In this document: one piece after another, positions 1 through 64,000 of the stretch | Layout of the letters: the number at the start of each line of letters is the position of its first letter | Position numbering within the stretch: the stretch's first letter is position 1 | Origin: Planktothrix agardhii NIES-204 | GTDB taxonomy: Bacteria > Cyanobacteriota > Cyanobacteriia > Cyanobacteriales > Microcoleaceae | Assembly (NCBI GenBank): GCA_003609755.1 | Contig: AP017991.1 | Span: 1,443,501-1,507,500 of the forward strand | Direction: 5' to 3' | Length of the DNA: 64,000 bases | Notes under the pieces: model-generated | The model's database searches: none | The model's input: the letters and a program-made list of their open reading frames with translations, nothing else | Told to the model about the DNA's origin: nothing | Program-made: the position numbers and the translations under genes

Positions 1-788
1 CGTCCGGTGGCACAAAGTAGGGCATCTACGGTTATAGATTTTGAGTTTTTCCCCTTAAAAGACAACTTTAATCCAGCATCTGTTTTTTCAATTTTTTTAA
101 TTACTTTTTCGGTTAAGAATTGAATACCATGATTGGTCATGCCTTCTTGAATATTATTTCTAATATCTTCATCAAACCCATTTAAAATTAAATCTCGGCG
201 AATAATTTGGGTGACATCACTACCTAATCCTTTGAGAATACTAGCAAATTCCACCCCAATATAACCCCCACCCCAAACGGCAAATTTTTGAGGTTGTTCT
301 GGGAGTAAAAACATTTCCCGGGAAGTAATACTATGTTCAATACCAGGAATATCGGGTTTAACCGCTTCTCCTCCCACGGCAATTAAAATTTTATCGGCGG
401 TAATTTTTTTGTCTCCCACTTCTACCGTATGGGGATCAATAAATTTAGCATAACCAGAAATCAGTTCAACTCCAGCTTTTTCCAAAAAACTAATATGCAG
501 TTGACTTAACCGTTTAACTTCCGTATCAACAGCAGTAATTAATTTATTCCAATCAAATTTAGGTTCAACTTCTCCCCATCCGTAACCCTGAGCATATTCG
601 TACATATAGGAAAATTGAGAGGCATAAACCATTAATTTTTTAGGAACACAACCCCGAATTACACAGGTTCCTCCGACTAAATCATATTCAGCGATCGCCA
701 CTTTTGCCCCATAGGATGCCGCCCGTTTTGAAGAAGCTAATCCACCGGAACCTGCACCGATCACAAACAAATCATAATCATAACTCAT
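1..788 (-). CDS. gor: glutathione reductase, C-terminal part cut off by window edge
   Basis: Reduces glutathione disulfide with NADPH in the cytoplasm. Reading down from the ATG at 788 the protein begins MSYDYDLFVIGAGSGGLASS, an N-terminal FAD-binding Rossmann motif (GAGSGG, residues 11-16), followed by the redox disulfide motif GGTCVIRGCVPKK with Cys42 and Cys47. A second nucleotide-binding motif (VWGGGYIGVEF) follows at about residue 170. The 'GCVPKK' form and short N-terminus fit cyanobacterial glutathione reductase better than dihydrolipoamide dehydrogenase or mercuric reductase. About 262 of the expected roughly 450 residues are inside the window; the C-terminal half with the catalytic His-Glu pair lies beyond base 1. 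No frameshift seen. Confidence 0.9.
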   Translation of the reverse strand, partial: MSYDYDLFVIGAGSGGLASSKRAASYGAKVAIAEYDLVGGTCVIRGCVPKKLMVYASQFSYMYEYAQGYGWGEVEPKFDWNKLITAVDTEVKRLSQLHISFLEKAGVELISGYAKFIDPHTVEVGDKKITADKILIAVGGEAVKPDIPGIEHSITSREMFLLPEQPQKFAVWGGGYIGVEFASILKGLGSDVTQIIRRDLILNGFDEDIRNNIQEGMTNHGIQFLTEKVIKKIEKTDAGLKLSFKGKNSKSITVDALLCATG

Positions 789-869
789 AATCTAATTACC
801 TCTTTTATGACCCTTGAATATTAATCTGTTCAATCCAGTTTAAATTATAGGGGTTTTTCGTGCCGTTAT

Positions 870-962
870 AGAGAACGGGTAATGGGTAATGGGTAATGGG
901 TAATGGGTAATGGGTAATGGGTAATGGGTAATGGGGAATAGGTAATGGGGAATAGGTAATGG
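870..962. repeat. GGGTAAT heptamer tandem repeat
   Basis: About a dozen head-to-tail copies of the 7-mer GGGTAAT, the last ones alternating with GGGGAATAGGTAAT variants. It lies between gor and the RTX gene. A short array of the same heptamer on the other strand (TTACCCA units) lies at about 35311-35336. This is a typical cyanobacterial short tandem repeat; no function can be read from it. Confidence 0.9.
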
Positions 963-1054
963 GGAAGATATAAAATTTTTAATCAACAAGGGATAAAATA
1001 ATTTCTAAATTGGGTAGTCCTATAATATTGATGATCTAACTCAAATCAAACAAT

Positions 1055-1966
1055 ATGCAATCCATCTCATCAGAAACAGAATCCGTGAGCAACCAGTTAC
1101 CGAGACAAGTCGGGGAAGATATTTCCAGTATTCCGGTAATCTCCCAACCTTTAACCCCTGGAGATATGAAATCAGGGCTATTTTTATTAACGGAAAATGC
1201 CGATACCGTTGAAATTGCCCCCGGAGTCCTCGGAAGTAACCCCCTAGGGATCTCTAAATATCCCAATGGGTTAGCCGCCTTGGGGGGAGATGATTATGTT
1301 CGGGGCTCCACAGACTCAGAAGCAATGAGGGGAAATCAGGGAAATGACACCCTCGAAGGTCAAGGGGGAAATGATACCCTGTGGGGGGGTCAAGACTCCG
1401 ATGTGCTTTATGGGGGTACGGGGGATGATCTGCTCAGTGGTAATTTGGGCAATGATTATCTGTTTGGGGATGCAGATAATGATTTACTGCGAGGGGGTCA
1501 AGGGGAGGACGCCTTAGTCGGTGGGGCGGGAAATGATACCCTGATCGGTGATTTGGGCGTGGATCGGCTTTGGGGTAGTGAAGGTGCGGATGTATTTGTC
1601 CTACGCACCGATACCGCCACTCCTCCGCCAGTGGACTGTGGTTGCGGTAATGTTGATGGTCTCGACGAGATTACCTCTGATTTTATCCTCGATTACAATA
1701 GCGCCCAAGGGGATAGGATTGGGTTGACAGGAGGGTTAACGGCTAATGATATTGTATTAACTCAAAAAACCATTACCTATGGCGATCGCCGAGATTATGA
1801 TAGTAGTGGCCCTTTGCCTCTGGGTCAGATTAGAACTTTGGATTTTCAAATTGAATCAGCATCGGTGACAGTTATTACAGAAGCTAAAACCGGGAATGTT
1901 TTAGGTTTAGTGAAAGGAGTTTCTCCTGCACAACTTCAATTTGTCTCTTTTTCAGATAGTATTTAA
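1055..1966 (+). CDS. RTX (hemolysin-type calcium-binding repeat) protein
   Basis: A 303-residue protein whose middle (about residues 75-185) is a run of glycine/aspartate-rich nonapeptides such as GGQDSDVLYGGTGDDLL, GNLGNDYLFGDADNDLL and GGAGNDTLIGD, the calcium-binding beta-roll repeat of RTX proteins. These are normally exported in one step by type I secretion and fold outside the cell when they bind calcium. There is no N-terminal signal peptide, consistent with a C-terminal secretion signal. The C-terminal part, with a DFILDYNSAQGDRIGL segment, resembles the conserved tail of cyanobacterial RTX proteins. It is small for the family and has no recognisable enzyme domain. No HlyB/HlyD exporter genes are nearby. 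Specific role unknown. Confidence 0.8.
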   Translation: MQSISSETESVSNQLPRQVGEDISSIPVISQPLTPGDMKSGLFLLTENADTVEIAPGVLGSNPLGISKYPNGLAALGGDDYVRGSTDSEAMRGNQGNDTLEGQGGNDTLWGGQDSDVLYGGTGDDLLSGNLGNDYLFGDADNDLLRGGQGEDALVGGAGNDTLIGDLGVDRLWGSEGADVFVLRTDTATPPPVDCGCGNVDGLDEITSDFILDYNSAQGDRIGLTGGLTANDIVLTQKTITYGDRRDYDSSGPLPLGQIRTLDFQIESASVTVITEAKTGNVLGLVKGVSPAQLQFVSFSDSI

Positions 1967-2142
1967 GGGAACACCGGAACACCGGAACGCCGGATCTGGG
2001 AACACCGGAACACCGGATAATACTTCTGGCTGTTTCATATCAGTATTAAAATATTACAATCTTGACGCGGATTGATATATGAAACAGCCGGTGTTTACTT
2101 TTAAGCCGAAATCTTGGATATAACTCAAATAGGATTGCTATA
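1967..2142. repeat. degenerate copy of MITE-like family A with GGAACACC direct repeats
   Basis: Right after the RTX stop comes a short run of GGAACACC/GGAACGCC units. Next are two inverted pieces of the family A element (TTCTGGCTGTTTCATATCAGT, and later TGAAACAGCCGGTGTT), ending with the terminal motif AGGATTGCTATA at 2131-2142. This looks like a rearranged copy of the elements at 25682 and 26904. The remaining 2143-2497 holds no gene I can recognise. Confidence 0.6.
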
Positions 2143-2497
2143 AAATTGTTAGATTCAGTTTAACAATTCCGTTGCTAAATTTTCTGCTTTTGAATAAGTT
2201 ACCCAGTAGAGGATTGTTAAGTTTCTGATAATCACCGACTGAATTAGTACAGTTAATGACTAAAGTAACTCGTAAATTCAATAATTCTTGATTGTGTCTT
2301 TGACGAATCATCACGTCTACACGATCTGAATTTCAATTTGTTTGCATTGTAAGTGTATTGCAATTCATTTAAGCTGAATCCACCTCTACAGTTATTGATC
2401 TGAATGTTGACTTCTTTTGTTTTTCGTCGTTTCCAGCCTCTAATTTTATTCAGGAATTTTGCTTTTTTTATCGGCCAGAAACTTGGGCTTTATCTTT

Positions 2498-4027
2498 CTA
2501 ACTTCCGCCACTGCCCAAAACATATAAACTCAATAAAGTGCCACTATTCCATAATCCGTGCATGAACATTGGTGCTAATAAATTGCGCGATCGCGTATAC
2601 ACAAACCCCAGAACAATTCCTAACGTCATTAACGGCAAAATTTCCGAAACATTAAAATGCGCCACAGCAAAGAGAAATCCACTTAAAAGAATCGCACTTC
2701 CCAGGGGAAGATAACGGGTTAAAGATGGTAATAAAAATCCTCGAAACATAGTTTCTTCAAAGATCGGTGCCGCGATGGATGCAGTGATAAAAAATATCCC
2801 TAAAGCCACACTATCTCGACTTTCTAAAGCAATTGGTAATAAAGGATTACTGCCTCCCTGTCCATCCCAAAATTTCTGATTAATTAAAGACACTAAAATC
2901 ACCAAAGGTAAGGCGACTAAATATCCCCCCAAACCCCAAACAAACCAATTATCTTTGAGTTTGAAGGTAAACCAACCTTCTGGTAAGGGGAAATAGGATT
3001 TAATCGAGAAATATAAAACCGAAAATCCTCCTACCATTAATAATAGATAGGTGATTAAAATATAAACCGCTTGACTCCTGACATCAAAACTACTGGGTTG
3101 AAGATTTAAGCCTTGAAAAACCGCTCTTAAAGTTAGGGGAATAAAGAATTGCCCCAATAAAGAAAAACCCACTACAAAAACCTGTAAGATAATTTCCCCA
3201 TTCCAAGGAATTAACCAAGCCACATCTATATTAGTGGCTAAAACAGAATCTTTACCTTTGAAGATTAATTGAATCCCTAAAACAATGGCTAATAATAATC
3301 CCAGGATTAATCCTATACCGGGAATAGCACTAACAACCATTAACTTAAAAATTGCTTGTTCAGAGCGTTCCTGTTGTTGGGTTTCTAAAGTTACTAAGGC
3401 TTCTGGACGCTGTTGTAAAGTATAGAGTTTAACTAAGGCTTGATAACGAAACCAACCCTCTAAATAGTTTTGTAAAATTGGTTCGGCATCGGGCAATAAT
3501 CGGGCGGGAGTTTGCCATAATCCGATTAACACCTGTGCTGTTTTTGCGGTTTTGATTATACTATTTTTATCCCCGGATGCAGGAAGTTTTTCCGGGGTTG
3601 TTTCTACCAAAGTCTTCCAGGTTTCTATGGCTTGGTCAGTAGATCCTAACTGAGTTTTTAAAATCCCGATTCTCATTTGTAAATCTCGATTCAGTTGTTC
3701 TAATTCCTGTAAAGAACTTGCCGCTATTTGTTCATTATTTTCTTGAAATTTAGCTAAGTTTTTTGCAGCAGATTCTTGTACTTGTTGATATTGTTTAAGG
3801 GCTTCTTGTACCGGAGTTTTACCAATTAAATTATCGCGTAATATGATTGAATTATCGGCTTCTGTTCCCTTACCTTGCCATTGGGAAGCATGAAGCAGTA
3901 AATTGGTTTGATATAATTCTAAACGGCTTTGAATTTGGGGTTGAGTCCAACTATTGAGTAACGATAAACCCAAAAAGCTAATTGCTAATAAGGTTAAAAT
4001 TGCTAAAATCCAGCGTTTGGGTGTCAT
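2498..4027 (-). CDS. CPBP-family intramembrane glutamic endopeptidase
   Basis: Integral membrane protease of the CPBP (CAAX protease and bacteriocin-processing, Abi) family. The C-terminal half has several hydrophobic segments and the family signature EETMFRGFLLPSL, the Glu-Glu pair and Arg of the active site, followed by the second motif with a conserved His (FAVAHF) and a third (MFMHGLWN). The N-terminal half has one signal-anchor helix and a long Gln/Glu-rich predicted helical region (about residues 30-200), a layout seen in cyanobacterial members. I place the start at the ATG of MTPKRWILAILTLL (4027) because the 17 residues upstream are unlike the family and this leaves a normal divergent promoter gap to the next gene; 4078 is the alternative. 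Substrate unknown. Confidence 0.8.
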   Translation of the reverse strand: MTPKRWILAILTLLAISFLGLSLLNSWTQPQIQSRLELYQTNLLLHASQWQGKGTEADNSIILRDNLIGKTPVQEALKQYQQVQESAAKNLAKFQENNEQIAASSLQELEQLNRDLQMRIGILKTQLGSTDQAIETWKTLVETTPEKLPASGDKNSIIKTAKTAQVLIGLWQTPARLLPDAEPILQNYLEGWFRYQALVKLYTLQQRPEALVTLETQQQERSEQAIFKLMVVSAIPGIGLILGLLLAIVLGIQLIFKGKDSVLATNIDVAWLIPWNGEIILQVFVVGFSLLGQFFIPLTLRAVFQGLNLQPSSFDVRSQAVYILITYLLLMVGGFSVLYFSIKSYFPLPEGWFTFKLKDNWFVWGLGGYLVALPLVILVSLINQKFWDGQGGSNPLLPIALESRDSVALGIFFITASIAAPIFEETMFRGFLLPSLTRYLPLGSAILLSGFLFAVAHFNVSEILPLMTLGIVLGFVYTRSRNLLAPMFMHGLWNSGTLLSLYVLGSGGS

Positions 4028-4173
4028 GATTTCAAAACTTGAGAATAAAATATTGCCGAGTTGGAGCCATAGACTCAATATTTTAACCGATGCTGTCCGA
4101 AACGCGGTACAATCACATCTGGCTTAAATTCGGTTCAGTCCAGAGTCCAAAATTCCCACTCCTCAATTTAACA

Positions 4174-5532
4174 ATGACGACCCGTGTAATTCTTGTCCGT
4201 CATGGTCAAAGTACCTATAATGCCCAAAGTCGAATTCAAGGTCGCTTGGATGCCTCTGTTTTAACAGAGAAAGGTTCTGTGGCCGCTCAGAAAGTCGGTG
4301 ATGCCTTGAATGGTTTAAAGTTTGACGCTCTCTATTGCAGTCCCCTGCAACGGGCGAAACAAACAGCCCAAATCATCGTCACCTATCTGTCTGACCCCCC
4401 TAAAGTAGAGCCCAGCGACCTGTTAATGGAAATTGATCTTCCCCTGTGGGCGGGGATGGAACGTCAAGCGGTGATGGCACAGTTTCCCCAAGAGTATCAG
4501 ACCTGGCACGACTCGCCCCATGAGTTTTCGATGCTGGTTTCAACTCCTGAAGGAGAAAAACAACATTTTCCCGTATTAGCATTATTTGAACAGGCGAAAC
4601 AATTTTGGCGGGAAATTTTAGCCCGTCATCAAAATCAAACGGTTTTATTAGTAGCTCATAATGGAATTAATCGTTGTTTAATTGCGACGGCTTTAGGAAT
4701 TCAACCTCAATTTTATCAAAGTGTACAACAGTCTAACTGTGGGATTAGTATTTTGAATTTTACTAATATTATCCCCGGAGAATTACCGAAACCTGCGGAT
4801 GTACAGTTAGAGTCGATGAACTTAACAACCCACGTTTGTCATAAATTACCTTCTGTGCGTCCGGGTCATCAAGGGCCGCGATTATTATTAGTTAGACATG
4901 GGGAAACGGAATGGAACCGCATGGGTCAATTCCAGGGACAAATTGATGTTCCTTTGAATGATAATGGTCGAGAACAAGCTCGCAAAGCGGCGGAATTTCT
5001 CAAAGAAATTAAAATTGATTTTGCGGTAACGAGTCCCATGGCGCGTCCCAAGGAAACCGCAGAAATTATATTACAAAATCATCCGGGGATAGAGTTACAA
5101 TTAGAACCGGAATTTTGTGAAATTAGTCATGGTTTATGGGAAGGTAAATTTGAGGCGGAAATCGAACAATTTTACCCCGGATTATTAGGGGAATGGAAAA
5201 TAGCACCGCAAACGGTTCAAATGCCTGAAGGTGAGAATTTACAACAGGTTTGGCAACGTTCTTTAATTGCGTGGAAGCAGATTGTTGAAACCTATAATCA
5301 CCAAAATGTAACTATATTAGTGGTTGCCCATGATGCCATTAATAAAGCCCTTTTGTGTCAATTATTTAATCTGCCTCCGGATCATTTTTGGAACTTTAAA
5401 CAAGGTAATGGGGCGGTGACAGTAATTGATTATCCCCAAGGAATTGAGGGTTTACCTGTGTTACAAGCTGATAATATTACTAGCCATTTATCGGGTAGTA
5501 TTCTCGATAAAACGGCGGCGGGAGCGTTATAG
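4174..5532 (+). CDS. tandem two-domain histidine phosphatase (phosphoglycerate mutase-like)
   Basis: A protein of about 452 residues made of two histidine-phosphatase domains in series. Domain 1 starts at once with VILVRHGQSTYN (phospho-accepting His10); domain 2 begins about residue 236 with LLLVRHGETEWN (His242). Each domain also has the second conserved His region (LLVAHNGINRC and LVVAHDAINKA). Such duplicated proteins are common in cyanobacteria and are annotated phosphoglycerate mutase or phosphatase; whether it is a mutase, phosphoserine phosphatase or sugar phosphatase cannot be told from sequence. The start is the ATG at 4174, directly before the first RHG motif; an upstream in-frame ATG at 4090 would add 28 unconserved residues. 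Confidence 0.85.
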   Translation: MTTRVILVRHGQSTYNAQSRIQGRLDASVLTEKGSVAAQKVGDALNGLKFDALYCSPLQRAKQTAQIIVTYLSDPPKVEPSDLLMEIDLPLWAGMERQAVMAQFPQEYQTWHDSPHEFSMLVSTPEGEKQHFPVLALFEQAKQFWREILARHQNQTVLLVAHNGINRCLIATALGIQPQFYQSVQQSNCGISILNFTNIIPGELPKPADVQLESMNLTTHVCHKLPSVRPGHQGPRLLLVRHGETEWNRMGQFQGQIDVPLNDNGREQARKAAEFLKEIKIDFAVTSPMARPKETAEIILQNHPGIELQLEPEFCEISHGLWEGKFEAEIEQFYPGLLGEWKIAPQTVQMPEGENLQQVWQRSLIAWKQIVETYNHQNVTILVVAHDAINKALLCQLFNLPPDHFWNFKQGNGAVTVIDYPQGIEGLPVLQADNITSHLSGSILDKTAAGAL

Positions 5533-5544
5533 GTTGACTGTGTG

Positions 5545-5572
5545 GAGAGAGACGCGCCGTGGCACGTCTCTA
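5545..5572. repeat. GAGACG...CGTCTC palindromic repeat, copy 1
   Basis: A short imperfect palindrome, GAGAGACGCGCCGTGGCACG followed by TCTCTAC, lying between the phosphatase and dihydroorotase-like genes. Nearly the same unit recurs at 35394-35423 and 62165-62190. It could form a hairpin. It overlaps an in-frame GTG at 5559 that I reject as a gene start. Confidence 0.7.
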
Positions 5573-5606
5573 CTGCACCCTAAAACCAACACCTGATATA
5601 GCGAAT

Positions 5607-6962
5607 ATGAATTGTCAACTTTTAAAGCAAGTTCGTGTGATTGATCCGGTTTCTAAACGGGATCAAATTGCTGATATTTTAGTGATTGATGGTTATATTA
5701 AAACTATTGAATCTGAAATTAATGATTATCCTGAAAATACCATTATTATTAATAGTAAAGGGTTGATTTTAGGGCCGGGATTAGTTGATTTATATAGTCA
5801 GAGTGGGGAACCGGGATTTGAAGAAAGGGAAAACTTAAATTCTTTATTAAATGCTGCTGCTGCTGGAGGATTTACTCGATTAGGGATTTTACCTAATACT
5901 ATTCCAGCAATTGATAACCCGGCAACGGTGACATTATTACAACAACGATCTGAAAAAGTTGCTATTCTCAATTCTGAGTTTCAGCGTCCAAAATTATATC
6001 TTTGGGGCGCATTAACTCAAGATGTGGCGGGTCAACAAATGACGGAATTAAGTGAATTAGCGGATACTGGTGTTGTGGGTTTTGCTGATGGTAAACCTCT
6101 GGAAAATTTAGCGTTATTAAGAAGAATATTAGAATATTTAAAACCTTTAAATAAACCCTTGGCTTTATATGCTTGCGATCGCCAATTAGCGGTTAATGGA
6201 GTCATGCGAGAGGGGAATGATTCTATATTATGTGGTTTACCTGGAATTCCTCAATTTGCTGAAACCGCAGCTTTAGCCGCAATATTAGAATTAGTAGAAG
6301 TAACGGGAACTCCTATTCATATTATGCGGGTTTCTACGGCGCGAAGTGTAGAATTAATAGCCCAAGCTAAAGCTCGTAATTTACCAATTACCGCCAGTAC
6401 AACTTGGATACACTTATTATTAAATACCACATCTATTAATCGGATTTGGAATCAACCGTTAGAAGATCAAGATTCAACGATTATTCATGCTATTCCTCTC
6501 CCATACAACCCTAATTTAAGAGTAGATCCACCTTTAGGAAATCCATCGGATCAACAGGCTTTAATTCAAGGACTGGAAACGGGAATTATTGATGCGATCG
6601 CGATTGATCATACCCCCTATTGTTATGAAGAAAAAACCGTTGCCTTTGCCGACGCGCCGCCGGGTGTGATTGGGTTAGAATTAGCATTACCTCTATTATG
6701 GGAAACTTTTGTTGAGTCTGGGCGATGGTCAGCCTTAGATTTATGGGGATTTTTAAGTAGTAACCCGGCTATTTGTTTACAACAAACTCCCTATTCTATT
6801 CAACCGGATCAACCCGCAGAAATGATATTATTTGATCCTAAGACTTCTTGGGTTGTTAATACCAATACCCTCAAATCTCGCTCTATTAATACTCCCTGGT
6901 TAGGGCAAGAAATTACCGGGCTAGTGATCAAAACTTGGTCGCATGATGTTAGTATATCTTAG
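5607..6962 (+). CDS. dihydroorotase-family protein lacking the metal ligands (PyrC-like)
   Basis: Clearly homologous to type I dihydroorotase: the blocks GPGLVDLYSQSGEPGFE, AAAAGGFTRLGILPNT and IDAIAIDHTPYCYEEK align along the whole 451 residues. The residues that hold the two zinc ions and the substrate are changed. The normal HxH of D-L-H-x-H-L-R-E-P-G is Tyr63 and Gln65, with Gly67 for the substrate-binding Arg. The usual HAED block reads YACD, and the His before VST reads Arg. It is therefore probably catalytically dead, like the non-catalytic DHOase-like proteins that support aspartate transcarbamoylase in some bacteria; that role is inference. The start is the ATG at 5607, because the upstream GTG lies inside a dispersed repeat. 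It is commonly annotated as pyrC in cyanobacteria. Confidence 0.8.
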   Translation: MNCQLLKQVRVIDPVSKRDQIADILVIDGYIKTIESEINDYPENTIIINSKGLILGPGLVDLYSQSGEPGFEERENLNSLLNAAAAGGFTRLGILPNTIPAIDNPATVTLLQQRSEKVAILNSEFQRPKLYLWGALTQDVAGQQMTELSELADTGVVGFADGKPLENLALLRRILEYLKPLNKPLALYACDRQLAVNGVMREGNDSILCGLPGIPQFAETAALAAILELVEVTGTPIHIMRVSTARSVELIAQAKARNLPITASTTWIHLLLNTTSINRIWNQPLEDQDSTIIHAIPLPYNPNLRVDPPLGNPSDQQALIQGLETGIIDAIAIDHTPYCYEEKTVAFADAPPGVIGLELALPLLWETFVESGRWSALDLWGFLSSNPAICLQQTPYSIQPDQPAEMILFDPKTSWVVNTNTLKSRSINTPWLGQEITGLVIKTWSHDVSIS

Positions 6963-7020
6963 CCTGTGGTCACAAGAAACTAGACTCTAATTTAACATTT
7001 TTAAGTAAAAATAATTGACT

Positions 7021-8319
7021 GTGAAGACTCAAAAACGACCGATTGCTATAGATTTATTCGCGGGTGCGGGAGGTATGACCCTCGGTTTTGAACAGGCTGG
7101 ATTTGATGTTTTAGCCGCCGTGGAAATTGACCCAATTCATTGTGCTACCCATGAATATAATTTTCCCTTTTGGAAGGTGTTTTGTCAAGGCATTGAAACC
7201 CTGACAGGATTAGAAATTAGACAGGATTCTGATATTGGAAATAGAGAGATTGATGTGGTGTTTGGGGGGCCACCTTGTCAGGGTTTTTCGTTAATGGGAA
7301 AACGAGCTTTTGATGATCCTAGAAATAGTTTAATGTTTCATTTTATTCGGTTAGTTGATGAATTACAACCGAAATATTTTGTTTTAGAAAATGTTCCAGG
7401 TTTAACGGTGGGAAAACATCGACAATTTATTACTGAGATTATTGATAAACTGCAAAGTCAGGGTTATCAAGTCATAGAAAGCTATCAAGTCTTAAATGCT
7501 TCCTATTATGGTGTCCCTCAAGATCGATCACGTTTATTTATTCTAGGATCTCGAAAGGGTTTACCCCTACCTGGTTATCCTCAACCCGTGACAAAATCGC
7601 CAAAAGTTAATCCTAAAATTGATCATAATTTTAATAACTTGTCTCCCTGTCCGACGGTTTGGGATGCCATTGGAGATTTACCAACTATTGAACAATATCC
7701 TGAGTTATTCTTGAAAGATTATACCATAGCCGAATATCAAAAATCAAGTTTTTATGCTCAATTATTGCGGGGATTACTTGCGGTTAAGGATAATTTTTCC
7801 TATCCTAGAATTTTCGATCAAAATTTGTTAACTTGTAGTTTGCGATCGCGCCATTCTCCCACCTCTACCGCCCGATTTGAAGCCACGGAATGGGGAAAAA
7901 CCGAAAAAATTAGTCGATTTCATAAACTCGATCCTCAAGGTTTATGTAACACTTTAAGAGCCGGAACACCCAGTAACCGAGGCGCCTTTACTTCCCCCCG
8001 TCCAATTCATCCCTATACCCCTCGATGTATTACGGTAAGAGAAGCCGCCCGCTTACATTCCTATCCCGACTGGTTTAGATTTCAAGGGACAAAATGGCAC
8101 GGTTTTCGACAAGTTGGAAATTCTGTTCCGCCACTATTAGCTAAAGCTGTTGCTTCAGAAATTATCAAACTTTTGGGGATAATTCTCAGTCAACCAACGG
8201 AGAAGAAAAAATTAGGTGATGATGCGTTATTATATTTTAATATATCCCAAGCAGCAAAACGCTATAATGTTGATCCTAATATAATTGAGCCTAGAAAAAG
8301 AAAAAATCAGGGTAAATAA
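7021..8319 (+). CDS. orphan DNA (cytosine-5) methyltransferase
   Basis: C5-cytosine DNA methyltransferase with the standard ordered motifs: I (IDLFAGAGGMTLGFEQAGF), IV with the catalytic Cys (GGPPCQGFSLMG, Cys86), VI (FVLENVPG), VIII (YGVPQDRSRLFILG) and the C-terminal IX-X pair (RCITVREAARLHSYP, GFRQVGNSVPPLLA). The target-recognition region is about residues 240-330. There is no restriction endonuclease next to it, so it acts alone. Its close fit to the cyanobacterial family that methylates CGATCG, the core of HIP1, makes that specificity plausible, but that is inference. The start is uncertain: GTG at 7021 or TTG at 7015; no ATG is available. The C-terminus carries a basic tail of about 45 residues beyond motif X. 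Confidence 0.85.
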   Translation: MKTQKRPIAIDLFAGAGGMTLGFEQAGFDVLAAVEIDPIHCATHEYNFPFWKVFCQGIETLTGLEIRQDSDIGNREIDVVFGGPPCQGFSLMGKRAFDDPRNSLMFHFIRLVDELQPKYFVLENVPGLTVGKHRQFITEIIDKLQSQGYQVIESYQVLNASYYGVPQDRSRLFILGSRKGLPLPGYPQPVTKSPKVNPKIDHNFNNLSPCPTVWDAIGDLPTIEQYPELFLKDYTIAEYQKSSFYAQLLRGLLAVKDNFSYPRIFDQNLLTCSLRSRHSPTSTARFEATEWGKTEKISRFHKLDPQGLCNTLRAGTPSNRGAFTSPRPIHPYTPRCITVREAARLHSYPDWFRFQGTKWHGFRQVGNSVPPLLAKAVASEIIKLLGIILSQPTEKKKLGDDALLYFNISQAAKRYNVDPNIIEPRKRKNQGK

Positions 8320-8323
8320 TTGA

Positions 8324-8457
8324 TATAGCAATCCCCAATAGTTTATAATAACGTACAACTGACATGAAACAGCCAGAAGTATTATTTCTAAGCCCTGCGT
8401 GCACGGGGGGTTTGGGGGGGCTTATTCCCTTTTGCTCAAGAATTTAGAATTGCTATA
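8324..8457. repeat. MITE-like family A element, diverged copy
   Basis: Begins TATAGCAATCC and ends GAATTGCTATA as near-perfect terminal inverted repeats. The interior shares TGAAACAGCCAGAAGTATTA and GTGCACGGGGGGTTTGGGGG with the copies at 23359, 25682 and 26904. It has no coding capacity and lies between the methyltransferase and deoC. Confidence 0.75.
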
Positions 8458-8487
8458 AGCTGTTGTGCATTTAAACTGTATATTCCA

Positions 8488-8505
8488 GCGAGCGAGGACG
8501 CTCGC
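8488..8505. repeat. GCGAGCG/CGCTCGC palindrome
   Basis: A 7-bp perfect inverted repeat around AGGA, followed by CACTGCAT. A close relative (GCGAACG AGGA CGTTCGC) sits at 12150-12167 and a weaker one at 12202-12219, so this is a small dispersed palindrome. Confidence 0.6.
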
Positions 8506-8596
8506 ACTGCATAAGATTCAAGATTTCTGCATGACCAATTTAGATGCTGAACAGCTTATAATAGAATTAATGTCTAAATGAATTACAATCAATTCT

Positions 8597-9277
8597 ATGG
8601 CTAAATCTATTAATCCTAATGGATTAGATATTACTCCCTATATTGACCATACCTTACTGAATCAAACCGCAACACCGGAACAAATTCAACAGTGTTGTTA
8701 TGAAGCAGAAAGATATAAATTTGCTAGTGTTTGTGTGTTTCCCAGTTATGTTAAACTAGCAAAAGAACTACTGCAAGGAAAATCCACAAAATTATCTACA
8801 GTAATCGGATTTCCCACCGGGGCTACAACTTCCAAGGTGAAACTTTATGAAGCCCAGGAAGCGGTTGAAAATGGCGCGACGGAATTAGATGTGGTGATTA
8901 ATTTAAGTTGGTTGAAAATAGGAAAAACTGAAGAATTGCATCGAGAAATAGCAGAAATTTGTGAAGAAACCGGACAAACGGTTAAGGCAATTATTGAAAC
9001 CAGTGTACTAACAGAGGAGGAAAAATGTTTAGCGGTTGAGGTATTAATGGATACGGGAATTGCTTATATTAAAACCAGTACGGGATGGTATGGTGGGGCG
9101 ACAGTTGCAGATATTGAACTAATTAAATCCGTGACCAAAGGACGCATCGGAATTAAAGCCTCCGGCGGTATTAGTACATACCAACAAGCGGTGGATTTAA
9201 TTGTAGCAGGAGCCACTCGTTTAGGCACTTCTCGCGCCGTTGATATTTTAAAAACCGAAACCCAAAAAGAGAGTTAA
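8597..9277 (+). CDS. deoC: deoxyribose-phosphate aldolase
   Basis: Cleaves 2-deoxyribose-5-phosphate to glyceraldehyde-3-phosphate and acetaldehyde (deoxynucleoside catabolism). At 226 residues it is full length. It shows the family blocks [55 protein letters not shown] and [14 protein letters not shown], the last with the Schiff-base Lys, and then IGIKASGGI with the second catalytic Lys. The start follows the family's usual short N-terminus. recO follows after only 13 bp on the same strand, so the two are probably one transcript, an arrangement seen in other cyanobacteria. Confidence 0.96.
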
Positions 9278-9290
9278 TAGACAAGATTAA

Positions 9291-10220
9291 ATGAGTAAAA
9301 CCTATAGTGCTACAGGGATTAATTTAAAAGCTCAACCCTTTGGAGAATCCGATCGACTTTTAACCATTTTAACGCGGGAATTTGGATTAATTAAAGCCAT
9401 TGCCCCCGGAGCTAGAAAAGCAAAATCTTCACTAGGAGGACGGAGTGAATTATTTGTTGTGAATCAATTATTAATTGCTAAAGGGCGATCGCTTGATAGA
9501 ATAACTCAAGCCGAAACCGTCACTACCTATGGAGGCTTAAGTAAAAATTTAGGTAAATTAGCCGCTAGTCAATATTTAGCAGAATTAGTCCTAAGTCAAG
9601 CCCTCGGCGACCATCAACAAGAGGATTTATTTATCCTACTCAATGAACATTTAAACCGTTTACAAACTCTTTCTAATTCCCATTTAATTGCTAATTCCAC
9701 TCATATTATTGCCTGTTTAACCCAAGGAATTTTTCATCTTCTCGCCCTCGCTGGAACCGCACCTCAAGTACAATTATGTTGTTTAAGTCAACGACGACTT
9801 CAGCCTAATTTTACCGATGAACATTGGCGAGTTGGGTTTAGTATTGAGACGGGGGGAATTATTAATTTATCGGAGTGGACTCCATCCGCTCTCAAACCGA
9901 AAAAACCGATTACCGTTGCCTCAAAACCCCCTACAGTTCAGGAGTCTGGGAATTTTTACACCATAGAAAGTGTTCCTCAACCTCAACTTAAAATTAATAC
10001 GAAACTCACCGCCGGACAGTTAGCAATTCTGCAACACTTAGCCCAACCCGAACTCCTTAACCCAGAGGTATCGTCCCGTGAACTGATTTGGGCTTGGGAC
10101 TGGATGACCGTAGAACGGACATTACGACAATATACAGAATATCATTTAGGGTGTTGTATCCGTTCCGCGTCGCTGATTGATACCTTTACCCACCAATTTA
10201 TTATTGATCCCCCATTCTAA
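9291..10220 (+). CDS. recO: DNA repair protein RecO
   Basis: RecO mediates RecA loading with RecF/RecR during recombinational repair. The N-terminal OB-fold reads MSKTYSATGINLKAQPFGES, then DRLLTILTREFGLIKAIAPGARK and the GGRSELFVVNQLLIAKGRSL block typical of the family. The rest is an all-helical C-terminal domain, giving 309 residues in total. The usual zinc-finger cysteines are only partly present (CC at about residue 163), as in several cyanobacterial RecO proteins. It directly follows deoC and is likely co-transcribed with it. Confidence 0.93.
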   Translation: MSKTYSATGINLKAQPFGESDRLLTILTREFGLIKAIAPGARKAKSSLGGRSELFVVNQLLIAKGRSLDRITQAETVTTYGGLSKNLGKLAASQYLAELVLSQALGDHQQEDLFILLNEHLNRLQTLSNSHLIANSTHIIACLTQGIFHLLALAGTAPQVQLCCLSQRRLQPNFTDEHWRVGFSIETGGIINLSEWTPSALKPKKPITVASKPPTVQESGNFYTIESVPQPQLKINTKLTAGQLAILQHLAQPELLNPEVSSRELIWAWDWMTVERTLRQYTEYHLGCCIRSASLIDTFTHQFIIDPPF

Positions 10221-10325
10221 TATTAGTCATGCCACTGATCCAATTAATCATTAAAATGTTGAGGAGAGAGTGTCAATTTTCGCTCAAGCCTGACTGCTCT
10301 TAGAATACTGATTTAAGATTATAAG

Positions 10326-11798
10326 ATGCGATCGCCAGATTTAGAAAAAAACTTTGAATTCCATCCACCCTTGGCCATTATGAAAGATTGGGAGACTGAC
10401 TCCTTGATAGAAATTACCCCGTCTAGTTCCGCAGAATTGGACAATGGAAAAAATCATTCCGATCACAATGGCCCTGTTCCCGAACCCCCAGGGGAAGAAG
10501 AACGGGGATTTTTACCCGTCCTGAGAAACAAAAATTTCCTCGCCCTTTGGAGTGGACAACTGTTTTCTCAACTAGCAGATAAAGTTTATTTAGTATTAAT
10601 GATTGCGATTATTTCTACTCGATTTCAACAGGCTGATCAAACCATTAGTGGTTGGGTATCAGCAATTATGATGGCGTTTACTATTCCTGCAATTTTGTTT
10701 GGGGCGGGTGCGGGAGTATTTGTTGATCGATGGTCAAAAAAAGCGGTTTTAGTGATTACTAACTTATTACGCGGGGGTTTAGTTATGGCTTTACCCCTAA
10801 TTTTATGGCTATTTCAAGATCAACAATTCGGTCAATTACCCGTTGGGTTTTATATTTTATTAATCACCACTTTTTTAGTTTCTACCTTAACTCAATTTTT
10901 TGCCCCGGCTGAACAATCCGCGATTCCTTTAGTTGTGGAAAAACGTCATTTATTATCCGCTAATTCTCTTTATACAACAACCATGATGGCTTCGGTGATT
11001 GTGGGGTTTGCGGTGGGAGAACCTTTATTAGCCCTAGCGGATTTAATTTCTAATCAAATCGGTTTACAATCTATAGGAAAAGAATTAATTGTCGGGGGAG
11101 AATATGTAATTGCTGGGTTAATTTTGATGCTTTTAAATACCCAAGAAAAAAATAATAATGCCGACCATGAACAACCCCATATTTTAGAAGATTTACGCGA
11201 TGGGATTCGTTATTTAAGCAATCATACTTTAATTAGAAATGCTTTATTACAATTAATTATTCTGTTTTCTATTTTTGCCGCCTTAGCGGTTTTAGCCGTG
11301 CGTTTAGCCGAAATCATTCCTGAGATTAGTTCCTCCCAATTTGGCTTTCTATTAGCCGCAGGAGGGGCTGGAATGGGCATTGGTGCAACAGTTCTGGGTA
11401 ATCTAGGTCATAGATTTACTCATTTCCAATTGGCGTTAATTGGTTCTTTTGGAGTCGCCGGATCATTAGGGGGATTATCCCTATTTAATGAACGATTATG
11501 GCCGACTTTGATCCTAATTTTATTATTAGGAATTTTTGGAGCAATTGTAGCAATTCCGATGCAAACCACAATTCAAGCCGAAACCCCCGAAGCAATGCGA
11601 GGAAAAGTCTTTGGTCTTCAGAATAATGCCATTAATATTGCTTTGAGTTTACCCTTAGCTTTGGCGGGATTTGCCGAAACTTTAATCGGGTTATCTAATG
11701 TATTTTTAAGTTTAGCAGGATTAGCGATCGCCGGAGGTTTCATAACTTGGTTAATCTCTCGAAATGCACCCCATATTATAGAAGGAGAAAAAACTTAA
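10326..11798 (+). CDS. MFS transporter
   Basis: A 490-residue major facilitator protein with a soluble acidic N-terminus of about 65 residues, then about 12 hydrophobic segments. The first helices begin NFLALWSGQLFSQLADKVYLV, the usual start of the macrolide-efflux-like MFS group, and a loop 2-3 signature is seen in VFVDRWSKKAVLVITN. A charged cytoplasmic loop (about residues 275-305) separates the two halves. The substrate cannot be inferred. The first ATG overlaps a HIP1-like ATGCGATCGCC; a second ATG at 10380 could also start the protein without loss of membrane segments. Confidence 0.8.
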   Translation: MRSPDLEKNFEFHPPLAIMKDWETDSLIEITPSSSAELDNGKNHSDHNGPVPEPPGEEERGFLPVLRNKNFLALWSGQLFSQLADKVYLVLMIAIISTRFQQADQTISGWVSAIMMAFTIPAILFGAGAGVFVDRWSKKAVLVITNLLRGGLVMALPLILWLFQDQQFGQLPVGFYILLITTFLVSTLTQFFAPAEQSAIPLVVEKRHLLSANSLYTTTMMASVIVGFAVGEPLLALADLISNQIGLQSIGKELIVGGEYVIAGLILMLLNTQEKNNNADHEQPHILEDLRDGIRYLSNHTLIRNALLQLIILFSIFAALAVLAVRLAEIIPEISSSQFGFLLAAGGAGMGIGATVLGNLGHRFTHFQLALIGSFGVAGSLGGLSLFNERLWPTLILILLLGIFGAIVAIPMQTTIQAETPEAMRGKVFGLQNNAINIALSLPLALAGFAETLIGLSNVFLSLAGLAIAGGFITWLISRNAPHIIEGEKT

Positions 11799-11801
11799 GT
11801 T

Positions 11802-12150
11802 ATAATTTAGCCAATAATTTTATAATTTAGTTAACAATTTTATAATTTAGTTAACAATTTTATAATCTAGTTAACAATTTTATAATTTAGTTAACAATTT
11901 TATAATTTAGTTAACAATTTTATAATCTAGTTAACAATTTTATAATCTAGTTAACAATTTTATAATCTAGTTAACAATTTTATAATTTAGTTAACAATTT
12001 TATAATCTAGTTAACAATTTTATAATTTAGTTAACAATTTTATAATCTAGTTAACAATTTTATAATCTAGTTAACAATTTTATAATCTAGTTAACAATTT
12101 TATAATCTAGTTAACAATTTTATAATCTAGTTAACAATTTTATAATCTAG
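11802..12150. repeat. 20-bp tandem repeat array, about 17 copies
   Basis: Head-to-tail copies of TTAGTTAACAATTTTATAAT, exactly 20 bp each, differing almost only by T or C in TTTAG/TCTAG. The array starts right after the MFS stop codon and ends at the palindrome at 12150. Each unit contains GTTAAC, a palindromic hexamer, and TATAAT. The units have no spacers, so this is not a CRISPR array. Confidence 0.95.
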
Positions 12151-12219
12151 CGAACGAGGACGTTCGCACTGCTATTAATTAATATTTGATTCTAACGCAG
12201 TGCGAGTATCCTCACTCGC
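12150..12219. repeat. paired palindromes after the 20-bp array
   Basis: GCGAACG-AGGA-CGTTCGC (12150-12167) followed by CACTGC, then an inverted relative, GCAGTGCGAGT...ACTCGC (about 12198-12219). The two together form a larger inverted repeat related to the palindrome at 8488. No gene is present until 12266. Confidence 0.6.
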
Positions 12220-12265
12220 TAATACTCATAACCAACACTCGCTAATACTTAGAAAACTAAATCCT

Positions 12266-12880
12266 ATGAATGATGATCTTCTGTTGTTAGAAAAAGTAGC
12301 TCAATTTGTGTTAACAGGTAAAGGAGAAAAGCCAAATTCTTCTATGATCGCTGAAACCTTAATTAGATGTGAAAATCAAGCCAAAAAAACCAAAGAAAAG
12401 CATAGCTTTGAATCCTTGGTCGGAAATTGGCGACTTTGTTGGGTAAGTGGAACCCAGAAAATCCGTAAACAAGCCGGAATTGTTAAAGGAAACGGACTTT
12501 ATATTCCTAGTTTTTTGAATCTACAAATTATCTATTCTCGATATCCCCATCCCCTCTTAACAATAGAAGTACCCACAGAAATAGACGCCGGAATTATTCA
12601 AAATTGCGTTCAGTTAAATCAGTTTAATTTAACGCTAACTGGCCCCGCTAAATTCTTAGAAAAAAAGAATATTCTCGCCTTCGATTTTACCAATCTTACC
12701 TCTAAACTATTTGGCTTAAATATCTATGACGGTAAAATGCACGGAACCTCAAGTAATGCCCAACAATTTTATCAAGATTCCATTAAAAAACAAGCCTTTT
12801 TTGCCTTTTTTGTGATTACTCCTGATCTAATTGCAGCTAGAGGTAGAGGCGGTGGTCTTGCCCTCTGGACAAAAGTTTAA
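12266..12880 (+). CDS. PAP/fibrillin-like (plastid lipid-associated) protein
   Basis: About 204 residues. The central GNWRLCWVSGTQKIRKQAG block and the C-terminal FVITPDLIAARGRGGGLALW block match the PAP/fibrillin domain, a lipocalin-like fold found in plastoglobules and thylakoids of plants and in cyanobacteria, where it probably binds lipophilic molecules. There is no signal peptide or membrane helix. The start is the ATG at 12266 (MNDDLLLLEKVAQF); the longer in-frame opening at 12200 translates a dispersed repeat. The exact ligand is unknown. Confidence 0.7.
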   Translation: MNDDLLLLEKVAQFVLTGKGEKPNSSMIAETLIRCENQAKKTKEKHSFESLVGNWRLCWVSGTQKIRKQAGIVKGNGLYIPSFLNLQIIYSRYPHPLLTIEVPTEIDAGIIQNCVQLNQFNLTLTGPAKFLEKKNILAFDFTNLTSKLFGLNIYDGKMHGTSSNAQQFYQDSIKKQAFFAFFVITPDLIAARGRGGGLALWTKV

Positions 12881-12968
12881 AAAGCAGATACCAAACCCTT
12901 GTATCATAGAAAATTAAGTGACTTTTCAACACTGAAATTACGCCCTAAATTTGCATTTGTAATCAACT

Positions 12969-14204
12969 ATGGCAACCCTTAACGATAACTACCTCAAACT
13001 CAAAGCCGGATATCTGTTTCCCGAAATTGCCCGCCGGGTGAATGCGTTTGCAGAAGCCAACCCCGACGCCAAAATCATCCGTTTAGGCATTGGCGACGTC
13101 ACCGAACCCTTACCCCAAGCCTGTCGCCAAGCCATGCTTCAGGCTGTCGAAGACATGGGCAACCGTGACACCTTCAAAGGTTATGGCCCCGAACAGGGTT
13201 ATGCTTGGTTACGCGAAACCATCGCCGCCCACGATTTCCAGGCCAAAGGTTGCGATATTGACGCCGATGAAATCTTTATTTCTGATGGTTCAAAATGCGA
13301 CACTGGCAATATTTTAGATATTTTTGGAGACGATAATATTATCGCTGTAACTGACCCGGTTTATCCCGTTTATGTCGATACAAATGTGATGGCAGGACAC
13401 ACCGGAGATGCTAATGAAAATGGAGAATATGGGGGATTAGTTTATATTCCAATTACGGCGGAAAATAATTTTACTGCTGCTATTCCTACCCAAAAAGTTG
13501 ATTTAATTTATCTCTGTTTTCCCAATAATCCCACCGGGGCAACGGCAACTAAAGAACACTTAACCGCCTGGGTCGAATACGCGAAAGCCAACGGTTCTAT
13601 TATACTATATGATGCCGCCTATGAAGCGTTTATTTCTGACCCTAATTTACCCCGTTCTATCTATGAAATTGAAGGAGCAAAAGATTGCGCCATTGAGTTT
13701 CGTTCCTTCTCCAAAACCGCCGGATTTACCGGAACTCGTTGCGCCTTTACTGTTGTTCCAAAAACCTTAACAGCTAAAGCCAAAGATGGTTCCGATGTGG
13801 AATTATGGAAGTTATGGAATCGTCGTCAAGCCACTAAATTTAACGGCGTTTCCTATATTATTCAACGGGCGGCGGAGGCAGTTTATTCTGAAGCAGGAAA
13901 GGCTCAAGTTAAGGCGTTAATTCAATTTTATATGGAAAACGCCCAAATTATTCGGGAGCAATTAACCTCGGCTGGATTAAGCGTTTATGGAGGAGAAAAT
14001 GCCCCCTATGTTTGGGTAAAAACTCCCCAAGGTTTATCGAGTTGGGATTTCTTTGATAAGCTCTTACAAACCTGTAATGTTGTGGGAACTCCGGGTTCTG
14101 GTTTCGGTGCGGCGGGGGAAGGATATTTCCGTATTTCTGCTTTTAATAGTCGGGAAAACGTAGAGGAAGCCATGCGTCGAATTACCGATAAGTTTAAGGT
14201 TTAA
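12969..14204 (+). CDS. dapL: LL-diaminopimelate aminotransferase
   Basis: A PLP enzyme of the plant/cyanobacterial lysine pathway that makes LL-diaminopimelate from tetrahydrodipicolinate and glutamate in one step. It has 411 residues, full length for the family. It starts [20 protein letters not shown] and has [28 protein letters not shown], the cofactor-binding region [12 protein letters not shown] and the Schiff-base lysine in [13 protein letters not shown] (Lys249). It stands as a single gene and is GC-richer at its 5' end, as highly expressed genes often are. Confidence 0.97.
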
Positions 14205-14211
14205 ATTGTTG

Positions 14212-14228
14212 GGTGGGCAATGCCCACC
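14212..14228. terminator. GGTGGGCA-A-TGCCCACC hairpin after dapL
   Basis: A perfect 8-bp inverted repeat with almost no loop, 8 bases after the dapL stop. There is no T-run after it, so it is either a weak terminator or a dispersed cyanobacterial palindrome. Confidence 0.45.
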
Positions 14229-14279
14229 TGATTAGGATAAAATTATGAATTAGTTTGTATACATTAATTTGACGGTCAA

Positions 14280-14570
14280 ATGACGGAATTTATTGATCCT
14301 TTTAAACTCCCTTATGTTGATTTATTAGATAGAAAAAATTTACCAAATTGTCCCGCTATTTATTTTGCGATAGATTCACAGAATAGAGTGCTTTATGTAG
14401 GACAAGCCACTAATTTAGCCACCAGATGGAAAAATCATCGCCGAGTATATCAATTACAAGAAATCAATAAAGATTCTCTAGTCAGAATAGCTTGGCAACC
14501 TTGGACTTTAGAAGATTTGAGTGAAGCTGAAAGATATTTTATCAACAATTCAAAAAAAGACTTAAAATAG
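14280..14570 (+). CDS. small GIY-YIG domain protein
   Basis: A 96-residue protein consisting almost only of a GIY-YIG nuclease fold: CPAIYFAIDSQNRVLYVGQA gives the two signature strands (IYF and YVG), followed by the conserved Arg (ATRWKNHRR) and a Glu in the final helix (SEAERYFIN). Such stand-alone proteins occur in many cyanobacteria near TA and mobile genes. A role in DNA cleavage or repair is plausible but unproved. It opens the accessory region. Confidence 0.75.
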   Translation: MTEFIDPFKLPYVDLLDRKNLPNCPAIYFAIDSQNRVLYVGQATNLATRWKNHRRVYQLQEINKDSLVRIAWQPWTLEDLSEAERYFINNSKKDLK

Positions 14571-14609
14571 TTGTGCTAAAATCCGATTAGTTCTAATTGT
14601 GGTTGACTT

Positions 14610-14864
14610 ATGCGAACCGTTGAAGAATTAATTACAGAAGCATTATCTTTACCCAGTGCGTCGAGGGTGCTTCTCGTCGAGAAATTAATCGAAAGTTTGG
14701 AGTTTGATGTTGATGAAACGATACAAACACTATGGATAGCAGAAGCCAAACAGCGTCGAGATGAAATTCGGACTGGTATAGTGCAACCCATACCAGGGGA
14801 AGAAGCATTAAGTCAGATTTTGAGGAGTGTAAATTATCTGGCTAGTACAACTTCTTATCCCTAA
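14610..14864 (+). CDS. addiction-module antitoxin-like protein, without a partner toxin
   Basis: 84 residues. The start MRTVEELITEALSLPSASR and the LLVEKLIESLE helix are typical of the putative addiction module component family (TIGR02574/PF09720), whose members normally precede a RelE/ParE toxin. No such toxin follows: the next gene, 44 bp downstream, is a different antitoxin. It looks solitary, either a decayed module or one whose toxin was lost. Confidence 0.65.
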   Translation: MRTVEELITEALSLPSASRVLLVEKLIESLEFDVDETIQTLWIAEAKQRRDEIRTGIVQPIPGEEALSQILRSVNYLASTTSYP

Positions 14865-14907
14865 AGTTAATCTATAATTAAAATATCATTTACGATTTCT
14901 AAAATTT

Positions 14908-15141
14908 ATGCCTGAAACTAAAATTAGTTTAGATGAACCCCTGCAAAATGCTCTGGCTGAAATTTCACGAGAAACGGGCAAAACTGAAAGTCAATTAATT
15001 AGCGAAGCAGTTGAACGATTAATTAAAGACTATCAACGGCAAAACCGATATTTATTAATACAACAAGCTAAAGGAATATGGGCTGATCGAGAAGATATCC
15101 CTGATTTACAAAAATTACGTCAGGAATGGCAGAGATTTTAA
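14908..15141 (+). CDS. ribbon-helix-helix antitoxin of a VapBC module
   Basis: 77 residues. The N-terminus (MPETKISLDEPLQNALAEIS, then RETGKTESQLISEAVERLI) is a CopG/RHH DNA-binding domain. The C-terminal tail, RQNRYLLIQQAKGIWADRED, is the usual toxin-wrapping region in VapB-type antitoxins. It is followed at 18 bp by the PIN toxin; the pair should be co-transcribed and autorepressed. Confidence 0.8.
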   Translation: MPETKISLDEPLQNALAEISRETGKTESQLISEAVERLIKDYQRQNRYLLIQQAKGIWADREDIPDLQKLRQEWQRF

Positions 15142-15159
15142 CAATTTTTATTGGTCAAT

Positions 15160-15549
15160 ATGCCTAAGATTTTATTAATTGATACCGATGTTTTAATTGA
15201 TTTTTTACGAGGGCGATCGCAAGCTGTCGCTTACTTGGAAAATTTAATAGAAGAATCTATTTTAATTTCAAGTATTACTGTTGCTGAACTTTATTCAGGC
15301 GTTCGGGAAGGGAAAGAAAGAGAGGTGTTAGATACCTTTTTTCTTGCCTTTGAAATTGTGCCTATTAATGAAGAAATTGCTATTAAAGGGGGATTATATC
15401 GCCGAGATTATGGAAAAAGTCATGGTGTAGGACTGGCTGATGCGTTAATTGCTGCTACTGCTGAAGTTAAACAAGCTCACTTAGTAACTTTGAATCAAAA
15501 ACATTTTCCAATGCTAGATACTGTGATTGTTCCTTACAAAAAACAATAA
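15160..15549 (+). CDS. VapC-type PIN-domain toxin
   Basis: A PIN RNase of about 129 residues. It shows the conserved acidic set: Asp in LLIDTDVLIDFLRG, Glu in SSITVAELYSGV and Asp in GVGLADALIAATA, with the terminal LVTLNQKHFPML block. VapC toxins cut tRNA or rRNA when not bound by their antitoxin. The ATG at 15160 starts directly before the first beta strand; the TTG at 15151 would add three residues. Partner: the RHH gene just upstream. Confidence 0.87.
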   Translation: MPKILLIDTDVLIDFLRGRSQAVAYLENLIEESILISSITVAELYSGVREGKEREVLDTFFLAFEIVPINEEIAIKGGLYRRDYGKSHGVGLADALIAATAEVKQAHLVTLNQKHFPMLDTVIVPYKKQ

Positions 15550-15808
15550 TTTATTCAATTGTAATCAGGTTGATTTTAATGAGTGGTAGTATGATCGCCG
15601 CTTCGTAGGCTGGGTTGACAACAGGAAACCCAGAATTGCTTTTCTCTGGTAGCACTAACCAGAAGCCAGATTGCACTTTAAGCTGTAACTGTGGATGCGA
15701 TCGCAAAGCTAAAATGAGACAGCGATCAGTGTATCGGTTTTGAGTTAGAGGCGATCGCTGATAAACTATCTATAGAAACAAAAATATAAAATTTTTAAGG
15801 AGATAAAT

Positions 15809-16015
15809 ATGACCTTTAGTGAAGTCGTAGAAGCTATTAAAACCCTATCATTGGGCGAAAAAAAAGAGATACAATCTCTTTTGGAACAGTTTTTAAGAGA
15901 AGAGCAACGTGACGAAATTTATCAAAACTATTTATTAGCCAAACAGAACGAGAAAGAAGGAAAACTAAAATTTTCCTCGGATATTGATCAACTAATGCAG
16001 TTTTTAGAAGAATAA
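15809..16015 (+). CDS. antitoxin of a RelE-type module
   Basis: 68 residues, mainly helical and highly charged (MTFSEVVEAIKTLSLGEKKE, then IQSLLEQFLREEQRDEIYQN). It is preceded by a good ribosome site (AAGGAGATAAAT). Its stop codon overlaps the start of the following toxin gene (TAATG), the usual coupling in TA operons. Similar small proteins precede RelE/YafQ-like toxins in cyanobacteria. The adjacent toxin gene is broken, but an intact near-identical toxin lies at 21276. Confidence 0.65.
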   Translation: MTFSEVVEAIKTLSLGEKKEIQSLLEQFLREEQRDEIYQNYLLAKQNEKEGKLKFSSDIDQLMQFLEE

Positions 16016-16284
16016 TGATAGAAATTAGTTTTGATGATTCTTTTAAGCGAGCCTTCAAAAAACGTTTTCAAGGCAACCATTAGTTAGAAAGAAAATTTCG
16101 GATAAAGCTAGAAAAATTCAAAGAAAATCCGTTTGATCCATCTCTCAAAACTCATAAATTATCAGGTAAACTTAAAGAACTGTGGAGTTTTAGTATTGAG
16201 TATAATCAAAGAGTGATATTTTATTTTACAGACGAAGAAAAAGCCGTTTTTGTTGATATTGGTAATCACGATCAAGTCTATTAA
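16015..16284 (+). pseudogene. RelE/YafQ-like toxin gene with a premature stop
   Basis: Same 89-codon reading frame as the intact toxin at 21276..21545 (first residues IEISFDDSFKRAFKKRFQGN). Here codon 23 is TAG (16081-16083) instead of GAG, truncating the product to 22 residues. The rest of the frame stays open and nearly identical, so the loss is recent. Its antitoxin, which overlaps it by one base, is intact. Confidence 0.85.
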
Positions 16285-16461
16285 TTGAAAGCGATCGCCG
16301 AAAACTCACGACTCACGGTAATAGCGATCTCAATACTCTGAATATAATTCGGACTATCGTGTAAGAGTCTTTGAATTTTTTGAGCTATAGTATTGTCATA
16401 CAGAGTTATGACAAGCAAAAATATGAGAGTTAATGCAAGGCTCGATAGCGATCGCGCTAAT
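16015..16461 (+). repeat. 447-bp direct repeat, left copy
   Basis: Covers the broken RelE-type toxin, a HIP1-bordered repeat and the first codons of the next antitoxin. It matches 21276..21722 base for base with about six differences by eye and no indels. The two copies bracket 4.8 kb holding the second VapBC-like module, two gene relics and the type IIG enzyme. Confidence 0.92.
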
Positions 16462-16686
16462 AAGTTTAATTACATTCGCCAGCGTACCAATCAAGGTGTG
16501 TCTGACATCATGAAAGCGGCGATCGATCTTTACTATGAAAAATTATATCAAGAATCCTCTGTAAAGCCTTTGCAACTTCTTAGGGAATCAGGGTTGATTG
16601 GTTGTGCTGAAGGGGACTCTGATTTGTCGGTTAATTACAAGCAATATCTCACTGAAAGTCTTAACGAAAAATATGGTCATCGTTGA
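16408..16686 (+). CDS. RHH-type antitoxin of a second PIN module
   Basis: About 92 residues, beginning MTSKNMRVNARLDSDRANKF. The first part is a ribbon-helix-helix strand (MRVNARLDSD) and helices (KFNYIRQRTNQGVSDIMKAA). The C-terminal tail overlaps the next gene by 14 bp. The ATG at 16408 is preferred over the TTG at 16393; the ATG at 16423 is also possible. A 5'-terminal piece of this gene is present again at about 21669-21722, where it runs out of the repeat and is truncated. Confidence 0.75.
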   Translation: MTSKNMRVNARLDSDRANKFNYIRQRTNQGVSDIMKAAIDLYYEKLYQESSVKPLQLLRESGLIGCAEGDSDLSVNYKQYLTESLNEKYGHR

Positions 16687-17092
16687 TTCTGGCTTTTGGA
16701 TAGCATTAATCAATCGCCGTGATGATTATCATGTTCTCGCTCAAGAAGTTTTAGATACGATTGATGAGCCTCTGGTTACAACATGGTGTGTGATTACGGA
16801 AGCTTGTCATATTCTCTTGAAACGTACAGGCACAAATGCTCAACAGACGTTTATTCATAGCTTAGAAATTGGTGCTTTTGAGATTTTTGATCTCAAGGTT
16901 CAAGATGGGAAAAGAATCAGTGAATTGATGAATCAATATAGTTCTCTGCCAATGGATTTAGCGGACGCTTCATTGATTATTCTTGCGGAACATTTGGGGC
17001 ATGGGCGGATTCTATCTGTTGATTTTCGGGACTTTAATACTTACCGATGGAAAAATCGTCATCCTTTTGAGAATTTGATGTCTATTAACTGA
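16673..17092 (+). CDS. PIN-domain toxin
   Basis: About 139 residues, beginning MVIVDSGFWIALINRRDDYH. It has the PIN acidic residues: Asp at position 5, Glu in VITEACHILL and Asp in PMDLADASLIILAE, with a terminal ILSVDFRDFNTYR strand. It resembles the VapC group with an HxxA...TE pattern. The ATG at 16673 lies inside the end of the antitoxin gene, giving translational coupling. Confidence 0.83.
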   Translation: MVIVDSGFWIALINRRDDYHVLAQEVLDTIDEPLVTTWCVITEACHILLKRTGTNAQQTFIHSLEIGAFEIFDLKVQDGKRISELMNQYSSLPMDLADASLIILAEHLGHGRILSVDFRDFNTYRWKNRHPFENLMSIN

Positions 17093-17130
17093 AGCGATCG
17101 CCTACAGCAAACCTTTAACAGATAATTGAG

Positions 17131-17160
17131 GTGATCGCCTAAAAATTACGACTCACGGTG
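17131..17160. repeat. HIP1-bordered dispersed repeat, partial copy
   Basis: GTGATCGCCTAAAAATTACG then ACTCACGGTG. This is one of about nine copies of a unit of the form GCGATCGCC-TAAAAATCACGACTCAC-ACCGAATAGCGATCGC (others at 16291, 18327, 21552, 49995, 51127, 54438, 55191 and 55728), most beside TA or restriction genes. Confidence 0.7.
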
Positions 17161-17342
17161 TAGTCCTTCGTGGGGTTGCCGTCACCATCCAGACTGCCAC
17201 CTAAAACCGGCATCGCCTCATAGATGGTGATATTGCGACCAGGAACATTGCCATCACAAATCAGGAAGACGACGGCGGCTAAGGAGCCAATACATCTCCC
17301 AACCATATAAGCCTTGGGAGCAAAACCATTGGCCGTGCGGGG
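17145..17342 (-). pseudogene. relic of oleate hydratase (MCRA family), N-terminal FAD region
   Basis: On the minus strand an open stretch reads KAYMVGRCIGSLAAVVFLIC, then DGNVPGRNITIYEAMPVLGG and SLDGDGNP. It matches the N-terminal FAD-binding part of oleate hydratase / myosin-cross-reactive antigen (family pattern AYxVGxGIxSLAAAxxLIxD, GxVPGxNIxxxExxxxxGGSLDG). Only about 65 residues remain of a protein of more than 500. The Gly-rich loop is altered (GRCIGS), and no start or downstream part exists. It is a decayed fragment. Confidence 0.75.
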
Positions 17343-17502
17343 TTTTGCAGGGGGAAGTTCATGTATAAGAATTGATTTGACTTCTTGATAAAGAAACACC
17401 GGTGATCGCAGTTGACACCTTAAAAGTTTGGTGCAACAATTAGCTCTAGTTAAATTCAAAGGGAGCATCTTAACCCTTTTAACAAACAATGGAGAAAAAA
17501 TT

Positions 17503-17775
17503 ATGCCTAATGAATTGACCCCAGATAAAGAAAAATGGGAAAAATTAGTCAAGCAAATCAAGGATGTGAATGAAAATTTTGATGAGGGGACACGAAAAGC
17601 GGTTTTTGACAGTCTTCTCAATAAGAAGTTAGGTTATTTCCTGACCATTTTTGGCAGTGATGATGGAAATGTTGATGATGATGAATATGAGTTATTAGAA
17701 TGGTTAATGAATGATTTGTATGTCAGCAACAGCGGAGATGAGTATGTCAAGAGAATTATTAATATGATGCACTAA
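17503..17775 (+). CDS. small acidic hypothetical protein
   Basis: 90 residues, beginning MPNELTPDKEKWEKLVKQIK. I recognise no family. It is charged, helix-rich and acidic in the centre (DDGNVDDDEYELLEWLMND), with no signal peptide or membrane segment. The ATG at 17503 follows GGAGAAAAAATT, a good ribosome site; an upstream in-frame start at 17428 lacks one. A strong hairpin terminator follows the stop. It lies between two gene relics, so it may be a late arrival. Confidence 0.55.
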   Translation: MPNELTPDKEKWEKLVKQIKDVNENFDEGTRKAVFDSLLNKKLGYFLTIFGSDDGNVDDDEYELLEWLMNDLYVSNSGDEYVKRIINMMH

Positions 17776-17800
17776 ATGTCGCTTTGAAGCTAGAAACTCA

Positions 17801-17828
17801 TACACACATCTTTTCCAAGATGTGTGTA
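17801..17828 (+). terminator. rho-independent-type hairpin
   Basis: A perfect 12-bp stem, TACACACATCTT, with loop TTCC and its complement, followed by TTTCTATTT. It lies 25 bp after the stop of the small acidic protein gene. Confidence 0.8.
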
Positions 17829-18394
17829 TTTCTATTTGATATCATTAAACTTTAACTGGATTTTCCAACGTCAGCTTGATCGCCGATATGTAGGTTGGGT
17901 TGAGGTGAAAAAACCCAACATTACCTTTTTTATTTGATAAATTAAAGTTCGAGAAATATTATTCTTATATTTTATTCGGATTGAGCCCTGATAATTCTAT
18001 ACTTGAATTTCGAGGCTCAGGTGATAGAAGCTATAACTTTGATTCCATTGCATCCGAACTTCCCAAGGCAACGGGTAAAAACAGCTTAATCAACTAAACT
18101 TAATCAACAATGATTTGCGATCAGAATATAGAACCCCACCCTAGCCCTCCCCTTACTAAGGGGAGGGTTGGGAGGGGTCGAGATAGATGGAAATATTACA
18201 ACTGATTTAGGATTGCTATAGCATTTGTAATCACGGTTAAATCTTTTTAGTATTTACATGAAATTTAGAAATCTAGGCATTTGATCTAGTCGTTGATAAT
18301 TAATATATAACACATACGAAGAAAAGAGCGATCGCCCAAAAATCACAACTCACACCGAATAGCGATCGCTCTTGCCAAAAAAGATTCAAAAAAT
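17829..18394. other. intergenic stretch with repeat fragments
   Basis: No gene seen. It holds a GTTGGGTT...AACCCAAC inverted repeat (about 17893-17918; a related GCTGGGTT...AACCCAG lies at about 15611-15635) and a GGGGAGGG-rich palindrome (about 18140-18176). An inverted end of the family A element (TTAGGATTGCTATA, ending at 18220) and a HIP1-bordered repeat at 18327-18369 complete it. Confidence 0.6.
18327..18369. repeat. HIP1-bordered dispersed repeat, full copy
   Basis: GCGATCGCCC AAAAATCACAACTCACACCG AATAGCGATCGCT, a full-length copy with HIP1 octamers at both ends. It is placed just before the desaturase relic. Confidence 0.8.
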
Positions 18395-18649
18395 CTAAAC
18401 AGTAGTTCCCATCTTTCTTAGCCAACGATAATGGGATAATAATCCAGACCAAAAAGAACTATGTTGGTTATATTTCACTCCATATTCTCGACAAGTTTGC
18501 TCCACGACTTTAGATAGTTCAGGATAGTTAATATGGCAAATATTGGGGAATAAATGATGCTCGATTTGGAAATTCAATCCACCCAGTAGCCATGTCATCC
18601 AATGGTTATGGCGATCGCCAATTTTGCCAGTGATCAGATAATGAATCAC
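18395..18649 (-). pseudogene. C-terminal fragment of an acyl-lipid desaturase (DesD-like)
   Basis: The last 84 residues of a membrane fatty-acid desaturase are readable: the third histidine box is intact in GGLNFQIEHHLFPNICHINY (Q-x-x-H-H form, typical of delta-6 front-end desaturases), followed by EQTCREYGVKYNQHSSFWSG and a normal stop. The first two histidine boxes and the membrane helices are missing: upstream of 18650 the reading breaks into unrelated AT-rich sequence. It was probably truncated when the sequence carrying the type IIG gene arrived. Confidence 0.8.
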
Positions 18650-18655
18650 CCTGCG

Positions 18656-18674
18656 GTATAACTCCTAGTTATAC
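18656..18674. repeat. hairpin at the desaturase breakpoint
   Basis: GTATAACT-CCT-AGTTATAC, a perfect 8-bp inverted repeat exactly where the desaturase homology ends. Hairpins of this kind occur at the ends of IS200/IS605-type elements, but no transposase is present, so the origin is open. Confidence 0.5.
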
Positions 18675-18845
18675 ATAAAAATGTAATTGATAAGATTTTT
18701 GCATAAATAATAGGAGAGAAAATGATAAAAGAAAAATATAAACAATTGTGCTTATGCCTCCAATGTGGCAGTATAAGAACATTAACTATACACAGTCGTT
18801 GCCAGCAATTAAAATAAACCACAGCGTAAAAAGACAAAAAGAAGA

Positions 18846-21272
18846 ATGAAGTATAAAAACATAAGAGAAGAAGAACTAAAAAATAAAGTTGGTGCAGACT
18901 GGTTTAAGCAATTTGACACAACCGAAATTTTAGGAAATATTGACTTTACTGTTTTTCCAAAAAATGACAGTTTATTTGGACGGACACCACTTTTATGGGC
19001 AGAAGCAAAAACTGGGAATTTTGACGTTTCGACTATGTTTGTGCAACTCATTCTAACTATCGGTAAAGCACGAACGTTTGACAAAACATTGCCTCCTGCT
19101 TTTTTGGGTGCTTTTGACTTCAAAAAAATTGCTTTTGTTGAGTACAGTAAAGTTCAAGATATTTTTTATCTCAATGATTTTAACTGGAACGTAACGCCAA
19201 GCAACCACGAAACAAAAGAGTTTAGGCTTATCAAAGAACGTATTGAAAGTACGCTCAAAGAAAATACTTATGTTTTTGATTTTGAAAAAGACGATAAAGA
19301 ACTACGAACATTTATCAAAGACAACATAGCCAATGCCACAACAATAAGTAAAATAAAGATTGATAAAAATAATTTTATTCCTATTTATTTAAGATGGATT
19401 GAAACGGTAAAACCTATCATTAATGTAAATTGGGAAGAACTCAAAAAAGCCAATATTTTAGACAGCGATTTTTATCTTGCAGACCTTTTTGTGGACGATA
19501 AAGACACCCAAAACATAGAAGATGACAGCAGCATAAGAGATAATTTGTTTGTCGTTTTTCAGAATCAAGGCTATAAAATAGCCAAAGAAAACCTCAAACA
19601 AATGTTTGATGCTACCATAAACATTAAAAATAAAGATATTTATTCCCAATTTTGGAAACTCTACAAACGACCACCCCTAAAAGAGTTTCAAGATTATATC
19701 ATCGAACGTAGAGATTTACTCACGCCACAAGACATTAGAGAACGAAAAGGTGCTTTTTTTACGCCACGAATTTGGGTAGAACTTTCACAAAAATATCTTA
19801 CTGATTATTTAGGCGAAAACTGGCAAGACGACTATACTATTTGGGATTGTGCAGCAGGAACAGGAAATCTTTTGGCAGGACTGACCAACAAATACAACAT
19901 TTACGCAAGTACATTAGACCAAGCTGATGTAAACGTAATGCACGAGCGTATAGAACACGGAGCAAATTTATTAAAAAATCACGTTTTTCAATTTGATTTT
20001 TTGAATGATGACTTTACTAAACTCCCTCAAAGTTTACAAGACATTATTAACGATGAAGAAAAAAGAAAAAAACTTGTTATTTATCTTAATCCTCCTTATG
20101 CAGAAGGTGGCAGCAGTAAACAAAAAACAGGAACAGGTGACTATAAAAAAGGCGTAAATGAAAATAAAATCCACGATAAATATCACGATAAGTTATCAGG
20201 TGGAAATCGAGAATTATTTGCCCAGTTCTTAGCAAGAATTTATTTTGAAATCCCTAACAGCAAGATTGCAGAATTTTCAACCTTAAAAATTCTGCAATCT
20301 TCTCACTTTTTAGATTTTCGTCAGCATTTTAGAGCAAAGATTGAAAAAGTTTTTTTAGTTCCTGCTGATACTTTTGATAATGTAAAAGGGAAATTTCCTA
20401 TCGGATTTAAAATTTGGAATACCAATAAAAAAGATATTTTTAAAGAAATTGAAGCTGATATTTATGATAAAAAAGAAAGTTTTATAGGTACAAAAATTTT
20501 ATATTCATACGAAGATTTTGAATATTACAGTAAGTTTGTAAATTCAATTAAATTAAAAACAGGATTTACCATTGGTTGGTTGGAAGGGACTACAAGAAAT
20601 TCATTTCAACATAACAGTATTATACAAATTGTAAATAGTAAAGAACAAATGGCTGTTCCTCGTGGAATGTTTGTTTTTTCGGAAAACTTAATTAAGTGTT
20701 GCGTTTGTTATTCAGTTCGTAAAGCAATCGACGCAACTTGGCTAAACGACCGAGATCAATTTTTATTTCCAAATGATGGTTGGCAAAATGACACAGAATT
20801 TCAAAACGATTGTTTTATTTATACACTTTTTAACAATAATATTCAAAGCAAATTTGGCACAAACCATTGGATTCCCTTTACTGAGCAAGAAGTAAATGCA
20901 CAAAATAAGTTTGAAAGTCATTTTATGACTGATTTTATCAATGGAAAAATGAAAGTAGAAGAAGAAGTTGTTTTATTTGGTTCGGCAAGTTCTCCAAATC
21001 AAAAAAGGGAATTTTCAGCAGAAGCAAAGGCAGTTTTTGATGCAGGAAGAGAACTTTGGAGGTATTATCATAAACAGCCAAATGTAAACGTCAATGCAAG
21101 TCTGTATGACATTAGAGAATATTTTCAAGGCAGAAATGAAAAAGGTAGAATGAACTCAAAAAGCAATGACGCACACTATATGCAGTTAATAGGCGAACTC
21201 AGAAACCAACTCAACTTTTTAGCCGACAAAATCAAACCGAAAATATACGAATACGAATTTTTAAAAGAATAA
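18846..21272 (+). CDS. type IIG-like restriction-methylation enzyme
   Basis: 808 residues. The N-terminal 150 residues look like a PD-(D/E)XK nuclease (Asp33, then LLWAEAKTGN with Glu53 and Lys55). The middle is an adenine-specific DNA methyltransferase with the SAM-binding motif IWDCAAGTGNLLAG (about 332-345) and catalytic NPPY (415-418). The C-terminal third should recognise the DNA target. Fused nuclease-methylase enzymes of this type cut and modify with one polypeptide. Base composition is very AT-rich with Asn/Lys-heavy codon use, and I see no HIP1 octamer in the gene, unlike its neighbours: a sign of transfer, perhaps from Bacteroidota-like donors. The toxin gene starts 3 bp after its stop. 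Confidence 0.82.
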   Translation: MKYKNIREEELKNKVGADWFKQFDTTEILGNIDFTVFPKNDSLFGRTPLLWAEAKTGNFDVSTMFVQLILTIGKARTFDKTLPPAFLGAFDFKKIAFVEYSKVQDIFYLNDFNWNVTPSNHETKEFRLIKERIESTLKENTYVFDFEKDDKELRTFIKDNIANATTISKIKIDKNNFIPIYLRWIETVKPIINVNWEELKKANILDSDFYLADLFVDDKDTQNIEDDSSIRDNLFVVFQNQGYKIAKENLKQMFDATINIKNKDIYSQFWKLYKRPPLKEFQDYIIERRDLLTPQDIRERKGAFFTPRIWVELSQKYLTDYLGENWQDDYTIWDCAAGTGNLLAGLTNKYNIYASTLDQADVNVMHERIEHGANLLKNHVFQFDFLNDDFTKLPQSLQDIINDEEKRKKLVIYLNPPYAEGGSSKQKTGTGDYKKGVNENKIHDKYHDKLSGGNRELFAQFLARIYFEIPNSKIAEFSTLKILQSSHFLDFRQHFRAKIEKVFLVPADTFDNVKGKFPIGFKIWNTNKKDIFKEIEADIYDKKESFIGTKILYSYEDFEYYSKFVNSIKLKTGFTIGWLEGTTRNSFQHNSIIQIVNSKEQMAVPRGMFVFSENLIKCCVCYSVRKAIDATWLNDRDQFLFPNDGWQNDTEFQNDCFIYTLFNNNIQSKFGTNHWIPFTEQEVNAQNKFESHFMTDFINGKMKVEEEVVLFGSASSPNQKREFSAEAKAVFDAGRELWRYYHKQPNVNVNASLYDIREYFQGRNEKGRMNSKSNDAHYMQLIGELRNQLNFLADKIKPKIYEYEFLKE

Positions 21273-21275
21273 TAA

Positions 21276-21545
21276 ATGATAGAAATTAGTTTTGATGATT
21301 CTTTTAAGCGAGCCTTCAAAAAACGTTTTCAAGGCAACCATGAGTTAGAAAAAAAATTTCGGATAAAGCTAGAAAAATTCAAGGAAAATCCGTTTGATCC
21401 ATCTCTCAAAACCCATAAATTATCAGGTAAACTTAAAGAACTGTGGAGTTTTAGTATTGAGTATAATCAAAGAGTGATATTTTACTTTACAGACGAAGAA
21501 AAAGCCGTTTTTGTTGATATTGGTAATCACGATCAAGTCTATTAA
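21276..21545 (+). CDS. intact RelE/YafQ-like mRNA interferase toxin, separated from its antitoxin
   Basis: 89 residues: IEISFDDSFKRAFKKRFQGN at the N-terminus, a central LKTHKLSGKLKELWSFSIEY and C-terminal RVIFYFTDEEKAVFVDIGNH with the final DQVY, the standard RelE-superfamily plan. It is the intact twin of the pseudogene at 16015. No antitoxin gene lies next to it; instead it follows the type IIG stop by three bases and is probably translated from the same mRNA. Its likely antitoxin is the 68-residue protein at 15809, 5.3 kb upstream. Confidence 0.85.
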   Translation: MIEISFDDSFKRAFKKRFQGNHELEKKFRIKLEKFKENPFDPSLKTHKLSGKLKELWSFSIEYNQRVIFYFTDEEKAVFVDIGNHDQVY

Positions 21546-21722
21546 TTGAAAGCGATCGCCGAAAACTCACGACTCACGGTAATAGCGATCTCAATACTCT
21601 GAATATAATTCGGACTATCGTGTAAGAGTCTTTGAATTTTTTGAGCTATAGTATTGTCATACAGAGTTATGACAAGCAAAAATATGAGAGTTAATGCAAG
21701 GCTCGATAGCGATCGGGCTAAT
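21276..21722 (+). repeat. 447-bp direct repeat, right copy
   Basis: Matches 16015..16461 over its full length. After 21722 the sequence departs into ATTCGTA-type short repeats (21735-21760) just before the cpcF 3' end. It includes a cut-off 5' end of the RHH antitoxin gene (from about 21669). Confidence 0.92.
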
Positions 21723-21757
21723 TCATTGACTCCTAATTCGTAATTCGTAATTCGTAA

Positions 21758-22390
21758 TTAATAATTCTTAATTTTTTGAATTGCCCATTTTGCCCTAGCT
21801 CTAACTGCCAGAACTTCATCAATATTTGCTAATTGTTGTAACTGTTCTTGAATTTTATTCAACCATTCTGGTTGAGTTTTTTGAATAGCTATTGCTAAAC
21901 CCTCTAACCCAAAAACACCCGCATATCTAACAATCCATTCGGGATCTTCTACGGTTTTTTGTAATATTTTAAAAGTTTCAAATTGAGCATCAGCAAGTTG
22001 TTCAAAAGGTAATTTGTCCCAGTGAATATTCCCTAATCCTCTGGTAGCTGCCCGACGAACACTTAAAGCAAAATCACTCCCGGCGGATTCTAATAAAACC
22101 TCTAAACCACGAGGATCACCAATACCTGATAAGGCACGAATAGCCCAAGCCCTTGCCCCATAATTATAACCATCCAATTGTTCTAATAAGGGAATAACCG
22201 CAGGTTCACCCAACTGAGTTAATCCATCCACCGCAGCCACCGCAGCCCCAGGATTATTATAGCCTAAAACGGTAATTAATGTCGGAATTGCTTCAACAGA
22301 ATTAGCTTGAGCTAAGGCAGAAACAGCTTTAAATAAAGAGGCAGCAGAATCAGCTTTTTCAACAGATTGAATTAATATTTGTACAGTCAT
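21758..22390 (-). CDS. cpcF: phycocyanobilin lyase subunit CpcF
   Basis: A 210-residue HEAT-repeat protein: repeated units such as AIPTLITVLGYNNPGAAVAA, LGEPAVIPLLEQLDGYNYGA and GDPRGLEVLLESAGSDFALS, followed by RRAATRGLGNIHW. With CpcE it forms the heterodimeric lyase that attaches phycocyanobilin to Cys84 of the phycocyanin alpha subunit. Length and the order cpcE-cpcF support the assignment; CpeF/PecF-type lyases are the alternative. It is 24 bp downstream of cpcE and surely in one transcript with it. Confidence 0.85.
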   Translation of the reverse strand: MTVQILIQSVEKADSAASLFKAVSALAQANSVEAIPTLITVLGYNNPGAAVAAVDGLTQLGEPAVIPLLEQLDGYNYGARAWAIRALSGIGDPRGLEVLLESAGSDFALSVRRAATRGLGNIHWDKLPFEQLADAQFETFKILQKTVEDPEWIVRYAGVFGLEGLAIAIQKTQPEWLNKIQEQLQQLANIDEVLAVRARAKWAIQKIKNY

Positions 22391-22414
22391 ATTTTTACTA
22401 TTAGCTAATATTTT

Positions 22415-23251
22415 TTATAATAAATAATCCATTAATTCCATGACTTCAATTGCTGATTCAGACAAATTAAAATCAGAAGTATCGGTTAATTGATATTCTA
22501 AAACTCCTTTTAAAGCAATTAATTTTAAACTATTTTCTGCAAAGGTTTCGGCGATCGCTTTTGCCCCAGGTAAATATCCAATTGCCCCTAAGTCCATTAA
22601 GGCGGTGCGGCGTAAGGTTAAATCATTGCCTTTTAACGCCTCTATTAACCGTTGTCCGTAGCTATTTTCGCCCGTTAATTGATACATTGCTCTGAATGCC
22701 GCATACCGAACTTTAGGCACGAAATGTTCTACAAACGGTTGAACAAACGGTATCGCAACGGTGGCTTTTAAACTGCCTAATGCTTCTAAAATGGCATCAT
22801 AGGGTTGAACTAAATAGGGTTTTCCAGGGACAAATTGAGCGACTTCTAATCCCCCTTCTAATAATTTTATTAAGACGGGAACACAACGCTCATCCCCTAA
22901 TTGTTCTAAAGATTGAGCCGCCGCCTCTCGAACATAAACATCAGCACAGTCTAAACATTCAATTAATGCCGAAACTGCCCGTTTATCTCCTAGTTTTCCT
23001 AAAGCTCTAGCCGCATTTCTGCGTAGGGGATAACCGCCTTCTTCAGTGCGATCGGATTCATCATTTAAAGCTAAAATCAAGGCATCTACCGCCCCCTGTT
23101 CATTCACTCGAAAACGTCCTAACCACCAAGCTGCATAATAGCGATGTCCTAATTCTTCATGGCTAAGATTAGCGATCGCTTGTTCAATGGTTAAAGATTC
23201 TTCCTCTTGAGTGCTATTGTTTTCCGTTGATTCATGCCCTAAATCTTGCAT
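22415..23251 (-). CDS. cpcE: phycocyanobilin lyase subunit CpcE
   Basis: Partner of CpcF: about 278 residues of HEAT/PBS-lyase repeats, with the family-specific LGHRYYAAWWLGRFRV, GGYPLRRNAARALGKLGD, DVYVREAAAQSLEQLGD and KPYLVQPYDAILEALGSLKA. I chose the ATG at 23251 (MQDLGHESTENN) because the 17 residues upstream are unlike the family; 23302 is possible. No cpcA/cpcB genes are in the window, so the lyase operon stands apart from the rod genes here. Confidence 0.87.
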   Translation of the reverse strand: MQDLGHESTENNSTQEEESLTIEQAIANLSHEELGHRYYAAWWLGRFRVNEQGAVDALILALNDESDRTEEGGYPLRRNAARALGKLGDKRAVSALIECLDCADVYVREAAAQSLEQLGDERCVPVLIKLLEGGLEVAQFVPGKPYLVQPYDAILEALGSLKATVAIPFVQPFVEHFVPKVRYAAFRAMYQLTGENSYGQRLIEALKGNDLTLRRTALMDLGAIGYLPGAKAIAETFAENSLKLIALKGVLEYQLTDTSDFNLSESAIEVMELMDYLL

Positions 23252-23358
23252 TATGTTAAGGTGTAATGTTTTCAACCTATTGATCATAGCAGAAATCAGC
23301 AATCAAAGGGAAGTCCAGATTTAAGTTCAACAGGACTTACGCAGATGCGCTATGCGTA

Positions 23359-23498
23359 TATAGCAATCCTAAATAGGTTGTAACATTTCAATACTGATAT
23401 GAAACGGCCAGAAGTATTACCCCAGATCCCTCCCCCCTAGCCCCCGTGCACGGGGGGTTTGGGGGGGGCTGTTCCGGCGTTCCCTTTTGATCACAGAA
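23359..23498. repeat. MITE-like family A element, right end lost
   Basis: Starts TATAGCAATCCTAAATAGG and contains GATATGAAACGGCCAGAAGT and the C-rich/G-rich hairpin centred on GTGCAC. It fades after CTGTTCCGGCGTTCCC without the matching right terminal repeat. Confidence 0.8.
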
Positions 23499-23557
23499 AA
23501 TATACAAACCCATACTTTCCCAACCTCAAATCACTCATTAATCCATTGATTGATTTT

Positions 23558-25144
23558 TCATTCCTTAGCTGTAATGCGATCGCCCGATTCCACATTAATT
23601 TCCGATTGCTTCTTAATATAATCAATCACCACATCCGCCAATAAAAATCCCGTATCAACTTGATTTTTACCCGATTTCATCACCTCATAACCATCTCCCC
23701 CAATCGACATAAAATTATTCGCAACGACTCGATAGGTAGCAGTTAAATCCAGGGGTTTTTCTTGTCCCGATTGATCAACAATAGTAACGGAAATAACGCG
23801 ATCACCCGCCGGAGCTTTGGGGTCATAAATAAACCTTAATCCTGACACTTGGGGGAATCTTCCCTCTCCTAATTCCACTTGACTGACACCATGTTCTAAG
23901 GCTTGTTTGAGTTGTTCTCCGGTTAAATCTAAACGAGCAATTGTATTCCCAAAAGGCATGACTTCAATCACTTGACTAACACTAATATTTCCGGCGGGAA
24001 TACTAGACCGAATTCCTCCAGAATTTAATAGGGCAATTTGAGCGCCATCGGGTCTTAATTTATTTAACATGGCATCGGTAATTAAATTACCTAAATTAGT
24101 TTCTTGAGTTCTAACTAAATCTCGACTTCCTTCTAAGGGAGTTAAGGTTTTTCCAATAATTGTTTGACGTAAGACCTCTAGGGAAGCAGAAAATTTTTCT
24201 AACTGTTTGGCAAAGTTGGCATCCGGTTGAATTTGATCATCAATAGCATGGGGTATTCCTTTCCAAGAAGTTACTTCTCCTCGGCGATTAAATTTAACTT
24301 CTAAATCCCCTAAATATTTCCCCCATTCCCAAGACGTGACTACTAAAACTTTTTTACCCTTTGGTGTGGTTTCAACAATAGGATAGGGTTGTTTAGCATT
24401 GGGCATTGAACCTAACGGTGTGTGGCTATGTCCGCCGATAATAATATCAATATCATTGACGGTTTTAGCCAGTTCTAAATCCGATTCTAAGCCAATATGG
24501 GTTAACCCAATAATTTTATTCACTCCTTGTTTTTTTAACTCAGAAACCGCTTTTTTTGCTGCTTGAATAGCATCAGTAAAACGTACTCCTTCCCCTGGAC
24601 TTGACATATTAGCTGTAGCTTCTGTGGTTAAGCCAAATACCCCGATTTTTTTGCCTTTAACCGATAGAATTACCCAAGGTTTTACTAACCCCGCTAAGGG
24701 AGAATTAGGCGCGATTTCAAGATTAGCCGAAAGCATAGGAAACTTGGCTTTTTTAATAAAATTAGCTAAAACAGTCTGTCCCCTGTCAAATTCATGGTTT
24801 CCCAGGGTAACTGCCTGATAATTCATCTGATTATAAAAGGGTAAATCCGCTTGACCTAAATATTGATTAAAATATAAAGTTCCTTGAAAAATATCCCCGG
24901 CATCTAGGAGGAGGGTTTCTTGAGAATTTTTGGTTTTTAAACTATCAATCAGGGTTTTACGTCGGACAATGCCGCCTAGTTCCTTGTCGTTAACGGTAAC
25001 GGGTTCTAAGTGGGCATGATGATCATTACTATGGATAATTCTTAGGTTAAATTCAGGATTGAATAATCCTAAACTGGGGGGTGCAATCGCTAAAATTATT
25101 CCGACAAAAAATAAGATAAAACTGTATTTTAATATTCGTTTCAT
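23558..25144 (-). CDS. bifunctional metallophosphatase / 5'-nucleotidase
   Basis: A 528-residue UshA/NT5E-type enzyme. The N-terminal hydrophobic signal (ILKYSFILFFVGIILAIAPP) sends it out of the cytoplasm. The metallophosphatase domain follows with IIHSNDHHAHLEPV, LLDAGDIFQG, VTLGNHEFDRG, LTHIGLESD and IIIGGHSHTPLG, which are the metal ligands of the di-metal site. The C-terminal 5'-nucleotidase domain (from about residue 340) has LGNLITDAMLNKLRPDGAQI, LLNSGGIRSSIPAGNIS and NNFMSIGGDGYEV. It probably dephosphorylates nucleotides in the periplasm for phosphate and nucleoside salvage. Single gene. Confidence 0.92.
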   Translation of the reverse strand: MKRILKYSFILFFVGIILAIAPPSLGLFNPEFNLRIIHSNDHHAHLEPVTVNDKELGGIVRRKTLIDSLKTKNSQETLLLDAGDIFQGTLYFNQYLGQADLPFYNQMNYQAVTLGNHEFDRGQTVLANFIKKAKFPMLSANLEIAPNSPLAGLVKPWVILSVKGKKIGVFGLTTEATANMSSPGEGVRFTDAIQAAKKAVSELKKQGVNKIIGLTHIGLESDLELAKTVNDIDIIIGGHSHTPLGSMPNAKQPYPIVETTPKGKKVLVVTSWEWGKYLGDLEVKFNRRGEVTSWKGIPHAIDDQIQPDANFAKQLEKFSASLEVLRQTIIGKTLTPLEGSRDLVRTQETNLGNLITDAMLNKLRPDGAQIALLNSGGIRSSIPAGNISVSQVIEVMPFGNTIARLDLTGEQLKQALEHGVSQVELGEGRFPQVSGLRFIYDPKAPAGDRVISVTIVDQSGQEKPLDLTATYRVVANNFMSIGGDGYEVMKSGKNQVDTGFLLADVVIDYIKKQSEINVESGDRITAKE

Positions 25145-25267
25145 AAGTTTGATTGAAATTGGTATTTCCCCACGGAATAAATGATTTTAAACACTCCATA
25201 GGGAAATATAGCATAATTATGAGACAGTTTTAGATAAAATTTAACAAGTTGTGATTTGAGTTTTATG

Positions 25268-25612
25268 TTACTCCTGAGTCGTTTGCTCTACTGGGGTTTC
25301 TGGTGAATTTGATTGCTCATGAACCACTTGCGGGACTTCATAACTAATATCGCCAAAAACCGAAATAAAATTCCCCATTTCCGTGGTATCATTGACTACA
25401 GAAAACTGCTCAGGATACAGAATTACATTTTCATATTCAAAACCCGATTCTCCGGTTTCACTAAGAATAGTCAGGTCAACCGCATATCCCTCTTTAGGAT
25501 GTTCATAACATTCGATTACTGTTCCAATTGTTCCCTTGGGAATTAGGGATTTTCCAAAATCTGCGGGAATATCCACTAATGTTTTAATCCGATCATAGGC
25601 TTGTGCTTTCAT
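25268..25612 (-). CDS. DUF4926 domain protein
   Basis: 114 residues. The N-terminal 75 residues (YDRIKTLVDIPADFG, IPKGTIGTVIECYEHPKEGY, AVDLTI) match DUF4926, a small beta-barrel-like domain common as single genes in cyanobacteria, often near TA genes. The C-terminal tail is acidic, Gln/Pro/Thr-rich and probably disordered. Function unknown. Confidence 0.75.
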   Translation of the reverse strand: MKAQAYDRIKTLVDIPADFGKSLIPKGTIGTVIECYEHPKEGYAVDLTILSETGESGFEYENVILYPEQFSVVNDTTEMGNFISVFGDISYEVPQVVHEQSNSPETPVEQTTQE

Positions 25613-25681
25613 TTAAAATCCTAAAATGGAGTTGATTTATTATACTGGCATGAAGCAGTCAAAAGTATTAATAGACTATAA

Positions 25682-25851
25682 TATAGCAATCCTAAATAGG
25701 TTGTAACATTTCAATACTGATATGAAACAGCCAGAAGTATTACCCCAGATCCCTCCCCCCCTAGCCCCTCGTGCACGGGGGGTTTGGGGGTCTGTTCCGG
25801 TGTTCCCTTTTGATCAGGAATTTTGAACACAACTCAAATGGGATTGCTATA
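25682..25851. repeat. MITE-like family A element, full copy
   Basis: 170 bp bounded by TATAGCAATCC and GGATTGCTATA terminal inverted repeats. The interior contains TTGTAACATTTCAATACTGA, CAGCCAGAAGTATTACCCCA, a GTGCACGGGGGG hairpin arm, and TTCCCTTTTGATCAGGAATT. It has no coding capacity, so it would need a transposase in trans. Confidence 0.88.
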
Positions 25852-25879
25852 GTAAATATAAATTGAATAAGAGGGCAAC

Positions 25880-26176
25880 ATGACCAACTCCAAAATAACA
25901 GGGAAAACCCTTAACCCCAACCCAGAGCATCGCAGCGACGGTAGCGAACTCATTCCTGCTGAAATTCCCACAAATGATCCCCAATCTCCTGATATTGCCG
26001 CTGAAACGGGCTACACTAAAGATGATGAAGGTTTGCTCAATAACTTTGCGGTCGAGCCTGATATCTACCCCTCGGAATATCCCTCAACCCGACAACAAAA
26101 ACGATATATTTTCTTAGGAGCGGGGGCGGTTTTGTTCGTTGTTATTTTGCTAATGATTACCTTTTCTGTTAGCTAA
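25880..26176 (+). CDS. small single-pass membrane protein, unknown
   Basis: 98 residues, with about 70 hydrophilic acidic residues followed by RQQKRYIFLGAGAVLFVVIL and a short hydrophobic end, one transmembrane helix with positive residues before it. This suggests a tail-anchored protein with its N-terminal part in the cytoplasm. AGGGCAAC is a weak ribosome site before the ATG. I do not recognise the family, though similar tail-anchored small proteins are conserved in cyanobacteria. Confidence 0.6.
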   Translation: MTNSKITGKTLNPNPEHRSDGSELIPAEIPTNDPQSPDIAAETGYTKDDEGLLNNFAVEPDIYPSEYPSTRQQKRYIFLGAGAVLFVVILLMITFSVS

Positions 26177-26299
26177 ATATTAATAGGTAGTGAGCAATGA
26201 GCGATCAAAAATGGGCGATAGTCAATTTTGGAATAGGTAATAGGTAATCTGATAATTTTGATATAATTGAACCGTAGCCAACTCAATTAGGATAAAATC

Positions 26300-26881
26300 A
26301 TGGAAACTATTACAATACCCACACCCTTTGAGTTAACTATTGAACTAACAGATGAGCAGTTTTTTCAGCTATGTCAAAATAACCGGGATTTGAGATTTGA
26401 GCGCAGTGCATCGGGAGATTTAGCTATTATGCCCCCCACAGGTAGCGAAACTGGCAACCGAAATATTGATCTATCTTATCAACTGCAAAGCTGGAGTCGT
26501 CAAAATAATTTAGGATTAGCCTTTGATTCTTCAACGGGTTTCAGACTTCCTAATGGTGCAAATCGCTCCCCCGATGCTGCTTGGGTCAGTAACCAAAGAT
26601 GGGAGGTTTTAACCACAGCAGAAAAAGAAAAATTTGCTCCCCTATCTCCCGATTTTGTTGTTGAATTACGCTCAAAAACTGATTCCTTAGAAAAGCTACA
26701 GGCTAAAATGCAAGAATATATAGAAAATGGGACAAAATTAGGATGGTTACTAGATAGACACAATCAGCGTGTAGAAATTTATCGCCATAATCAAATAGTA
26801 GAAATTATCCCATCTCCCCAATCTTTATCGGGAGAAAATATTTTACCAGGATTTATATTAGATTTGACAAATATTCTCTGA
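26300..26881 (+). CDS. Uma2-family (DUF820) PD-(D/E)XK protein, copy 1
   Basis: 193 residues of the Uma2 family, expanded in cyanobacteria and predicted to have a restriction-endonuclease-like fold. Signature parts: NRDLRFERSASGDLAIMPPT, GLAFDSSTGFRLPNGANRSP-DAAW, the nuclease core SPDFVVELRSKTDSL (Glu-Leu-Arg strand) and the LGWLLDRHNQRVEIYR strand. No catalytic activity is assured. It is nearly identical to the gene at 27175 except for about residues 60-75 and scattered changes. Confidence 0.85.
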   Translation: METITIPTPFELTIELTDEQFFQLCQNNRDLRFERSASGDLAIMPPTGSETGNRNIDLSYQLQSWSRQNNLGLAFDSSTGFRLPNGANRSPDAAWVSNQRWEVLTTAEKEKFAPLSPDFVVELRSKTDSLEKLQAKMQEYIENGTKLGWLLDRHNQRVEIYRHNQIVEIIPSPQSLSGENILPGFILDLTNIL

Positions 26882-26903
26882 AATTATGTATAATTTTGAT
26901 ATA

Positions 26904-27075
26904 TATAGCAATCCTAAATAGGTTGTAACATTTCAATACTGATATGAAACAGCCAGAAGTATTACCCCAGATCCCTCCCCCCCTAGCCCTGCCGTGCACG
27001 GGGGGTTTGGGGGGGCTGTTCCGGTGTTCCCTTTTGATCAGGAATTTTGAACACAACTCAAATAGGATTGCTATA
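26904..27075. repeat. MITE-like family A element, full copy
   Basis: 172 bp with both terminal inverted repeats (TATAGCAATCC / AGGATTGCTATA). It is very close to the copy at 25682 and placed between the two Uma2 twins. Confidence 0.88.
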
Positions 27076-27174
27076 TGTGCCAGTCCAAATCAGTTGTCTA
27101 AATTGCTTAAAATCAAATTCATCGTAGGGCGAAGCGTGCCGTCCCCCTACAGAGGACTAAATTAGGATAAAATC

Positions 27175-27756
27175 ATGGAAACTGCTACAATACCCACACC
27201 CTTTGAGTTAACTATTGAACTAACAGATGACCAGTTTTTTCAGCTATGTCAAAATAACCGGGATTTGAGATTTGAGCGCAGTGCATCGGGAGATTTAACT
27301 ATTATGCCCCCCACAGGTAGCGAAACTGGCAACCGGAATATTAAAATTAGCACTCAATTAGAAATCTGGAGTTCTCAAAATAATTTAGGATTAGCTTTTG
27401 ATTCTTCAACGGGTTTCAGACTTCCTAATGGTGCAAATCGCTCCCCCGATGCTGCTTGGGTCAGTAACCAAAGATGGCAGGTTTTAACCACAGCAGAAAA
27501 AGAAAAATTTGCTCCCCTATCTCCCGATTTTGTTGTTGAATTACGCTCAAAAACTGATTCCTTAGAAAAGCTACAGGCTAAAATGCAAGAATATATAGAA
27601 AATGGGACAAAATTAGGATGGTTACTAGATAGACACAATCAGCGTGTAGAAATTTATCGCCATAATCAAATAGTAGAAATTATCCCATCTCCCCAATCTT
27701 TATCGGGAGAAAATATTTTACCAGGATTTGTATTAGATTTGACAAATATTATCTGA
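27175..27756 (+). CDS. Uma2-family (DUF820) PD-(D/E)XK protein, copy 2
   Basis: Tandem duplicate of the gene at 26300. The sequence before the ATG (AATTAGGATAAAATC) and about 20 bp after the stop are also shared, so the duplicated unit is the whole gene. The difference is concentrated in the segment after ETGNRNI (ISTQLEIWSSQNN here, DLSYQLQSWSRQNN in copy 1), which suggests replacement of a small internal block by recombination with another family member. Confidence 0.85.
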   Translation: METATIPTPFELTIELTDDQFFQLCQNNRDLRFERSASGDLTIMPPTGSETGNRNIKISTQLEIWSSQNNLGLAFDSSTGFRLPNGANRSPDAAWVSNQRWQVLTTAEKEKFAPLSPDFVVELRSKTDSLEKLQAKMQEYIENGTKLGWLLDRHNQRVEIYRHNQIVEIIPSPQSLSGENILPGFVLDLTNII

Positions 27757-27984
27757 AATTATGTATAATTTTGATGGGGATTTAAGCCCCTACAAGAGTG
27801 TTGTATCAGTAAGGAGCGATTAATATGAATATTAAAAAATAATTAAAAAAACTCAAATGTATTGACAAAAGTGTTTATTTAAGTTAACGTTTTAATTTCT
27901 GAAAACCATTTGTTGATGTGTTCATAGAAAGTTATATGACTAAAAAATAAAATTTTAATTCCTGTACCAATCCCTTTTAATAAT

Positions 27985-30900
27985 ATGACAGAAAACACCC
28001 AGAATAATAGCCCTGAACAGCCAGAAAAATTTTTTGTGGTAGCCATCGGTGCATCAGCCGGAGGTTTACAACCTTTAGAAGAATTTTTTACCAACTTACC
28101 GAATAATCCCGGTGCAGCTTTTGTAATTTTGCAACATCTTTCTCCCGATTTTCCTAGTTTGATGCCAGAATTAATTCAAAGACGCACCTCCTTAGAAGTT
28201 GAACAAATAAAAGATGGGGCACAATTACATCCTAATCATATCTATGTATTGCCCCCGCGTCACACTTTAACAGTCGAAAAAGATTACTTACGATTAGAAC
28301 AACATCTTGCCGAGCGGGTAAATGATCCAATCAATATTTTCTTCAAATCCCTCGCCGCGCAATGGGGAGAAAAAGTGATCGGAATCGTGCTATCTGGAAC
28401 TGGAAACGATGGCACAGAAGGATTACAAGCTATTAGTCAAAAAGGCGGAATTACCCTAGTTCAATCCCCAGAAACCGCCCAATTCACCAGTATGCCAAGT
28501 AGTGCCATACCTTGTGATTGCTTGGATGGGATTTTATCCCCGCAGGATTTAGCCCAGGCGGTTTATAGTTTAGTCGGCTATTCCCTCAACTATCCCATTT
28601 CTCAGGTCAAAGCCGGAGATTTAATTCCCGTCGAACAATTTGAACAAATCCTGAGTATTTTATCCAAATACGAAAAGATTAATTTTTGTCAATACAAAAT
28701 TAGTACCCTAAGTCGTCGGATTCTGAATCGTTGTGGCATCAACCAATCCCCGGATTTGACTCAGTATATTGTCTTATTAAACCAATCAGAAACCGAAAGA
28801 AAATTACTCCGTCAAGATTTATTAATTAGTGTCACCCAATTCTTTAGAGATCCTCCCGCCTGGGAATTAATGGAACAGCAGGTTTTACCGGAGTTAATCG
28901 AATCTTTAGAACCTCAAGAACAACTCCGAGTCTGGGTTCCCGCCTGTGCCACCGGAGAAGAAGCCTATTCCTTAGCCATATTAATTGATGAAGCAATTCA
29001 GGCGGCCGATAAACAGATCAGCGTCAAAATGTTTGCCACCGACCTTGATAGTCAAGCCCTGGAAGTAGCCTCTCAAGGAACTTATAATGAAAGCATTAAA
29101 AATAATATTACTCCTGAACGTTTAGAGAAATACTTTACCTATAAAGCCGGCTCCTATCAAGTGAAACGGAATTTACGCGAGATGTTAATTATTGCCCCCC
29201 ATGATTTAACTAAAAATGCGGGTTTTTCTAAAATGAATTTGATTAGTTGCCGGAATGTGCTGATTTATATGCAGCCTCTACTTCAGCAACAAGTATTACG
29301 CTTACTGCATTTTTCTTTAGCTTCCCAAGGGATTTTGTTTTTAGGAAATGCCGAAACCTTGGGAGACATAGAAACAGAATTTATTCATATCAATCAAAGA
29401 TGGAAAATCTTCCGCAAACACCGAGAAGTTCAACTGAGTTTAATGCCCGTATCCCAGCTACCACTAATAGCTCCAGTCACGATACCACCCGTCTCTAATC
29501 GCAATATTTTTCAGTATGAACGGATTTTAGATTCAGTTTTTAATCTTTGTTTTGCAGAACAACGTCTGACCTGTGTATTAATCAATCAAGACTTCCAATT
29601 GCTGCATATTTTTCATAATGGTGCAGATTTGCTATCCTTTTCTACGGGCAAGCCTAAATTAGATATTACGGAACTGGTTCCGACTCCTTTAAAATTACCC
29701 ATGAGAACAGCTATTCACCGTGCTAAACGGGAACAACAAAATATTTTGTATACGGGAATTAATTTGTTTAGAAATGGGGTGAATGAGACCTTAAATTTAA
29801 AGATAGCATTTCCCAATAAATACCCAATCATTAATGAATTTATGTTGGTTTTATTAGAGGTAAAAACAATATTAGAAAGCAAATCCAATCAGATTGAGTT
29901 TCAGGTTGATATTGAAACCGTTAAACAAATCACTGAATTAGAATATGAACTGCAACAAACCCGAGAAAATTTACAAGCGACTATTGAAGAATTAGAAACA
30001 ACCAATGAAGAACAACAGGCTACCAATGAGGAATTACTGGCTTCTAATGAAGAATTGCAAAGTACCAATGAGGAATTGCAGTCGGTAAATGAAGAACTTT
30101 ATACCGTTAATTCAGAATATCAGATTAAAATTCAACAACTCACCGAACTAACCAGCGATATTGATAATTTACTTCGCAGTACCGATATCGGAGTCATCTT
30201 TCTGGATAATGATCTGAATATTAGAAAATTTACCCCGACGACCAGTAATATTATTAATATTCTTCCCACTGATATTAACCGCCCCCTAACCCATTTTACC
30301 CATAATTTAGACTGTCCTAACTTAGTTGAAATTTTATCGAATTTTGTGGTATCTCAAATTCCCATAGAATTAGAAGTGATCAACCAAAAGACTCAAGAAC
30401 AACTCTTGATGCGAGCGCACACCTATAAAGGGGAAAATAATAACAATGATGGAGTAGTTGTTACCTTTGTCAATATTAATGAGTTAAAAAAATTTCAAAA
30501 TCAACTCCAAGCCAGTAATAATTGGTTAGACAATATTTATGTTAATAGTCCCGTGGGATTATGTTTACTGGATCAAAATCTAAAATTTGTTAAAGTTAAT
30601 GAAAACTTCGCCAAGATTAATAATTTGTCCGCAGTAGAACATATTGGCAAAACCGTACAGGAGTTATTTCCTGAATGGGCAAATATTTATGAACCTTTGA
30701 TGCGTCAAGTCTTAGAAACGGGTGAAACCCTGAGAAATGTAGAATTTAAAACCCTAACCCCGGTGTTTTTACAAACTCGATATTGGATCGGTAGTCTTTA
30801 TCCGGTTTTATTAGAAGATGGACAGTCTGGAGTCGGGGGGGTAATTACAGAAATTACCGAACAACAACAGATTCAAAAAGAGGTAAAAAGAGCAAAAGAT

Positions 30901-32490
30901 CGCCTAGAAGAAGCTCAAACTATTTCCCATCTGGGAAATTGGGAATTGAATCTCCAGACTGAAAAAATGCTCTGTTCAATGGAATTATTTAGGATTATTG
31001 GTTTTGATTTTAATTTAGGAGAACCCACTTTAGCCCAGTTAATTACTCGCATTCATATTGAAGATCAAGCTAGATTTTTAGAGGCTTTAGAACAACTCAA
31101 AACCCAAGGAATTAGTTATGATCTGGATATCAGAATTATTCATCATAATGATCGGGCGATTTGGTATATTAATGCTATGGGTAAGGCTGCTTATAATCAA
31201 CAGCATCAGATCACGGATATTTATGGAACAATGCTGGATATTAGCGATCGCAAACAAGCCGAAATCGCCCTATCCGAAGCCAAGGAAAGCGCGGAAGCTG
31301 GAACTAAAGCCAAAGCTGATTTTCTAGCTAATATGAGTCACGAAATCCGTACCCCGATGAATGGCGTAATTGGGATCATTCAACTTTTATTAATGACCGA
31401 TCTTTCCCAGGAACAAAAAAAATTAGTTAATATGATTCGGGATAGTGGGAATCTGCTCCTAACTATTATTAATGATATTCTTAACTTATCAAAAATTGAA
31501 TCGGGGAACTTTGAACTAGAAGAACATCCTTTTGTTTTAAGAACTGTCCTCCAGTCGGTCTCTGATCTCCTCCAGAGAGAAATTTTAGATAAAAAAATTC
31601 ACTTCACCTATTCGATTGATCCTGATATTCCTGATGGTTTTTTAGGAGACAGTGATCGATTGAGACAAATCTTCTTAAATTTATTAGGAAATGCGGTTAA
31701 ATTTACTGATAATAGCAGTATTTATATTAATATAATTGGTCAACCTATTTCTGATCAGAAATATCAGTTAATTATCTCAATTCAAGATCAAGGAATTGGG
31801 ATTAATTCCGATAAAATCAATGATCTATTTCAACCCTTTAACCAAGCAGATACCTCTATTAATCGTAAATATGGCGGTACGGGTTTAGGATTAGTAATTA
31901 GTAAAAATTTAGTGAATTTAATGGAAGGAACAATTTGGGTGGAAAGTCAGGGGAATATTGGCGGAAATCCACCCCCGGAGTTTTTCTTAGACCCTGAAGA
32001 ACCTCAAACCCAAGGTTCAACCTTTTATTTTACCCTGAAATTAAAACTCGCTTCTGAAAGCGAAATTAACTTACTAACAAATCTCCCTCTACCTCAAATC
32101 GAAAAAATTTATAATCAATCGCAATTAAAAATTTTGATCGCCGATGATGATGAAATAAATCAAGAATTTGGATTATTGCTTATGAAAGCCTTGGGCTATA
32201 ATGCGGATATTGCTAACAATGGATTAGAAGTATTAGAATTGTTAAAAAAACAATCATATAATATAATATTAATGGATATGCAAATGCCGGAAATGGATGG
32301 TTTAACCACCACCAAAATGATTCGTGAATCTTCCCAAACTCAACCCTGGATTATTGCGGTGACGGCTAATGTTTTGGAGCGCGCTCATCAAAGATGTTTA
32401 GAAGTAGGAATGAATGATTATCTGAGTAAACCGATTATGATTGAAGATTTTAATCATGCTATTTCTAAATATTTGGGATCACTGATTTAA
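27985..32490 (+). CDS. CheB-CheR-PAS hybrid histidine kinase with receiver
   Basis: A 1501-residue signalling protein. Order: CheB methylesterase (about 15-195; catalytic Ser24 in GASAGG, His51 in LQHLSPD, Asp142 in GTGNDGTEG), CheR methyltransferase (about 210-475; SAM loop [14 protein letters not shown]), and a spacer. A Gln/Glu coiled coil follows (about 648-720, repeated TNEEL), then three PAS regions (about 725-835, 845-965, 975-1100), a HisKA domain with His1119 in [15 protein letters not shown], an HATPase (about 1225-1365) and a receiver with phospho-acceptor Asp1431 in [11 protein letters not shown]. All catalytic residues look intact. There is no membrane segment. No other che genes are nearby, so inputs and targets are unknown. 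Confidence 0.92.
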
Positions 32491-32526
32491 GAGGATTTCA
32501 CGGATTTCACGGATTTTAATCTGTGG

Positions 32527-32655
32527 TATAGCAGGGAACAGCCCCCCAAACCCCCCGTGCACGGGGGGCTAGGGGGGAGGGAACAGGGGGAAAACACTTT
32601 ACCGTCTGGGTTCCAAGATCCGTCTGGTGTCTTAACTGCCTTGGCGGTTGCTATA
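32527..32655. repeat. MITE-like family B element
   Basis: 129 bp. Starts TATAGCAGGGAACAG and ends with GGCGGTTGCTATA. It contains a CCCCCCGTGCACGGGGGG palindrome and ACACTTTACCGTCTGGGTTC. The same element in reverse orientation is at 58578-58687, and a short left-end piece is at 62200-62217. Its termini share TATAGC with family A. Confidence 0.8.
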
Positions 32656-32691
32656 ATCTAAAATATCCCAGAAAATCAAAGCACGCTGATT

Positions 32692-33267
32692 CTAAACTCC
32701 GCCAAATCTTTCAATTGGCCAAAAACGAAAGACGGCGCGACCAATAATATTTTCCTTGGGAAGAAAACCCCAAACATGGGAATCATTACTATCGTTACGA
32801 TTATCTCCCATCATAAAATAGGAATTATCAGGAACTTTGACTGGGGGTAATTGGTAATGGGGTTCTTCAGCAATATAACGCTCAAATTGGGGCTGATTAT
32901 CAATATAAACCCGACCATTTTTAACTTCAATCGTTTGACCCGGTTTACCAATAATTCGTTTAATAAAGGCTTGATCAGCCCCATAGCCAATTTCTTGTAA
33001 TTGGGAAGGAGGAGTAAAAACAATAATATCGCCAAATTGGGGAGATTTTAAATAATAGGATACTTTTTCTATGACTAAGCGATCATTTATTTCTAAGGTC
33101 GGAAACATCGAATCCGAAGGAATAAATCGAGGTTCAGCCACAAAAGTTCTAATTAATAATGATAATCCCAGTGCGATCGCTAAAATTACAATATTCTCTC
33201 GGATTTGATTCCAGAGACTTTTTTCAGGAATAGTAGGTTGTGGCTTTTGAATAGCTGGTTTTTCCAT
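32692..33267 (-). CDS. lepB: signal peptidase I
   Basis: Cleaves signal peptides on the outer face of the membrane. 191 residues: one N-terminal membrane anchor (NIVILAIALGLSLLIRTFVA), then box B with the catalytic Ser53 (PSDSMFPTL), box D with the general-base Lys103 (FIKRIIGKPGQ) and box E (GDNRNDSNDSHVWGFLP). Length and single anchor are normal for cyanobacterial LepB. Single gene on the minus strand. Confidence 0.96.
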   Translation of the reverse strand: MEKPAIQKPQPTIPEKSLWNQIRENIVILAIALGLSLLIRTFVAEPRFIPSDSMFPTLEINDRLVIEKVSYYLKSPQFGDIIVFTPPSQLQEIGYGADQAFIKRIIGKPGQTIEVKNGRVYIDNQPQFERYIAEEPHYQLPPVKVPDNSYFMMGDNRNDSNDSHVWGFLPKENIIGRAVFRFWPIERFGGV

Positions 33268-33448
33268 GGTTTTAGCGGTAGGGAACAGGGAATAGGGAAT
33301 GAGTTTGCTGGATTTAGAAGTGTCCTAACTGTAATTCGTACCTCTATAACATTTTTATCTATAAAAACAAATTAAGAATTAAGAATCATAGCGGAATTAC
33401 GATTCTTAATTCTCAATCATTAATCCATTGAATTTCAGGGATAAATTG

Positions 33449-34342
33449 TTAATTCTCATGGGAGGATTTATGATGAAAACGGATTCCCAAAAAAACATCA
33501 TAGAGGAAACCCCAAAAGTCTTTTTTTCCTTCTAATATTCCCAAGGTTTGGGGAGAACCTTTTTCATCTAACAGAGGCTTCATAAATTCATAGGTTGGCT
33601 TGTAATAATACCAAGGAATAGATGGCCACAAATGATGAATCAGATGGTAATTTTGCCCCAAAATTAACAGATTTAAAACCGAACCCGGATACACCCTAGC
33701 ATTTTTCCAGCGACCCCGTTCTTGAAAGGGACGATGGGGTAAATAATCAAAGAATAAACCCAAAGCTATTCCCACAACCAAAGCCGGACAAAACCAGAAA
33801 TTCAGAATATAGCCAAGGAAGTCATAATGAATAGATATAGCAACAATAGTCACTACAAATAATCGACTCAAAAACCATTCCAAAAGCTCATATTTTTTCC
33901 AAAGTCGGCGCTTGAAAAAAAACACTTCATGGTAAAAGAAACGTGCCGCAATCAACCACAAGGGGCCACCTGTGGAAACAAAATGATCCGGATCATTGTC
34001 TGGATCATTAACATGGCAATGATGTTGGATATGCACCCGTGTAAATACGGGAAAAGCGAACCCTAACATCAAAGCACTACCGTGCCCTAATACCGAATTC
34101 AAAATCCGGTTTTTGTGGGCAGAATTATGGGATGCGTCATGGATCACTGTCCCCGAAAGGTGCAGCGCCAAAACATTAATCAAAAAACAACACCAATCTG
34201 GCCAACCCCAAAGCCAGTATCCCAATGTGGAATAGATCACCATTACTACCGCACTGAAAAACATCAGTAGCGTGGTGTTAAAACCATCCTCTGCGGCGAG
34301 GTATTCCTTGGGGACTGTCAGTGGCTTGCTTGCCTCCGACAT
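33449..34342 (-). CDS. crtR: beta-carotene hydroxylase CrtR
   Basis: A membrane di-iron enzyme that hydroxylates beta-carotene to zeaxanthin. About 297 residues of the fatty-acid desaturase superfamily, with histidine boxes HDASHNSAHKNR, HIQHHCHVNDPDNDPDH and YHLIHHLWPSIPWYYYKP, and the strongly conserved CrtR block HGSALMLGFAFPVFTRVHIQ. Several hydrophobic helices surround them. The start is the ATG at 34342 (MSEASKPLTVPKEYL); a GTG at 34369 would add nine residues. It is transcribed divergently from the COP23 gene across a gap of about 136 bp. Confidence 0.93.
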   Translation of the reverse strand: MSEASKPLTVPKEYLAAEDGFNTTLLMFFSAVVMVIYSTLGYWLWGWPDWCCFLINVLALHLSGTVIHDASHNSAHKNRILNSVLGHGSALMLGFAFPVFTRVHIQHHCHVNDPDNDPDHFVSTGGPLWLIAARFFYHEVFFFKRRLWKKYELLEWFLSRLFVVTIVAISIHYDFLGYILNFWFCPALVVGIALGLFFDYLPHRPFQERGRWKNARVYPGSVLNLLILGQNYHLIHHLWPSIPWYYYKPTYEFMKPLLDEKGSPQTLGILEGKKDFWGFLYDVFLGIRFHHKSSHEN

Positions 34343-34478
34343 TACAGTTTGCACTCCTTGAAGTTTCACACCTGAGTATTTTATGAGAAAAGTAACAAAT
34401 TGTAAAGATTTATAAAATCACTAAACCCGGACGTAATTGCCTAAAATACCACAATTTTATCCCCAGGAGAAAATATTT

Positions 34479-35276
34479 ATGTCTAGCTTACTACTGCGTA
34501 GATCCTTAGTCGGGTTTATTGGTTTATCAATTACCCTATCAATCCTGGGTTCTGCGACCGGGGCTAACGCCAAACCTCGGTGGCCATCTTTACCCAGTTT
34601 GACCGACCTGCTGCAACTTCCCCGTAACACAACCCAACCGCCCCAAACGATTCCGGTTCCCCCTACCAATACCACCCAACCCCCAGCCCCCCAACCTCAG
34701 CCCACGGATCAAGGCCAAGGCCCCCTAATTCCTCAAGTGGAAGTGGAAACCGGGGACACGGCAATTGCTCGGTTTCGATGTGAAGTAATTGGCGGTCAAT
34801 ATACGGTCATGTATTATCCCGTCAGCCAACCCAATCAAGGCTATGCTTGGGCAGTTCCTAGCAATATGGGGGGCGGATGGACACCGGAACGCCGTTGTGG
34901 AGAAATTAGTCGCCGTTTAGAGTCCTATCGTCCCGATGGATTAGCAGAAATCAGTACCGCGATTGAGAATGGTTACAATACCCTCTGCGCCACGACCGAA
35001 GATATTCCCCAATGTCGGATTGTCTTAACCGTGCCCCCTGGGGAAGATCCCCTATTTGTGCGCGATCGGATTTTCCAAAACCTCGTGATTGCCGACAGTG
35101 GCCAAAGCACCCAAGGTGTTCTGACCCTGATAGATGAAAAAAGTACCGGAGACATCATTCGAGGGGCTTTAGGGCGGCCGAGAACTCGTTCTACTGGTAT
35201 TCCCCTACGTCAATTCCTCGACCCCACCGATGGCGGCACCGGATCACGCTTAAACCCCCGTTATTTCCCTAAATAG
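34479..35276 (+). CDS. COP23-domain exported protein
   Basis: About 265 residues. A signal peptide is clear (LVGFIGLSITLSILGSATGANA), followed by a Pro/Thr/Gln-rich linker (residues about 45-85), then a COP23-like domain with RFRCEVIGGQYTVMYYP and WTPERRCGEISRRLE and the paired cysteines of this family (circadian oscillating protein COP23 of Cyanothece is the named member). The ATG at 34479 follows AGGAGAAAATATTT, a good ribosome site, and puts the signal peptide at the N-terminus. Function unknown; probably periplasmic or membrane-associated. Confidence 0.78.
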   Translation: MSSLLLRRSLVGFIGLSITLSILGSATGANAKPRWPSLPSLTDLLQLPRNTTQPPQTIPVPPTNTTQPPAPQPQPTDQGQGPLIPQVEVETGDTAIARFRCEVIGGQYTVMYYPVSQPNQGYAWAVPSNMGGGWTPERRCGEISRRLESYRPDGLAEISTAIENGYNTLCATTEDIPQCRIVLTVPPGEDPLFVRDRIFQNLVIADSGQSTQGVLTLIDEKSTGDIIRGALGRPRTRSTGIPLRQFLDPTDGGTGSRLNPRYFPK

Positions 35277-35310
35277 ATAAGAGGGAACAGGGGGGGTAAA
35301 CTCTTTCTAT

Positions 35311-35336
35311 TACCCATTACCCATTACCCATTACCA
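35311..35336. repeat. short TTACCCA heptamer array
   Basis: About four tandem units, the reverse complement of the GGGTAAT array at 870-962. It lies in the gap between the COP23 gene and pyk. Confidence 0.8.
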
Positions 35337-35393
35337 ATTCGTAATTCCTGATCCTGATGTGTCCCTGACATGGTTAAATTCTGTTTATGATCT

Positions 35394-35423
35394 GTAGAGA
35401 GACGCGCCGTGGCTCGTCTCTAC
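35394..35423. repeat. GAGACG...CGTCTC palindromic repeat, copy 2
   Basis: GTAGAGAGACGCGCCGTGGC followed by TCGTCTCTAC, almost the same as the unit at 5545. It ends 30 bp before pyk and could form a hairpin in the leader. Confidence 0.7.
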
Positions 35424-35452
35424 GGACAATTCCCTAGATCTTTAATTGAGTC

Positions 35453-37234
35453 ATGCAACCGCAAAATCTACTGCATCGAACTAAAATAGTCGCTACAATC
35501 GGCCCTGCTACCCAGAAGCCTGAAGTTCTCCGCGCATTGATTGAAGCGGGTGCAACGACTCTGCGCTTAAATTTTTCCCATAATACCCATGAGGATCATC
35601 AACGCAGTATTCGGATGATTCGACAAACCGCCTTTGAACTGAATCAACCCGTGGGGATTTTACAAGATCTCCAAGGCCCAAAAATCAGATTAGGCAAATT
35701 TGAGACGGGTTCGATTATTTTGAACCGGGATGATCAGTTTATTCTCACCAGTGAAGACGTGGTGGGAACCCAAGAAATGTCCTCTGTTACCTATAAACCT
35801 TTAGCCGATGAAGTCCCAAATGGGGCGGTGATTCTCCTCGATGATGGCAAGGTGGAAATGGTCGTAGAGAAAGTCGAACCATCAAAAGGACGCTTATATT
35901 GTCGTGTCGTTGTAGGCGGGACTCTTTCTAATAGTAAAGGGGTGAATTTTCCTGGGGTTTATCTCTCCATTAAAGCCATGACCGAAAAAGACCGCAAGGA
36001 CTTAATGTTTGGTTTAGATCAAGGAGTGGACTGGGTAGCTTTAAGTTTCGTCAGAAATCCCCAGGACGTCTTAGAAATTAAAGAATTAATTGCGAGTGCG
36101 GGGAAAGATGTTCCCGTGATTGCCAAAATTGAAAAACACGAAGCCATTGAACAAATGGAAGAAATTCTGGCTTTGTGTAATGGGGTGATGGTGGCCAGAG
36201 GCGATTTAGGGGTGGAACTTCCCGCCGAGGATGTGCCGATTTTACAAAAACGGTTAATTATCACCGCTAACCGCATGGGAATTCCGGTAATTACCGCCAC
36301 TCAGATGTTAGATAGCATGGTGAATAATCCCCGACCCACCCGGGCGGAAATTTCCGATGTGGCGAATGCGATTTTAGATGGTACCGATGCGGTGATGCTC
36401 TCCAATGAAACCGCCGTGGGTAACTATCCGGTGGAAGCGGTGGCGACCATGGCCCGGATTGCGGTGCGGATTGAGCAGGAGGGGGCGACCCGCAATGTTT
36501 CTAAAGTAGAAGATACCGGACGTTCTATTCCTAATGCCATTAGTCAGGCGGTGGCACAAATTTCTCACCAGTTGAACGCGGCGGCGATTATGACCTTAAC
36601 TAAAACTGGGTCTACGGCTCGGAATGTGTCAAAGTTCCGGCCCCAAACCCCGATTTTAGCGATTACCCCCCACGTGGAAGTAGCCCGACAGTTGAGTTTA
36701 GTTTGGGGGGTGAAACCGTTATTGGTTTTAGATTTACCTTCGGCTGACCAAACATTTCAAGCTGCTGTGAATGTGGCTAGGGAAAAAAATCTCCTGGCCG
36801 ATGGGGATTTGGTTGTTACCACGGCGGGAACTCTACAGGGGGTTGCCGGATCTACGGATTTGATTAAGGTAGAAGTGGTGACGGCTGCTTTGGGGAAGGG
36901 AACGGCCGTGGGTCAGGGCTGTGTGACTGGACGGGCGCGGGTTGCCCGTAGCGCCGGAGAGTTGGCCGATTTTAATGCTGGGGAAATTTTGGTTACGGTT
37001 CAAACCAGTGCCGATTTTGTCGATGTGATGCGAAAGGCGGGGGGTGTGGTCACCGAAGCCGATAGTTTGACCAGTCACGCGGCGGTAATTGCTTTACGGT
37101 TGGGAGTTCCTGTGATTGTTGGGGTAAATAATGCCACCCGCTTAATTCGAGATGGGGTGATTCTGACCTTAGATATGGAGCGCGGGATTGTATATTCGGG
37201 AGCCAACAGTGGTTCGGGGACTGAAAATATCTGA
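35453..37234 (+). CDS. pyk: pyruvate kinase with C-terminal PEP-utilizer-like domain
   Basis: Catalyses PEP + ADP to pyruvate + ATP. 593 residues. The barrel begins TKIVATIGPATQKPEVLRAL and has RLNFSHNTHEDH, QDLQGPKIRLG, the active-site Lys region VPVIAKIEKHEAIEQM and the metal region MVARGDLGVELP. Beyond the normal end (about residue 480) there is an extra domain of about 100 residues with GEILVTVQTSADFVDVMRKA and DSLTSHAAVIALRLGVPVIV, the mobile phosphohistidine-type domain found in many cyanobacterial and Bacillus-type pyruvate kinases. Single gene, ended by a strong bidirectional terminator. Confidence 0.97.
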   Translation: MQPQNLLHRTKIVATIGPATQKPEVLRALIEAGATTLRLNFSHNTHEDHQRSIRMIRQTAFELNQPVGILQDLQGPKIRLGKFETGSIILNRDDQFILTSEDVVGTQEMSSVTYKPLADEVPNGAVILLDDGKVEMVVEKVEPSKGRLYCRVVVGGTLSNSKGVNFPGVYLSIKAMTEKDRKDLMFGLDQGVDWVALSFVRNPQDVLEIKELIASAGKDVPVIAKIEKHEAIEQMEEILALCNGVMVARGDLGVELPAEDVPILQKRLIITANRMGIPVITATQMLDSMVNNPRPTRAEISDVANAILDGTDAVMLSNETAVGNYPVEAVATMARIAVRIEQEGATRNVSKVEDTGRSIPNAISQAVAQISHQLNAAAIMTLTKTGSTARNVSKFRPQTPILAITPHVEVARQLSLVWGVKPLLVLDLPSADQTFQAAVNVAREKNLLADGDLVVTTAGTLQGVAGSTDLIKVEVVTAALGKGTAVGQGCVTGRARVARSAGELADFNAGEILVTVQTSADFVDVMRKAGGVVTEADSLTSHAAVIALRLGVPVIVGVNNATRLIRDGVILTLDMERGIVYSGANSGSGTENI

Positions 37235-37279
37235 AGTAGTTTCCCTTTTCTATTAGATTGATTAAGATTAGATTTTTTC

Positions 37280-37334
37280 AAAAAAATTAGCGATCGCCGG
37301 ATGATAAAATCATTCGTTGATCGCTAATTTTTTA
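37280..37334. terminator. bidirectional terminator between pyk and ndhH
   Basis: AAAAAATTAGCGATC ... GATCGCTAATTTTTT form a perfect stem with A- and T-runs at the ends, suited to stop transcripts from both convergent genes. HIP1 sequence forms part of the stem. Confidence 0.85.
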
Positions 37335-37367
37335 TTCTTTCTGACCCAACTTTGAAACAAATTATTC

Positions 37368-38552
37368 CTAACGGTCAACCGAACCCATAATAATATCGAT
37401 ACTACCGAGAATGGCTACCAAGTCAGCGATTTTTTCCCCTCTAACTAATTCCGAGAGAATCGGTAAATTGCAGAAATCCGCCGCCCGAATTTTGAACCGC
37501 CAGGGAAAGACACTATCATCCCCAATGATATAAATACCGAGTTCCCCTTTGCCACTTTCAATTCTTACATAATGTTCCCCTTTAGGAATTTTGAAAGTCG
37601 GGGCGATTTTCTTACCAATAAACTGATAATCAAAAGCATTCCATTCGGATTTCGGCCCGGTCATCATCCGTTGGGCTTCTAAATTTTCGTAGGGGCCACC
37701 GGGGAGAGCATCGAGGGCTTGATACAGAATTTTGAGGGATTCTCGCATTTCCCGAATCCGCACAAAATAGCGGGCTAAACAGTCTCCTCCCGTGTCCCAC
37801 TGCACATCCCAGTCCAACTCGTCGTAACATTCGTAGTGGTCAACTTTGCGTAAATCCCACTTCACCCCAGAGGCGCGTAACATTGGCCCGGATAATCCCC
37901 AGTTAATCGCCTGTTCCCGGGTAATAGTCCCTAAACCCTCAATCCGACGTCGGAAAATCGGGTTATTGCTAATTAAGCGTTCGTACTCGTCAATTTTTGG
38001 CCCGAAATAATCGCAAAAATCTCGACATTTCTGCACCCAACCATAGGGTAAATCGGCTGCTACTCCCCCAATCCGAAAATAGTTATTATTCACCATTCGG
38101 TATCCGGTAGCCGCTTCCCAGAGGTCATAAATGAGTTCCCGTTCTCGGAAAATGTAGAAAAAGGGTGTTTGGGCGCCGACGTCGGCCAGGAATGGGCCAA
38201 GCCATAATAGGTGATTAGCAATGCGGTTGAGTTCGAGCATAATCACCCGAATATATTGCGCCCGTTTGGGGACGGTGACTCCAGCCAATCGTTCCGGGCC
38301 ATTCACGGTTACTGCTTCGTTGAACATTCCAGCGGCGTAGTCCCATCGGCTAACATAGGGGACATACATGACAACGCTACGACTTTCGGCGATTTTTTCC
38401 ATACCGCGATGCAGATACCCAATCACGGGTTCACAGTCCACCACATCTTCCCCATCCAGGGTGACAATTAACCGTAAGACCCCGTGCATGGAGGGATGGT
38501 GTGGCCCCATGTTCAAGACCATCGGTTCTGTGCGGGTTTCAATTCTACTCAT
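37368..38552 (-). CDS. ndhH: NAD(P)H-quinone oxidoreductase subunit H (NDH-1)
   Basis: A 394-residue 49-kDa-type subunit of the cyanobacterial NDH-1 complex in the thylakoid membrane, which takes electrons from ferredoxin to plastoquinone and serves respiration and cyclic flow. Recognisable blocks: [74 protein letters not shown], and the C-terminal [19 protein letters not shown] with the family's invariant Asp-Arg end. Single gene on the minus strand, convergent with pyk. Confidence 0.97.
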
Positions 38553-38677
38553 ACTTTTATCGGTGTTCCCTAACGCGGATTTATGGCTTTTTGGGGATTT
38601 TTGTTCTAATTATAGGATATATGATTAGGTTGTTGGCGATCGCAACTTTATTAATTTATATCTATTGAAAACAGTCT

Positions 38678-38749
38678 ATGAACACACCACCCGTTAAAAT
38701 TGTTGAAGTTATTAATCAGAATAAGGATGCACAATGGTTGAGAAATTAA
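38678..38749 (+). CDS. 23-codon leader ORF overlapping the AAA ATPase start
   Basis: MNTPPVKIVEVINQNKDAQW then LRN and a stop. It ends 16 bp inside the ATPase gene in another frame. It could be a leader peptide that couples translation of the ATPase, or chance. No homology is recognised. Confidence 0.3.
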   Translation: MNTPPVKIVEVINQNKDAQWLRN

Positions 38750-40020
38750 TTGTAGACAACTTTGCCGGAATTGAACACTTGGAAATAGAGGTTAAGAAGA
38801 TCAATATTATGATTGGCCCTCAAGCCAGTGGTAAGAGTGTCTGTGCCAAATTATTATTTTATTTTAAAGAGTTTGTCTCTGAGCTAATTAAAGCTGTTGA
38901 AAATGATAGAACAAAACGTCAGTTAGATTCATCTTACTCCAATAAGTTTAAAGAGTATTTTCCCCCTAAATCTTGGGGAAATTATGATTTTGTTCTGAGG
39001 TATGAAATCAACCATGATTTTATACAAATATCTCGAAATAATTCTAAATGTACTCTTGTCATTGACTACTCTGATTTATATAAATCGGCTCTTTCAGATT
39101 TACGAAAAATTTTCCGTAAGAGACAAAAGGAAAAAATTGAAAATATACCCTATGATCCTTCTGGATTTAATAATGAAACTCGGTCACAAATAATGAACTA
39201 TTTTGAAAATAAGTTAGGTAAAGAATCTACATTTTATCAAAATTTTATACCCGCAGTGCGTTCTTTTTTTGCCCATCTACAAAAAAATATTTTTTCTGTT
39301 TTATCCAATAATAATTCATTAGATCCATTTATTGAAAATTTCGGCTTATTTTATGAATTTATCAAAGAATTACATATTAAAATCAATGAATTTGCTTCGG
39401 GAAATGAATTGGAAATGGAAGACGAAAAGCTCATGAAGCAGAAAATTAAACCCTTAGTTGAAAAAATTTTATGTGGTCAATATTTTGATGAAAAAGGAGA
39501 AGATTTTTTAAAAACTTTAGATGGTAGAAAAATTAGTATTTCTATTTGCTCATCAGGTCAACAAGAAACACTACCATTAGTAGTTATATTATCTACAGTG
39601 CCATTTTTACAAACTATTGGGAGAGGTCAAACTATATATATTGAAGAACCAGAAGCCCATATTTTTCCTACAGCCCAAAAACATATTGTTGAGTTAATAG
39701 CTACTGTTTTTAACTCTAAGCCTGATGGTCTTCAATTTTTTATTACCACCCATAGCCCTTATATTTTAACCGCAACTAACAATTTACTACAAGCGGGTTT
39801 AATTTATCAGGATGCTAATGATCAAGTGATTGAAAAATTAGAAAAAATTGTTCCTCGCTATAAAACTTTATTAACAAAAGATGTAGCGGTTTACTCTTTA
39901 ATGGATGGTTTCTGTAAATCCATTATTTCTGAAGAAACGGGATTAATTGATACTAATATTATTGACTCTGTTTCTGAAGAATTGGCTATTGAATTCGATC
40001 AACTTCTCGACCTGATTTAA
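38734..40020 (+). CDS. AAA ATPase of the OLD/SMC-like group
   Basis: 428 residues. The N-terminus MVEKLIVDNFAGIEHLEIEV and Walker A GPQASGKS (residues 28-35) mark an ABC/SMC-type ATPase. A long helical, Lys/Phe-rich insert follows (about 60-260). Then come a signature-like CSSGQQETLP, Walker B in TIYIEEPEAHIFPTAQKHIV and a H-loop FFITTHSPYILTATN. It lacks a Toprim domain, so it is not a complete OLD nuclease. The gene 8 bp downstream encodes a small nuclease-like protein, and the two probably form one system. AT-rich relative to ndhH. A defence role is inferred from gene context only. Confidence 0.75.
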   Translation: MVEKLIVDNFAGIEHLEIEVKKINIMIGPQASGKSVCAKLLFYFKEFVSELIKAVENDRTKRQLDSSYSNKFKEYFPPKSWGNYDFVLRYEINHDFIQISRNNSKCTLVIDYSDLYKSALSDLRKIFRKRQKEKIENIPYDPSGFNNETRSQIMNYFENKLGKESTFYQNFIPAVRSFFAHLQKNIFSVLSNNNSLDPFIENFGLFYEFIKELHIKINEFASGNELEMEDEKLMKQKIKPLVEKILCGQYFDEKGEDFLKTLDGRKISISICSSGQQETLPLVVILSTVPFLQTIGRGQTIYIEEPEAHIFPTAQKHIVELIATVFNSKPDGLQFFITTHSPYILTATNNLLQAGLIYQDANDQVIEKLEKIVPRYKTLLTKDVAVYSLMDGFCKSIISEETGLIDTNIIDSVSEELAIEFDQLLDLI

Positions 40021-40027
40021 GTGCGAT

Positions 40028-40477
40028 ATGAAAAAGCGTTTTCCAGAGTGCGAAAAAACTTCATCTAATAAACTAATACCTCTTGTAGAAAACAAGAGTA
40101 AATTCGTTATTGAAAATCCGAATCAATTTAGGGTTTGTGTAGTTCAGGTTGATGGATGTGCAATTAAAGAAGGTCAGCGTTGTGATTATTTGGTTATTCC
40201 TGATCAACAGGATATCAAAAAAGTTATAGAAATCTATATTGAGCTTAAAGGATCTAAAATTTTGCACGCCATTGAGCAACTAGAAGCAACCATGAAAAAA
40301 CTTTCTGATGACCCAGCTAAACAAGAAAAGGTTTGTATTATTGTATCAAGTCAGTGTCCTCTCATAACAACTAAAATTCAAAATTTTAAGAAAGATTTCA
40401 AAAAGAAATATAGTGCTAAATTAGAATTTAAGAATAGGAATTATACTTATTGTTTAAGCAAACATGATGATAGTTAA
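40028..40477 (+). CDS. small PD-(D/E)XK nuclease-like partner of the ATPase
   Basis: 149 residues, family not named. It carries a candidate PD-(D/E)XK core: EGQRCDYLVIP with Asp53, then EIYIELKGSKILHAIEQLEA with Glu72 and Lys74 at the right spacing, followed by the helix with Gln as in many nucleases of this fold. A later strand (KVCIIVSSQCP) and a basic C-terminus complete a small alpha/beta fold. Translation probably follows from the ATPase gene (8 bp gap). Confidence 0.6.
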   Translation: MKKRFPECEKTSSNKLIPLVENKSKFVIENPNQFRVCVVQVDGCAIKEGQRCDYLVIPDQQDIKKVIEIYIELKGSKILHAIEQLEATMKKLSDDPAKQEKVCIIVSSQCPLITTKIQNFKKDFKKKYSAKLEFKNRNYTYCLSKHDDS

Positions 40478-40493
40478 AATCCAGAATAGGATT

Positions 40494-40829
40494 CTAAGCA
40501 ACTCCAAAACCCGTATCCTCTCGAACATAAACAGGCTGTAATCCCAATATAATATCCTGCTTAGGAATTCCTATTTCAACTAATTTCTCTGCTATTTTTA
40601 TGTCTGTTTGATTTCGTTGAATCCAAATTTGACCATTCTTAATTTCTAAATGTAAAATACAGTTATAAATGCGTCGATGTTCATTCCATCCTAAATTAAC
40701 CAATAAATAGCGATCGCGTTGAGTATCGAAAATGATTTCTATGTCAATTTCTCCATCAATTGTTTTTCCCTGACTATATTCCATCAGTAATTTTTGAATA
40801 CATTCTCGATAATATTCTAAACGTTCCAT
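40494..40829 (-). CDS. xisI: XisI family protein
   Basis: 111 residues: [20 protein letters not shown] at the N-terminus, the DRYLLVNLGWNEHRRIYNCI block, GQIWIQRNQTD and IGIPKQDIILGLQPVYVRED at the end, all hallmarks of XisI. The family was named for a factor controlling fdxN-element excision in heterocystous Anabaena, but it is spread through non-heterocystous cyanobacteria where that role cannot apply. Its gene overlaps xisH by 13 bp, so the two are co-translated. Confidence 0.9.
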   Translation of the reverse strand: MERLEYYRECIQKLLMEYSQGKTIDGEIDIEIIFDTQRDRYLLVNLGWNEHRRIYNCILHLEIKNGQIWIQRNQTDIKIAEKLVEIGIPKQDIILGLQPVYVREDTGFGVA

Positions 40830-41236
40830 AGAATAATCACCTCGTTAACAGGATTATAGACTATTAATTTAACTTGATATTTTTGTATAGACGCTTTGGG
40901 TAAATCTCGCCTAAAAAAAGATTCATAAGCTGAAATTGGAACTGCTAAGTATAGGATGCGGTTGGGTTCACTCATTTCTAAAACTAGGCGATAATTCAGA
41001 AATTGCCCCAATGCTGTATGAAAATCAAAGAGTGCTGAGTCACTTAAAAAGCTCTTGACTTCAACAGCAATTTTTTCCTCTCCTTTTTCAGCCGCAATTA
41101 AACGTTCTGCACCCAAGTCTATTCTGATTTCATCCTCCTCGCCAAACTCAACTCTTAAAGGATCATGGGTAATTATCCACCCCTGTTTCTGTAAACCTCG
41201 TTTTACTGCATCATGAAATTTATCCTTAGCTGACAT
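40817..41236 (-). CDS. xisH: XisH family protein
   Basis: 139 residues: [40 protein letters not shown] followed by VEVKSF (a PD-(D/E)XK-like Asp...Glu-x-Lys core), and a [13 protein letters not shown] helix. XisH is predicted to be an endonuclease-fold protein that works with XisI. The pair may act as a TA-like or DNA-processing unit. The start codon at 41236 abuts the divergent rsmH region. Confidence 0.9.
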
Positions 41237-41310
41237 TGATCTCGATATTAGAGGTAAGATTAATTCAAATTAACATATTTGTTGATCACCATTCTATAGG
41301 AACAGTTGGA

Positions 41311-42246
41311 TTGTCTGAAATCGAAACAGTGGAAGAAAATACTCAAACCTCCCCTTCGACAGAGCTCAGGACAGGCTTTGTCCATATTCCCGTATTGAGT
41401 CGGGAATTAATTGCGGGGTTAGAAATTTGTGCGGGGGGAGAATATCTGGATGCAACCGTTGGCGGTGGCGGACATAGTTTGTTATTGTTGCAGGCGGGGG
41501 AGAATATCCAGTTAACAGCAATTGATCAGGATCAAGAAGCGATCGCTGCCGCCCGGGTTAAATTTGAACAAGCAGATCCTTCTTTCTTGGAAAGAGTGCA
41601 GTTTTGGCAAGGGAATTTTACTCAATATAACCCCAAATCTAAACAATTTGATGGAATTATAGCGGATTTAGGGGTGAGTTCCTATCAGTTTGATCAGCCA
41701 GAAAGAGGGTTTAGTTTTCGCCATACTGCCCCTTTAGATATGCGAATGAATCAACAACAATCTTTAACGGCGGCGGAGATTATTAACCATTGGGATGAGA
41801 AGCAATTAGCGGATATTTTTCATCATTATGGGGAAGAAAGATTATCAAGACGAATTGCTAAACGAATTGTAGAAAAACGACCATTTCAAACTACAACGGA
41901 TTTAGCCTATGCGATTGGTGGTTGTGTTCCGGCGAGTTATCGTCACGGACGAATTCATCCGGCTACCCGTGTATTTCAAGCATTAAGAATTGCAGTGAAT
42001 CAAGAGTTAACTTGTTTAGAAAAATTTATAGATCAAGCGCAATATTGGTTAAAACCTGGGGGTAGAATTGGGGTAATTAGTTTTCATAGTTTAGAAGATA
42101 GAATCGTTAAACATCGGTTCAAAGAGTCTCCTATTTTACAGGTATTAACTAAAAAACCGATTCAACCCCAACCCGATGAACTGAATAATAATCACCGTTC
42201 TCGTTCAGCTAAATTAAGATTAGCAGAACGAAAGATAATAGAATAA
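41311..42246 (+). CDS. rsmH: 16S rRNA (cytosine1402-N4)-methyltransferase RsmH
   Basis: Methylates C1402 in the ribosomal P site with SAM. Family blocks: [38 protein letters not shown] (SAM loop), [73 protein letters not shown] and [20 protein letters not shown]. The start is uncertain because there is no ATG near the conserved N-terminus: TTG at 41311 has AGGA nine bases before it, while GTG at 41329 and TTG at 41236 are alternatives. Residues before HIPVL contain a segment coded by a TTCGACAGAGCTCAGGACAG repeat-like sequence. Confidence 0.93.
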
Positions 42247-42696
42247 GCAAGATTATTAACCCTAATAGCCCGTCTGGGTTATGTCGCTTTTTCTGCGGAT
42301 ATTTATGGCAAAGGAATTAGACCCCAAACCGCAGAGGAAGCTAAAACTCAAGCGACCCTTTACCGCAGTAACCGGGCGCTATTAAGGGAACGGGTAAATG
42401 CCGCTTTAACAGAACTTCGTAAACAACCTCAAACTGATTCTGAAAAGTTAGCCGCGATTGGATATTGTTTCGGAGGAACAACGGTTTTAGAATTAGCAAG
42501 AAGTGGTGCAGATATTGATGGGGTGGTGAGTTTTCATGGTGGTTTAGATAGTCCTAATCCCCAGGATGGTAAACGAATTAAAAGCAAAGTTTTAGTCTTA
42601 CATGGGGCGGATGATCCGTTAGTTTCTCAAGAGGATATTAAGGCATTTGAGCAGGAATTGCGGGAGGAAATAAAGAATAGGCAATCTTGCCTTTAG
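42247..42696 (+). pseudogene. dienelactone hydrolase fragment without start or C-terminus
   Basis: Directly after the rsmH stop, in the same frame, about 145 codons read as the middle of a dienelactone hydrolase: ARLGYVAFSADIYGKGIRPQ, AAIGYCFGGTTVLELARSG with the catalytic Cys, DGVVSFHGGLDSP and VLVLHGADDPLVS with the catalytic Asp. The first 45 or so residues and the last 50, with the catalytic His, are absent, and there is no start codon. The last codons merge into an AGGCAA-TC-TTGCCT hairpin before pyrD. Confidence 0.85.
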
Positions 42697-43824
42697 TTAA
42701 GGTTTGAAACCAACGGCCTCAGAAATTGAATTTAACCCATATTGATCTAATTTTTTTAACAGTCCTGCTAATATGCTTTTTACCATTCCTGGCCCTTCAT
42801 AAATCCAACCCGTATAGACTTGAATTAAACAAGCTCCTGCTGTAATTTTTTCCCAAGCATCATCGGCGGTAAAAATTCCCCCAACCCCAATAATAGGTAA
42901 CTGTCCTTGGGTATTTTGATGAATCCAACGAATTACTTCTGTTGATCTTTCTTTTAGGGGTGCACCACTAATTCCTCCCGCTTCTTGGGTAATATAACTT
43001 CCGGTTTGGGGTAGCCATTGGGTTTTTAATCCGTCGCGTTTTATGGTAGTATTAGTAGCAATAATTCCGGCTAATTTATGGGTTTGGGATAAATTAACAA
43101 CATCGGCGATCGCATCCCATTCTAAATCCGGTGCTATTTTAATTAAAATTGGTTTATTATCTGTATTTTCAGTATTTAAAACCGCTATAATTTTACTTAA
43201 TTGTTCCGCATCTTGGAGCGATCGCAATCCGGGGGTATTAGGAGAAGAAACATTAACCACAAAATAATCCCCATAGTCTTTTAACAGTTTAAAACTCCCT
43301 AAATAATCTTCGGCGGCTTCTTCTAAAGGAGTAATTTTAGATTTTCCTAAATTAATTCCGACTGGAATCATAAATTTTTGTTGATGTTTTTCCTCTAACC
43401 GTTGCGCCAATATTTCCGCCCCTTGATTATTAAATCCCATGCGATTTAAAATGGCTTCATCCTCAACTAATCTAAATAATCTAGGTTGGGGATTTCCTGG
43501 TTGCGGATGGAGGGTAACTGTCCCTAATTCCGTAAATCCAAAACCCAAACTTTGCCAAATTCCAGCAGCAACTCCATCCTTATCAAACCCGGCGGCTAAA
43601 CCCACGGGATTAGCAAAATTTAAACCCCACAATTGTTGCTGTAAACGGATATCCTGTAAACAGAATGATGGTTTAAGTTGAGATTCTAGCCAATTTAGGG
43701 GTGAATTAGACTGATTTTGGTCAATCCAACTCAGGACTTCTAAAGCGCGATGATGGGCCCATTCTGGATCAATTTTGAGTCCATAAAATAAAAGGGGTTT
43801 AACGGCGCTGCGGTAAATATCCAA
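42697..43824 (-). CDS. pyrD: dihydroorotate dehydrogenase (quinone), class 2
   Basis: Oxidises dihydroorotate to orotate with FMN and a membrane quinone in pyrimidine synthesis. 375 residues, with the N-terminal class 2 extension ([20 protein letters not shown]) and then [65 protein letters not shown] (catalytic Ser of class 2), [12 protein letters not shown] and [15 protein letters not shown]. Convergent with the DLH relic. The PyrC-like protein of the same pathway lies far away at 5607. Confidence 0.96.
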
Positions 43825-44039
43825 AATAGTCTCCTATGCTTAGGTCTTAATTCCCAGTTTTAAATTTAGTCTATTTTTTGAGCAAAATGGTGAAATATTA
43901 AGGGTAAGATAGAAGCATCAGCCAGATCAACGGGTAGAGTATTTTTCTTCCCCTATACCAGAAAACTGCACAGGTTTAGGATCTTAATTAAAATTTTAGT
44001 TTTTAATGTTAATTAAAATATACAATTCGGGAGTTTATT

Positions 44040-46865
44040 ATGGGTCAATTTGAAGAATCGACCGCATTAGAGCAACCCATCATGACATTGGGGCGTGTTC
44101 TCCAGACCCTACAAGATGAAGACAATGTTGATGTTTTAATCGAAACGATTTTAAACTATTTAAAAACCGAGTTTAATTATAGTTTAATTTGGATTAGTTT
44201 ATATGATCGTTTAGATCATCGTTTAATTGGCAAAGGAGGAGTTACCCCAACGGAAGATAATTGGTTAATCAAACAAAGATTTGTCTTATCTCCTGGAGAT
44301 TTACTCGAACAGTTAGTAATTCAAATGCGACCTTTAGTTGTCCCCGATCTGCGGTCAGAAACTCGCGCTGGAGAATGGCAAAAAGCTGCCCAAGCCTTTA
44401 ATATTCAGGGGTCAATTTTATTCCCCATGCGCTATAAAGATCGCTGTTTTGGTGTGGTTTTATTAGGATCAACCGAGTGGGGAATTTCTCCGAGTTCAAC
44501 GGAAAAAGAACTAATTTCGATGGTTTTAGGAACCTTAGCGACTTCTTTATTTCAAATTGAAACCACTTGGATGTATCAACAAACCAAAAGACCTGACCAA
44601 CCTTTTTTGAAACTTTTAACTCAATTTAGAACCCTGAATACTTTAGATCGATGTTTGGAAGTAGCGGTAGAAACAACCCATGAATTTATTGAACCGACTC
44701 GGACAAATGTGTATTGGTATTATCGAGAAGGCCGTTATTTTTGGCGGCGGGCGAGTAATCAACAAAAACTTCCCAGTGTCAGTTTAATGAAACAATCGGC
44801 TTCGGGGGTAACAGTACAGGATTTAGGGGAATTTTATCAAGCGTTAACTTCCGATCATTTAGTGTCTATTGGAGAGTCTTATAGTTCCTTAAGAGCGGAT
44901 ACAACGGAACGATTAATGGAGAAAATTCGCGCCCGTTCCCTATTAGCAGTTCCGATTCTTTTTAATCAAGAAATGTTAGGATTTATTGCCGTTGAAGGTC
45001 AAAATCCGAGGATTTGGCAGGAAAATGAAAAACAATTTTTGCGGGGTGTGGGACAATTAATTTCCCTAACTGCTCCCTTAGCGGAAATGGAAGTTAAAAT
45101 TCGACAAGCGGAATTAGATCAATCCTTAACTGCTAAAGTTACCCGTACTATTGTTGATGATCAAGATTGGCAACTTTCTTTAAAGACTACCGCTAATCTA
45201 TTGTGTCAGCGATTAAATGCGGGACGATTTTTATTAATTAAACGTCATCTTAAAACAGCAAAATTTGAGATTATTTATCAATATTATCCTTTAAATAGAA
45301 ACGCAATTTTTTCGCCTTTAGATTCTCTGAGTTCCCAAGATTGGCAATCTTTAAAAAATCAGAACGAAATTTTGCTAATTGAAAATTATGATGAAGATGA
45401 AAAATTAAAACCTTGGCGCAATCAACTCAAGGATGCCGGAGTGCGATCGCTCATTCTTTGCCCGATTAACTCTTGTTTGACTTCGGAAAAAAATCAACAA
45501 GACAATACACCTCAAGAGTGGTTATTAATCGGTCATGATGCTCCCAGAACTTGGGATCGAACCGAACAAAAATTAGTTAAAATTGTGGGTCAACAATTAA
45601 GTGTGATTCTCCGTCAATGGAAGTTAAATCAACGAATTAAATCTCAAGAAGAATTTAATCAAGCCTTAGAGCAGGGCTGGTCAATCTTAGAAAAAACTGA
45701 GCAATTACAAGACCTAGAACAACAATTTACAGAAAAAATAGCCCAATTATCAAAAAGTCCTTTAGTTCTATTATTAACCTGGCTAGAAGGAGCCAAAAAA
45801 GCAAAAGTTGCCCATTGTATTGCTCGTCAATCTAAATTTTATATTGACTCAGAGCGGTTAATTTCTATCGCTAAAGATCCTTTAATTCAACACGCTTTAT
45901 CAACAAAAACAATGTTTTTGTGGCCGGTACAGGAGCTATCTGCTTATACTCGCCAATGGTTTACAAGCACCGTCGATAAAATTTTAGTCACTACCCTGCA
46001 TACCGCTTCTGAACACGATCCTACGGGTATTTTGATTGTTGCTGATCCTGAGCAAATTCAAACAGAATCTGGCATATCTTTAACTCTGCTTAATTCCTTG
46101 ATCATGCAGTTTTCTTGGTCACGGCGCTATCTCAGAATTCAAGAGGTATTAACAACTCAACACGAAGAATTACAATGGATGAATTGGTATAAACAACGGC
46201 GCTTAGAAGAATTGTATCGAACCGTGGGCGGAGGACTGAAACAATTAAACGAATTAAATCAATCTCCATTTCAATCAACCGATCCACAAAAAAACCAACT
46301 TTCCCATTTACGCTATCAACAATTACTCCGTCAAATGGGAAGCGCTTTAGCTTCTACCAGTTCTTTAATTAAACAGGAACAATGGCGACTTCATCATCAA
46401 AATGATATTATTCCAATTACTAATTTATTGCGAAGGGTGGGGGAACGAATCAATGCTATTATTAGAAATAAACAAATCCAATTAGTGATTAAACAACAGG
46501 AAAATTTTAATGTTATTGGCGATCATATTAAATTAGAACTGGTTTTTTATGAAATATTATTAACCACCTGTCACCGCGCTGAACCAGGTGGCGTCATTGA
46601 GATGATCACTCAACCTTTAAATGATCATCAATTACAACTAATGATTACAGATTATGGTATAATTAACCCGCAACTAATTCTGGAGTTAAAAATCGGTCAT
46701 TCTCCCGATTTACTTGCTCCCTCTCCCCTATCTTCTCCCCCAGGTCAACAGCTTTTAATTTGTCAACAAATGTTAGAAAAAATGGCAGGAAAATTCCTAA
46801 TAGAATCAGGAGAAAATCAACAAATTATAACTCGGATTATTTTAACTTTAGCTCCAGCAAGCTAG
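44040..46865 (+). CDS. multi-GAF protein with degenerate histidine-kinase-like C-terminus
   Basis: 941 residues. At least three GAF regions are visible (about 25-185, 195-350 and 375-525; for example RPLVVPDLRSETRAGEWQ, RSLLAVPILFNQEMLGFIAV and RSLILCPINSCL), then another GAF-like region at about 560-690. The last 200 residues resemble a dimerisation helix and HATPase fold (FNVIGDHIKLELVFYEILLT, then QLMITDYGI), but the N box lacks the usual Asn and no H-box His is evident. It is probably a sensor without kinase activity, or a divergent kinase. No membrane segment. Ligand unknown. Confidence 0.75.
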   Translation: MGQFEESTALEQPIMTLGRVLQTLQDEDNVDVLIETILNYLKTEFNYSLIWISLYDRLDHRLIGKGGVTPTEDNWLIKQRFVLSPGDLLEQLVIQMRPLVVPDLRSETRAGEWQKAAQAFNIQGSILFPMRYKDRCFGVVLLGSTEWGISPSSTEKELISMVLGTLATSLFQIETTWMYQQTKRPDQPFLKLLTQFRTLNTLDRCLEVAVETTHEFIEPTRTNVYWYYREGRYFWRRASNQQKLPSVSLMKQSASGVTVQDLGEFYQALTSDHLVSIGESYSSLRADTTERLMEKIRARSLLAVPILFNQEMLGFIAVEGQNPRIWQENEKQFLRGVGQLISLTAPLAEMEVKIRQAELDQSLTAKVTRTIVDDQDWQLSLKTTANLLCQRLNAGRFLLIKRHLKTAKFEIIYQYYPLNRNAIFSPLDSLSSQDWQSLKNQNEILLIENYDEDEKLKPWRNQLKDAGVRSLILCPINSCLTSEKNQQDNTPQEWLLIGHDAPRTWDRTEQKLVKIVGQQLSVILRQWKLNQRIKSQEEFNQALEQGWSILEKTEQLQDLEQQFTEKIAQLSKSPLVLLLTWLEGAKKAKVAHCIARQSKFYIDSERLISIAKDPLIQHALSTKTMFLWPVQELSAYTRQWFTSTVDKILVTTLHTASEHDPTGILIVADPEQIQTESGISLTLLNSLIMQFSWSRRYLRIQEVLTTQHEELQWMNWYKQRRLEELYRTVGGGLKQLNELNQSPFQSTDPQKNQLSHLRYQQLLRQMGSALASTSSLIKQEQWRLHHQNDIIPITNLLRRVGERINAIIRNKQIQLVIKQQENFNVIGDHIKLELVFYEILLTTCHRAEPGGVIEMITQPLNDHQLQLMITDYGIINPQLILELKIGHSPDLLAPSPLSSPPGQQLLICQQMLEKMAGKFLIESGENQQIITRIILTLAPAS

Positions 46866-46939
46866 ATCAATGATTTACTAATAACTTGTACGGACGGGTG
46901 GCTCAAGATTGAAGTAATGAATATAAAAATTACTTCTAA

Positions 46940-46971
46940 AACTGATAACTGATCACTGATAACTGATTAAT
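46940..46971. repeat. ACTGATAACTGAT direct/inverted repeat before recN
   Basis: Two ACTGATAACTGAT units separated by CACTGATAACTGATT-type overlap, immediately before the recN ATG. It could be a dispersed repeat or an operator; there is no firm basis for either. Confidence 0.35.
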
Positions 46972-48696
46972 ATGTTACTTTCCCTAAGAATAGAAAACTT
47001 TGCTTTAATTGATCATTTAGATTTAGATTTAGGTAGCGGTTTAAATGTATTTACCGGAGAAACCGGAGCCGGAAAGTCAATTATTTTAGATGCTGTTGAT
47101 GCAATTTTAGGGGGAAAAGTAGACCGTCGTTCCATTAGAACAGGAGCTACAAGATCATTATTAGAAGGAACATTTGAGATCGAAAAAAAATGGTTTAATT
47201 GGTTAACAGAACAAGAAATTGATTTAGTCGATGGCAGTTTAATTGTTTGTAGTCGGGAAGTAGTAATTACCGGAGATAAACTTCGCAGTCGATCCCGGGT
47301 TAATGGGGTATTAGTTAATCGAAAATTAATTGAACAACTGCGCGATCGCTTAATTGAAATTACCGCCCAAGGACAAACCTTACAACTCGGTCAACCTGAA
47401 CTACAACAGGAATGGTTAGATCTCTATGGCGGTCAACCCTTAATCAAAGCCAGAAAAGCCGTAGCATCGACCTATACCCAAGCTCAAACCTGTAGCCATG
47501 CCCTAGAAAAACGCCGTCAATTTGAACAGCAACGCCTACAGAGATTAGATTTATTAACCTATCAAATTCGAGAATTAGATACAGCTACTTTAACCACAGC
47601 CGACGAATTAGAACAATTACAAATTGAACATCAAAGGTTGAATCATATTGTTGAACTTCAACAACAAAGTTATCAAATTTATCAGGCCCTATATCAAAGT
47701 GAAACCGGGTTAGCGGCGGCGGATTTATTAAGCCAAGCGGAAAACAAACTCAGTGATTTAGTCGAATATGATCCCCAACTTCAACCTATTTTAGAAATAG
47801 TCAGTGAAGCGGTGGCTCAAATTACCGAAGCCGGAAGACAAATTGGCAGTTATGGTGAACAATTAGAATCCGATCCTCAACGCTTAGAAGAAGTAGAAGA
47901 TCGCATTCGAGACTTAAAACAAATTTGCCGCAAATATGGACAAACTTTAGAGGAAGTGATCGAATATTATCATCGCATTCAAGAAGAATTAAAGGATTTA
48001 GAAGATGAAGAGCAATCGATCGAATCCTTAGAACAGACCTATCAACAAGCGGTTCAAGCCCTAAAAGAAACCTGCCAACATCTAACTAACCTGCGTCAAA
48101 AAGCCGGCCATGAATTAGAAACCCATCTCCTCAAAGAACTCAAACCTTTAGCGATGAATAATGTTAAATTTCAAGCCGAAATTCATCCGATTTCCCCGAC
48201 AGCTATGGGGGCGGATCAGATTCAATTTTGCTTTAGTCCCAACCCCGGAGAACCCCTGCAACCCTTGGGGGCGATCGCATCGGGGGGAGAAATGAGTCGG
48301 TTTCTCTTAGCTTTGAAAGCCTGTTTTTCTCAAATTGCTGGGTCGGGAACTTTGGTATTTGATGAAATTGACGTCGGGGTATCGGGACGAGTGGCCACCG
48401 CCATTGCTCAAAAACTCCACCAACTAAGTCAACGCCATCAAGTCCTCTGTGTCACCCACCAGCCCCTAGTTGCGGCCATGGGAGATCATCATTTTCGGGT
48501 AATCAAAGAAACTATCCAAACCGACTTAGAACCCAATTCCCAGGCCCCAGAAACCCGCACCGTCGTCCGAGTGACTCAGTTAACTTCCCCCCAACGTCGG
48601 GAAGAATTAGCTCAATTGGCCAGTGGAGAGTCGGCCCAAGAAGCGATTGCCTTTGCTGAGTCCCTTTTGACCCAAGCTGCGTTGATGAAGAATTAG
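46972..48696 (+). CDS. recN: DNA repair protein RecN
   Basis: An SMC-like ATPase that helps process double-strand breaks. 574 residues: MLLSLRIENFALIDHLDLDL, Walker A GETGAGKS (29-36), a long coiled-coil middle (about 160-370), the signature region ASGGEMSRFLLALKACFSQI and Walker B LVFDEIDVGVSGRVATAIAQ, then a VLCVTHQPLVAAMGDHHFRV block. Full length for RecN. Confidence 0.96.
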   Translation: MLLSLRIENFALIDHLDLDLGSGLNVFTGETGAGKSIILDAVDAILGGKVDRRSIRTGATRSLLEGTFEIEKKWFNWLTEQEIDLVDGSLIVCSREVVITGDKLRSRSRVNGVLVNRKLIEQLRDRLIEITAQGQTLQLGQPELQQEWLDLYGGQPLIKARKAVASTYTQAQTCSHALEKRRQFEQQRLQRLDLLTYQIRELDTATLTTADELEQLQIEHQRLNHIVELQQQSYQIYQALYQSETGLAAADLLSQAENKLSDLVEYDPQLQPILEIVSEAVAQITEAGRQIGSYGEQLESDPQRLEEVEDRIRDLKQICRKYGQTLEEVIEYYHRIQEELKDLEDEEQSIESLEQTYQQAVQALKETCQHLTNLRQKAGHELETHLLKELKPLAMNNVKFQAEIHPISPTAMGADQIQFCFSPNPGEPLQPLGAIASGGEMSRFLLALKACFSQIAGSGTLVFDEIDVGVSGRVATAIAQKLHQLSQRHQVLCVTHQPLVAAMGDHHFRVIKETIQTDLEPNSQAPETRTVVRVTQLTSPQRREELAQLASGESAQEAIAFAESLLTQAALMKN

Positions 48697-48816
48697 GTTT
48701 GACACCAAAAACTCCAAAATTATGACAAAATAAAGCTATTAATTGGTAACTAATAATATGTAATAGGATATGAGATAGTTAAAATTTATCCCTGAACATT
48801 CAATGAGGATAGGACA

Positions 48817-49392
48817 ATGAATGCTTTAACTGTCAATTTGAAATCATTAATAGAAATGACTGATGAGCAATTTTTTCAGCTATGTCAAAACAACCGGGAA
48901 TTGAGATTTGAAAGAAATGCCAATGGAGAATTAATAATTATGCCACCAACGGGAGGAGAAACAGGAAACAAAAATGCGAGAATCACTCAACAGGTAATGA
49001 ATTGGACTGATGCTGATGGTACTGGCATTGCTTTTGATTCTTCGACTTGTTTTAAATTACCTAATGGTGCAGATCGTTCTCCTGATGCTTCGTGGATCAA
49101 GTTAGAAAGATGGGATGCTTTAACCGATGAAGAAAAACAAAAATTTCCCCCTATTTGTCCTGATTTTGTAATTGAGTTACTTTCTCCTAGTGATAGTTTG
49201 AAGACTACACAGGAAAAAATGGGGGAATATATAGATAATGGTGTGCGTTTGGGTATATTAATTAATCGTAAATCTCGTCAAGTAGAGATTTATATACCAG
49301 GAAAAGAGGTTGAGGTTTTAGATTCTCCTGCTACGGTTTCAGGGGAAGATATTTTAAAGGATTTTGTGTTGAATTTGGGGATGATTTGGTAA
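48817..49392 (+). CDS. Uma2-family (DUF820) protein, copy 3
   Basis: 191 residues, same family plan as the genes at 26300 and 27175: EQFFQLCQNNRELRFERNAN, IIMPPTGGETGNKNARITQQ, GIAFDSSTCFKLPNGADRSP, CPDFVIELLSPSDSLKTTQE and GVRLGILINRKSRQVEIYIP. It has a twin at 50091 that shares also about 65 bp of upstream sequence, so the two arose by duplication around the TA pair between them. Confidence 0.85.
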   Translation: MNALTVNLKSLIEMTDEQFFQLCQNNRELRFERNANGELIIMPPTGGETGNKNARITQQVMNWTDADGTGIAFDSSTCFKLPNGADRSPDASWIKLERWDALTDEEKQKFPPICPDFVIELLSPSDSLKTTQEKMGEYIDNGVRLGILINRKSRQVEIYIPGKEVEVLDSPATVSGEDILKDFVLNLGMIW

Positions 49393-49428
49393 AATTATAG
49401 AGATAGTGTAGAAAAGGAAAAAACAGCC

Positions 49429-49656
49429 GTGAGTCAAACAGAAATTACAGATTCTTTGCTAACTAGCACAGGTTTCTATAGCCTCTTTCAAACCTTACCA
49501 CTAGAAATCCGACAAGGCTTTCTACAACTTTTATTTGAAAATAATTCCTCTGAATTAGAAGACTTTATCCTTTATTTAGCTTGTGAAAATTCTCGAAAAG
49601 AAGGATTTTTATCTGAATTAGAGTCTCAATCTCTCTTGGAGAGTTTGCCTCAATGA
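49429..49656 (+). CDS. putative antitoxin of a RelE/ParE module
   Basis: 75 residues from a GTG start (first residues SQTEITDSLLTSTGFYSLFQ). Helical and acidic, without a recognisable DNA-binding domain. It overlaps the toxin start (ATGA), which is the main reason to call it the antitoxin. The start codon is uncertain. Confidence 0.55.
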   Translation: MSQTEITDSLLTSTGFYSLFQTLPLEIRQGFLQLLFENNSSELEDFILYLACENSRKEGFLSELESQSLLESLPQ

Positions 49657-49922
49657 AATATCGAATTGCCAAATGCTTCAAAAAAGATTTAGATAAAATT
49701 AACAACCAAAAAATTCTCGCAAAAGTTAGAAAATGTATTGAAGCAATTGGAACTTCTCAATCACTATCCGAAATTCCCGATCTTGAAGCACTAAAAGGCT
49801 TCTCAGGATATTATCGCATTAAATTTGACTACAACTATCGGATTGGAATTTTTTGGGATGGCGAAGTTATCGAAATTCTCAAAATAGAGAGTCGAGAAGG
49901 ATTTTACAAAAATTTCCCGTAG
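49653..49922 (+). CDS. RelE/ParE-family toxin
   Basis: 89 residues: MKYRIAKCFKKDLDKINNQK, the EALKGFSGYYRIKFDYNYRI block (Leu-x-G-x-x-x-YRI-x-x-x-YRI) and VIEILKIESREGFYKNFP, the standard RelE/ParE fold. It is translationally coupled to the gene before it. Confidence 0.8.
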   Translation: MKYRIAKCFKKDLDKINNQKILAKVRKCIEAIGTSQSLSEIPDLEALKGFSGYYRIKFDYNYRIGIFWDGEVIEILKIESREGFYKNFP

Positions 49923-49994
49923 AAATAATGCGGTCTGCTTCCCAGTGCCTTCGGCAACGCCTTCTTCTTGTTGATTAAACTTTAATTTAAAATT

Positions 49995-50022
49995 GCGATC
50001 GCCTAATAATCACGAATCACAG
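49995..50022. repeat. HIP1-bordered dispersed repeat, left part
   Basis: GCGATCGCCTAATAATCACG then AATCACAG. It runs directly into the conserved upstream segment of the Uma2 gene at 50091, in the same arrangement as at 55191. Confidence 0.7.
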
Positions 50023-50090
50023 GAATATAATATATAATAGAATATGAGATAGTTAAAATTTCTCCCCGAACATTCAATGAGGATAGGACT

Positions 50091-50666
50091 ATGAATGCTT
50101 TAACTGTCAATTTGAAATCATTAATAGAAATGACTGATGAGCAGTTTTTTCAACTATGTCAAAATAACCGGGAATTGAGATTTGAAAGAAATGCAAATGG
50201 AGAGTTAATAATTATGCCACCAACGGGAGGAGAAACGGGAAATCGTAATGCGGGTATTACTGCTCAAGTTTGGATTTGGAATGAGCAAAATAAGGAGGGT
50301 ATAGTTTTTGATTCTTCGACTTGTTTTAAATTGCCTAATGGTGCAGATCGTTCTCCTGATGCTTCTTGGATCAAGTTAGAAAGATGGGATGCTTTAACTG
50401 ATGAGGAAAAACAAAAGTTTCCCCCTATTTGTCCTGATTTTGTAATTGAGTTACTTTCTCCTAGTGATAGTTTGAAGACTACACAAGAAAAGATGAGAGA
50501 ATATATAGATAATGGTGTGCGTTTGGGTATATTAATTAATCGTAAATCTCGTCAAGTAGAGATTTATATACCAGGAAAAGAGGTTGAGGTTTTAGATTCT
50601 CCTGCTACGGTTTCAGGGGAAGATATTTTAAAGGATTTTGTGTTAAATTTGGGGATGATTTGGTAA
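50091..50666 (+). CDS. Uma2-family (DUF820) protein, copy 4
   Basis: 191 residues. Nearly identical to the gene at 48817 apart from a block after ETGNRN (AGITAQVWIWNEQNKEGIVF here). As in the 26300/27175 pair, the variable part is the same small segment, which hints that this segment is exchanged among family members or is under diversifying selection. Confidence 0.85.
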   Translation: MNALTVNLKSLIEMTDEQFFQLCQNNRELRFERNANGELIIMPPTGGETGNRNAGITAQVWIWNEQNKEGIVFDSSTCFKLPNGADRSPDASWIKLERWDALTDEEKQKFPPICPDFVIELLSPSDSLKTTQEKMREYIDNGVRLGILINRKSRQVEIYIPGKEVEVLDSPATVSGEDILKDFVLNLGMIW

Positions 50667-50731
50667 ATAGCGATCGCCACTTCAAAAAAATCAAACAGCG
50701 ATCGCATTCCCCATACCCAAAATTTATCTAT

Positions 50732-51046
50732 CTAAACTTGAACTAACGGCTGATTGTTGATAGATGAACGAGGTTGAATTGTCTTTTTAATTTCTTCTCC
50801 CGCTAACTCTTGGGCTAGGCGTAACTCATAAGTTTTTTGCAAATTAAGCCATAGTTCTGCACCAGTGCCAAACCATCGTCCTAGACGTAATGCCGTGTCA
50901 GCAGTAATACCTCTTTGCCCTTTGAGAATTTGCGTAATCCGATTTGTGGGTATATGGAGCGATCGCGCTAATTCTGATGCACTAATTCCCAGTTCTTTTA
51001 ATTCATCAGATAAGATTTCGCCAGGGTGAATTGCAGGTCTTGGCAT
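50732..51046 (-). CDS. higA: HigA-family antitoxin
   Basis: 104 residues. MPRPAIHPGEILSDELKELG, the helix-turn-helix ISASELARSLHIPTNRITQI and then the RGITADTALRLGRWFGTGAE block are the HigA (VapI-type) antitoxin signature. HigA normally lies just downstream of higB and represses the shared promoter. Here the matching HigB is broken into two pieces with an actin gene between them (51060-51099 and 52379-52504), while HigA itself looks intact. Confidence 0.92.
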   Translation of the reverse strand: MPRPAIHPGEILSDELKELGISASELARSLHIPTNRITQILKGQRGITADTALRLGRWFGTGAELWLNLQKTYELRLAQELAGEEIKKTIQPRSSINNQPLVQV

Positions 51047-51059
51047 AGCTTTTTTCTCA

Positions 51060-51099
51060 TGAAGTGATAATCGACAATTTCGATATTAAATGGGCGATC
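51060..51099 (-). pseudogene. 3' remnant of higB toxin gene
   Basis: On the minus strand, just before the higA start, codons read DRPFNIEIVDYHF. The motif (P)xNxEIVDYH is the near-universal C-terminus of HigB toxins of the plasmid-maintenance killer family. Upstream of it the toxin sequence breaks off. Confidence 0.65.
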
Positions 51100-51126
51100 T
51101 CCACTTTCCCCTTCACCTCCCAAAAA

Positions 51127-51167
51127 CGATCGCCTAAAAATCACAACTCACAGGAATGGCGATCGCC
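51127..51167. repeat. HIP1-bordered dispersed repeat
   Basis: CGATCGCCTAAAAATCACAA CTCACAGGAATGGCGATCGCC, between the higB 3' remnant and the actin gene. Confidence 0.75.
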
Positions 51168-51297
51168 TTTAGCAAGCCCATAGAAAGTACATGATTAATG
51201 CGATCGCCTCTGTTTTTGTGAAAAATGCTGTAACGAGAATTAGGTAACTTCAATTGTATTTCACTGATAGTCGATGCTAATTCAGGTCTAGAAGCTT

Positions 51298-52209
51298 CTA
51301 GAAGCACTTCCGATGGACGATTGAAGACCCAGCTTCGTAATATTCCTCCCTCGTGATCCACCTATCTGAAAAACCACTGATAGAAGAAAGAATTGATCCC
51401 CCGATCCAAGTGGAATATTTTCCCTCTGGGACAGCAATAACTTTGACTTTAGAACTGATAGACTGAGGAGCGAGTTTTTGCACCTCTTTTGTCAGACGTT
51501 CTGCTAACCCAGGAAAAAGAGTAGTGCCACCGGATAGCACAATATTCTGATATAGATCACTTCTTATATCAGCATCGCTCTTTTCGATTGCCTGATATAC
51601 CTGCTCATGAATTCCCCCAAACTCCTTGCCTGTCAGAGATGGATAGTCTGTGATCTTGCGATCAGCAAGATTGATTCTTAGGATGCTATGGGGCAGAGCA
51701 TAGCCATCGCGAACGGGAACAATATGCGTCACTCCATCACCGATTTCCACCACTACTCCCGTAGGCTTACCAGCAGATTGGAGTGAAAGGACTGCCGTGT
51801 TAGCAACATAGAGTCCCGGCACACCAAAGGTGTCGAACAAGATCTCAGTTAGTTTCTCTCGATTGCGATTTGGATTTAGTGACGTTTCTGTGATCAATAC
51901 ATTGTGTTCTTCAGGGTTTACTCGCAGCTCTTTCTTAAACGTGTGATCGAGAACTTTTTCAAAGTCGTCCCAGTCTTCAACGATGCCATGCTCAATGGGG
52001 CGTTTCAGGATCAATACCCCGCGCTTTTCCTCAGCCTGTGTACCTACATAATAGTCCTTCTGGTCAGAGCCGACCATAATGCCTGGAACTTTTGGTCTGC
52101 CAACGACAGTGGGAAATACAGCCCTTGGTGCGTCTTCACCTGCAAAGCCAGCCTTCACATAGTCTGAGCCAATGTCAATAATCACGTGCGGTTTTTCTCG
52201 ATCGTACAT
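51298..52209 (-). CDS. eukaryotic-type actin lacking subdomain 4
   Basis: 303 residues that follow eukaryotic actin closely from end to end. Phosphate loop 1 is [20 protein letters not shown]; the subdomain 2 and D-loop region is [19 protein letters not shown]; then come [39 protein letters not shown] and [18 protein letters not shown]. Phosphate loop 2 is [20 protein letters not shown], the adenosine loop [18 protein letters not shown], then [16 protein letters not shown] and the C-terminus SSIVHRKCF. After ADRKITDY the sequence jumps to GGIHEQVYQ, omitting about actin residues 189-272 (subdomain 4). Actin Gln137 is Thr here (VANTAVLSL), and Asp154 is Glu. The reading frame is open, with no stops, so a product is likely. 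Transfer from a eukaryote is inferred; Microcystis PCC 7806 has a known case with a longer actin and profilin. No profilin is seen here. Confidence 0.9.
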
Positions 52210-52378
52210 AGTCTTTCTGTTTGTTGTTGCTAGTAATGGTTAAATTGTTAGACACTCAGGCAAATTTGAATCGGCGGATTATCCATCCGAGAGTGCTGCA
52301 AACCTTGTAGGGCATACGGCAATGTATGTAAATAATTCTAGCTGAGTTTAGTTAGTCAAAAATGTCTACAGGTACAGA
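52210..52378. other. leader between higB 5' fragment and actin
   Basis: No further gene seen. The sequence upstream of the actin ATG (on the minus strand CAGAAAGACT) has a weak ribosome site only. Confidence 0.4.
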
Positions 52379-52504
52379 TCATCTGACCGTTTTAAAGGTC
52401 ACTACTAAAATGAGAAACGCTTGTCTTTCAAATGCCTGAAATTCTTTGACACGATCGCCAGCAGCAAATTTGGCTGTGCGTTTGTCTTTATATTTTTGAG
52501 GCAT
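52379..52504 (-). pseudogene. 5' remnant of higB toxin gene
   Basis: A 41-codon open frame from an ATG. The first 29 or so residues, PQKYKDKRTAKFAAGDRVKE then FQAFERQA, match the N-terminus of HigB-type killer toxins (pattern KxKRTxxFAAGxRVKEFxxFxxQA). After that the sequence becomes unrelated and reaches a stop. It lies in the same orientation as actin, the 3' higB remnant and higA, so the original gene was split. Confidence 0.75.
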
Positions 52505-52508
52505 AGGC

Positions 52509-52540
52509 AAGTGTTATGCGTTACGTCAAGTATAACACTT
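52509..52540 (-). promoter_or_regulatory. operator-like inverted repeat upstream of split higB
   Basis: AAGTGTTAT and ATAACACTT (9-bp perfect arms, 14-bp spacer), placed 5 bp before the higB remnant's start. On the minus strand TTGACG lies in the middle. This is where a HigA-bound operator and promoter are expected, and it could now drive the actin gene. Confidence 0.5.
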
Positions 52541-52680
52541 ATGTCGCAATTTCGCAAAAAATCAACCAGCGATCGCTTTGAGGAGAGCTATATTTGATGT
52601 TTATAGTCTAAATATCGAGACTCAAAGTAGGGTAATATCTTATCGGGGTTTAGAAGAAATAATTTTCTAAGGGGTAAAAT

Positions 52681-54381
52681 ATGGCAGAACTTAATGTCAC
52701 GAAAAAAAGTATAAGTAGTTTATTTTCTGAAATGCAGGGAACTAAATTCATAATCCCTGATTATCAACGACCATATAAATGGGATTTAGAAAAATGCGAA
52801 ATTCTATGGCAGGATCTTACAAGTTTCTTTGAAGAAAGAACGGTAAGTGAGGAGTATTACTTAGGCACAGTTGTTACTTGTAAAAACGATGAATCTGGAA
52901 AGATTGAAATTGAAGTTATCGATGGGCAACAGCGTATCACCTCACTCTTGCTTCTTCTAAGAGCATTCTATTCAAAATTGGAAAACAGTGCAATTGAAGA
53001 CGACAATATTGCTGGTCTCAAGAATCAAATTGCACCATGTATTTGGGACGTTAACCCTATTTCGGGAAGAGTTTCTGACACAAGTTTAATCCATATAGAA
53101 TCACGAGTTGCAACTGAATCTGACAATGAAGTATTTCATGCGATTCTTCGGACAGGAAAATCAAAACCAAATGCTACCGACCTTTATTCAAAAAATTATG
53201 ACTATTTCTTTTCAAAGTGTGAAGAATATGCAATGAATAATCCAATTCATTGGCAGGAATTCTGTGTTTCTATTTTAAAAAACTGCATTATACTTCCAAT
53301 TGATTGCGAAAAACTAGACACAGCGTTGACCATATTTTCAACTCTGAACGACCGAGGAATGCCACTGTCGGATTCCGACATTTTTAAAGCCCAAATTTAT
53401 CGTACTAAGAATACCGAGGAAGAAAAATCAGAATTCACTAATTCATGGAGAGAGCTTACTGAAACAGTTGATGACGCAGGAATGACTCTGGATGCTCTTT
53501 TCCGAAATTATTCGCACGTTATTCGTGGCAGAAGTCGTGATAAAACAAAAGAAATCGCTCTAAGAAAATTTTATGCTGGCGAAAAATTTGAAAAATTAAA
53601 GCAACCTAACTTGATGAAAGAATTGCAAGAGCTTGCAGAATTTTGGCTAACTGTGAAACAAGGTAAATCTACATTTCAGGGACGAGAGTTTATTTCTCAG
53701 CAGTCGTTTAAATATCTTCATTGCCTTAACCATTACCCAAATGAATACTGGAAATATGTTACAAGTGCATATTTTTTCAAAAATAAAGATTTGGATTCGT
53801 TTTATACAAGTTTTTCTGAATATCTCGCAACTTTAATTTCATTTTTGTTTGCTGAGTTTGTTCAGAAACCAACCGTAAATAAAATAAAGGACTCATGTTA
53901 CCAATTTTGCATTGATATTTTTGAAGGAAAACCACTAACAATAATCACTTCAATTCCTCCAGAATTTTCAACTACTTTGGCCCAAACCGTTAATTATAAA
54001 ATTGCTCGCGCCATGATTTTGCTTCATGCTTATCTAAATCCCAATCAAATTGACATGATTGAGTCCAATTTTGAGATTGAACATATTTTCCCTCGTGTTT
54101 GGCAAGCAGCTAACTACAATGGCTGGAATCACGAAGATGCAAAAGTCTATTTGGAGCGATATGGAAACAAAGTGGCTATAGGAAAAAAACTAAACATCCA
54201 AGCTGGTAATGGTTATTTTGGACAGAAGAAAAATAAATATAAAGACTCACCCATTGCTAATGTTAATGACCTTTCAAAATACCCAAGTGATGATTGGGTA
54301 AAGACCGACATTGAAGCAAGAGAAAAACTGTTTTTAGAATCAATTGTGAGTTTCTTTCATTCCAATTTGCATAAAAAATAA
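52681..54381 (+). CDS. GmrSD-like (DUF262-DUF1524) restriction protein
   Basis: 566 residues. The N-terminal DUF262 domain has FIIPDYQRPYKWDLEKCEIL and the nucleotide-handling DGQQRITSL (81-89). LSTLNDRGMPLSDSDIFKAQ is the second conserved DUF262 block; here it reads FSTLNDRGMPLSDSDIFKAQ. The C-terminal DUF1524 domain has an HNH-type centre, NFEIEHIFPRVW with His468, and an RYGNKVAIGKKLNIQAG block. Single-chain GmrSD proteins are type IV enzymes that cut DNA carrying modified cytosines, so it is probably an anti-phage system. It is AT-rich and lacks HIP1 octamers, unlike its flanks, which suggests transfer. Confidence 0.87.
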   Translation: MAELNVTKKSISSLFSEMQGTKFIIPDYQRPYKWDLEKCEILWQDLTSFFEERTVSEEYYLGTVVTCKNDESGKIEIEVIDGQQRITSLLLLLRAFYSKLENSAIEDDNIAGLKNQIAPCIWDVNPISGRVSDTSLIHIESRVATESDNEVFHAILRTGKSKPNATDLYSKNYDYFFSKCEEYAMNNPIHWQEFCVSILKNCIILPIDCEKLDTALTIFSTLNDRGMPLSDSDIFKAQIYRTKNTEEEKSEFTNSWRELTETVDDAGMTLDALFRNYSHVIRGRSRDKTKEIALRKFYAGEKFEKLKQPNLMKELQELAEFWLTVKQGKSTFQGREFISQQSFKYLHCLNHYPNEYWKYVTSAYFFKNKDLDSFYTSFSEYLATLISFLFAEFVQKPTVNKIKDSCYQFCIDIFEGKPLTIITSIPPEFSTTLAQTVNYKIARAMILLHAYLNPNQIDMIESNFEIEHIFPRVWQAANYNGWNHEDAKVYLERYGNKVAIGKKLNIQAGNGYFGQKKNKYKDSPIANVNDLSKYPSDDWVKTDIEAREKLFLESIVSFFHSNLHKK

Positions 54382-54437
54382 GTTCAAGATACCGATTATA
54401 CTTTTAGAATAGATATTTAAAGACAAATAATTTTTAA

Positions 54438-54480
54438 GCGATCGCCTAAAAATCACGACTCACACCGAATAGCGATCGCT
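54438..54480. repeat. HIP1-bordered dispersed repeat, full copy
   Basis: GCGATCGCCTAAAAATCACG ACTCACACCGAATAGCGATC GCT: the clearest full copy, between the GmrSD-like gene and the RelE toxin. Confidence 0.85.
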
Positions 54481-54529
54481 TTTTCTATCACTTCCCAATA
54501 CCCAAAATTCTATTCTATAATTCTGAATT

Positions 54530-54871
54530 TTAATCATCATCTTGATCCTCGTCTGACTCGTCTAATAGCCCTAATCTCAATAGCTTTTTAGCAAGAGCAT
54601 ATACGTCTTGTTTACTACCATCCTTCCGAATTCCCAAAGCCACAATCATGACAGTGACTTGAGCTTGCTCGATCGCGTAAATAATGCGATATCTTTGTCC
54701 AACTGCACGCACACTGTAATAACCATCTAGTTCACCGAGTAATGGTTTTCCCTGTATTTCGGGAGATTCTTTGAGCTTGTCAATGCGATCGCTAATTTTT
54801 TTACGGATACGGCGATCGCTGATTTCTTTTAATAGTTTGAAAGCCGTAGGTTGAATAACGACGCGATACAT
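54530..54871 (-). CDS. RelE-family toxin
   Basis: 113 residues: MYRVVIQPTAFKLLKEISDR, a KLKESPEIQGKPLLGELDGY block and YYSVRAVGQRYRIIYAIEQA, the RelE/ParE plan with the basic Arg-x-x-Arg-x-x-Tyr centre. The C-terminus has an acidic extension (DESDEDQDDD). It overlaps the antitoxin stop by one base. Likely an mRNA interferase. Confidence 0.86.
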   Translation of the reverse strand: MYRVVIQPTAFKLLKEISDRRIRKKISDRIDKLKESPEIQGKPLLGELDGYYSVRAVGQRYRIIYAIEQAQVTVMIVALGIRKDGSKQDVYALAKKLLRLGLLDESDEDQDDD

Positions 54872-55140
54872 TACAGGTCTAATTCTCGTTTAGCTGATTC
54901 CCAATCTATTCCTTGTGCTGATTTCGCCTCGGTAATACCTTGATGCAAGTTAGCCATAAGCTTCGCATCCCCAAGTATTTCTAGGGTTTCGAGTATTGCT
55001 TCGTAATGTTCCCATGTCATCACGGCTAGGACGGGCTTGCCTCTACGGGTAATTGCCAGTGTACCGCCTTGCTGGGCAAGCTTTTCAGGTAATGAGGTTA
55101 ACTCGTTTCTTGCTTCTGTAATCGGAATATTGGATAGCAT
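54871..55140 (-). CDS. Phd/YefM-family antitoxin
   Basis: 89 residues, MLSNIPITEARNELTSLPEK then GTLAITRRGKPVLAVMTWEH, the Phd/YefM DNA-binding domain, with a C-terminal toxin-binding tail. The ATG at 55140 is the natural start; the longer opening upstream (55209) translates a CTAAGTGTACATCTAAATAC-type short repeat. Partner: the RelE toxin downstream, with coupled translation. Confidence 0.86.
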   Translation of the reverse strand: MLSNIPITEARNELTSLPEKLAQQGGTLAITRRGKPVLAVMTWEHYEAILETLEILGDAKLMANLHQGITEAKSAQGIDWESAKRELDL

Positions 55141-55190
55141 TATTTTTGAATCTATCTGTACATCTAAGTGTACATCTAAATACAGCAAAA

Positions 55191-55220
55191 GCGATCGCCT
55201 AATAATCACGACTCACAGGA
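55191..55220. repeat. HIP1-bordered dispersed repeat, left part
   Basis: GCGATCGCCTAATAATCACG ACTCACAGG, adjoining the orphan Uma2 upstream segment. Confidence 0.7.
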
Positions 55221-55288
55221 ATATAATATATAATAGGATATGAGATAGTTAAAATTTCTCCCCGAACATTCAATGAGGATAGGACTAT
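55217..55288 (+). repeat. orphan copy of the Uma2 upstream segment
   Basis: The same 70 or so bases that precede the Uma2 genes at 48817 and 50091 (including GAGATAGTTAAAATTTCTCC and CATTCAATGAGGATAGGACT then ATG) occur here, but after the ATG the sequence is unrelated. A Uma2 gene has been lost and only its leader remains. Confidence 0.8.
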
Positions 55289-55321
55289 GAAGGAATTGAT
55301 GCAACCCAGATTTCTCCTGCC

Positions 55322-55534
55322 TTAATAGTCGTCATATAATCCTTCATCTTCTGACGAATAACTTTTTAAAAAGGCATCATGGGCGCGATCGCCTGTTTCT
55401 GTTTCTGATTTTGGCTGAATAGTAATAAGCCATTTACCTTTGCCGATTCCTTCTATTATGGAGCTAGGTATTGTAAATTTTTCTCCGTCTTGAAGCTCTA
55501 TTTCAAAAGCTAATTTTAATAACTGGCTTTTCAT
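55322..55534 (-). CDS. small acidic-tailed hypothetical protein
   Basis: 70 residues: KLAFEIELQDGEKFTIPSSI, KGKWLITIQPKSE and an acidic end DEGLYDDY. Proteins of this shape are frequent in cyanobacteria next to toxin genes and may be antitoxins, but no toxin follows here. No named domain is recognised. Confidence 0.5.
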   Translation of the reverse strand: MKSQLLKLAFEIELQDGEKFTIPSSIIEGIGKGKWLITIQPKSETETGDRAHDAFLKSYSSEDEGLYDDY

Positions 55535-55635
55535 ATTGTGTAGATACTAAAATATTTAAAATTCTAACATAGAGTTCGGTTTGGGTTTTAGAGCGATCGC
55601 ATCTTCAACAGCCAAAACATCACGATCGCCTAAAA

Positions 55636-55727
55636 ATGCTGATTTCGCCTCGGTAATACCTTGACGCAAGTTAGCCATAAGGTTCGCACTATCTGTACAT
55701 CTAATTTTACATCTAAATACAGCAAAA
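55636..55727 (-). pseudogene. deletion derivative of the Phd antitoxin region
   Basis: TGCTGATTTCGCCTCGGTAA TACCTTGA and the TTAGCCATAAG motif repeat the 3' part of the antitoxin gene (54918-54970), then jump to the CATCTAAATACAGCAAAAGC leader that lies upstream of it (55151-55190). The result is a copy of the module with its centre removed. Confidence 0.7.
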
Positions 55728-55770
55728 GCGATCGCCTAAAAATCACGACTCACACCGAATAGCGATCGCC
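55728..55770. repeat. HIP1-bordered dispersed repeat, full copy
   Basis: GCGATCGCCTAAAAATCACG ACTCACACCGAATAGCGATC GCC, next to the 3' end of the MmeI-like gene. Confidence 0.85.
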
Positions 55771-55785
55771 AGATCATCTAATTTA

Positions 55786-58536
55786 TTAACTATCTTTTTT
55801 CTTAACTCGCTTTTTCTTCTCGACTTTCAGCAATGGCGCACTTAGGGCTTCATAGAGATTAAATAAATACTCAATGCGATTTAATTCGCTAACAAAAGGT
55901 TGGGGACGATAGCAAAGATCAACGGCTTTATCTAGGGCTTGATGGGCTTTTACCAAATCGGGCGGCATGGTGAGAGGATCGTAAAGATCGGCGAGGCTAC
56001 TATCAGGATATTTTGCCCTTGTGTCTAATACTTTTTGTGCGGCGGTTTCGACTTTTTGCTTTTGTTTGTCGCTGACATTTTCAGGGAATGGATAGTTGTT
56101 GTAAACAATGTCTTTGGAATAACGATAATCGCTTTTTAATCTTCCACAAACATACTTCATCCATGTCATGTGAATTGCAGAAGTGAGAACACCAAAAATA
56201 TAGAGATTAGCATTAGGTATCAATAAAACTTGATCATTTCCAATCACATCTCTAGACATAAATCCAATGGGAATATATATTCTTTTCTCTGAAGATACAC
56301 GAGGCACAAGTAAATAATCTGTTTCTGGTTGTGCTATCTGACAAAATAGAGTAGGTGTAGCTGCAAACTTACGAGTAGATGCTGCTTTACTTTCCAACCT
56401 AAAATTTTTAACTTTATAAACTTTTTTTAATACCTCTGGCAAAGCTTTGAGTTCATTTGGAGAAATATCAACGAGCCATAAACAATAACGGCTATAGCCA
56501 TTAATAAATTCTTGCGCTCCTGTATAGGGTCTTATCCATTTTTTAGCTTGAGGCTCAATTTTAATAAATTCTTCATTTTCTGCTTCACTAAAAATGAAGT
56601 TTCCACCATCTCTTGGCATACTTCCGAAACGCATTAAGGGAACATCAGAAACAGGAACACTTCGATTATTAATAATGATATCATTTCCATCTACTAGATA
56701 AGGGTTGATATTCTTCGCTTTTATTACAAGCGGTTCGCCATTAATATCTTGATAGTCAAAAATATACTTTTCTATAGCATCAAAGTAAGAAAATCCAATA
56801 ATAACGCAATGTACAGCAGCATTGCCTTTTGCTTCATTAGTCCATTTAAAAGTACGATGTGCAAAGTTGATTTTAACTTTGTATTTGCCAAAAAGAATAT
56901 TCCAAAGTATAGCGACTTGTTCACCTTGAGATATTGAGTTAGTAGAAACAAAACCTACATTTATCTTATTATTTTGTATAACTTGTGCAGCTTTCAGATA
57001 CCAAGCACAGACGTAATCTAATACACCCGTTCCTTTTTCTCCATCAAAAACATAAGCAATATCGTTTCTTTGTTCATCATTCATGATCATTGCGCCAACA
57101 AAAGGAGGATTCCCTAAAATAAAATTCAACTTCTCTTTTGCAACAACAGACTCCCAATCAATTTTTAACGAATTACCATGTACAATCTTCGCGGATTTCT
57201 TCAAAGGCAACCGCACAAAATACTGCCCAAACTCATTACTCACCTTCACATTCATCTGATGATCAATTAACCACATCGCCACCTCAGCAACTCGCACGGC
57301 AAATTCATCATATTCAATCCCCGCAAACTGATCCACATCCACTTGAATAATTGAGCTAATATCCGTCACTAACTGCCCAGTCTTATTCAATTCCAACAAA
57401 ATCAAAATCTCTAAATCTCGCAATTCCCGATAGGTAATAATCAAGAAATTACCACAACCACAAGCAGGATCAAGGAAATATAAATTTGCAATCTTTTTAT
57501 GTAATGTTTCTAGTTTGCCCTTACTACCCTTTGCCTTCTCAAATTCAATATAAAGATCATCCAAAAAAAGCGGCTTAATCAACTTTTGAATATTCTTTTC
57601 AGAAGTATAATGAACCCCTAAATTACGCCGTTCCGTCTGATTCATTACCGCCTGAAACATCGACCCAAAAATGGCAGGGGAAATCTTACCCCAATCAAAC
57701 GCACAAGCCTTTAACAACATTTCACGCATCGGTTTATCAAACGCCGCAGGTTGTACAGTCTCCTCAAATAACTTCCCATTTACATAGGGAAACTGCGCTA
57801 AATTTTCATCTAAATTTTTTAACCGCTTCTCCTTAGATGTATTTAAAATATGGAAAATTGAAGCAATGTGCATCGCCAAATCACTGCCATCTTCCTTGGT
57901 ATGAAGATCAATATATTCCCAAAAAATTCCCTTATTAAAAATGCCCGTATCATCGGCAAACATACAGAACAACAGCCGCACTAGATAAACCTCTAAATCA
58001 TGCCCTGTATAGCCAATTTCTTTCAGGCGATCGTGCAGTTCTCCCATCAATTCCGCCGCCGCAATATTGACCGGATCTTCATCCTTATAAACCCGTTTTT
58101 CATATCCAGCTATAAAGCCGAATAGATGGACGTGATTTACAAAATCCTTTAGCTCAAACTCTTTGGTTTCGTTCGTATCTAAATCATAAAGCCGGAATTT
58201 TTGGAAATCCGAAACTAAAATATATTTTGGTAATTCATGCTCTTTTAAATTGGGAAAATAATCTTTTGCCTGTTGTGTAGCCTTATCTAAGTCCTTGCCC
58301 CTAGACTTATGCTCCACCAAAATTATCCCTTTCCACAAAAGATCGATAAAGCCTTGTTTATTATCCGCCTTTTTAATCGGTAGCTCAAAACTTCCTACCC
58401 GCCGCCGTGAAATGCCAAACACATTAAAAAAATCATTCCAGAATGATTGTGACTCTGATTTTTCTGAAGTTTCAGTTTCCCATTCTTTAGAAAAGGCGAT
58501 CGCCCTTTGCTTAATTTCATTCCAACTTAGAGGCAT
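55786..58536 (-). CDS. MmeI-like type IIL restriction-methylation enzyme
   Basis: 916 residues, the size of MmeI. The N-terminal nuclease domain has FIDLLWKGIILVEHKSRGKD with Asp65, Glu75 and Lys77, the same Asp-(9)-Glu-x-Lys spacing as MmeI. A helical spacer (about 160-330) leads to the adenine methyltransferase with SAM motif YFLDPACGCGNFLIITYREL and catalytic NPPFVGAMIMN. Then comes a target-recognition region with CLWLVDISPNELKALP and KSDYRYSKDIVYNNYPFPEN. The C-terminus is Lys-rich. One polypeptide would both modify and cut DNA at a distance from an asymmetric site. It is close to the GmrSD-like gene and two TA relics, a typical defence island. Confidence 0.88.
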   Translation of the reverse strand: MPLSWNEIKQRAIAFSKEWETETSEKSESQSFWNDFFNVFGISRRRVGSFELPIKKADNKQGFIDLLWKGIILVEHKSRGKDLDKATQQAKDYFPNLKEHELPKYILVSDFQKFRLYDLDTNETKEFELKDFVNHVHLFGFIAGYEKRVYKDEDPVNIAAAELMGELHDRLKEIGYTGHDLEVYLVRLLFCMFADDTGIFNKGIFWEYIDLHTKEDGSDLAMHIASIFHILNTSKEKRLKNLDENLAQFPYVNGKLFEETVQPAAFDKPMREMLLKACAFDWGKISPAIFGSMFQAVMNQTERRNLGVHYTSEKNIQKLIKPLFLDDLYIEFEKAKGSKGKLETLHKKIANLYFLDPACGCGNFLIITYRELRDLEILILLELNKTGQLVTDISSIIQVDVDQFAGIEYDEFAVRVAEVAMWLIDHQMNVKVSNEFGQYFVRLPLKKSAKIVHGNSLKIDWESVVAKEKLNFILGNPPFVGAMIMNDEQRNDIAYVFDGEKGTGVLDYVCAWYLKAAQVIQNNKINVGFVSTNSISQGEQVAILWNILFGKYKVKINFAHRTFKWTNEAKGNAAVHCVIIGFSYFDAIEKYIFDYQDINGEPLVIKAKNINPYLVDGNDIIINNRSVPVSDVPLMRFGSMPRDGGNFIFSEAENEEFIKIEPQAKKWIRPYTGAQEFINGYSRYCLWLVDISPNELKALPEVLKKVYKVKNFRLESKAASTRKFAATPTLFCQIAQPETDYLLVPRVSSEKRIYIPIGFMSRDVIGNDQVLLIPNANLYIFGVLTSAIHMTWMKYVCGRLKSDYRYSKDIVYNNYPFPENVSDKQKQKVETAAQKVLDTRAKYPDSSLADLYDPLTMPPDLVKAHQALDKAVDLCYRPQPFVSELNRIEYLFNLYEALSAPLLKVEKKKRVKKKDS

Positions 58537-59052
58537 ATCGGCAAATCTTAAGACATAACTTTAGTTAATATTTATACTATAGCAACCGCCAAGGCAGTTA
58601 GGATAGAGACGGATCTTGGAACCCAGACGGTGAAGTGTTTTCCCCCTGTTCCCTCCCCCCTAGCCCCCGGGGGCTGTTCCCTACTATATCATTCAGAACG
58701 GACGGGGATTCCATCTATCGGGACTTACGCCAGTACACCATATATAGCGTGCTTGCCCAAGTCCTGATAGATTAAAATCCGTGAAATCCGCTTAAATCTG
58801 TGATCCATCCTGCTCTATTTTGTCCAAATTGGTAGAACAAAACACAGACGAGAATCTATACTAAGTGGAATAATAGTTCACAAACCGGGATTGCCCTAAA
58901 TCAGATACAATTTAGCCACTTGTCAATATCCAACGTAAACTGATAAACAGTAATTGTCTACGGGCTATTTTCTTTTGATAGTTCAAAACTTAAAAAAATA
59001 TTAATTTTCCCTTAAAAGACTGTTTCAACCCCAATCTATGTATTAAAACCCT
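58537..59052. other. intergenic region with a family B element
   Basis: Apart from the repeat at 58578-58687 there is a short inverted motif (GGGACTTACGCC...GTCCTGATAG, about 58719-58770) similar to one near 23330 (GGACTTACGCAGATGCGCTA). The rest is likely the leader and promoter of the cyclase gene. No gene seen. Confidence 0.5.
58578..58687. repeat. MITE-like family B element, inverted copy
   Basis: Reverse-complement relative of 32527-32655: begins TATAGCAACCGCCAAGGCAG, contains GAACCCAGACGGTGAAGTGT and ends GGGCTGTTCCCTACTATA. The central palindrome is shortened. Confidence 0.78.
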
Positions 59053-62000
59053 ATGAAATCTGCATCCCCGACCAATTCTATATCAGGAGAATCAACGGTT
59101 GTTTCAGCACAAGTAATTGATGTAACACCCGTTCAGGAGTCTACAGTTAATCGAAAGGGTATGAGCAAAGTGGGGGGTGAGACCCCTCTTGAAGAATCAT
59201 CTTCTTCAACGAATGGGGGTTTAGTTCTCACAGGTGCAGGAGGCAGCAGTTTCTCCTCTATTCTGGCTCCTTTAACCAAAGACAATTTCGTTATTGTGGT
59301 TAAAGAAGTTGAGGATAAACTAAAAACCGTTAATCAAACCCTATCGATGCTGAATAATCTGCTCGATGCTCAGGGGTTTGAGGAGATTCTCAATGAAATG
59401 TTGCGGTCGATTACTATTAAGATAGGAGAACTTTTAAATGCCGATCGGACAACGATCTGGCTGGTAGATGAAGAAAAACACGAACTCTGGTCAATTGTAG
59501 CTGGAGGACAGGATGGTAAACCCTTAGAATTGAGAATCCCATCCACCGCCGGAATTGCTGGGGAAGTGGCGACCACTCGCAATGTGGTTAATATTCCCTA
59601 CGATTTTTATAATGATCCGCGTTCGGCCGCCGCCAAGAAAATGGATCAGAAAAATGGCTATCGGACATATACGATGGTCGTTATGCCTCTTTTAAATGAT
59701 GAAAATGGCTTGGTGGCGGTGGTACAATTACTAAATAAATTAAAACTGAATTCAAGCCACCTAGATCCCTTAGATGAAAAAATAGACTTAGAGGGATTTA
59801 CGGTAGACGATGAAAAACTATTTGAAGAATTTGTCCCCTCGATTCGCCTAATTTTAGAGTCTTCTCGTTCCTTCTATGCGGCCACGGTCAGACAGCGAGC
59901 AGCTGCGGCTTTAATGAATGCAGTTAATGCCCTCAGTAAGAGTAGTTTGGACTTAGAAGAAACCCTAAAAAATGTTATGGATCAGGCAAAAGAATTAATG
60001 AATGCCGATCGTAGCACCCTGTGGTTATTAGATGAAGAAAAAAGCGAACTTTGGACAAAAATTCCGATTAATGAAAAACTGATAGAAATTCGGATTCCTC
60101 GAAGCGCCGGATTTGCTGGAGTTGTTGCCCAAAGTGGTGAACCTTTATTAATTCCCTTTGATCTGTATAACGATCCCCGTTCCGAAACCTCTAAACAAAC
60201 TGACCAAAAAACTAAATATCGGACTTGCAGTATGTTATGCACACCCGTTTATAATGCTGACAATCAACTGATTGGTGTGACTCAATTAATTAATAAAAAA
60301 AAACAAGGAGAACACCCGCCTTATAATCCAGAAAATTGGCCAGAAGCTCCGGAACAATGGAAAGCCAGCTTTAATACTAATGATTTAGAATTCATGCAGG
60401 CATTCAATATTCAAGCGGGGGTTGCCTTACAGAATGCCAAATTGTTCCAAAAAGTCAAAGAACAGGAACAACGGCAAAAAGATATTCTGCGATCGCTCAG
60501 TAATGGAGTCATTTCTACCGACAAAGAAGGTCGAATGATTGCCACGAATGATTGTGCCATGGAACTCCTAGGAATTCGGGAGGAAGATGTTGTTAAGGGG
60601 CGCTCTGTCCGAGATTTAATTCAGGTTAAAAACCGAGACTTTAGCAAATGGTTTGATCTAGCTTTAGCCCCGAAAGATATTAAAGACAGACAACAATATT
60701 ACCCGGATCAAACTTTATTCTCCGAAACAAATGAATCCTCTCGGAGTGTGAATTTATCAATTAATTCCATGTCTGATATCAATAACCCAGAAAAAGTTAG
60801 TGGGGCTTTAGTGGTGATGGAAGATATCAGTGGCGAGAAAGAAATCAAGAACTTAATGTATCGCTACATGACCCCAGAAGTCGCTGAACAACTGTTAGCT
60901 AGTGGGGATACCGGATTAGGTGGAAAACGAAAAGACGTTACCGTTTTATTTAGTGATATTCGCGGCTACACCACCCTCACCGAAAAACTGCAAGCCGAAG
61001 AAGTAGTCACCATGCTCAACTCCTATTTTGAGGAAATGGTAGACACCGTGTTGGGCTATAAAGGAACCCTGGACAAATATATCGGAGATGCGTTAATGGC
61101 CGTATTTGGTTCTCCAGCCCCCCTGGTGGATCATCCCTGGATGGCGATGCAAGCGGCCGTGGAAATGCGCTACCGTCTAGCCGAATACAATGAAGGTCGG
61201 GTCGCCCAGGGGTTAATGCCTATTGGTATTGGTATGGGTCTCCATTCCGATGAAGTGGTATCGGGAAATATTGGGTCGAGTAAACGGATGGAATTAACCT
61301 CTATTGGGGATGGAGTTAACCTCGCCTCCCGTTTAGAAGGAACCAGTAAACAATATGGCACGGATATCGTAATTAGTGAGAATACCTATATCCATTATGC
61401 TGATCGGGTAATTGTGCGAGAACTCGATTTCATCACCGTCAAAGGCAAAAGCCAACCGGTGAGAATTTATGAACTCGTTGGCATTCGGGAAGGGAAATTA
61501 GTACGACCAATTTCTGAAAAACAACAGGGAATCATCGACCACTATCATCTAGGACGGGAATATTACCTCAAACCCGCCACGGACAAATTAACCGCAGAGG
61601 AAATAGTGCCGTTATTAGAAGAACTCGAAGAAGTCTCCGAAGTTCAAATGAAAAAACTATCTTATGATGATAAGGATTTATTGGGACAAATGTTATTAAA
61701 AAATTCTCTGGAGAAACTAACCGAAATGTTAGATGAAAATATCATCAAGCGGTTAGCCATAGAAGACTTTAAACGGATGCCGATGGAGGAAGCCTTAGCC
61801 ATTTTACCGGAAAAAGTCAAAGGATTTACTCCCCGGGAAACTAAAAAATTACTCATCGTTAAACTAAAACAGTTTACAACCGATGAGAATACCCGAAAAA
61901 TGTTGGAAGACGAAGCCGCAGAAATGCCCCTACCGAAACTTCGGAAAATGGTTGATTTAGCCAAACGCAAATTTGCAGCAAAAGCCAAAGAATCTTTGCG

Positions 62001-62148
62001 GACTGCTAAACGGGAATTTCTGGCGGTTTTGGATCTTGATCCGAAAAATAAGGCCGCTAAACTGCACGTTGATCGCTGTATTCTGTATGAAACCACCCAA
62101 CCCCCTGATGAAACTTGGGATGGAGTGTGGAACCTGACTGAGAAGTAA
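59053..62148 (+). CDS. GAF-GAF-PAS adenylate cyclase
   Basis: A 1031-residue class III nucleotide cyclase. A disordered N-terminus (1-80) is followed by GAF 1 (about 105-275, LNADRTTIWLVDEEKHELWS), GAF 2 (about 295-470, MNADRSTLWLLDEEKSELWT), PAS (about 480-600), the catalytic domain (about 625-805) and a helical C-terminal extension of about 220 residues. Catalytic residues: metal Asp in LFSDIRGYTTL and Asp679 in LDKYIGDAL, purine-selecting Lys675, and Thr749 in MELTSIGDGVNLASRLE, as in cyanobacterial CyaB1-type adenylate (not guanylate) cyclases. The tandem GAFs probably bind a cyclic nucleotide. It should make cAMP. Single gene. Confidence 0.9.
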   Translation: MKSASPTNSISGESTVVSAQVIDVTPVQESTVNRKGMSKVGGETPLEESSSSTNGGLVLTGAGGSSFSSILAPLTKDNFVIVVKEVEDKLKTVNQTLSMLNNLLDAQGFEEILNEMLRSITIKIGELLNADRTTIWLVDEEKHELWSIVAGGQDGKPLELRIPSTAGIAGEVATTRNVVNIPYDFYNDPRSAAAKKMDQKNGYRTYTMVVMPLLNDENGLVAVVQLLNKLKLNSSHLDPLDEKIDLEGFTVDDEKLFEEFVPSIRLILESSRSFYAATVRQRAAAALMNAVNALSKSSLDLEETLKNVMDQAKELMNADRSTLWLLDEEKSELWTKIPINEKLIEIRIPRSAGFAGVVAQSGEPLLIPFDLYNDPRSETSKQTDQKTKYRTCSMLCTPVYNADNQLIGVTQLINKKKQGEHPPYNPENWPEAPEQWKASFNTNDLEFMQAFNIQAGVALQNAKLFQKVKEQEQRQKDILRSLSNGVISTDKEGRMIATNDCAMELLGIREEDVVKGRSVRDLIQVKNRDFSKWFDLALAPKDIKDRQQYYPDQTLFSETNESSRSVNLSINSMSDINNPEKVSGALVVMEDISGEKEIKNLMYRYMTPEVAEQLLASGDTGLGGKRKDVTVLFSDIRGYTTLTEKLQAEEVVTMLNSYFEEMVDTVLGYKGTLDKYIGDALMAVFGSPAPLVDHPWMAMQAAVEMRYRLAEYNEGRVAQGLMPIGIGMGLHSDEVVSGNIGSSKRMELTSIGDGVNLASRLEGTSKQYGTDIVISENTYIHYADRVIVRELDFITVKGKSQPVRIYELVGIREGKLVRPISEKQQGIIDHYHLGREYYLKPATDKLTAEEIVPLLEELEEVSEVQMKKLSYDDKDLLGQMLLKNSLEKLTEMLDENIIKRLAIEDFKRMPMEEALAILPEKVKGFTPRETKKLLIVKLKQFTTDENTRKMLEDEAAEMPLPKLRKMVDLAKRKFAAKAKESLRTAKREFLAVLDLDPKNKAAKLHVDRCILYETTQPPDETWDGVWNLTEK

Positions 62149-62164
62149 TTAAAGATATTGAATT

Positions 62165-62190
62165 GAGAGACACGCTGTGGCACGTCTCTT
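62165..62190. repeat. GAGACG...CGTCTC palindromic repeat, copy 3
   Basis: GAGAGACACGCTGTGGCACG then TCTCTT, 17 bp after the cyclase stop; it could act as a terminator hairpin. It is followed by a left-end scrap of family B (TATAGCAGGGAACAGGGG at 62200). Confidence 0.65.
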
Positions 62191-62215
62191 TTAATTTTAT
62201 AGCAGGGAACAGGGG

Positions 62216-63013
62216 TTAAATACGAGTGGGAATTGGGGACTGTCCGGCTTTGAATTTGGGGATAAAAGTATATTTGAGATAAATTCCTAAAGCCGTGATC
62301 AGGATAATTATAACTGTCCCTATTCCAATCGGACTGGGAACCCAGAAAATCGCTTCTAATTGATTAATTTCTCCGGGTTTAAGTGTCCAAATAACCTGTT
62401 TTCCATTCAGATCAACATTTAATAATAGAGGTGCTTCCGAGCCTTCAGGAATACCGATGGGATTAATCACAGTCGCACCCCAGGGAGTGTTTAAGACAAA
62501 TTCTAGTTCTAATAAGTTCCCCGAACTAATTAGTACATTCTCCGAGGTAGAGAGTAGGGAAAGCGATCGCAAATCTAATTCTAAGTTGAGATAATTGCGT
62601 AAAGCAAAAAACCAATTATTTTGTTTAAGGTTTAAATTTGCAGAAAATTGAGGAATTTCGATATCGGGTTTTTTCTGGGATTTTTTATTGTTAAATTCAG
62701 CAGGATTAAAAAATTGATTAAATTTTGTCTCTAAATCCTGACCATTATTAAAAGGAATAGTAACTAATATTTCCTGTTTAGACAGTAGTTTGGTTTTTCC
62801 TTTTAACTGTTTAACCCGTTTTTCTAAACTAGATATCCATTCATCTACTACATCATGACTAAATTTAGTTAATTGTTCTCCTAATTGAATCTTTTGAACA
62901 ATTTGACCATGGGTTTGATCCTGAAATGCCACTCCCACATCATACCTAACACAGCCACTCAACAGAAAAATGGCACAAAAAACAATACTGAGTTGTTTGA
63001 TAATTTTGATCAT
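62216..63013 (-). CDS. DUF3153 lipoprotein
   Basis: 265 residues. The signal sequence ends in a lipobox (FLLSGC, Cys21), so the mature protein is probably lipid-anchored. The domain follows with CVRYDVGVAFQDQTHGQIVQ KI, typical of cyanobacterial DUF3153. Near the C-terminus a hydrophobic segment (IGTVIIILITALGIYL) forms a membrane helix, with a basic tail after it. Function unknown; conserved in cyanobacteria. Confidence 0.8.
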   Translation of the reverse strand: MIKIIKQLSIVFCAIFLLSGCVRYDVGVAFQDQTHGQIVQKIQLGEQLTKFSHDVVDEWISSLEKRVKQLKGKTKLLSKQEILVTIPFNNGQDLETKFNQFFNPAEFNNKKSQKKPDIEIPQFSANLNLKQNNWFFALRNYLNLELDLRSLSLLSTSENVLISSGNLLELEFVLNTPWGATVINPIGIPEGSEAPLLLNVDLNGKQVIWTLKPGEINQLEAIFWVPSPIGIGTVIIILITALGIYLKYTFIPKFKAGQSPIPTRI

Positions 63014-63302
63014 GATTTTGTTCCTAGCCGTTAAAATTCAATTTAGTCCATTCTCCCGGTGTAGAAGAATTATTAAAGTCTATAATCACATTCTACTCTT
63101 GACATTAATACCAATTACCTTTCTTGACTCACTCCATCAAAAAGCGAACTAAACAGGGTTATTATCCTCTACTCTGGCCATCGGTACGGAAATTGCCACC
63201 TGTGGGAGTGTGAGTAACCCGCTCTCAAAAGGTTAAGATAGGGGAGAATCTTTCCAAGTCTATAAAACTCAAACCCCTACTAGCAAAAAAAATCGAGAAA
63301 CT

Positions 63303-63626
63303 ATGGGATTCTTTGATTCAGACATCGTACAACAAGAAGCTAAACAGCTATTTGAAGATTATCAATCTATGGTCAAACTGGGCAGTGATTATGGCAAGTT
63401 TGATCGGGCTGGGAAAAAACTCTATATTGAGCAAATGGAAGCGGTTATGGATCGTTACCGGATTTTCATGAAGCGGTTTGAACTTTCCGAGGATTTCATG
63501 GCCCAGATGACCGTTGAACAGTTACGCACCCAACTCGGTCAATTTGGGATTACCCCCGACCAAATGTTTGAACAGATGCACCGTACCCTAGAACGGATGA
63601 AGTCGGAATTAGAAAAACAGCCCTAA
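63303..63626 (+). CDS. DUF1825 family protein
   Basis: 107 residues: MGFFDSDIVQQEAKQLFEDY, QSMVKLGSDYGKFDRAGKKL and YIEQMEAVMDRYRIFMKRFE, then a TPDQMFEQMHRTLERMKSEL helix. All-helical, without signal or membrane segment. Members are conserved throughout cyanobacteria and plastid-bearing relatives. No biochemical role is known to me. Confidence 0.88.
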   Translation: MGFFDSDIVQQEAKQLFEDYQSMVKLGSDYGKFDRAGKKLYIEQMEAVMDRYRIFMKRFELSEDFMAQMTVEQLRTQLGQFGITPDQMFEQMHRTLERMKSELEKQP

Positions 63627-63743
63627 TCCCCTCTATTTCCCTGAAAAAATCGGTGTCCTTGGGTTTATTTTGTTAAAATACATTAACTAGACCCTCGTTA
63701 GTTTAACGGGAGTCTCCCCTATTATGCCTGTGAATATCATTTT

Positions 63744-64000
63744 ATGACTAACGTTCCTGTTTCTCGAATTCGTAATTTTTCTATTATTGCTCATATTGAT
63801 CATGGGAAATCTACCCTGGCGGATCGACTTTTGGAGGCGACGGGTGCGGTTCAAAAACGGGAAATGAAGGAACAATTTCTTGACTCCATGGACTTAGAGC
63901 GAGAACGGGGAATTACGATTAAATTGCAAGCCGCCCGGATGAATTACAAAGCCGATGACGGTGAGGAATATGTATTAAATTTAATCGACACTCCGGGTCA
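63744..64000 (+). CDS. lepA: elongation factor 4 (LepA), 5' part
   Basis: A ribosome-associated GTPase that back-translocates tRNAs. The first 85 residues are in the window: [21 protein letters not shown]1 loop [15 protein letters not shown], switch [21 protein letters not shown] and the start of G3 IDTPGH, in the arrangement specific to LepA (not EF-G or TypA). A short TTGTTAAAATACA stretch at about 63669 may be the -10 region. It runs off the window end. Confidence 0.96.

Follow-up and report, generated by a model that had tools for sequence, protein, structure and literature searches.

Actin is among the most constrained of eukaryotic proteins, and its constraint is usually credited to filament contacts and to its many partners. 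The actin-like protein AlfA of Bacillus subtilis plasmids has no equivalent of subdomain 4 (IIB); it forms filaments that segregate plasmids with the help of a dedicated adaptor, and it is not eukaryotic-type in sequence. In Microcystis aeruginosa PCC 7806 a eukaryote-type actin, ActM, and a profilin, PfnM, are encoded on a genomic island (PMC3254629). That account places ActM, 65% identical to eukaryotic actin, solely in one strain, describes its polymers as ribbon-like and knows of no bacterial homologs of eukaryotic actin-binding proteins besides PfnM (PMC3254629). A bacterial actin of small architecture has already been named, since NCBIfam holds a 'syringactin' model (NF040575) of 286 positions only; the word itself was not found in the literature searched. 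The accessible parts of PMC2442094, PMC6906331, PMC12050087 and PMC5996124 make no mention of a captured eukaryotic actin without subdomain 4, and the titles and abstracts found on cyanobacterial or Planktothrix actin, on cofilin or profilin and on subdomain-4-less actins hold no such actin, most subscription papers lying outside the scope of this search.

The window analysed here is a stretch of 64,000 nucleotides from Planktothrix agardhii NIES-204. On its minus strand, at 51298..52209, lies an open reading frame of 303 amino acids that sequence comparison identifies as a eukaryotic-type actin; a sequence-only reading of the DNA had given the same coordinates, open frame and identity, and all three hold. 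The protein matches the Pfam actin family PF00022 at 3.5e-103 (345.8 bits against a cut-off of 27) and is 61% identical to cardiac actin. An identity as MreB was rejected, the Pfam match to that family being weak (2.3e-6). The three PDB alignments listed are all to eukaryotic actins and consist of two blocks apiece, the best match listed pairing chain residues 2-191 with query 2-191 and chain 264-376 with query 189-303. Judged by its sequence, the protein is a derivative of the PF00022 family without being a complete actin. A genome-wide search found it to be the single eukaryotic-type actin of its carrier genome.

The closest full-length relative, L002 (CAMCYK010000083.1, in a record titled Akkermansia muciniphila MAG MiE-16apr19-166), is 76% identical to the window actin in protein and 84% in DNA, and the two are sisters with support of 100/100 in two trees and 94.5/98 in a third that includes the short actin of genome G105. 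Aligned as DNA, they are separated by a single in-frame gap of 225 nt and by no other indels. These 225 nt are present in L002 and absent at 51642..51643 (minus strand) of the window gene, where Tyr188 (query 189) is fused to Pro264 (query 190). The residues missing are therefore 189-263 in actin numbering, 75 residues and most of subdomain 4; counting that subdomain as residues 181-269 (89 positions), a stub of 14 positions is left, so that the protein does not have the four subdomains of a eukaryotic-type actin. Subdomains 1 (144/144 positions), 2 (37/37) and 3 (104/104) are complete, and subdomain 2 with its D-loop (actin 33-69; 52000..52110, minus strand) is 57% identical to that of cardiac actin; this segment and the junction were placed by alignment and arithmetic. 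The clean in-frame drop of subdomain 4 proposed in the sequence-only reading is thus borne out, but its limits, from about 188 to about 273, were slightly too wide. Five AlphaFold models (pLDDT 75.4 to 84.9) retain subdomains 1-3, as that reading had suggested checking, and fall below a pLDDT of 50 at residues 183-196, around the junction. Because actin sequences alone served as input, a folded model was expected and is no proof of stability. In a structural comparison of the model with VIA-align, AlfA was missing among the 50 matches listed, which says nothing on their relation.

At the nucleotide site, the codons of actin Gln137 (51796..51798) and Asp154 (51745..51747), both on the minus strand and located by alignment and arithmetic, encode Thr and Glu, so that the catalytic pair is absent while H161 is kept. 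These replacements had been claimed from the sequence and are real, yet both also occur in L002, which has subdomain 4. Since they are common to the full-length sister they preceded the deletion, and on this comparison they are not tied to it. Replacement of Gln137 accompanies several captures, since it is found in four of the eight full-length actins compared (T in L002, A in G285, G in G112 and T in G052). The window protein retains D11, K18, G156-D157-G158, H161, G301-G302-T303 and K336, which speaks for nucleotide binding; H161 and K336, by contrast, are changed in L002. At 15 of the 21 positions of the phosphate-loop set it is as in cardiac actin, and the D-loop core M44-V45-G46 and the C-terminal SIVHRKC are intact, in agreement with the conserved blocks first noticed. 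R210, K213 and E214, which we take to belong to the adenine pocket, were lost with the deletion.

To place the gene among its relatives we surveyed its order, in which 14 of 388 genomes gave a match. One of these, in G010, was judged a piece of MreB by its sequence and score (8.9e-4) and was lost with a profile built from the small forms, which recovered the same 13 actins that remain, one of them broken (G137). Leaving out G010 and the G137 fragment, seven of the 12 intact actins have the full length or come close to it. Subdomain 4 is missing from the other five, which comprise the window gene and the mini-actins of G234, G129, G122 and G105. In the four mini-actins, residues 35-63 or 35-67, most of subdomain 2, are gone as well, and the phosphate-loop set is as in cardiac actin at 2 to 9 of its 21 positions; position 15 is D or N in three of them, and G in the G105 protein. 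The sequence-only reading knew of no description of a captured actin without subdomain 4, and no matching account appeared in the literature searched; the window protein is not unique, given these five of 12 and the syringactin model. In a sample of the phylum 3 of 386 genomes carried actins, all three in this order, and surveys by family gave 3 of 61 for the family of the window and 2 of 50 and 4 of 13 for two others; in the order of the L002 genome that genome is the one carrier among 288.

Internal losses of at least ten residues all lie in subdomains 2 and 4, the transposase-cut end of the G137 fragment aside. By the analyst's count of independent events, with gaps of one or two residues uncounted, 7 of 7 losses fall at the pointed end (binomial P 5e-4), or 8 of 10 (P 0.004) if two doubtful gaps of the G105 mini-actin are scored as misses. 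From the G052 (L032:5154-6302) and G110 (L033:13673-14830) actins, which belong to different clades, precisely the same D-loop stretch is missing, residues 35-44; the two losses look independent, because G110 lies inside the clade of G093 (96-99) and G052 outside it. The G052 actin also carries Y143H and M355R. The G112 actin has small gaps at 46-48 and 234-236, likewise within subdomain 2 or 4, and a one-residue gap at 91, outside subdomains 2 and 4, is shared by G089 and three of the mini-actins. A single origin of the mini-actins is unsupported, the G234 and G105 proteins being unplaced in the trees (bootstrap 28-43), and for that reason the independent losses of subdomain 4 number at least two and at most four; the minimum would comprise the window gene, with its full-length sister, and the mini-actins.

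Several of these relatives deserve description. At L022:9547-11269, in G234, a mini-actin of 257 amino acids without subdomains 2 and 4 precedes a profilin by 0.5 kb; this profilin and that of G112 agree at 115 of 139 positions (83%; dN 0.134, dS 0.857). Three further mini-actins with degenerate nucleotide motifs, at L023:9731-10528, L024:9824-10621 and L025:9384-10133, belong to other genera, the first two forming a well supported pair. Identity to cardiac or beta actin reaches 84-90% in the actins of G285, G089, G093, G076 and G110, so some transfers may be recent. In G137 the broken actin (L031:9823-10347) amounts to a frame of 174 amino acids with 86% identity to the actin of G285. At its end it runs into an adjacent transposase-like gene, and the 20 kb searched contained no other piece of actin.

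Since its split from L002 the window protein has changed alone at 20 sites at which L002 agrees with cardiac actin, among them G15D, in the first phosphate loop, K113N, Y143Q, G182D, D184K, L185I, I267T, T351G and M355R. Positions 143, 351 and 355 presumably line the cleft that receives the D-loop of a neighbouring subunit in filaments; K113N is a cross-strand and I267T a plug change. Including V43I, 6 of the 20 changes fall at filament-interface sites, a borderline enrichment (P 0.050) against a set of 43 of 299 sites that was not computed from a structure, as compared with 3 of 28 own changes of L002 at the same sites (P 0.80). The first interpretation was of a possible filament former with slow or no ATP hydrolysis, by analogy with AlfA; worked out, it would polymerise through longitudinal D-loop contacts into single-stranded or ribbon-like filaments without subdomain 4. 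The kept phosphate loops, H161, K336 and D-loop core would suit such a filament, as do the recurrent loss of Gln137 in full-length actins and the ribbon-like polymers reported for ActM (PMC3254629). Set against it are the changes in the D-loop receptor, the cross-strand contact and the plug, together with the complete absence of the D-loop from the other four subdomain-4-less actins, so that a filament of this kind is possible but not favoured. We judge it unlikely, and the first interpretation as a whole is partly supported. Because the receptor cleft has changed, we prefer the reading that the protein is a non-filamentous core actin kept for its partner-binding surface; this is our best explanation, held tentatively and at somewhat less than an even chance, and it is favoured over an AlfA-like filament because it accords better with the changes at the interfaces and with the smaller relatives. 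Counting against it are the intact M44-V45-G46, the retained nucleotide-site residues, a barbed-end surface that has changed too and the want of a profilin or cofilin match in the genome.

The genomic setting resembles that of an insertion. The segment carrying the actin interrupts a higB toxin gene, whose 3' remnant lies at 51061..51098 and whose 5' remnant lies at 52419..52510 (both on the minus strand, by comparison with G126 and arithmetic), and it replaces 161 nt of that gene. In G126, a genome of the same species, an uninterrupted higB (PF05015; L053:4986-5276) stands beside higA in a collinear locus from which the actin is absent, and on the 5' side the match to G126 continues beyond the start of higB as far as 52574. 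A higA-like antitoxin (HTH_3), an open frame of 104 amino acids found by domain scan, lies at 50732..51046 (minus strand), on the same side as Uma2 genes and a gene that is probably recN-like by its sequence; the other flank holds a GmrSD/DUF262-type restriction protein (52681..54381, plus strand, by domain scans), a ParE/Phd pair and an MmeI-type restriction enzyme. Very similar Uma2 genes occur in window 48817-51046, which holds two of them, and in L053:2146-8563, and G126 has two higA copies a few kilobases apart; such repeats may promote turnover of the locus. G234, another genome of the genus, has the same higA locus with a different actin (47% identical) in opposite orientation, followed by profilin, and with higB broken at another position. 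Among the 36 window ORFs of 150 amino acids or more, the actin is the one whose codon usage is most atypical, and its GC content is 46.3% against 38.4% for the window. An assembly artefact or contamination is scarcely credible: although the nearest full-length relative sits in a metagenome bin, the window is part of a contig of 4.78 Mb, the genome is 99.99% complete in five contigs, the flanks are collinear with both G126 and G234, and an error excising exactly 75 codons would be rare.

This setting also bears on the main rival to the core-actin reading, namely that the gene is a passenger which the host can do without: a foreign actin, functional elsewhere, that was inserted recently and is now being lost, with the deletion as a first step of decay. 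Its presence in one of the ten genomes of the genus, the uninterrupted higB of G126, the site itself, in a toxin gene cut in two amid toxin-antitoxin, Uma2, GmrSD and MmeI genes, and the foreign composition are all as a passenger would have them, and the broken actin of G137 exemplifies such an outcome. The sequence-only reading had set against itself relaxed selection, with dN/dS near 1; the value between the window actin and L002 is instead 0.47 (bootstrap 0.33-0.67), a figure taken over the whole divergence and inseparable into parts before and after the deletion, and third codon positions hold 64 of the 142 differences. The gene has thus been constrained below neutrality over this divergence, but 0.47 is high for an actin, the G093-G110 pair giving 0.09. 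The window gene shows no acceleration despite its missing subdomain, since branch lengths after the split are alike (0.144, against 0.159 for the full-length L002) and relative-rate counts with four outgroups (20-22 against 25-28) do not differ significantly. No stop or frameshift interrupts the 303 codons; in simulated neutral drift the probability of no stop is 0.58, 0.26, 0.08 and 0.024 at 0.02, 0.05, 0.10 and 0.15 substitutions per site, and given the first of these values, stops could not be expected to reveal a deletion of recent date. The earlier argument from the open frame against simple decay is therefore weak if the deletion is recent, yet plain decay is not seen, in view of the dN/dS, the steady rate and the want of a second indel. 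We consider the passenger less likely than not, though a strong rival. Among the relatives, the G129 and G122 mini-actins, from two families, are under purifying selection (dN/dS 0.22, 0.12-0.33), and the G234 mini-actin gives 0.32 (0.22-0.44) with the G112 actin.

Turning to possible partners, neither profilin nor cofilin was matched at E 0.1 in the carrier genome, which leaves the window actin without a known partner. ADF/cofilin genes do occur on bacterial contigs, at L002:4873-5295 and L032:2344-2769 (78 and 85 bits, cut-off 22.4); they are 76% identical in DNA and come from two different organisms, in each case with a eukaryotic-type actin nearby. Of 378 genomes of the order, one, the actin carrier G052, has a cofilin match. 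Beyond actin and cofilin, L002 encodes an eEF1A-like GTPase (L002:5461-6867; GTP-eEF1A_C domain) with a GC content of 61-68%, like its contig, the actin having 49% and the cofilin stretch 37%. Presumed profilin-contact positions are as in cardiac actin at 16 of 22 sites in the window protein and at 12 of 22 in L002, and because no more than 16 match, the barbed-end surface has changed too. The same 16 could serve a decoy, a defective subunit acting on the actin of bloom grazers or parasites after lysis or export, as the guessable hosts would be freshwater bloom formers; inspection by eye showed no export signal and a scan of six window neighbours no secretion gene, and we hold this very improbable. 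Membership of a defence system was considered, GmrSD-type proteins lying within about 4 kb of both the window gene and the G052 actin (a GmrSD_N protein in the latter case), and was rejected, as none of five actins scanned with PADLOC gave a match; what looked at first like such a protein next to the G105 actin is a transposase. Searches for carriage on mobile elements found no protein match to the window actin in plasmids or phages, none to the G234 mini-actin in plasmids or to the G122 mini-actin in phages, and no actin match in two scans of viral_contigs. A sigma-70 scan upstream of the window actin found 7 sites against 3.9 expected, nothing above chance worth using.

The core-actin reading can be cast as a sequence of steps. 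A eukaryotic actin gene would have passed into bacteria by horizontal transfer and diverged there with subdomain 4 still present, acquiring Q137T and D154E along a long stem shared with L002. The Planktothrix copy would then have lost residues 189-263, apparently in one in-frame step, giving a protein of subdomains 1, 2 and 3 without the pointed-end subdomain 4. We infer that this product is putatively expressed, forms no F-actin-like filaments and binds a putative partner; it would act as a soluble binding protein derived from actin, mostly without forming filaments, and offer its subdomain 1/3 surface, with weak ATP turnover or none. The cyanobacterial mini-actins may have gone further along the same road, having shed both pointed-end subdomains, 2 and 4, along with most of the nucleotide motifs under what is, where measurable, purifying selection. 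With considerable doubt we extend this to captured actins at large, which might time and again be reduced to subdomains 1 and 3, a core that lacks the pointed end, does not polymerise and in the end is free of nucleotide. Selection would maintain this core for the surface it offers and for its partner, which is profilin in one case, and the window gene, with subdomain 2 and the phosphate loops still in place, would be an intermediate. Bacterial capture would release actin from most of its partners. Here nearly a whole subdomain has gone while the remainder evolves no faster than its full-length sister, and both pointed-end subdomains have gone in four relatives, so that the parts of actin required for folding, for binding nucleotide and for binding profilin in the absence of polymerisation become open to direct test.

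In comparison with the described systems, the window actin shares with AlfA the absence of the subdomain IIB equivalent, but it is chromosomal, on a 4.78 Mb contig, and no adaptor was recognised among the six window neighbours scanned. Like ActM, it is a eukaryote-type actin in a bloom-forming cyanobacterium. The G112 actin, which is 66% identical to cardiac and beta actin and adjoins a profilin, is probably ActM or a near relative; the window actin is 55% identical to it, lacks subdomain 4, groups with L002 and is not a full-length actin beside a profilin. G112 joins the window-L002 pair at 71.1/76 and 74.5/43 in two trees and, outside the G105 mini-actin, at 80.9/29 in the third, ActM itself not being among the sequences. 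Partners differ between captured actins: profilins adjoin the G234 mini-actin and the G112 actin, cofilins adjoin the L002 and G052 actins, and the window genome has a match to neither. These cofilins and profilins would lengthen the short list of bacterial actin-binding proteins of eukaryotic type. Syringactin, too, would lack most of subdomains 2 and 4, because of the length of its model and of its alignments, in which NF040575 positions 6-284 pair with 7-263 of the G122 protein, nearly the whole mini-actin, and 38-284 with 73-302 of the window protein. The four mini-actins are alike to it in architecture and score 63.5-118.8 bits, below the curated cut-off of 300, whereas the window protein, at 113.2 bits likewise below it, differs in keeping subdomain 2. 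Beside these smaller forms, the window actin is part of a recurring reduction of captured actins and more than a single oddity.
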